IMG/VR virus record: IMGVR_UViG_3300046002_000612
Span: 1-23,813 of that record
Length of the DNA: 23,813 nucleotides
Strand: one strand, 5' to 3'
DNA from: a virus
Part shown: positions 1 through 23,813 of the stretch, one piece after another
Position numbering within the stretch: position 1 is the first letter of the stretch
Layout: each line of letters opens with the position of its first letter
The notes under the pieces: generated by a model
The model's database searches: none
The model's input: the letters and a program-made list of their open reading frames with translations, nothing else
Told to the model about the DNA's origin: nothing
Translations under genes and position numbers: made by a program

Positions 1-84
1 AAGATCGACGACGAGGATTACATGAAAAAATTTTTAAACGATCCAGATAATCGGTTTTTTAGAGTCAGACCAGGGAAAGTGTAA
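1..84 (+). CDS. C-terminal end of an unidentified upstream protein (partial)
   Basis: An open frame enters from the left edge and ends at TAA 82-84, giving 27 residues that finish in RVRPGKV. The tail is charged (KIDDEDYMKK) and too short to assign to a family. Its stop overlaps the ATG of the HNH gene by one base, so it is translationally linked to what follows. Position upstream of the adaptor suggests a virion or packaging gene, but that is inference from order only. Confidence 0.6.
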   Translation, partial: KIDDEDYMKKFLNDPDNRFFRVRPGKV

Positions 85-548
85 TGGCTAGACCAAGAAT
101 TCCTCTGTCTGAAAAGATAGAAAGAAACATAACCCGAATACCAGAATCTGGTTGCTGGATATGGATGTCTACAGTTGAAAAAAGTGGATATGGCAGAGTT
201 TGTGCTGGTAAAAAACCATTTTTTGCTCATAGAGTTTCGTATGAACAAAAACATGGTTCTATTCCAAATGGGATGATGGCATTACATCATTGTGATGTAA
301 GGTGTTGTGTGAATCCAGATCATATTTTCATTGGCACTCAAAAAGATAATATGACTGACAAAGTGCGGAAAAACAGACAAGCCAAAGGCATCAATCATGG
401 CAATGCAAAATTAACAGAAGATCAAGTGCGTAAAATTAAATCTAGCTCGGAAACATCTATAAAGTTGGCTGCTAAATTTAACTATTCAGCATCAATGATT
501 CGTGAAATTAAAAACGGCAATCTATGGAAACATTTGGAGAAAGCATGA
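84..548 (+). CDS. HNH homing-type endonuclease
   Basis: The 154-residue protein has the free-standing phage HNH pattern: GCWIW near residues 23-27, GYGR at 35-38, AHR at 48-50, then the metal site with HHC at 68-70 and CVNPDH at 75-80. Proteins of this family nick or cut DNA and help their own gene spread. Residues 105-154 hold AKLTEDQV followed by a helix-turn-helix-like segment, a usual DNA-recognition tail. An AGGGAAAG-like ribosome site precedes the ATG. The gene is visibly richer in A and T than the virion genes around it and sits between two structural-region genes, overlapping one by 1 base and the next by 4, which points to recent acquisition. Family assignment is firm; target site is unknown. 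Confidence 0.9.
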   Translation: MARPRIPLSEKIERNITRIPESGCWIWMSTVEKSGYGRVCAGKKPFFAHRVSYEQKHGSIPNGMMALHHCDVRCCVNPDHIFIGTQKDNMTDKVRKNRQAKGINHGNAKLTEDQVRKIKSSSETSIKLAAKFNYSASMIREIKNGNLWKHLEKA

Positions 549-1198
549 AATACATAGCGGTTTGTACTCCCGCGCGTGATATGGTTCATACGCAATACAC
601 ATATTGTTTAGTCAACATGGTTGCGTATCACACGCTCAACACCACTGACGCTGTGAGCCTAAAGATCCTGCAAGGGACGCTGATCCAGAATCAGCGTGCA
701 GATCTTTGCTTGGATGCAATGCGCGAAGGGTGTAGCCATATCCTGTTCATTGACTCCGACATGACATTCCCGCAAGACATGATCCAGCGACTGCTGGCAC
801 ATGACGTGGACATTGTGGCCGCCAACTGTGCTCGGCGCAGGATGCCTACAGGACCGACTGCGCAGAACTATGACGAGAATGGCAAGCGCCAGCCCATCTA
901 CACCATGCCTGAGTCAACTGGCTTGGAAGAGATTGGCTCTGTCGGAACTGGTGTCATGATGATCAAGCGCAATGTCTTTGAGGGTATGACTGAGCCGTGG
1001 TTTGATATGCCTTGGCAAACTGACACTCGCGGCTACATGGGCGAGGATGTCTTCTTTTGCAAGAAGGCTCAAGAGATGGGCTATAAGGTGTATATTGACC
1101 ATGATGTGTCGAAAGAGATCGGCCATATTGGCACGTTTGAATTCAGACACGAACACACTTGGATCGTCAAAGAAGAGATGGAAAAAGAGGCAGTCTAA
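545..1198 (+). CDS. GT-A fold glycosyltransferase-like protein
   Basis: The protein has 217 residues. FIDSDMTFP, with D70-S71-D72, follows a hydrophobic strand and matches the DxD metal/nucleotide-sugar motif of GT-A glycosyltransferases. MGEDVFF near 165-171 and an IGHIG segment near 192-196 resemble the acceptor and metal-binding parts of family-2-like enzymes. Such phage enzymes may add sugars to virion proteins, phage DNA or host surface polymers; the substrate cannot be read here. I chose ATG 545 rather than 524 because TGGAGA lies just upstream and the ATG overlaps the HNH stop as ATGA. It lies between the HNH gene and the adaptor, so it is probably expressed late. Confidence 0.72.
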   Translation: MKYIAVCTPARDMVHTQYTYCLVNMVAYHTLNTTDAVSLKILQGTLIQNQRADLCLDAMREGCSHILFIDSDMTFPQDMIQRLLAHDVDIVAANCARRRMPTGPTAQNYDENGKRQPIYTMPESTGLEEIGSVGTGVMMIKRNVFEGMTEPWFDMPWQTDTRGYMGEDVFFCKKAQEMGYKVYIDHDVSKEIGHIGTFEFRHEHTWIVKEEMEKEAV

Positions 1199-1821
1199 TG
1201 GCACTAACCACTTACACCGAGCTAAAGGCATCAATTGCGGATTGGCTCAACAGGACTGATCTAACGTCTGAAATTCCCGACTTTATTTCTTTGGCCGAGG
1301 CTCAAATTGAGCGCCAGTTGCGTACACGCCAAATGTTGACAAGAACAACTTTGACGATTGACTCGGAGTTTGAGTCAACACCGGCTGATCTTTTGGAAGT
1401 CAGGGCGCTGAAGTTGACTGGAACAAATCCAATCACACCCTTGACGTTTATGACAATGGACTCTTTGGACGAGCAATCGACCATAGACCTTGGTAGCGGC
1501 AAACCTAAGTTTTTCACTGTTGTTGGCAGTGAGTTTCGTTTTGTGCCAACGCCAGACGCATCTTATGCCGCAGAAATTGTTTACTTTGCAAGGCTCAATA
1601 AGCTGTCTGTGAGCGTAGCCACTAATTTTCTTTTAACATCAAGCCCTGACATCTATCTGTATGGATCACTTTTGCAGGCAGCTCCATATTTGCAAGATGA
1701 TGCAAGAATTCAAGTGTGGGCGGCTCTTTATGAGCGTGCGTTGAGTGATTTACAGGTGGCCGATGATCGAGGCTCAAATTCCGGTGGAAAACTTTTAACC
1801 CGCGCAAAAACTTTTGGTTAA
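1198..1821 (+). CDS. Head-to-tail adaptor (P22 gp4-like phage adaptor)
   Basis: The 207-residue protein begins MALTTYTELKASIADWLNR, then has a long helix (SLAEAQIERQLRTRQM) and a beta-rich middle. It ends with a helix that includes YLYGSLLQAAPYL. This is the usual plan of phage adaptor proteins, which form a ring under the portal and connect it to the tail. I placed the start at ATG 1198, where it overlaps the previous TAA by one base; an in-frame ATG at 1159 would add 13 basic residues that do not look like the family. The position just upstream of tail genes supports the role. Recognition is by overall pattern, not by a catalytic motif. Confidence 0.75.
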   Translation: MALTTYTELKASIADWLNRTDLTSEIPDFISLAEAQIERQLRTRQMLTRTTLTIDSEFESTPADLLEVRALKLTGTNPITPLTFMTMDSLDEQSTIDLGSGKPKFFTVVGSEFRFVPTPDASYAAEIVYFARLNKLSVSVATNFLLTSSPDIYLYGSLLQAAPYLQDDARIQVWAALYERALSDLQVADDRGSNSGGKLLTRAKTFG

Positions 1822-1830
1822 GGATTAAAA

Positions 1831-2331
1831 ATGGCAGATACAGAATCATTGACGCAAGAGCGCTTGAAAGAAGTGCTGCACTATGATCCTGAGTCTGGCG
1901 TTTTTACATGGGCCGTCAATAGAACTAGAGCATCAAAAGGCCGAGTGGCTGGTGGCATTGATGGTCATGGATATTGGCTTATTTGTATAGATGGAGTCAA
2001 ACATAGTTCTCATAGACTTGTTTGGCTTTATGTTTATGGCTTTTATCCAGATGAAGTTGATCATCAAAACCATGTCCGAGCCGATAATAGGCTTGTCAAT
2101 CTTAGGGCAACTGATCGGTCTGGAAATGGTCGAAACATATCAAAGCCAATTGACAACAAATCTGGTGTTGTCGGGGTTTCATGGACTAAAAGATTAGGCA
2201 AGCGATATGACAAATGGGAGGTCAGAGCTTGCGGGAAATTTTTAGGGTATTTTGATGACTTTTTTGAGGCTGTTTGCAAGCGCAAATCAGCAGAATTGAA
2301 ATTAAAATTTCACCCAAACCACGGCATTTAA
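1831..2331 (+). CDS. HNH endonuclease with AP2-like DNA-binding domain
   Basis: The 166-residue protein has HRLVW at 61-65, VDHQN at 77-80, and the NRLVNLR segment at 86-92 that closes HNH_3-type sites. Residues 108-155 (DNKSGVVGVSW, KWEVRA, GYFDDFFEAV) follow the AP2 DNA-binding pattern commonly fused to homing HNH enzymes. AAGGAT sits about six bases before the ATG. It separates the adaptor from the tail fibre and is more A+T-rich than either. Its first three codons (ATGGCAGAT) are identical to those of the tail-fibre gene downstream, which may reflect how it was inserted. The protein is full length, with both catalytic histidine positions present. Confidence 0.88.
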   Translation: MADTESLTQERLKEVLHYDPESGVFTWAVNRTRASKGRVAGGIDGHGYWLICIDGVKHSSHRLVWLYVYGFYPDEVDHQNHVRADNRLVNLRATDRSGNGRNISKPIDNKSGVVGVSWTKRLGKRYDKWEVRACGKFLGYFDDFFEAVCKRKSAELKLKFHPNHGI

Positions 2332-2343
2332 GGGAAATTTATC

Positions 2344-3282
2344 ATGGCAGATTCCACGACGACCAACCTACTGCTGACCAAGCCAGAAGTTGGTGCAAGC
2401 TCAAACACATGGGGCACTAAGCTCAATTCTGACCTTGACTTAATTGATGCCCTGTTTGATGCTGGCCCGCTGTTAAAGGTTACTAAGGGCGGCACTGGTG
2501 TTGGCACAAGCACAGGCACTGGCAACAACGTACTTTCAAACAGCCCAACGCTGGTGACTCCTGCCCTTGGCACGCCATCATCAGCCACATTGACGAATGC
2601 CACAGGCTTGCCCATTTCAACAGGTGTCAGCGGTCTTGGCACTGGCGTAGCTACTTTTCTGGCCACACCATCGTCTGCTAACTTAGCGGCTGCTGTCACT
2701 GATGAAACCGGCACTGGCGAATTAGTTTTCACCAATTCACCTGCTTTGGTGACACCAAATCTGGGTACACCCTCTGCGGCTGTGCTGAGCAATGCCACAG
2801 GGCTGCCACTAGCCACTGGCGTTACTGGATTGCTTCCAGTAGCCAATGGCGGTACAGGGACTGCAACACCTAGCCTTATTGGTAGCGCAACCCTTGTTGT
2901 CACTGGCACATGGCCGAATCAGACGCTGACTGCTGTCGGTAGCGGCTTTGGCGATGTGGCTGGACCATCCTCTGCGACAGACGGTAACTTAGTTGCCTTT
3001 GATGGGACATCAGGGAAACTGATCAAGCAAGCAGCCACTGTGACTGTGGCTCAAGGCGGCACAGGTTTAACAACACTCACGGCCAACAACGTCATACTTG
3101 GCAATGGGACATCAACACCTTCATTTGTCGCGCCTGGTACAACTGGCAATGTGTTGACAAGTGATGGAACAACTTGGCAAAGCGTGGCCGCACCAGCCGG
3201 TGGCGCACAAGGTTTTGTGACGCAGTATCAAGGCCCATCAGCCGCGCCAACGATGAATTCTTTTTCAATTGCCTTAATTTAA
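2344..3282 (+). CDS. Tail fibre protein with repeated Thr/Gly/Asn-rich shaft
   Basis: The protein has 312 residues. The N-terminus ([20 protein letters not shown]) is the attachment-like start seen in many phage fibres. It is followed by KGGTG turns and two copies of a 32-residue block carrying LVTPxLGTPS and NATGLP. The C-terminus contains [16 protein letters not shown], a very common fibre motif, and ends without a clear enzymatic or chaperone domain. The composition (Thr, Gly, Ser, Ala, Asn) suits a trimeric beta-rich shaft. The role would be host binding or carrying the next adhesins. The fibre is likely the base on which the products of 3292 and 3693 assemble. Confidence 0.82.
2539..2832 (+). 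repeat. Two-copy internal repeat in tail fibre (195-bp period)
   Basis: Copy one covers about 2539-2637 and copy two about 2734-2832, both in frame. Both encode NSPxLVTPxLGTPSxAxLxNATGLPxxTGVxGL-like text. The bases differ at many third positions, so the duplication is old and kept at protein level. Confidence 0.8.
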
Positions 3283-3291
3283 GGAGCAACC

Positions 3292-3693
3292 ATGGCAGCA
3301 AATGCACAATACGCATCGACCCCGAAATTCGGGTCGGCAACCCTAACAACAGCAGACACATCCCTGACTGCGCCATCAACAGTCGGTACGATTGTCACGG
3401 CTGGCGCATCAGGTACTCGCATTGACTACATCGACATTCAAGGTGTAGCTACAACGGTGGCTGGCCTTATCAACTTGTTTGTTTACGATGGCACAACTTA
3501 TGTTTTGTGGCAACAAGTTCCTGTGCAAGTTGTCACTTCAAGCACGACAGTTCCGGCGTATCAAGCCGTGTTGTCCAGTAACAGCAATGCAAACATCATG
3601 CCCTTGACCCTGCCAACAGGCTATTCCTTACGAGCCGCCACTTCTGTTGCTCAGACAGGCGTTCGAGTAACTGCTTATGGAGGTGACTTCTAA
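3292..3693 (+). CDS. Small beta-rich virion protein, probably tail-associated
   Basis: The 133-residue protein starts MAANAQYASTPKFGSATL and is rich in Thr, Val, Ser and Ala with alternating hydrophobic residues. It has no membrane segment and no Cys, as expected of a beta-sandwich virion component. Segments IDYIDIQGVA and LFVYDGTTYVLWQQVPV look like paired strands. GGAGCAACC precedes the ATG at good spacing. It sits between the fibre and the glycine-rich adhesin, overlapping the latter by one base, so the three are probably made together. I recognise the type from phage tail regions but not a named family. Confidence 0.65.
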   Translation: MAANAQYASTPKFGSATLTTADTSLTAPSTVGTIVTAGASGTRIDYIDIQGVATTVAGLINLFVYDGTTYVLWQQVPVQVVTSSTTVPAYQAVLSSNSNANIMPLTLPTGYSLRAATSVAQTGVRVTAYGGDF

Positions 3694-4958
3694 TGAACCA
3701 AGGTATGTATGGGTATGGGTTGCCACCTAATCAAGCAACCCGCGTAGCTCCATTTAGATGGACAAATTTCAAACTAATTACATCTACAACTTCTGCTGAA
3801 ACGGTTCCTTTAAACGTCTACCAAATTGGTGTAGCGGTTTGGGGTGGCGGTGGAAATGGAGCTTTAACTACCGCTGGCTCAACCCCAGTGGCTGGTGGAG
3901 GTGGCGGTGGTTTTTCGTATGGAATTTTAGATGTTATTCCCGGTCAGACTTTGCCCACATTAACAGTTGGCGCTCAAGGTGGTACTTCTTCATGTGGCAC
4001 TTTACTTTCTTCTACTGGTGGAGCAAATGCCTCTTCTAATACACCGGGAGCCGGTGGAGCAGGTACAGCAAGCCCAAGTTTAAGAGGCGCATTTACCGCT
4101 TCTGGCGGCGCTGGTGGCTCTGGACTAGCTTCTTTTGGCACTGCCGGTGGTGGCGGCGGGGCTGGATCGCCTTATGGCACTGGCGGGGCTGGTGGATCAA
4201 TAACTGCTGGTCAAATAGGCGGTGGCGGTGGCGGCGGTTTTGGCGGCAATGGAGGAAGTATTACGTCAGCTTCAGTACAAGGCGGTGGCGGTGGTGGCGG
4301 CGGTATTTTTGCTGGAGGCAATGCCAGAGAAGCTGGAGGCGGCGGCGGTGGTGGCACTACATCGGCTGCTTCCGACTGTGTAGCCACAAATGTTGGTGGA
4401 AATGGTGGAACTGGTTATGCACAAGGAACAACAACATGCTCTGGCGGTGGTACTTCAAATACAACTGCAACTGTAGGCGCACCCGGTCAAGGCGCATTTA
4501 ATGCACAGTCAACTAATTTTATTGTTGCTGGAAGTGGTGGTGGTGCTTCAAATTTAACGGACATAGTTGCTAGGACTTTATGTGGCAGCGGTGGTGGTGG
4601 AACTTCTGATCTTAGTACTGCGTATCGTTCTCCGGCTGGAAATGGAGGCCCCGGAGGAGGGGGCGGTGGGTCTGGGTCTGGTAATACTAGTGTTAACCCA
4701 ACAGGCGGAAATGGTGGGATAGGTGGTGGTGGTGGTGGTTCTGGAGCTTACGGAGGTAGTAGTTATGGTTTTGCTGGTAATGGCGGTTTAGGCGGCGGTG
4801 GGGGAGGTGCTGGGGCAAGAGTTGCAGGCTCTTCTTTTGGTTATGGTGGAAATGGTGGCTTAGGTGGCGGCGGCGGCGGCGCAGCTGGACAATCGGTTTC
4901 TGTAGCTGGCACAGGCGGCGCAGGATTTATTGTTCTCTACTGGACTGAAGGATACTAA
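3693..4958 (+). CDS. Glycine-rich tail adhesin (poly-Gly repeat protein)
   Basis: The protein has 421 residues. About 60 N-terminal residues lead into VYQIGVAVWGGGG and then ILDVIPGQTLPTLTVGAQGG, the beta-strand pattern of phage glycine-rich domains. From about residue 65 to 410 there are more than a dozen runs of Gly separated by short variable loops, for example GGNGGLGGGGGG. The chain closes with GAGFIVLYWTEGY. In phage S16 gp38, Gly runs pack as polyglycine-II helices and the loops between them contact the receptor; I infer the same plan here. All four Gly codons are mixed, so the runs are selected as protein, not slippage of one triplet. It is the best candidate in the window for host-range determination. 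Confidence 0.78.
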   Translation: MNQGMYGYGLPPNQATRVAPFRWTNFKLITSTTSAETVPLNVYQIGVAVWGGGGNGALTTAGSTPVAGGGGGGFSYGILDVIPGQTLPTLTVGAQGGTSSCGTLLSSTGGANASSNTPGAGGAGTASPSLRGAFTASGGAGGSGLASFGTAGGGGGAGSPYGTGGAGGSITAGQIGGGGGGGFGGNGGSITSASVQGGGGGGGGIFAGGNAREAGGGGGGGTTSAASDCVATNVGGNGGTGYAQGTTTCSGGGTSNTTATVGAPGQGAFNAQSTNFIVAGSGGGASNLTDIVARTLCGSGGGGTSDLSTAYRSPAGNGGPGGGGGGSGSGNTSVNPTGGNGGIGGGGGGSGAYGGSSYGFAGNGGLGGGGGGAGARVAGSSFGYGGNGGLGGGGGGAAGQSVSVAGTGGAGFIVLYWTEGY

Positions 4959-4960
4959 TC

Positions 4961-5347
4961 ATGAAATACGCATGGATTGAAAACGACAAGATTCGTGATA
5001 TTGCTCATATCAACCCCGCAGAAATCTACCATCCTGATGTTGCCGCACTTTACACAACACAAGTGCCTGATGATGCGGTGAATGGTGATGGCTGGGTAAA
5101 TGGCGCTTTGGTAAAGCCAGAGCCTGCCCCTGAGCCTGAGCCAGCACCTCGCAAATGGACTGCTAACGACTTTCGTGCTGGCATGACGCTGGCAGAAAAG
5201 ACCAAGTGGGACAGCGACAGCGCACCTGAGATCAAGACTGTGAAAGCAGAACTGCCTAAAGAGCTGGCTGGTGCGACTGAATTGTTGGACTTCTTGGTTA
5301 GTTCAAGTGTGATAAGCGCGGCAACCAAAGCCAAAATATTGGCTTAA
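4961..5347 (+). CDS. Tail-fibre assembly-like protein
   Basis: The 128-residue protein begins MKYAWIENDKIRDIA, with HPDVAALYTTQVPDDAVNG, then a Pro/Glu linker (KPEPAPEPEPAPRKW), then a helical C-terminal part (LLDFLVSSSVISAATKAKIL). This layout, a short beta start, a proline linker and a helical end, is usual for small phage proteins encoded directly after fibre genes, some of which act as fibre chaperones. The gene starts two bases after the adhesin stop. A chaperone role for the adhesin is inferred from position only. Confidence 0.55.
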   Translation: MKYAWIENDKIRDIAHINPAEIYHPDVAALYTTQVPDDAVNGDGWVNGALVKPEPAPEPEPAPRKWTANDFRAGMTLAEKTKWDSDSAPEIKTVKAELPKELAGATELLDFLVSSSVISAATKAKILA

Positions 5348-5350
5348 ACC

Positions 5351-5509
5351 ATGATGACACCACTTGAAGGAAGATTCGATACGCACGAACAAGTGTGCGA
5401 GTTTCGTTATGAAACTATCAATGCTCGACTCAAGCGCATTGAGCATATCTTGATTGGTAGCTGTGCCGCCATCATTGGAATGCTATTGACGTTGGTGCTG
5501 AAGCTGTGA
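5351..5509 (+). CDS. Small membrane protein, XhlA-like
   Basis: This is a 52-residue frame from ATG 5351 to TGA 5507-5509. Residues 1-33 are charged and helical (EFRYETINARLKRIEHILI); residues 34-50 form one membrane segment (CAAIIGMLLTLVL) ending in KL. The plan of an amphipathic N-terminal helix plus a C-terminal anchor matches haemolysin XhlA-type proteins that work with phage holins. It starts three bases after the previous stop and ends one base before the next GTG, so it opens the lysis cassette. Family assignment is by layout and context. Confidence 0.65.
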   Translation: MMTPLEGRFDTHEQVCEFRYETINARLKRIEHILIGSCAAIIGMLLTLVLKL

Positions 5510-5510
5510 C

Positions 5511-6200
5511 GTGGACCCCATATCCCTGTTATTCGCCGCCAATGCCTGCGTTAAGGGGATCACTGAACTTTGCTCTTTGTACCGTGATGCCAAGACAAGT
5601 TTTCTTGAAGTCAAAAGCACAGTCGATGAAGTTGTCGGGGACGCAAAGGCCGTCCAGTCTTGGTGGAAAAAGCTGTTTGCTCCAAAGCCAGCAGCCACCA
5701 CGTCCAAGCCTGTGGCGAAAAAGAAACCAAAGTTCGTTGCCTATGATGAAACACAGGCAATGGCTGACATCATCAAAGAACTCAGTCGTTTCTGGAGCTT
5801 GCAGGACCAATTAACGGCCTACCTGCGCGAGGAGGAGGACAAAGCCAAGGTCTACGATCCCAGCATCAGCAACGCGCAGATGATGGAAAGCGCGATGAAT
5901 CGCGTGATGTGTAGGCAGCAGATGGAAATTCTCTCAACAACAATTCGGGAGATCATGGTGTACCAAACACCTGGCCTTGCTGACTTGTACTCACAGACAT
6001 ATGAGATGCGAGAAGTCATCTCACAGGAACAAGAAAAAGCTAGACTCAAGCAGGAGGCCAAGAAACGGGAAGACAGATGGCTACATCGCCAAAAGGAAAG
6101 AAACTTCCAGCTAAAGCTGGCAGCAGTAGTAGCAACTACCCTATTCCTCCTCTACCTGTGGTTGTGGCTCCTGTTCGTCAGTCAGTGGGGGAAGAGATGA
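5511..6200 (+). CDS. Membrane-anchored helical protein of the lysis region
   Basis: The start is GTG 5511, one base after the preceding TGA, giving 229 residues. The N-terminus (DPISLLFAANACVKG) is hydrophobic. A Lys/Pro linker (KPAATTSKPVAKKKPK) follows near 60-75, then a long charged helical part rich in Glu, Arg and Gln (EQEKARLKQEAKKRED). The C-terminus is one strong membrane helix (LAAVVATTLFLLYLWLWLLF) ending in WGKR. I do not recognise a family. With a C-terminal anchor it would expose its body to the cytoplasm or to the periplasm. Its place between two small membrane proteins suggests a role in lysis timing or inner-membrane disruption, but no function is shown. Confidence 0.7.
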   Translation: MDPISLLFAANACVKGITELCSLYRDAKTSFLEVKSTVDEVVGDAKAVQSWWKKLFAPKPAATTSKPVAKKKPKFVAYDETQAMADIIKELSRFWSLQDQLTAYLREEEDKAKVYDPSISNAQMMESAMNRVMCRQQMEILSTTIREIMVYQTPGLADLYSQTYEMREVISQEQEKARLKQEAKKREDRWLHRQKERNFQLKLAAVVATTLFLLYLWLWLLFVSQWGKR

Positions 6201-6415
6201 TGGGGTGGATCGCGGCTTGTGTGTTGATTTGCCTGTTACTTCCCTTGGGCGCATTTTTGTTCCTCGACATCTTGGAAGCTAAGCATGAAGTTAAAGAGCA
6301 GGTCGAAAAGGTTGAGAAGTTAAGACGTGAAATCGAAAGGGAAAGACGTGAAAAGAAGCCTAGCGATAATATTTCTGATGGCGCTGTGTCTGACAGGGTG
6401 CGAAGACCGTTTTAG
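6197..6415 (+). CDS. Small single-pass membrane protein with coiled coil
   Basis: From ATG 6197 the product is 72 residues: a membrane helix (WIAACVLICLLLPLGAFLFL) at 4-23 and then a strongly charged coiled coil (VKEQVEKVEKLRREIERERR). GGGGAAG is just upstream, and the ATG overlaps the previous TGA. ATG 6200 has slightly better spacing to that site. A longer start at 6077 would add 40 residues inside the previous gene, with a proline-rich stretch, and is less likely. The shape recalls i-spanin-like or holin-accessory proteins. A true Rz lies downstream, so this may be a second accessory protein. Its 3' third overlaps the lipoprotein gene that begins at 6348. Confidence 0.65.
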   Translation: MMGWIAACVLICLLLPLGAFLFLDILEAKHEVKEQVEKVEKLRREIERERREKKPSDNISDGAVSDRVRRPF

Positions 6416-6530
6416 ATATGCTTGCCAAGATCCAAAGAATTGGGAACTTGCCGAGTGCAAACCTCCCATTTGCACAGCGACAGCCACATGCCCTGACCAG
6501 TTAATCAAGCCAGAACAGGAGAAGAAATGA
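6348..6530 (+). CDS. Small Cys-rich lipoprotein of the lysis cassette
   Basis: From GTG 6348 the product is 60 residues: M-K-R-S, a hydrophobic core, then the lipobox LTGC with C18 as the lipidated residue. The mature part (about 43 residues) has three more Cys after C18 and a Trp-Glu segment (CQDPKNWELAECKPPIC). AGGGAAAG precedes this GTG; GTG 6327 would add seven residues before the signal and fits less well. It overlaps the upstream gene in another frame. It is the first of two lipoproteins in the cassette, the other being Rz1. Its function is unknown; an envelope role during lysis or superinfection is possible. Confidence 0.72.
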   Translation: MKRSLAIIFLMALCLTGCEDRFRYACQDPKNWELAECKPPICTATATCPDQLIKPEQEKK

Positions 6531-6859
6531 TGGCTACAGTTGGATACAAACCAAATAACCGATTGTCTCCAGAGGAGATCGAGGCTCGCGTCTGGGCTTG
6601 GGTCATCTTTGTGATCTCTATCATCTTGCTTGGCTCATGCTTTAGCTTCATCTATTCTGTGACATTCGTCACACAACCCATGTCTTCTATGGCTCCAATC
6701 GACAAGGTCTACACGAAGATGATCAACGACATCATGTTGCTTTGCACTGGCGTGCTTGGCGGTGTAGCTGGCCGCAAGGCTGTGTCTGCTGCTGTTGCCA
6801 CGGCTACCGCCAAGGCAGAGAGCATTGACAATGACAGCGATGAGCCGCCAAAGCCATGA
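6527..6859 (+). CDS. Two-segment membrane protein, holin candidate
   Basis: The protein has 110 residues. A charged N-terminus (SPEEIEARVWAW) leads to a strong membrane helix at about 24-46 (VIFVISIILLGSCFSFIYSV). A weaker hydrophobic stretch lies near 66-90 (INDIMLLCTGVLGGVAGRKA), then an acidic tail (IDNDSDEPPKP). AGGAG is five bases before ATG 6527, which overlaps the lipoprotein stop. Two hydrophobic segments, small size and position directly before Rz/Rz1 and the endolysin are typical of holins, which open the inner membrane at lysis time. Holins share little sequence, so the call rests on topology and context. Confidence 0.68.
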   Translation: MMATVGYKPNNRLSPEEIEARVWAWVIFVISIILLGSCFSFIYSVTFVTQPMSSMAPIDKVYTKMINDIMLLCTGVLGGVAGRKAVSAAVATATAKAESIDNDSDEPPKP

Positions 6860-7317
6860 AGGATCTACTTGGCGGGCTGCTGGTGCTGGTTCTTGTGTTT
6901 GGCGGTGGCTACTGCACCGGCAAGCACTATGAGCAGGAGGCACAGCAAGTTGAGGTGGACAAGCTCAACACCGAAGCCAGAGCCAAGGAGGTGGCGCTTG
7001 CCGCTGCTGTAACTACAACTGCTGATGCACTAAGGAAGACGAATGAACAAGCCAAACTTGCCGCTAAGAAGCGCAATGCTGATATTGACTCTGGCACTTA
7101 TAAGCTGCGCCTCAAAGCGACCTGTGCCGTACCAGCCGCCACAGATCCCGCCACTCCCAGCGGAGATAGTGGAGGAGAAACATCAGCCGAACTTAGTCCA
7201 GAAGTTGGAAAAGATCTTTTCGCAATAGCCGAAGAGGGTGATCGAGCCATCACCAAACTGAATGCCTGTATCGATTTGTACAACCAAGCCCTTGAATCAC
7301 AAAAGGAAATCAAATGA
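6856..7317 (+). CDS. Rz: Rz-like inner-membrane spanin subunit
   Basis: The protein has 153 residues. One N-terminal membrane helix (LLGGLLVLVLVFGGGY) is followed by a periplasmic helical stretch (residues 25-80, EVDKLNTEARAKEVALAA) and the Rz-like YKLRLKATCAVP segment. The end is a helical part (ALAEE-type text, AITKLNACIDLYNQ). In Gram-negative phages Rz pairs with the outer-membrane lipoprotein Rz1 to fuse the membranes in the last step of lysis. The ATG overlaps the preceding TGA as ATGA. The Rz1 frame lies wholly inside this gene (7043-7228), a classic lambda-like arrangement that confirms the call. The stop overlaps the endolysin start by four bases. Confidence 0.88.
   Translation: MKDLLGGLLVLVLVFGGGYCTGKHYEQEAQQVEVDKLNTEARAKEVALAAAVTTTADALRKTNEQAKLAAKKRNADIDSGTYKLRLKATCAVPAATDPATPSGDSGGETSAELSPEVGKDLFAIAEEGDRAITKLNACIDLYNQALESQKEIK
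7043..7228 (+). CDS. Rz1: Rz1-like outer-membrane lipoprotein, embedded in Rz
   Basis: This is a 61-residue frame in a different phase inside Rz, preceded by AAGGAAG at good spacing. It has a basic start, a hydrophobic signal and the lipobox LISC with C22. The mature 40 residues are proline-rich (PYQPPQIPPLPAEI), the hallmark of Rz1, and end in a short helix (LVQKLEKIF). Ala at position +2 of the mature protein allows outer-membrane sorting. The presence of this o-spanin shows that the host has an outer membrane. Confidence 0.87.
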   Translation: MNKPNLPLRSAMLILTLALISCASKRPVPYQPPQIPPLPAEIVEEKHQPNLVQKLEKIFSQ

Positions 7318-7784
7318 ATCTGTCAAAAAACTTTACCCTTTCTGAACTTACAAAGTCAGAAACTGCAACACGCCTAGACATTGACAACACACCAAATGAT
7401 GAGCAGATTGAATCATTGCGTTTGCTTTGCGAAAACATCTTGCAACCAGTGCGAGATCACTTTGGTAAGCCCGTAAGAATTTCATCAGGCTTTCGCTGTG
7501 CAGAGTTAAATTCAAGCCCCGCAGTAGGAGGCTCAAAGACCAGTGACCATTGCAAGGGTCAAGCAGTTGACTTTGAAATTGATGGTGTCCCAAACCCTGA
7601 GCTGGCAGAGTGGATTGAAAGTAATCTTAAGTACACTCAATTGATTCTTGAGTTCTATACCCAAGGCCAGCCAAATTCGGGCTGGGTACATGCCTCGTTT
7701 AATCCAGAGAGTCTCAAATGTCAATCACTGACAGCCGTCAAGGTGGCGGGTAAGACTCAGTACTTGCAAGGTTTGCAGGCTTAG
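7314..7784 (+). CDS. Endolysin, M15-type peptidoglycan peptidase
   Basis: The 156-residue protein matches the compact M15_3-type peptidases that cut peptide bonds of the cell wall. It starts with NFTLSELTKSETA, carries SSGFRCAELN at 58-66, then TSDHCKGQAVDFE with H79 and D86, and GWVHASF with H126. These three are the expected zinc ligands (SxHxxGxAxD and WVH motifs). It has no signal peptide, so release through the holin is required. The ATG overlaps the Rz stop. It is the last gene of the cassette; a 35-base gap follows. Confidence 0.92.
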   Translation: MNLSKNFTLSELTKSETATRLDIDNTPNDEQIESLRLLCENILQPVRDHFGKPVRISSGFRCAELNSSPAVGGSKTSDHCKGQAVDFEIDGVPNPELAEWIESNLKYTQLILEFYTQGQPNSGWVHASFNPESLKCQSLTAVKVAGKTQYLQGLQA

Positions 7785-7819
7785 TAGGCGCAGACATGGC
7801 ATAAGTGAAATAATATGCT

Positions 7820-8476
7820 ATGGCAAACAAGAAGCAACAGCTAGAAGTACCGGCGATCCCCAGCTTGGGGTTTGCGCCGGATACTTATGAGCGACGCTAT
7901 TTTGGTGAAATTCATGGCGCATTGAACGGCTATTTCAGAAACCTGATTAGCACGCTGAGTGCGCTGTTTGGATTTCGGGGTGGGAAGTTTTTGAACAATC
8001 CCCACGGTGCTTTTCAGGATTCGACAGACCAAGTTGCGGCCAACACGACCACGGCCTATGCCATCACGTTTGACACCACCGACTTCAGCAATGGCGTGAC
8101 CTTGTCGAATTCGTCAAGACTGAATGTGGAGCAGTCTGGCATCCATAACGTGCAGTTCAGCGTCCAGTTCAAAAACACCACCAATGACACGCAAGACGTT
8201 GATGTCTGGTTCAGAAAGAACGGCACTGACATTGCCAATTCAAACTCTAAGTTTGGTATGCCGCCAAGGAAGTCATCAGGCGACCCATCACATGTGATTG
8301 CTGCCCTTAATTTCTTTGTCAGCTTGGAAAACGCCGACTATGTGCAAATCATGTGGCGGCCATCAGATGTTGGTGTTTCGATTGAGCACTATGCGGCAGG
8401 CACGTCACCAACAAGGCCAGCAGTGCCATCAGTCATTGCCACTGTATCTTTTGTCTCAAACTTACCGACAATATAG
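7820..8476 (+). CDS. Virion protein with C1q/TNF-like jelly-roll body
   Basis: The protein has 218 residues. An N-terminal helical part (YERRYFGEIHGALNGYFRNLI) is followed by a beta-rich region from about 60 to 215. This contains AITFDTTDFSNGVTLSN, the SGIHNVQFSVQF strand pair, VDVWFRKNGTDI and ADYVQIMWRPSD, a pattern like C1q/TNF-type jelly rolls often found in phage structural proteins. It may decorate the tail or capsid. The gene follows the lysis cassette and precedes the gp10-like tail gene by two bases. There is no good Shine-Dalgarno within the expected distance, so translation may be weak. The fold is inferred from strand pattern only. Confidence 0.62.
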   Translation: MANKKQQLEVPAIPSLGFAPDTYERRYFGEIHGALNGYFRNLISTLSALFGFRGGKFLNNPHGAFQDSTDQVAANTTTAYAITFDTTDFSNGVTLSNSSRLNVEQSGIHNVQFSVQFKNTTNDTQDVDVWFRKNGTDIANSNSKFGMPPRKSSGDPSHVIAALNFFVSLENADYVQIMWRPSDVGVSIEHYAAGTSPTRPAVPSVIATVSFVSNLPTI

Positions 8477-8478
8477 CC

Positions 8479-9957
8479 ATGTACATACCGATCAAACTAC
8501 CGCCAGGCGTTTACCGAAACGGCACAGAATACCAATCCACAGGCAGATGGCATGATGCCAATCTGGTGCGCTGGTACGAAAACACACTGCGTCCTGTCAA
8601 CGGCTGGCGGCCAAGGTCGGCATCAACTGTCACTGGAGCTTGCCGAGCAATCATCACTTGGCGGGACAACTCTGCCAACTCTTACATCGGCCTTGGCACT
8701 CACTCCAAGCTCTTTGTGATGGACAATGTTGGCGTTTTAAAGGACATTACGCCAACTGGATTCACGCCTGGCTTTGCTGACGCAACAAGCACCACCGGCT
8801 ACGGCCAAAACCTTTATGGAAGTTTTGCTTATGGCGTACCACGGCCAGACCTTGGACTCGCAAACGTAGCTACAACTTGGAGCCTAGACACTTGGGGCGA
8901 GTACCTAGTGGGATGCTCAGACTACGATGGCAAGATTTATGAGTGGCAGCTGGGCTTTACAACGCCAACGCTGGCGGCGGCTATTACCAATGCGCCAGTC
9001 AACAACAAGGCCATTTTGGTGACTGCCGATAGAATTTTGTTTGCCCTTGGCGCTGGTGGCAACCCTCGAAAGGTGCAGTGGTGCGATCAAGAAAACAACA
9101 CGCTTTGGACTCCTGCCACTGACAATTTAGCCGGTGACTTTGAGCTGACCACTTCCGGTAGCTTGATGGCTGGCAAGAAGGTTAAGGGCATCAACTTGCT
9201 CTTTACCGATGTAGATGTGCATACGGCTCAATACGTTGGTGCGCCATTTGTCTATGGGTTCGAAAAGGCTGGCTCTGGATGCGGCTTGATTTCACCCCAA
9301 TCGGTTGCCGCCATTGATACTGCGGCGATCTGGATGAGCAAGTCAGGCTTCTTTGTATATGACGGATATGTCAAGCCACTGGCTTGCGATGTGTCTGATT
9401 TTGTGTTTAGCAACATCAACTTAGACCAGCGATCAAAGGTTGTTGCGGTTCACAACAGCAAGTTTGGCGAGATCTGGTGGTTTTACCCCAGCAATGCAGG
9501 ACTTGAGAATGATTCATATGTGACGTACAACTACCGCGAAAACCATTGGAATCTGGGATCATTGGCTCGGTTGGCAGGCACTGACGCTGGCGTTTTTACG
9601 CTACCCCTGATGGTTGATGAGTCTGGCGAAGTCAACGAGCATGAAGTTGGGTTTGACTACGATGGCGCAACACTGTTTGCCGAGTCTGGACCCATCGAAA
9701 TTGGCAACGGTGACAACGTGATGAGTGTTCGTCAGGTCATACCAGATGAGCAGACCTTGGGTGAGGCACAAGTGTCGTTTAAGACTAGACTCTATCCAAC
9801 AGGTACGCAATCCACCTTTGGACCGTATTCGGCAGCCAACCCCACCAGCGTGAGGTTTTCGGGTCGGCAAGTCAATATGGTGGTGACTGGTGATGTGCTG
9901 GCAGATTGGCGCATTGGTGTCATGCGGTTAGATATTGTCGCAATGGGTAAGCGTTGA
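8479..9957 (+). CDS. Tail stabilisation / nozzle-like protein (P22 gp10-like)
   Basis: The protein has 492 residues and starts MYIPIKLPPGVYRNGTEYQS. It consists of repeated beta strands with Trp/Tyr-Gly turns (WRDNSANSYIGLGTHSKLF, WGEYLVGCSDYDGKIYEW, ILFALGAGGNPRKVQWCDQ, AIWMSKSGFFVYDG). This is the propeller-like plan of P22 gp10-type proteins that continue the short tail below the adaptor. With the adaptor at 1198 it identifies a podovirus-like virion. No signal peptide or membrane segment is present. The first codon is two bases after the preceding stop. Confidence 0.75.
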   Translation: MYIPIKLPPGVYRNGTEYQSTGRWHDANLVRWYENTLRPVNGWRPRSASTVTGACRAIITWRDNSANSYIGLGTHSKLFVMDNVGVLKDITPTGFTPGFADATSTTGYGQNLYGSFAYGVPRPDLGLANVATTWSLDTWGEYLVGCSDYDGKIYEWQLGFTTPTLAAAITNAPVNNKAILVTADRILFALGAGGNPRKVQWCDQENNTLWTPATDNLAGDFELTTSGSLMAGKKVKGINLLFTDVDVHTAQYVGAPFVYGFEKAGSGCGLISPQSVAAIDTAAIWMSKSGFFVYDGYVKPLACDVSDFVFSNINLDQRSKVVAVHNSKFGEIWWFYPSNAGLENDSYVTYNYRENHWNLGSLARLAGTDAGVFTLPLMVDESGEVNEHEVGFDYDGATLFAESGPIEIGNGDNVMSVRQVIPDEQTLGEAQVSFKTRLYPTGTQSTFGPYSAANPTSVRFSGRQVNMVVTGDVLADWRIGVMRLDIVAMGKR

Positions 9958-9995
9958 TTAACTCTAGAAAATAGAATACTGCAAAGGAAACAAAC

Positions 9996-11858
9996 ATGGC
10001 ATATTTCGCCCCACCAACAGTAGCGCCAGTAGGCGCACCACAAATTATTCCTCCGGAACTTTTGGCATCTGTTCCAAAGTCGCTTCCTACAGTTGTTACC
10101 AATGCAAGGTTTGGTACTACAGAGGTTGATCCTTCTTTAGATCCAAGAATTCGTGCAATTGTGCCTGATGTACCATCTGGATCGACCGGTACGGGTAGGC
10201 AGGCTTTTAGACCACCAGGGATTGATGGATGGGAAGTTCCGCTAGACATCCCAGGTGCTGCGCCAACAGATGCCCGAGGAAATCCATTTCCACAGTATGT
10301 TGCGAAATATGACGCGCAAGGAAATTTCCAAGAAATCACAACTGCTGGCAGAGTTTTTGTTACGTCAGGTCAAGGCGACAAGGACACTTTTGTTGTCCCT
10401 CAAATTGACTTGAATGGCAAGCTGATTGAGCAATATCAATCCACGCCAGAGGTGCAAAACCAAAGCATTTTCAAGACTCTTGGTAATCTGGCTTTAGAGG
10501 TTGCGCCGCTTTGGTTGGCGGCTGTCGGCGGCGCAAGTTTACTTGGTGGCGCAGGAGCTGGCGCTGCTGGCGCAGGTGCTGCTAGTTCAGGCACAGGATT
10601 GAGCCTTGGCGGTTCTGGCCTTGGATTGAGTGCTGGCGGTGCAGGTCTTGGGCTGACTGCGGCCTCGCCAGGCGCGGCAGCCATTGGCGGCTCTCTGGGT
10701 TCAACATTAGCTGGAATTAGCACAGGCATTGGCGCTGCTGGAGCTAGTGGCTTGCTTGGAGGCACAGGCGCAGGTACAGGATTGGCGACTGGAAGCACAG
10801 GTACAGGATTGACAGCTGGCGGCTCTGGCCTTGGACTGACTACTGGAGGCTCTGGCTTGGGTATGACTGCCGCTTCGCCTGGTGCGGCATCCATTGGCGG
10901 CGGTATTGGCTCAACGCTGGCTGGCATCAATACAGGCATTGGAGCCGCCAATGTTGCCAATGCATTGTCTGGCGCAGGAGGTGCTGTTGGATCAATGCCT
11001 TCAGTTAATTATGGGTTAACAGGTGGCACTACCGCAGCGTCTGGAACTGGCATCTTTGATTCATTGGCAAAGTATGGCTCTGGTGTTGTTGACTTTGCTA
11101 AAGCAAATCCATCGCTTGCGGGTTCATTGCTTGGCGCTTTGGGTGGTGCAATAGATGCCTCCAACGCGCCTAAAGAGCAGACTTCCACCACGTCAATTGA
11201 CCCTCAAATCAAGGCCGAGTACTTGGCAAACCTTGAGCGGGCAAAGTCTGCCGCCACCAACTTGGGTGTGCGTCAGTTTGCACAGCCTGGCCAGATGTAT
11301 ACCGATGCCGAAAGAAAGCTCTATGACCTTGGCATGACTCCATTTGGGGCCGCTGATATTCAGCAGTTCTTTAACCCATACGAGGAGCAAGTAGTCCAAG
11401 GCGCTTTGGGAGATATTGAGCGTTCACGCCGGATGCAAGACATTGCCGACAGAGAAAGAGCGGCTCGGGCTGGCGCTTTTGGCGGTTCACGACAAGCTGT
11501 TCAGGCCGCGCTGACAAATGAAGCCGCATTGCGTCAGGCCGCATCAACATCGGCTGGATTGCGTTCGGCTGGCTACACTCAGGCCGCCAATCTTGGACTG
11601 GCTGCACGACCTTTGAATATTGGAGGCCTGCAAACATCAATGGGCCTTGGATCTCAGCGCGATGCGTTGAGACAAGCTGAACTTGATGCCGCACGCAATA
11701 TTGAATTGGAGCGTTTGGCAATCACTGGCGGCGCGTTGGGATTGCAGCCAGCGAATGTGGGTCAGACATCAAGCCAGCCTTTGTACACCAGTGGCGTTGG
11801 CAGTGCATTGTCTGGAGGCCTAACTGGCGCGTATATTGGTTCATTGTTAGGAAAATAA
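9996..11858 (+). CDS. Internal virion / ejection-type protein with Gly-Ala repeats
   Basis: The protein has 620 residues. The N-terminal 165 residues are Pro/Val-rich, and residues 165-400 are highly Gly/Ala/Ser-rich with a two-copy 50-residue repeat. The C-terminal part has FFNPYEEQVVQGALGDIER near 455-475 followed by AARAGAFGGSRQAVQAA, a signature I recognise from podovirus internal proteins. The Gly/Ala segments could enter membranes during DNA delivery. AAAGGAAA precedes the ATG at good spacing. The 38-base gap upstream is the longest in this part of the operon. Exact function is not shown. Confidence 0.7.
   Translation: MAYFAPPTVAPVGAPQIIPPELLASVPKSLPTVVTNARFGTTEVDPSLDPRIRAIVPDVPSGSTGTGRQAFRPPGIDGWEVPLDIPGAAPTDARGNPFPQYVAKYDAQGNFQEITTAGRVFVTSGQGDKDTFVVPQIDLNGKLIEQYQSTPEVQNQSIFKTLGNLALEVAPLWLAAVGGASLLGGAGAGAAGAGAASSGTGLSLGGSGLGLSAGGAGLGLTAASPGAAAIGGSLGSTLAGISTGIGAAGASGLLGGTGAGTGLATGSTGTGLTAGGSGLGLTTGGSGLGMTAASPGAASIGGGIGSTLAGINTGIGAANVANALSGAGGAVGSMPSVNYGLTGGTTAASGTGIFDSLAKYGSGVVDFAKANPSLAGSLLGALGGAIDASNAPKEQTSTTSIDPQIKAEYLANLERAKSAATNLGVRQFAQPGQMYTDAERKLYDLGMTPFGAADIQQFFNPYEEQVVQGALGDIERSRRMQDIADRERAARAGAFGGSRQAVQAALTNEAALRQAASTSAGLRSAGYTQAANLGLAARPLNIGGLQTSMGLGSQRDALRQAELDAARNIELERLAITGGALGLQPANVGQTSSQPLYTSGVGSALSGGLTGAYIGSLLGK
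10590..10949 (+). repeat. Two-copy 50-codon repeat, 210-bp period
   Basis: Copies lie at 10590-10739 and 10800-10949, separated by 20 codons. Both read GTGLxxGGSGLGLxxGGxGLG at the start and STLAGIxTGIGAA at the end. The copies differ mainly at synonymous sites, and the offset is exactly 70 codons, so the frame is kept. Confidence 0.85.
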
Positions 11859-11859
11859 C

Positions 11860-13542
11860 ATGGCAACATCATTTGATATGGGACTTTTGGGCGACATCTT
11901 TGGCGGTGGCGGTGAGACTGGTCTTGAGGGCTACTTGACACCGGCACAGCAGTCTGCAATGAGCCGTCAGGCTTTGTTGCAAGCTGCCATGGCTATTGGT
12001 CAGGCCAGCGGTCCAAGCACTACGCCGCGATCCTTGATGCAGATTCTTGGCTCTGGCGTTTCTGCTGGTCAGCAAGGCTATGCCGAGGCGCAGAAGAATG
12101 CCATCAATCAGCTGCTGACTAAGCAAAAGATGGATGAGTACAAGCGCCAATTGACGCAACAAGAGGCTTATCAGCGTTTCATTATGGGCCAGCCTACCGA
12201 AGGCATGGAGATCACGCCACAGCAAGCTATTTCAGCGCCAGGTATGCCTGTTGGTCCAACAGCTCAACGTGCAGAGATGATCGGCCAACCAGCGCCAAGA
12301 GTCTCCCCTACTGGCGCGGCCAACTTGAGCCCGCAAATGCGCCAACTGTTGGCGGCCTTGCCTCCAGAGAAGGGTATTCCAGAGGCGTTGAAGTTTATGC
12401 AGCCAGCAGAAATTACTGGCGACATATTAACCGCCAAAGATGGCACACAATATCAGCGCACAAAGACAGGTCAACTTTTACCTATCCCAACAGGGATGGA
12501 GTTTGCACAGGAAACAGTTGGCGAGCCATTCAAGGCTGCTGATGGCAATTTCTATTTGCGCACAAAGACTGGCGGTTTTGTTCCAGTTGAACAAGCGTTG
12601 GCTGCCAAGCCAGTCGGACAGCCACAGCAAATGATGGGTCCAAATGGAAAGCCAGCACTTGTGCAGATGTATGACGATGGCACAAGTAAGGTTGTATCTG
12701 GCTTTACGCCATTAATACCGCCAGAGAAGGTTGATACTGGTGGAGGTATCAGATTTGTTAATCCTTATGAGATCCCGTCTGGCACAGTGTTCCCTAAAAC
12801 ACTTCCTCCTCAAGTTGTTGGCAGTGCTGAAGGTGGGTACTTTGCTATTGGCGGTGGTGGTGGCCGAGGAGGAATGCCAACTGCGCCAGCTCCAGCTCCA
12901 GCGCCTACGGCAGCTCCATCACGCCGTGGCCCACCAATGCCAGGTGCGGTTGCGCCTGTCGCGCCTGCGCCTGCGGCTACAGGCCCGCAGCCAATCATTC
13001 CTGGCACAGGCAAAGCATTTGCCAATGAAAAGGACTTGAGATCTGAATTCTCAGCGCAAGTAAAGCCATATACAGAATTGGCGCAGGCCTTTAGAAAAGT
13101 TGAGGCGGCTGCCCTTAACCCGTCAGCAGCTGGAGACATTTCATTGGTCTATGGCTACATGAAGATTCTTGACCCAGGTTCAACCGTCATGCAAGGCGAA
13201 CAAGCCACAGCTCAAAATGCTGGCAGTATTCCAGACTCAGTAAGAGCCATGTACAACAAGGCTTTGACTGGCGAATCATTGGCTCCAACTATTAGGCAAG
13301 ATTTCTATGCGCAAGCAAGAAACATCATTGAATCTCAAAGAGAGCTGGCAGGCGACTTGATTCAAAGATACACAGGCGTTGCAAGAGAGTACAAGTTGAA
13401 TCCAAGTCAAATTGTTTATGATCCATTCAAGCGTATCAAGACACCAACTGAAGTTACGGCAGAAGCTCTTAAAAATCAAGGCAAGCCAAAAAGTAACGCC
13501 ACATACACAAATCAATACGGCCTGACTCCAAGGAGCAAGTAA
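11860..13542 (+). CDS. Internal virion protein, probable ejection component
   Basis: The protein has 560 residues. The N-terminus (LTPAQQSAMSRQALLQAAMAIG) is helical; a middle part has twin segments GTQYQRTKTGQLLPI and GNFYLRTKTGGFVPV. A Pro/Ala linker lies near 340-380. A conserved helical C-terminal domain runs from about 390 to 530 (LRSEFSAQVKPYTELAQAF, LDPGSTVMQGEQATAQNAG, YKLNPSQIVYDPF). I recognise that C-terminal domain from internal proteins of several podovirus groups. The gene begins one base after the previous stop and its stop overlaps the next ATG by one base, so the three large proteins are probably made in fixed ratio. Confidence 0.68.
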   Translation: MATSFDMGLLGDIFGGGGETGLEGYLTPAQQSAMSRQALLQAAMAIGQASGPSTTPRSLMQILGSGVSAGQQGYAEAQKNAINQLLTKQKMDEYKRQLTQQEAYQRFIMGQPTEGMEITPQQAISAPGMPVGPTAQRAEMIGQPAPRVSPTGAANLSPQMRQLLAALPPEKGIPEALKFMQPAEITGDILTAKDGTQYQRTKTGQLLPIPTGMEFAQETVGEPFKAADGNFYLRTKTGGFVPVEQALAAKPVGQPQQMMGPNGKPALVQMYDDGTSKVVSGFTPLIPPEKVDTGGGIRFVNPYEIPSGTVFPKTLPPQVVGSAEGGYFAIGGGGGRGGMPTAPAPAPAPTAAPSRRGPPMPGAVAPVAPAPAATGPQPIIPGTGKAFANEKDLRSEFSAQVKPYTELAQAFRKVEAAALNPSAAGDISLVYGYMKILDPGSTVMQGEQATAQNAGSIPDSVRAMYNKALTGESLAPTIRQDFYAQARNIIESQRELAGDLIQRYTGVAREYKLNPSQIVYDPFKRIKTPTEVTAEALKNQGKPKSNATYTNQYGLTPRSK

Positions 13543-15548
13543 TGGCAGAACAATCAAACGTCAATCGCGTTGGAGACAACGTGCGAAAAATGATGGAGCA
13601 GAATGCTCCAGAGTCTGACATCATTGGATACTTAAAGTCTGAGGGCTTTACGCCAACAAAGTTTCAAGCAGCAGTTGCAAGCGCCAAGAAAGTTGGTGGT
13701 GCTCCTGTTGAAGCTGGTTTTGGCCGGTCATTCCTGCAAGGGTTGACATTCAACACCGCTGATGAAATTGAGGCCGCATTCAAGGCTGGCGCAATCAGTG
13801 GTCCTGAGTATCAGAATCAATTAGCAAGAGTCAGGGCTGGCATCAAGCAATATGAAGAGCAGTATCCTGGCAGATCATTTACAGGCGAGCTTGTTGGCGG
13901 CCTAGTACCAACAGCAGCGGCATTGATCGCTGCCCCCTTTACTGGCGGCGCAACAGCTCCAACAGCAGTGGCAGGCGCAACACGCACGGCTGCCGCACTG
14001 CCAGGCCTTGGCACAAACATCTTGCGTGGCATGGGTTATGGCGCTGCATCAGGTGCGGCTGCTGGCGCTGGCGGCGCTGAAGGCGGCTTGAGTAACAGAG
14101 TATTGGGCGGCGCTATTGGCGGCACTGCTGGCCTTGTATTGGGCGGTGCGGCTCCAGCTGTGACAACAGCAGTTGGAACTGGTGGGCGCAAGTTGGGGGA
14201 ACTTACCGGCTTAACTCAACCAGTTGATGCCACCACAAAAGCTCAACAGCTTATTGCGAAGAAGCTGGCTCAAGAGGGTGTATCTCCACAAGAATTGGCA
14301 GCACGCCAAGCTGATGTTGTTGCTAGATATGGCGCAAGAGATGAAACCTTGGCAGACTACGCTGGCGAGTCTATGCGCCGATTGGGCCGTGGAGCCTTGG
14401 CTATACCAAACGCAGCTCAAACAGAAACACGTCAGATGTTGACTGAACGCGCCATAGCTACTGGCCCCAGAATCACAAGAGACATCACAGAATTTACGGC
14501 AATTGGTGAGCGCGACATCAATGAAGTTGCTGACGAGATTATTCAGCGCAGAGCTGCGCAAGCTGCACCACTGTATGAGCAGGCGCTGTCTGCTGGTCAG
14601 GTCAATTCATTTGCAATTGACAATTTGCTCAAAAAGTCAAAAGACATTCAGAATGCCATCAATGATGCTCGCAGGTTGCCACAATATGCAGATCTGCCTG
14701 ACAACGACATGATCTTGCTCGACAAGGCTTATAAGTACGTTGGCGACATGGCAAACGAGGCAAGAAAATCAGGCAAAGGAAGTCGTGCAAACGATCTTGA
14801 TAATTTGCGCGTTTCTTTATTGAATGCGATCTCAGACAAAGACACAGGCGTGCCGGTTTACAAAGAGGCCGTCAAAGTGTTTGCTGACGAGTCATTGTTA
14901 AAAGATGCGCTGGAGTTAGGCTCTAAGAACTTCTTGAAGAAGACTCCATCAGCAATTTCCAAAGAGCTTGAGAAGTTCCCAGGCGATGCGGAGCGAGAGA
15001 TGTATCGACTTGGCGCTGTCCAGTCTTTGCGTGACGAGATTTATGGGATGCGCGAAACGGCAAACATTGCCGACAAGTTTTTGAATAACCGCGAAATGCG
15101 GGACCGCATGAAGACGATCTTCAATTCAACTGGCGAATATGAGGCATTCGTCAAGAATCTTGAGCGTGAGCGCCAGATGGCCGTCACACGTTCACGCATT
15201 GAAGGTGTGTCTCCTACGGCTCCAATACAGCAAGACATTGCAGAATTGCAGGGCCCATCGCCAACTGACGTAATTGAAGCTGGCACTCAAATGGCAAGAG
15301 GAGATCTTGTTGGTGGTGGCATGAGCATGATGCGCCAGCTGGCTCCCAGATTGCAAGGCATGGATGAGAATGTGGCAGAGCTGATAAGCCGTAGTGTTTT
15401 TGATCCAAGTTTTGCGCAACAGCAACAGCTACTGACGGGTTTAACGCCAGTCATGGATGAGCTGCGCAAACGCGCATTGCAACAACAGGTTCGCGCAGCT
15501 GGTACATCAACGACAGCTGGTCAGCTTGTCCCAGGTCTTCTTGATTGA
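13542..15548 (+). CDS. Large internal virion / ejection protein
   Basis: The protein has 668 residues. After an N-terminal helical domain (RKMMEQNAPESDIIGYLKSEG) and FTGELVGGLVPTAAALIAAP, residues 120-205 are Gly/Ala-rich with GxxxG-like packing (GAASGAAAGAGGAEGG, GGAIGGTAGLVLGG). These could insert in a membrane. The remaining 450 residues are helical and charged, ending QLVPGLLD. No lysozyme motif is visible. Size, composition and position match the long helical ejection proteins of podoviruses, which form a channel for DNA. ATG 13542 overlaps the preceding stop. Confidence 0.68.
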   Translation: MAEQSNVNRVGDNVRKMMEQNAPESDIIGYLKSEGFTPTKFQAAVASAKKVGGAPVEAGFGRSFLQGLTFNTADEIEAAFKAGAISGPEYQNQLARVRAGIKQYEEQYPGRSFTGELVGGLVPTAAALIAAPFTGGATAPTAVAGATRTAAALPGLGTNILRGMGYGAASGAAAGAGGAEGGLSNRVLGGAIGGTAGLVLGGAAPAVTTAVGTGGRKLGELTGLTQPVDATTKAQQLIAKKLAQEGVSPQELAARQADVVARYGARDETLADYAGESMRRLGRGALAIPNAAQTETRQMLTERAIATGPRITRDITEFTAIGERDINEVADEIIQRRAAQAAPLYEQALSAGQVNSFAIDNLLKKSKDIQNAINDARRLPQYADLPDNDMILLDKAYKYVGDMANEARKSGKGSRANDLDNLRVSLLNAISDKDTGVPVYKEAVKVFADESLLKDALELGSKNFLKKTPSAISKELEKFPGDAEREMYRLGAVQSLRDEIYGMRETANIADKFLNNREMRDRMKTIFNSTGEYEAFVKNLERERQMAVTRSRIEGVSPTAPIQQDIAELQGPSPTDVIEAGTQMARGDLVGGGMSMMRQLAPRLQGMDENVAELISRSVFDPSFAQQQQLLTGLTPVMDELRKRALQQQVRAAGTSTTAGQLVPGLLD

Positions 15549-15557
15549 GATAACACC

Positions 15558-16664
15558 ATGGCAACAATGCGCCCCACACCCCGCAATGAGCTTTTGGGCT
15601 TGTTGTCTGACTATATGACTGGCGGCTTGGCATACATGCGCGACCCGCAAAGGACGCAGCAGATGCAAGGCTTGGCGGGTTTGCTGGAGTCAACTGGCAT
15701 CCCCAAAACGACAGAGCGTTTGGCCTATGGCGAGCCACTGACCAACATTGGCCGCGCCAATGTGCCATTGCTCAAGCCTGAGACTGCTGATGCCCTAATG
15801 ACTGTTGCGCCGTTTGCGCCAGCAGTGGGCAAGGCTGCGAAAGGCGTTGCGCGTATGGCTGGATCAGAGATCAATGCCGCAATGACTGGTCAGCCTACAA
15901 GTTCATTGCTTGGTCAGATTACGCCAAAGCCAATGCAAATTGTTCCTCCAAGCGTAGCAAGACAGATTGATATGCCTGTTAATTTGCCGACAAGTCAAGA
16001 ATTTATGACGGCAGTTAAAAATGAGCCATCTGCGCAAATTACAGAAGAAGGTTTGTTGTTGAATTTAACCAGAAGACAAAAGCCAGAACAAGCTGGCTCT
16101 GAGTCTGTAAGAACTGGCGTGTTTTATCTCCCAGAAGGCCAAAAAAAGAATTTGACCCATTACAAAGGAAACACTTTTTATGGCGGCTCTTCACCAATTG
16201 AAGGTGAAACACTTTATAAAAATCCTTTATTTGTAAAAGGCGCAACGGGTGGTAAAGCTCCTGAAGCTGCATATACACAAATAATGGGTAAAGATGCAAT
16301 GAAAAAAATGGATGCTGATATTTTTTCAGCAGTCAATGAAAAAAATTGGATGTCTAAACAAGACCCTGATCTTTATGTTGAAAGAATATCAAGACTGTTA
16401 AGTGATTATGGTGGTGATCCATCAATGGCTAGATTTATTATAAACAACAGCAAACAAGGAAATCAGTTGAGATATGCCATACAAGAAAACATCATTGCCA
16501 ACGCAGTTCGCAATGCTGGGCATGATGCTGTCTTGGGTTATGGGAAAGGCCGTGGAGGCAAGGGAGAATTCTTTTCTGAAGTATTTGATGTGAGAGAACA
16601 AACATATCCAACGCCACAGGGCAATTTTGAATTGATGCCTAATTTTCAAAGTTTGCTCAAGTAG
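15558..16664 (+). CDS. Virion protein with A+T-rich, ADP-ribosyltransferase-like C-terminus
   Basis: The protein has 368 residues. The first ~130 (MATMRPTPRNELLGLLSDYM, VAPFAPAVGKAAKGVARMAG) match the style of the ejection genes. From about 15950 the DNA becomes clearly A+T-richer. The protein there shows THYKGNTFYGGS near 200, NPLFVKGATGGKAPEAAY, and a C-terminal AGHDAVLGYGKG followed by EFFSEVFDVRE at 337-347. The last resembles the strand with a catalytic Glu that ends many ADP-ribosyltransferase-like phage domains (a glycine-asp turn, then E-x-VF-D). I infer a possible enzyme carried into the host with the DNA. The call is tentative; there is no unambiguous R-S-E triad. Its 3' end overlaps the convergent gene by 8 bases. 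Confidence 0.5.
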   Translation: MATMRPTPRNELLGLLSDYMTGGLAYMRDPQRTQQMQGLAGLLESTGIPKTTERLAYGEPLTNIGRANVPLLKPETADALMTVAPFAPAVGKAAKGVARMAGSEINAAMTGQPTSSLLGQITPKPMQIVPPSVARQIDMPVNLPTSQEFMTAVKNEPSAQITEEGLLLNLTRRQKPEQAGSESVRTGVFYLPEGQKKNLTHYKGNTFYGGSSPIEGETLYKNPLFVKGATGGKAPEAAYTQIMGKDAMKKMDADIFSAVNEKNWMSKQDPDLYVERISRLLSDYGGDPSMARFIINNSKQGNQLRYAIQENIIANAVRNAGHDAVLGYGKGRGGKGEFFSEVFDVREQTYPTPQGNFELMPNFQSLLK

Positions 16665-17028
16665 CATCCCCATAAAACGCAGCCACTAGCGGGTCACGTT
16701 TAATCTTCCACTTCTTTGCCCTCTGCCGCGCCATCCGAAAGGCGTGGTCATCGAGGGACTCTTTGGCTTTCCACCTGGCAAGCTTCTCTTTGGCCGTCAA
16801 TGGCTTTGGCCTTGTCGCGTCAGAGCCGATGCCGTAACTGTAGACGGCCACAGGGACGTTGCCGATCCTGCGCCAGTCTGAAATGTAGACCAGACCAGAC
16901 TTGCGCAGCCTCAAAATCAGGATCTGCGCAGACCTTTGGGTGCAATACACCTTGGCGGCCACCTCATGTGCCGTGAGGGCATTGAGGGTCAGCAAATCAA
17001 TGATGCGGGGCAGGCGTATTGACTTCAT
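16657..17028 (-). CDS. Winged-helix DNA-binding protein
   Basis: The protein has 123 residues. Residues 8-55 (IIDLLTLNALTAHEVAAKVYC, SAQILILRLRKSGLVYIS) form a helix-turn-helix with wing, as in small phage regulators. A basic C-terminal part (RMARQRAKKWKIKRDPLVAAF) is common to phage proteins of this type. It is the last gene of the leftward operon, its ATG overlapping the preceding TGA. Its stop overlaps the end of the rightward late operon, so read-through from either side would make antisense RNA. The regulator's targets are unknown. Confidence 0.75.
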   Translation of the reverse strand: MKSIRLPRIIDLLTLNALTAHEVAAKVYCTQRSAQILILRLRKSGLVYISDWRRIGNVPVAVYSYGIGSDATRPKPLTAKEKLARWKAKESLDDHAFRMARQRAKKWKIKRDPLVAAFYGDAT

Positions 17029-17195
17029 TTCTGGTCACTGTGCTCGCGTCTAGCGTGTCTCTCAGCCTCTTCTCGGCGCATGAAGTACTTGTCGCACCTT
17101 GTGCAGCGAAACCATGTTTGCTCAATGACGCGAGTTTGCCTGTCAGTGTGCAGGCCTCTGGTTGTGCCGTACATGGTGCGAACTGGCTCAATCAC
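17025..17195 (-). CDS. Mini-protein with C2H2-type zinc finger
   Basis: A GTG start at 17195 overlaps the preceding TGA and gives 56 residues; ATG 17174 would give 49. Residues 28-52 read WFRCTRCDKYFMRREEAERH and then ARREH. That is C31-x2-C34-x12-H47-x4-H52, the spacing of a classical C2H2 zinc finger, with an aromatic residue (F38) in the usual place and many Arg for nucleic acid contact. The flanks are basic. It ends with ATGA coupling to the winged-helix gene, so both are likely translated together. A DNA- or RNA-binding role is inferred. Confidence 0.72.
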   Translation of the reverse strand: MIEPVRTMYGTTRGLHTDRQTRVIEQTWFRCTRCDKYFMRREEAERHARREHSDQK

Positions 17196-17371
17196 TTTTT
17201 GGCCGCCTTGGCGAGTGTGTAGGTCAGGATCGGCTTCTTCTTGCCAATGCCGTGATTCTTCTGTTGCGTGGCGGCTGACTTCTTGCCAACGATGTGCCTA
17301 CGCAGTGAATCGTCTTTGCTGAAGATGGATGGTGTGCCATCGTTCCAATTGAATGCTGTTTTAGCGGTCAT
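17192..17371 (-). CDS. Small basic protein, unknown function
   Basis: From ATG 17371 the product is 59 residues: MTAKTAFNWNDGTPSIF, then a Lys/Arg/His-rich remainder (HIVGKKSAATQQKNHGIGKK). There is no membrane segment or Cys. The ATG lies 11 bases inside the end of the upstream gene; a longer start at 17449 would extend 26 codons further into it and is not needed. Its stop overlaps the zinc-finger start. The basic charge suggests nucleic acid or ribosome contact, but nothing specific is seen. Confidence 0.55.
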   Translation of the reverse strand: MTAKTAFNWNDGTPSIFSKDDSLRRHIVGKKSAATQQKNHGIGKKKPILTYTLAKAAKK

Positions 17372-17549
17372 ATCCCCATTCCCTACATAGTTTCTTAATT
17401 TTGGCTCTGAGCTTCTTCTTTTCGCAGACCTTGGCGTGTTGGCTTTCAATCATCTTCTCGCGCAATGACTGTGGCGTAGGCGGAGAAGGGAATAACCCAT
17501 TCCAACCAATCAGGCCACACACCAAGGCGACAAGAAGGCGGTCTGTCAT
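17361..17549 (-). CDS. Small protein with N-terminal membrane or signal segment
   Basis: The 62-residue protein opens with one hydrophobic helix (MTDRLLVALVCGLIGWNGLF), followed by a proline turn (PSPPTPQ) and a strongly basic end (EKKKLRAKIKKLCREWG). It has no lipobox. It would be anchored in the inner membrane with the basic tail probably in the cytoplasm. ATG overlaps the preceding TGA by four bases. I do not recognise a family. Confidence 0.62.
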   Translation of the reverse strand: MTDRLLVALVCGLIGWNGLFPSPPTPQSLREKMIESQHAKVCEKKKLRAKIKKLCREWGYDR

Positions 17550-17725
17550 GTGTTGAGCTGCTTGAGTTTAGATTCAGTTTCACGCACAACTTTTATGTAG
17601 TTGCTAAGACCCATTTGCTCAATCAGCTCATCCGTCAGCCCTACCCATTCCTTTTGACCGCACCAATTACAACTGCCATCGTATGTAATCAATGCTTTTT
17701 CAACAGGGCAAAGGTGTTCTTTCAT
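17546..17725 (-). CDS. Small zinc-ribbon-like protein
   Basis: From ATG 17725 the product is 59 residues. C6, C20 and C23 (CPVEK ... SCNWCGQ) resemble a half zinc ribbon. The C-terminus is helical (LIEQMGLSNYIKVVRETESK). Translational coupling to the upstream gene (AAATGA) picks this start over the in-frame ATG at 17794, which lies inside the upstream gene. Function is unknown; such proteins often bind nucleic acid or partner proteins. Confidence 0.62.
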   Translation of the reverse strand: MKEHLCPVEKALITYDGSCNWCGQKEWVGLTDELIEQMGLSNYIKVVRETESKLKQLNT

Positions 17726-17871
17726 TTCTGATCCTCCTGCATCAATTTGGCAAGATGATGGCGCAACCATTTGGGGCCGCCAATCTCTTTCCACTTGGCG
17801 TATTGGCTTGGCGTGAGCCTGATGCCAACATTCTTACTGTTGTTTGTAATCTCTGACTTTGGCCTTGGCAT
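17722..17871 (-). CDS. Mini-protein, possibly ribbon-helix-helix type
   Basis: A 49-residue frame starts at ATG 17871, which shares one base with the preceding TGA. It begins with basic MPRPKSEITNNSKNVG. Then VGIRLTPSQYAKWKEIGGPKW gives a strand followed by helices, ending LRHHLAKLMQED. That pattern (RLTPxQxxKxxxxGGxxWLR) is frequent in small phage proteins that look like ribbon-helix-helix DNA-binding units. Stop and next ATG overlap. The assignment is tentative. Confidence 0.62.
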   Translation of the reverse strand: MPRPKSEITNNSKNVGIRLTPSQYAKWKEIGGPKWLRHHLAKLMQEDQK

Positions 17872-17981
17872 CACTTAATCTCCCACGAATTTAACAACAC
17901 AACTATGGCGGCATAGATCACCACAAACAAGATGGCAATGCCAACGGCTCCAAGCAAAACAACACTCAAGACTGTTTCCAT
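17871..17981 (-). CDS. 36-residue single-pass membrane micropeptide
   Basis: ATG 17981 gives METVLSVVLLGAVGIAILFV and then a continued hydrophobic stretch ending VLLNSWEIK. Almost the whole protein is one membrane helix. An in-frame ATG at 18065 would add 28 residues lying inside the upstream gene and is unlikely. It overlaps the upstream gene by 16 bases and the next ATG by one base (TGATG). Possible roles include modulating a host membrane enzyme; none is shown. Confidence 0.6.
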   Translation of the reverse strand: METVLSVVLLGAVGIAILFVVIYAAIVVLLNSWEIK

Positions 17982-18175
17982 AGCTTCAGCACCTTTGAAA
18001 TGTGTTGCGGTTCCTCGACCTTGGGCGAGTTCCCAAAGACAGGCTTCCAGCCGTACTTGCGCCATGTAGCTTGTACGTCAGCGCCTCTGGTTGGCTTATA
18101 GGCGGCATCAAAGACGTGCAGGGTCGGCCATACGATCTTCGTGCCAGCGGGTGGGTTCCAGTTCAACTCTCTCAT
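17966..18175 (-). CDS. Small hypothetical phage protein
   Basis: The 69-residue protein starts MRELNWNPPAGTKIVWPTLH and contains VQATWRKYGWKPVFG, so it has five Trp and many basic residues but no Cys. The ATGA overlap with the upstream gene fixes the start. It appears soluble, with a mixed alpha/beta pattern. I do not recognise a family. Confidence 0.62.
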   Translation of the reverse strand: MRELNWNPPAGTKIVWPTLHVFDAAYKPTRGADVQATWRKYGWKPVFGNSPKVEEPQHISKVLKLWKQS

Positions 18176-18441
18176 CTCTGTGCCGCCAAGAGTTCAATTT
18201 CAACTTCTTTGACGCGCTCTCTGAGGATGCTCACCTCATGCTCAAGGCTTGTGATCTTGCGCTCAAGGCGTTCGCGGGTGGTGTTTTCAGCGTGGACCCA
18301 ACCGATCAGCGTGCCCTCGGTCACGGCCATCCGCGCCAGCTTTGCATATTCATCGCGCAACATGAAGCCGCCACCCACTTCCATGGGCGGGGTGAACTTA
18401 TTTACGGCTCTGTCTATCTCGATTTGCATGGTTTCAGACAT
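18172..18441 (-). CDS. Small protein with C-terminal coiled coil
   Basis: The 89-residue protein has a mixed N-terminal half (FTPPMEVGGGFMLRDEYAKL) and a C-terminal heptad-rich helix (RERLERKITSLEHEVSILRE) that should form a dimeric coiled coil. AAGGAG lies about nine bases upstream of ATG 18441, the best ribosome site within the operon interior, so this may be a strongly translated member. It overlaps the upstream gene by 8 bases. Function is unknown. Confidence 0.68.
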   Translation of the reverse strand: MSETMQIEIDRAVNKFTPPMEVGGGFMLRDEYAKLARMAVTEGTLIGWVHAENTTRERLERKITSLEHEVSILRERVKEVEIELLAAQR

Positions 18442-18694
18442 GGTGCTCTGCTCCTTGTGTTGTCAGTTGATTATTCCAAGCAGCCACCAGTAGGCTGGCG
18501 TTGTATGGAATAGGGGTCACAGAAGACACAAACAGGCCTTTGCCGCGCTGTTTGCGTCCCGATGCATCTTTGGCATTGGTGTTGATTAACTCCTTGCGCT
18601 GGACAGCGTTGTAGATCTTGGTGCGCACAAAGCCGCCATTGATCAGCTCTTCCATCGTGCGCGGCTCTTGGCAGAAGTCTTGAAGCTCGGTCAT
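18434..18694 (-). CDS. Small protein, possibly winged-helix-like
   Basis: From ATG 18694 the product is 86 residues. MTELQDFCQEPRTMEELING, then FVRTKIYNAVQRKELINTNA and GRKQRGKGLFVS, gives helices followed by a basic strand-turn-strand as in wing domains. GGAGGAAG lies directly before the ATG, which overlaps the upstream TGA as ATGA; the in-frame ATG at 18748 lies inside the upstream gene and lacks such a site. A regulatory role is inferred. Confidence 0.65.
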   Translation of the reverse strand: MTELQDFCQEPRTMEELINGGFVRTKIYNAVQRKELINTNAKDASGRKQRGKGLFVSSVTPIPYNASLLVAAWNNQLTTQGAEHHV

Positions 18695-18873
18695 TCTTCC
18701 TCCCTCGCTTTCAGCATTGCGTCTGCCATGAGATAAGCGGTTTTCCACGGATCATCGTCAAAGTCAAAATCCGTTCTGCCTATCAGGGCTTGCATAGCCT
18801 GTGCCGCAAAGTAGTCGCGCAATGTCATGCCATTTCGGTATAGGTCTGGAAACGCCTGTTGTTCGTCACTCAT
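18691..18873 (-). CDS. Conserved-type small acidic phage protein
   Basis: The protein has 60 residues. GMTLRDYFAAQAMQALIGRT followed by an acidic FDFDDDPW and a final helix AYLMADAMLKAREEE is a pattern I recognise in many phage and prophage mini-proteins of unknown function. AAGGAG lies about 10 bases upstream. ATG overlaps the preceding TGA. It appears soluble and helical. Confidence 0.75.
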   Translation of the reverse strand: MSDEQQAFPDLYRNGMTLRDYFAAQAMQALIGRTDFDFDDDPWKTAYLMADAMLKAREEE

Positions 18874-18962
18874 TTCAAAAGCTCCTTGATGATTTCAACG
18901 ATGAAGGGCATGGCGAACAATACGCCAACGATGGTGGCTTGGGCAAATTCTTTGATGGTCAT
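18870..18962 (-). CDS. 30-residue membrane micropeptide
   Basis: ATG 18962 to TGA 18870-18872 encodes MTIKEFAQATIVGVLFAMPF followed by IVEIIKELLK. One hydrophobic helix with a charged end on each side suggests an inner-membrane anchor or amphipathic peptide. GAGGAGAATGAAG lies upstream as ribosome site, and both ends overlap the neighbours as ATGA. It is very short, so its reality rests mainly on the precise coupling and the site. Confidence 0.52.
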   Translation of the reverse strand: MTIKEFAQATIVGVLFAMPFIVEIIKELLK

Positions 18963-19105
18963 TCTTCATTCTCCTCTTGGCAAAGTTCGCAACCAGGGTG
19001 AGCTGGATCGCGGCAATCATGGTGGTTTTCAAGGCTCAACTGGTACTGGCGGCGGTGGAAGTCTTCCGCTTTCATGTAGTCGAGGTCGGCTTCGTCTAGT
19101 GGCAT
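18959..19105 (-). CDS. Small Cys/His protein, first gene of the leftward operon
   Basis: ATG 19105 gives 48 residues ending EENEE. Residues 28-42 read HHDCRDPAHPGCELC: C31, H36, C39 and C42 could hold a metal. AGGAG is six bases from the start, and the promoter at 19131-19158 lies just upstream, so this is the leader gene whose initiation gates the twelve genes coupled behind it. Eleven bases covering GGAG through the A of the ATG are the exact complement of a hairpin segment at 19206-19216. It may therefore be the target of a small RNA. Function is unknown. Confidence 0.68.
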   Translation of the reverse strand: MPLDEADLDYMKAEDFHRRQYQLSLENHHDCRDPAHPGCELCQEENEE

Positions 19106-19118
19106 GGTTATCTCCTGT

Positions 19119-19180
19119 GTTGACAAATAAATCATATCAGCTTTGCGCTTGCTGTCAAATCACCTACATTTTAGTCAACT
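19119..19180. promoter_or_regulatory. GTTGAC half-sites around the divergent promoters
   Basis: GTTGACAAAT reads rightward from 19119 and GTTGACTAAA reads leftward from 19180, facing each other. A related ATTTGACAGC sequence (leftward, about 19160-19151) lies between and contains the -35 box. This arrangement brackets the leftward promoter and could bind a dimeric regulator, perhaps the HTH protein encoded at 19310. The partial overlap with the -35 consensus means it may also be chance. Confidence 0.3.
19131..19158 (-). promoter_or_regulatory. Sigma-70 promoter of the leftward operon
   Basis: On the minus strand TTGACA (complement of 19153-19158) and TATGAT (complement of 19131-19136) are separated by 16 bases. 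The -35 is perfect and the -10 has five of six consensus bases. Transcription would start near 19124, about 19 bases before the ATG at 19105, leaving just room for the AGGAG. This is the only strong leftward promoter seen in the window. Confidence 0.72.
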
Positions 19181-19197
19181 ATTCCAGCCCTTACAAT
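19170..19197 (+). promoter_or_regulatory. Possible promoter of the small RNA
   Basis: TACAAT at 19192-19197 matches five of six -10 bases. The -35 candidate TTTAGT (19170-19175, spacing 16) is poor. Transcription would start near 19203-19204, exactly at the foot of the first hairpin. The coincidence with the hairpin supports it; the weak -35 means an activator or a different upstream promoter could be involved. Confidence 0.35.
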
Positions 19198-19202
19198 GTC
19201 CC

Positions 19203-19262
19203 TGCTGGTTATCTCCACCAGCAGTTGCCTTCGGGGGTTGGCGTGAGTCAGCCCCCTTTTTT
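19203..19262 (+). ncRNA. Candidate two-hairpin small RNA, anti-Shine-Dalgarno loop
   Basis: The sequence is a perfect 8-bp hairpin: CTGCTGGT (19202-19209), loop TATCTCC, ACCAGCAG (19217-19224). A short spacer and a terminator hairpin with six T follow. There is no reading frame of note. Positions 19206-19216 are identical to 19105-19115, so the RNA would be complementary over 11 bases to the ribosome site and first start base of the leftward operon. Seven of these bases form the exposed loop, a usual kissing or seed arrangement of antisense RNAs. It lies between divergent operons, where a rightward terminator has no gene to terminate. The alternative is a DNA operator palindrome plus an insulating terminator. 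Confidence 0.5.
19233..19262 (+). terminator. Rho-independent terminator, rightward
   Basis: GGGGGTTG (19233-19240) pairs with CAGCCCCC (19249-19256), with one G-U pair and an 8-base loop, followed by TTTTTT (19257-19262). The reverse strand has no T run after the hairpin, so it works only rightward. It would end the candidate small RNA and also stop late transcripts reading through from the structural operon. Confidence 0.82.
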
Positions 19263-19272
19263 ACCTGTACAC

Positions 19273-19302
19273 TTGACACTTTCCACAAGACATGGTTAAC
19301 AT
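19273..19302 (+). promoter_or_regulatory. Promoter of the regulator / replication operon
   Basis: TTGACA (19273-19278) is perfect; TAACAT (19297-19302) matches four of six -10 bases, spacing 18. The predicted start, about 19309-19310, coincides with the ATG of the HTH gene, implying a leaderless message. It lies ten bases after the terminator, so it is a clean restart of transcription. Confidence 0.5.
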
Positions 19303-19309
19303 CTTACAC

Positions 19310-19549
19310 ATGAAAACAATTGCACAACAGGAAATGCAGGACATCAAGTACTTGATTGAGTCAGCCGGTTACCGCCTGTCCGACCTTTGCCGAGTCGCAG
19401 GGATTGATCATTCACAGCTTTCGCGCTGGGTTAACGGTCAAGTAGATCCACGATACAGCACCGTCATCAAGCTCAAAGCGGCGGCAGACGCGCTCATCTC
19501 AGCACGCCTACAGGTCATCAATCAAGCCATGGAAGATGCCGTCAAATGA
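19310..19549 (+). CDS. Helix-turn-helix regulator (Cro/CI-like)
   Basis: From ATG 19310 the product is 79 residues. RLSDLCRVAGIDHSQLSRWV followed by NGQVDPRYSTVIKLKAAADA is an XRE-type helix-turn-helix: helix two at DLCRVAG, recognition helix at HSQLSRWV. A C-terminal helix follows (ISARLQVINQAMEDAV). There is no Shine-Dalgarno before this ATG; the promoter predicts a message starting on or next to it. ATG 19292 would add six residues but overlaps the -10. It probably binds the divergent control region next to it, repressing the leftward operon or itself. Its stop overlaps the next ATG by four bases. Confidence 0.75.
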   Translation: MKTIAQQEMQDIKYLIESAGYRLSDLCRVAGIDHSQLSRWVNGQVDPRYSTVIKLKAAADALISARLQVINQAMEDAVK

Positions 19550-20022
19550 GCAAATACAGCATTGGCGTTGACCCTGGCCTCTCTGGCGCAATCGCCATCA
19601 TGTCGGCTGAGAGCTTGAAGATATTTGATATGCCCACCATGACGGTGGAACGCAACGGCAAAGCCAAACGGCAGGTCAGCGCCAGCGAGTTAGCCGAACT
19701 GCTCTACGTCTACACCGGCAAAGACTGTCATGTCTACGTTGAAAAGGTCAGCGCCATGGCCGGTCAGGGCGTAACAAGTGTCTTCAGCTTTGGGCGATCA
19801 TTTGGCATGATTGAGGGCATCTTGGCCGCATTCAAAATGCCAGTGACATACGTTTCCCCCGCCACTTGGGTGAAGGCCGTTGGCCGAGGCCAAGGCAAGG
19901 ATGCCAGCCGCGCCAGAGCTATGGAGCTATTTCCAGAGAATCAGGCCGACTTCAAGCGCGTCAAAGATGATGGCAGAAGTGACGCAAGCCTCATCGCATA
20001 TTGGGGCAAGCACCATGGATGA
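19546..20022 (+). CDS. RuvC-like Holliday-junction resolvase
   Basis: The protein has 158 residues. SIGVDPGLSGAIAI with D9 opens the RNase H-like fold. VYVEKVSAMAGQGVTSVFSF gives E66, and DDGRSDASLIAYWG near 141-154 supplies the last acidic pair. This is the RuvC/phage resolvase set. The enzyme cuts four-way junctions made during recombination and replication so that concatemers can be packaged. It is coupled to the HTH gene (ATGA) and opens the replication block. Confidence 0.85.
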   Translation: MSKYSIGVDPGLSGAIAIMSAESLKIFDMPTMTVERNGKAKRQVSASELAELLYVYTGKDCHVYVEKVSAMAGQGVTSVFSFGRSFGMIEGILAAFKMPVTYVSPATWVKAVGRGQGKDASRARAMELFPENQADFKRVKDDGRSDASLIAYWGKHHG

Positions 20023-20224
20023 AAAAGAACGCCAAACCCTGCGTGAGCACATCATCTGGCTTGGCACAGAGCTGGAGAGACAACGCAAGCTCAATCAGCA
20101 ACACATCGTCTTCTTAAAGCGCCTCCTCGATCCAGAAGACCTTGGCTATGCCGCCAGCAACGAGGTGCGAAAAATCGCATATGTCTTGCTCATCAACAAC
20201 AACACGAATGAACAACAAGAATGA
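20015..20224 (+). CDS. Small helical protein, unknown function
   Basis: From ATG 20015 the product is 69 residues: MDEKERQTLREHIIWLGTEL, ERQRKLNQQHIVFLKRLLDP and then EVRKIAYVLLINNN. It is almost entirely helical with heptad-like spacing and no Cys. The start lies 8 bases inside the end of the resolvase gene and the stop overlaps the nuclease start as ATGA. It may be a small partner of one of them. A longer start at 19880 would lie within the resolvase and is rejected. Confidence 0.65.
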   Translation: MDEKERQTLREHIIWLGTELERQRKLNQQHIVFLKRLLDPEDLGYAASNEVRKIAYVLLINNNTNEQQE

Positions 20225-21324
20225 AACAACTAAAACTGCGCCCATCTTCAGCCTCGCGTTGGATAGCTTGCCCAGCCTCTGCGCGGCTCTCAACCCTTGT
20301 ACCCTACCAAGAGAGTGGGGAGGCCGCCAAGATAGGCACAGCCATCCACGCGCTGGCAGAAACCTGCTTCCAGCTTGACACCGACCCCATGAAGTTTGTC
20401 GGCCAGCAGGTCGAGGGCATCACCATGACTGAAGAAAACTGCGAGTTTGCGCTGGAGCACCTGCAAGCCATCTGGGCGGTGCAGGACGAGCTGGGGCATG
20501 TGAAGGTGGAGCAGCTATTCAAGCTCTACGACACGCCCAAATTCAGCCTCCAAGGCACTGCTGATGTGGTCGGCTGGTCTGACTCCAAACTCACCATCGC
20601 AGATCTGAAGACAGGGCGCGGTTATGTGGACGCCGACTCTGAGCAGATGAAGATCTACGCCTTGGGCGCGATGAAGGCCAATAACCTGCGGGTGAAGGAG
20701 GTCGAGTTCCAGATCATCCAGCCACACCATGGCGACAAACGCATTCACCGCATGTCATCAGATGAGCTTGGCGTGTGGGAGACGCAAATCATGATGCCCG
20801 CCATTGAAGATGCAGTGAGTGATGCACCGCGCTACAACCCATCAGAGTCAGCGTGCCAATGGTGTCCAGCAAAGACTATTTGTTCTGCACAGAAGGCTTC
20901 ATTTGACTTGGTGGCGGCGCAACCAGATCTCACCATCATGAAAAAGGAAGAGGTCAAGGAAGTCATGCTGGCGCTGACACCGGCACAGATTAGCGACATC
21001 TTGGACCGCGCACCATTGGTCGAGAAGTTCATTGATGCGGTGCGCGCACACGCCTTGGACGCGATGGAGAAGCACAGTGCAGTGATACCTGGCTGGCAGC
21101 TCCAGCCCAAACGCGCATCCCGCAAATGGCTTGACGAGGGCACTGCGCGTGCCGAATTGATTGCTGCGGGTTTATCCGATGTCGATATTTTTGAAACAAA
21201 CCTAATTACTCCAGCGGCGGCAGAGAAACTGCTTCCAAAGGATCAAAGAGTACTCTTGGACGAATTGACGGCCAAGGTATCGAGTGGCTTGACGCTGGCA
21301 AAAGATCGCGGCCTCAGTCAATAA
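20221..21324 (+). CDS. Cas4/AddB-like Fe-S PD-(D/E)XK exonuclease (DUF2800-like)
   Basis: The protein has 367 residues. GTAIHALAETC gives H43. GTADVVGWSDSKLTIADLKTG gives D115, D128 and K130, the PD-(D/E)XK set. EQMKIYALG supplies the following Gln-Tyr motif. C17 together with C212, C215 and C221 (ACQWCPAKTIC) matches the four Cys that hold a 4Fe-4S cluster in Cas4 and AddB nucleases. A phage enzyme of this kind makes or degrades single-stranded ends for recombination. Neighbours RuvC-like and SSB-like fit a recombination set. The C-terminal 120 residues are helical and less conserved. The start is coupled by ATGA. Confidence 0.87.
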   Translation: MKQLKLRPSSASRWIACPASARLSTLVPYQESGEAAKIGTAIHALAETCFQLDTDPMKFVGQQVEGITMTEENCEFALEHLQAIWAVQDELGHVKVEQLFKLYDTPKFSLQGTADVVGWSDSKLTIADLKTGRGYVDADSEQMKIYALGAMKANNLRVKEVEFQIIQPHHGDKRIHRMSSDELGVWETQIMMPAIEDAVSDAPRYNPSESACQWCPAKTICSAQKASFDLVAAQPDLTIMKKEEVKEVMLALTPAQISDILDRAPLVEKFIDAVRAHALDAMEKHSAVIPGWQLQPKRASRKWLDEGTARAELIAAGLSDVDIFETNLITPAAAEKLLPKDQRVLLDELTAKVSSGLTLAKDRGLSQ

Positions 21325-21357
21325 TGCAACCCCTGTAACTTTTAAAGGCAAACGCAA

Positions 21358-21939
21358 ATGCTAAATCTCTCATCTGGTGGCGGCTCTGGAAACTACATCC
21401 GCTTCTCACCCCAAGCCAATGCTTGGACCAATAACCTTGGCGAGGAAATCCAACTCAAGAAGGTGGTGTTCGACATTGACGCAGTGCAAACAGGCTGGCT
21501 CCTTTTAGGTGTCGGTGTGCGCGAGTGGCAAGCCGATGCTCAGCTTGGCCGTAAAGGTCCACAGCCAACGCCAGAGCACAAGCGCGGCTTCATCGTCAAG
21601 TTCTACAACAAAGACATTGGCACTGTGGAGTGGTCATCTAATGGTGTCGGTCCCAACATGGGACTTGAGCAGCTCTACACCGCCTGCGCGGCACAGCACG
21701 CCGCCAACTCTGGAAAGATGCCAGTTCTGGAATACACAGGCTCTAAGTTGGAGAAGATTGGCAAGGGCACAACCCGCATCCCAGCCTTCAATTTGGTGTC
21801 GTGGATTGACAAGCCAGCAGGAATGGACCAGTCTGATGCCGAGTTTGTGGCACAGGCCGCGCCAGCTCCAGCTCCAGTGGCAAAGCCAACGCCAGCGGCG
21901 GCTGCTGTGGCCGCCATTGAAGAAGATGAGATGTTTTAA
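21358..21939 (+). CDS. Single-stranded-DNA-binding-like protein
   Basis: The protein has 193 residues. An N-terminal beta-rich domain (NYIRFSPQANAWTNNLGEE, KRGFIVKFYNKDIGTVEW, MGLEQLYTACAAQHA) is followed by a Pro/Ala linker (APAPAPVAKPTPAAAAVAA) and the acidic end IEEDEMF. That end recalls the DDDIPF-type tip by which SSB proteins recruit partners. I recognise the full layout from phage recombination regions, next to DUF2800-type nucleases as here. AAAGG lies before the ATG. It is followed by a strong terminator, so this transcript ends here. Confidence 0.78.
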   Translation: MLNLSSGGGSGNYIRFSPQANAWTNNLGEEIQLKKVVFDIDAVQTGWLLLGVGVREWQADAQLGRKGPQPTPEHKRGFIVKFYNKDIGTVEWSSNGVGPNMGLEQLYTACAAQHAANSGKMPVLEYTGSKLEKIGKGTTRIPAFNLVSWIDKPAGMDQSDAEFVAQAAPAPAPVAKPTPAAAAVAAIEEDEMF

Positions 21940-21955
21940 CTGACTAGAGTCAAGT

Positions 21956-21985
21956 GCCGAGGTGTCACAGCCTCGGCTTTTTTTT
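21956..21985 (+). terminator. Rho-independent terminator after the SSB-like gene
   Basis: GCCGAGG (21956-21962) pairs perfectly with CCTCGGC (21971-21977) across an 8-base loop, followed by eight T. The strength and position show that the regulator-to-SSB genes form one transcription unit. Confidence 0.88.
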
Positions 21986-22005
21986 CCTCTAAAAAAACTG
22001 ACCTT

Positions 22006-22281
22006 ATGAAACTCAAAGACATGATGATTGTTTGGACACCAGACTCAGCAGAGGTCATGGTAGTTCAGTGCCCAGATATGCACAACATTACAGAGAAATA
22101 TGAATGTAGTCATGGTGCTTGTGTAAGCTGGTGGGGGGAATTAACCCATAACGAGAGACTCGCAACATTTTTTGCGATCTGCTTAAGCATGATTATTCAA
22201 GACAAAGTTGACCCCCAAGCAGTTAGAAAAGCAATGCTTGCCGTTGATGATGTTCGTGAATTTGTCCCAATAGATTTTTAA
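22006..22281 (+). CDS. Small protein of unknown function
   Basis: The 91-residue protein reads MKLKDMMIVWTPDSAEVMVV at the start, has CPDMHNITEKYECSHGAC in the middle (C22, C34, C39 and two His that could bind metal), and a helix (RLATFFAICLSMIIQDK). It is more A+T-rich than its neighbours. There is no clear ribosome site and no promoter between the terminator and the ATG, so expression may rely on read-through. I do not recognise a family. Confidence 0.55.
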   Translation: MKLKDMMIVWTPDSAEVMVVQCPDMHNITEKYECSHGACVSWWGELTHNERLATFFAICLSMIIQDKVDPQAVRKAMLAVDDVREFVPIDF

Positions 22282-22291
22282 AAGAAAAAAT

Positions 22292-23221
22292 ATGAACAAG
22301 ATTGAGTTTGGCGACTGTCGAAAAACGATGCGGAGATGGGCAAATGAAGGCATCAAGGCGCAAACGTGCGTTACAAGCCCTCCTTACTATGGTTTGCGTG
22401 ACTATGGTCACGATGGACAGATTGGCTTGGAAGAGACACCAGAGGAATACATCAAGGCCATGGTCGAGGTGTTTCGATGTGTGCGCGATGTGCTTGCAGA
22501 CGATGGGACGCTATGGCTGAACATTGGGGACAGCTATTACAACTACCGACCCGGCAAGGGTCAGGCATTGGTGCAGCAAACTGTTGCAAACAATGACCAA
22601 GACCTGCCACAGGTTTGCGCAAGGCGGGGAAACAAGTTGGAAGGCCTCAAAGAAAAAGACCTGATCGGCATCCCTTGGATGCTGGCCTTTGCACTTCGTG
22701 CCGATGGCTGGTATCTACGCCAAGACATCATCTGGCACAAGCCAAACCCCATGCCTGAGTCGGTGCAAGACAGATGCACCAAGGCGCATGAATACATCTT
22801 CTTGATGAGTAAGTCGCAGAAGTACTACTACGACCATGAATCCATCAAAGATCCTGTGAAGCAGGATTGGGGCACACGCGATAGGTCTGACGGCAAGTAC
22901 CACAACGAAGGATCTGGCCTGCAACCGCACAGCGGCTTAGAAAAATCCTATGAGATGGCAAATAAGCGCAGCGTCTGGACGGTCAACACCAAGCCCTATG
23001 CTGGCGCTCATTTCGCTGTATTCCCGCAAGAGTTAATCGAACCCTGCATCATGGCTGGTGCTGCGCCTGGTCAAGTAGTGCTCGACCCTTTCATGGGTAG
23101 CGGCACAACAGCGCAGGTGGCGCAGCACTTAGGCCGCCAGTACTTGGGCTGTGAACTGAACGAAGAATACAAAACCCTGCAAGAAAAGAGATTGCGCCAA
23201 ATGTCTTTGGTGCTGGAGTAA
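22292..23221 (+). CDS. DNA methyltransferase (beta-class, TSPPY motif)
   Basis: The protein has 309 residues. TSPPYYGLRDYG at 28-39 is catalytic motif IV, and DPFMGSGTT at 265-273 is the S-adenosylmethionine motif I, followed by CELNEEY. Motif IV before motif I is the beta order, used by N4-cytosine and some N6-adenine enzymes; TSPPY is most frequent in N4-cytosine ones. The product would methylate phage DNA at a specific site, probably to resist host restriction; no restriction nuclease is next to it, so it is a solitary enzyme in this window. The segment between the motifs (about 185-225) is charged and likely forms the target-recognition part. Confidence 0.9.
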   Translation: MNKIEFGDCRKTMRRWANEGIKAQTCVTSPPYYGLRDYGHDGQIGLEETPEEYIKAMVEVFRCVRDVLADDGTLWLNIGDSYYNYRPGKGQALVQQTVANNDQDLPQVCARRGNKLEGLKEKDLIGIPWMLAFALRADGWYLRQDIIWHKPNPMPESVQDRCTKAHEYIFLMSKSQKYYYDHESIKDPVKQDWGTRDRSDGKYHNEGSGLQPHSGLEKSYEMANKRSVWTVNTKPYAGAHFAVFPQELIEPCIMAGAAPGQVVLDPFMGSGTTAQVAQHLGRQYLGCELNEEYKTLQEKRLRQMSLVLE

Positions 23222-23223
23222 AT

Positions 23224-23813
23224 ATGCAAGCAGAACAAATAGCCAAGCAGCTCGGCAACGCGAGACGAGCCAACGGCCAGTGGGTAGCAAGTTGCCCAGT
23301 AGCAGGCCACGGCAAAGGCAACGGAGACAAGAATCCATCCCTGTCCATCAGCATCAACGATGACGGCAAACCCTTGTTTCATTGTCATGGAGGGTGCTCA
23401 CAAGAGGATGTCTTCAACACCATCAAGGACATGCAGCTACTGCCAGAGCTGGAGGAACGCCCAGACCCGCTGGCAAACATCAAGCCCTTGCCGCAAGTGC
23501 AGTTCGACCACGAGTGGGAGTACAAGGACGAGAACAAGACAACAGTGTTTGTCAAGCACAGGTTCAAGATTGGCGAGTCTGGCAAGACCTACCGCCTGTA
23601 CAAGGTGGACGCTGATGGCAGGCGGCACACGACACTCAGTGACGCACGCATCGTTCCCTACAACTTGCCCGAGCTTCTGGAGGCGAAGACAGCGGGGCGC
23701 GTCATCTATTTGGTGGAGGGCGAGAAGGCGGCAGACGCATTAGCAACCATCAGGGTCACGGCCACAACGGCTCACACAGGTGCGGGAAGCTGGCCCGAAG
23801 CCATTACAGAGTA
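23224..23813 (+). CDS. DNA primase, N-terminal part (zinc and TOPRIM domains)
   Basis: ATG 23224 opens a frame that runs off the right edge after 196 codons. Residues 23-58 form a primase zinc site: SCPVAGHGKG with C24 and H29, then FHCHGGC with C54 and C58. The TOPRIM motif VEGEKAADAL starts at 164 with E165. This is the layout of phage primases and T7 gp4-type primase-helicases; a helicase domain may follow outside the window. The enzyme makes RNA primers for phage replication. It starts two bases after the methyltransferase stop, so the two are in one unit. Confidence 0.85.
   Translation, partial: MQAEQIAKQLGNARRANGQWVASCPVAGHGKGNGDKNPSLSISINDDGKPLFHCHGGCSQEDVFNTIKDMQLLPELEERPDPLANIKPLPQVQFDHEWEYKDENKTTVFVKHRFKIGESGKTYRLYKVDADGRRHTTLSDARIVPYNLPELLEAKTAGRVIYLVEGEKAADALATIRVTATTAHTGAGSWPEAITE

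Follow-up and report, generated by a model that had tools for sequence, protein, structure and literature searches.

Comparative evidence that the message of a phage XRE regulator very probably begins at its start codon

Where does a regulator's message begin when its promoter appears to end almost at its start codon? This question is raised by IMG/VR virus record IMGVR_UViG_3300046002_000612, a stretch of 23,813 bases that was analyzed whole and is referred to here as "the window". In the window, the intergenic region between a leftward cluster of small open reading frames (ORFs) and a rightward operon holds three promoter-like elements: a leftward promoter (19158-19131), a + strand gene for a short RNA (∼19204-19262), and the regulator promoter at 19273-19302. 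The regulator, an XRE-family HTH protein of 79 aa, is encoded by the first gene of the rightward operon (19310-19549, + strand; HTH_3, E 1.3e-07). It is followed on the same strand by a RuvC-like Holliday junction resolvase (19546-20022; phrog_1770, E 6.3e-35), whose gene overlaps the regulator stop codon as ATGA, and then by a DUF2800/PD-(D/E)XK exonuclease (20221-21324; PF10926, E 7.2e-59) and a DNA methylase (at 22292). The first-pass annotation had proposed a leaderless regulator message, and the span that it singled out, 19273-19549, runs from the −35 hexamer to the stop codon. Elsewhere in the window, two HNH_3 endonuclease genes, possibly encoding homing endonucleases, lie among the structural genes (84-548 and 1831-2331, + strand).

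The regulator promoter as found by a promoter scan consists of the −35 hexamer TTGACA (19273-19278, + strand), an 18-nt spacer, and the −10 hexamer TAACAT (19297-19302), with the A of ATG 19310 as the 8th base past the −10. Taken alone, this promoter evidence is weak, because the scan of 17000-22000 found 3 promoter-like sites compared with 3.6 (sd 2.0) in shuffled sequences, and because the absence of a Shine-Dalgarno (SD) sequence is common in the rightward operon. Pairing of the anti-SD with the 20 nt ahead of ATG 19310 amounts to only −2.2 kcal/mol, in agreement with the earlier statement that no SD exists there, and there is no SD within the predicted regulator message. The first four genes of the left operon, by comparison, pair at −7.4 to −11.4 kcal/mol. 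An SD is also missing from the rightward-operon genes for DUF2800 (−0.7), ORF 22006 (+0.7) and the methylase (−0.9). Weak values (−4.8 to +0.1) also occur at several ORFs deeper in the left operon. SD absence was dropped as the main argument for a leaderless message, since internal genes of the rightward operon lack an SD as well. Start signals are mixed within this one phage, with an SD at the first left genes and at many structural genes and none at several rightward genes.

Stronger evidence came from relatives of the window. The viral_contigs collection was searched with RuvC, DUF2800, alignment A1 and divergent-RuvC queries, yielding at least 317 loci, many of which share a contig with another. 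Together with the window, this gave 318 sequences among the matches listed, of which 301 encode the regulator, anchored on an ATG no more than 6 nt from the alignment start, and 283 extend 60 nt or more upstream of it. The upstreams of these 283 represent 105 unique 90-nt sequences; loci whose upstream was not usable were left out. The 79-aa regulator protein as sole query returned 20 stretches from viral_contigs and no confirmed relative, because single-protein queries reach close relatives only. No DNA match to the window was found among the phage records, and the relatives that the DUF2800 protein retrieved from those records are all below 60% identity. A scan of genome_contigs with the DUF2800 protein found no relative and hence no prophage, and literature searches by subject, rather than by phage name, found no paper on these phages.

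In 102 of the 105 unique upstreams among the matches listed, which come from a single phage group and are not independent of one another, exactly 7 nt separate the end of TAACAT from the regulator ATG, and in all 105 the first base of a −35-like hexamer lies at −37. The remaining three (L270, L273 and L296) read TTGACC-17-TAGGAT-8-ATG, and their regulator proteins are the most divergent among the matches listed. Thirty-one distinct 7-mers stand between the −10 and the ATG, the three included, and 28 lie beyond the commonest few. The geometry is kept across ∼45-100% identity of the regulator protein. Fitch counts over 120 taxa gave 35, 26, 6, 22, 24 and 18 changes at positions −7 to −2, 131 in total; they gave 0 at −1 (C), 0 over ATGAAA, 0 over GGTTAACAT (19294-19302, positions −16 to −8), which contains the −10 hexamer, and 0 over a CAA in the promoter spacer (19286-19288, positions −24 to −22). 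These counts are descriptive and are not a probability: the 120 taxa were preselected for TAACAT at its fixed place, L270 and L296 were left out, and the zero length change between TAACAT and the ATG in these taxa is a result of that selection, the unselected count being 102/105.

Other intervals in the same intergenic region served as controls and vary, with between 4 and 13 different lengths each in 95-99 upstreams. The distance from the small RNA terminator's end to the −35 has 4 lengths, that from the AGTTGCC motif of the small RNA to the terminator end has 9, and that from the small RNA −10 to AGTTGCC has 13 (99 upstreams each); the distance between the left −10 and the small RNA −10 has 7 (95 upstreams). 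For the first three of these intervals, in that order, Fitch counts of length changes in 119 taxa are 11, 38 and 30. The best control for the regulator geometry is the divergent left promoter, TTGACA-16-TATGAT with an extended −10 (19131-19158, − strand; promoter scan), where 21-55 nt separate the −10 from the first ATG that opens a frame, with 17 values and a median of 34, in 112 unique upstreams; the −10 was not found in 6 further upstreams. Together, these comparisons across relatives provide strong evidence that lifts the regulator promoter above chance, and they point to a −10 hexamer and a start codon that are locked together. Such locking would leave no room for an SD or a leader, and hence no tuning of regulator translation through a ribosome-binding site.

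The position of the transcription start can be narrowed further. Bacterial transcription is described as usually starting 7 or 8 bp past the −10 at a purine, with pyrimidine-rich sequence behind the −10 shifting the start to 8-9 (PMC5101437). In all 102 upstreams with TAACAT at the fixed distance, C is the 7th base after the −10, and the A of the ATG follows as the 8th. The 6th base (−2) is a purine in 90/102, which leaves a 2-nt leader possible. From the invariant C, the A at the 8th base and the usual rule, we infer that transcription starts at the A of the ATG (19310) or, less likely, two bases before it (19308). This supports the earlier claim of a start at or near ATG 19310, to within ∼2 bases. 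In the proposed mechanism, TTGACA-18-TAACAT would position RNA polymerase such that the A of ATG 19310 becomes the first base of the RNA, and the 5′-terminal AUG would then be translated by a leaderless route; we infer both steps from the conserved arrangement. Two properties of the predicted message are as expected for one bound by its 5′ end. Its first 20 nt are A-rich and predicted to be mostly unpaired (0.76, versus 0.47 for internal windows), and codon 2 is AAA in 102/102, whereas elsewhere in the regulator gene AAG outnumbers AAA, 297 to 171.

A different start codon would change this picture. A gene caller might place the start at the in-frame ATG 19292, giving an 85-aa protein and making TAACAT part of the coding sequence; the frame is open from there, and the peptide MVNI is conserved in many relatives. 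The codon at 19292, however, is ATG in only 77/105 upstreams, and is otherwise GGG (15), GTG (7), CTG (3), GAG (2) or AGG (1). Moreover, positions −7 to −2 change freely, ATG 19292 sits inside the promoter, and no SD precedes it (−0.7 kcal/mol). This reading is extremely unlikely. Because ATG 19292 is not conserved, the comparison places the translation start at 19310, as the first-pass annotation had it. The codon at this position is ATG in 105/105 upstreams, whose loci were anchored on such an ATG.

The regulator might instead be read mainly from a longer message that begins at the small RNA promoter or further left, reads through the terminator, and carries a long leader without an SD. A promoter with the −10 TACAAT does lie upstream on the same strand, and terminators leak. 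In 62/102 relatives, an upstream frame that has a start and is open over 20 codons or more has its stop in the ATGA at the regulator start, which would allow coupled translation. Against such a message, a GC-rich terminator intervenes in 99 of the 100 upstreams measured (the hundredth keeps the terminator and has lost AGTTGCC), the upstream frame does not occur in the other 40/102 relatives, and the promoter directly before the regulator gene is conserved to the base. The small RNA gene separates this promoter from transcription further upstream. We regard a longer main message as quite unlikely. Coupling of regulator translation to the upstream frame was set aside, the frame being missing in 40/102.

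The SD comparison across relatives also bears on where the message would begin. Leaders of the divergent left promoter have a median anti-SD pairing of −7.4 kcal/mol, with 103/112 at −4 or better, whereas regulator upstreams have a median of −2.2 kcal/mol, with 20/105 at −4 or better. In these 20, the pairing bases belong to G-runs 13-16 nt before the ATG (17 upstreams) or to TAGGAT itself (3); they are promoter bases that precede the ATG by at least 10 nt and lie ahead of the predicted transcription start. Pairing through a G-run or TAGGAT would be usable only with transcription starting further upstream. Taken together, these data suggest that the regulator mRNA in this environmental phage family very probably begins right at the first codon.

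What the regulator does is a separate question. Its product is one XRE domain (HTH_3) without an S24 peptidase, and its AlphaFold2 model is a confidently predicted XRE fold (mean pLDDT 91.5) whose last helix is long. A Foldseek search of the PDB gave no match at E 0.001; the best hits were DdrO, XRE and restriction controller proteins at E 0.026-0.08, with C.AhdI, C.BclI and C.Esp1396I in the top 20 (E 0.03-0.08), and a search of BFVD matched one phage XRE protein at 2.5e-06. In VIA-align, HNF-1A (Z 9.7) scores above C.Esp1396I (Z 7.9, rmsd 2.1, 62 aligned), which indicates that the predicted fold is generic to XRE proteins and that the fold search singles out no family.

The first-pass annotation had suggested a maintenance switch like that of lambda cI, with the regulator as a lysogeny repressor made from a PRM-like promoter. 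Leaderless messages are described for lambda cI and PY54 cI (PMC4488713), and here too the product is an XRE protein, with PHROG matches that include repressors. The surroundings of the gene fit this idea poorly. The gene stands at the head of the rightward recombination operon and is read in the direction of that operon, and it encodes only 79 aa. S24 (PF00717) was found in 0/21 records, and neither the window nor 20 long relatives, records that may be fragments, yielded a tyrosine or serine integrase (PF00589, PF00239), which agrees with the earlier observation that no integrase is seen. A search of 20 records, possibly incomplete, found no second XRE gene as in a cI/cro pair and no opposing repressor gene: HTH_3 matches number one in 18 of the 20, two in one 69-kb record, and none in G013, although a locus from that last record (L126) encodes the regulator. 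Lysogeny of a plasmid-like kind would not require an integrase, and some small repressors lack S24. A lysogeny repressor is nonetheless quite unlikely, and the maintenance switch was not borne out. In the 69-kb record with two matches (IMGVR_UViG_3300011116_000225, 69,407 bases), the regulator region occurs twice (L240 and L264), ∼34.6 kb apart and with differing sequences, and the record may consist of two joined genomes.

The gene has Cro-like features, being a small single-domain XRE gene and the first of a recombination operon. Because of its position, size and fold, and because no integrase or S24 was found, the regulator most likely would act as an early autoregulator of the rightward operon, Cro-like or C-protein-like, rather than as a lysogeny repressor. 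The reading as a whole, a small XRE regulator whose mRNA would start at or within ∼2 bases of ATG 19310 and which would most likely act as an early autoregulator of its operon, is one that we consider likely. The best candidate for an operator of the regulator itself would be CAA-N7-TTAACA, which spans spacer and −10 (CAA 19286-19288, TTAACA 19296-19301) and is unchanged in 120 taxa; a divergent clade reads TGTCAA-N7-TTAACA. The leaderless start does not depend on this candidate operator or on autoregulation. The regulator gene ends in the ATGA overlap in 102/105 unique relatives. In L273, it lies ∼1.2 kb upstream of the RuvC match without an overlap, with something inserted between the two.

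The small RNA gene (19192-19262, + strand) has a weak −35, the −10 TACAAT (19192-19197), and a predicted RNA of ∼19204-19262 comprising a 5′ hairpin with a variable loop, AGTTGCC (19223-19229), and a strong intrinsic terminator (19233-19262). Hairpin, AGTTGCC and terminator recur in 101 unique versions, the base pairs at given helix positions changing between versions, with these pairs coming from folding each sequence alone and not from alignment-based covariation. Rfam gave no match at the gathering threshold. The small RNA was not found in L052/L183 (one contig), L270 or L296, all of which keep the close −10; L273, in which 87 nt lie between the regulator and the locus end and RuvC is not adjacent, was excluded from this judgement. 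Since the small RNA is missing from some relatives in which the leaderless geometry stays, the two are separable, and a scheme combining them is a possibility for some members only. In L052/L183, a deletion took the small RNA promoter and hairpin and left the small RNA terminator and the regulator promoter intact.

One such scheme has two parts: the small RNA would silence the SD-led left genes by pairing with their SDs, and the leaderless regulator would escape. Insensitivity of the regulator to an anti-SD RNA, as predicted in the first-pass annotation, follows logically from its lack of an SD. The same annotation held the opposite operon to be sensitive to such an RNA, a claim that is weak as a general rule. 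Left gene 1 (18959-19105, − strand; 48 aa) has the SD AGGAGA, with an anti-SD pairing of −7.4 kcal/mol, and its SD/start region is complementary to the small RNA hairpin over 11 nt (GGAGATAACCA), the longest such match among 112 pairs. Across relatives, however, swapped pairs are nearly as good as own pairs. The duplex energy is −23.57 for own pairs versus −22.87 (sd 0.32) for swapped ones, with 1.6% of swaps as low, and the longest complement is 5.96 versus 5.76 (sd 0.09), with 3% of swaps as high; the swaps ignore relatedness, and this small excess may reflect descent. Leaders with GGAG occur with CTCC-bearing hairpins in 35/41 cases and with other hairpins in 40/71, but most small RNA loops contain no anti-SD, for example TTCATGCTT, TTTCTGCTTT and TTTTCAAGGT, and the loci named above lack the small RNA while keeping the close −10. 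The two-part scheme is unlikely. A broader form of it, translational insulation, is very unlikely: in that form, the master regulator of the rightward operon would always be made from a leaderless message, with the start codon fixed to the gene's own operator and −10, an adjacent small RNA with an evolvable loop would disable SD-led genes, and infection would shift translation from SD-led genes to the SD-poor rightward operon. Left gene 1 differs strongly among close relatives (L002-L318), with 82 distinct left leaders among 98 small RNA-leader pairs, suggesting a swapping site for small early genes.

For the preferred reading, an early autoregulator with a leaderless message, the gene start is corrected from 19292 to 19310, and the gene is recast from a maintenance repressor to an operon-heading autoregulator. 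Among uncultivated phage groups, this is one of the cleaner comparative cases for a leaderless start. Saturated substitution between the −10 and the ATG, with spacing that stays fixed, provides a sequence-only test that can be applied to other phages.

A leaderless start is an uncommon mode that is already known for phage and restriction-system regulators. The cI and cro messages of phage PY54 both begin at the AUG, as mapped by RACE (PMC4488713). These are small phage XRE regulators with a single mapped 5′ end at the AUG, and PY54 Cro heads an operon, as the regulator does here; PY54, as portrayed there, is temperate and has a cI/cro pair, whereas in the present phages one XRE gene each and no lysogeny gene were found, and the case made here is one of comparative sequence. 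Lambda cI transcribed from PRM, as cited in PMC4488713, is likewise a phage XRE message that starts at an AUG right after its promoter. Unlike lambda cI, the present regulator lies in a rightward recombination operon and has no C-terminal S24 domain, and no integrase was found. In Deinococcus, leaderless genes with a "−10 region adjacent to ORF" have TANNNT ∼6-7 bp before the ORF, as here; that arrangement is described as genome-wide and weakly dependent on the −35 (PMC12340547), whereas here it concerns a single promoter, its −35 is conserved, and the left operon of the phage relies on SDs. A further parallel is with the C genes of restriction systems, for which leaderless messages are reported to be common and which overlap a nuclease gene; in PvuII, translation of the two overlapping genes is reported to be independent (PMC4824078, PMC2997769). 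The C genes pvuIIC and csp231IC resemble the regulator gene in encoding single-domain XRE proteins of ∼80 aa from leaderless messages and in overlapping a downstream nuclease gene (PMC2997769, PMC4824078). C.Esp1396I and C.AhdI are among the regulator's fold neighbours, a similarity that is generic to XRE proteins. The downstream nuclease here, unlike that of the C genes, is a phage RuvC-like resolvase, and the DNA methylase lies at 22292.
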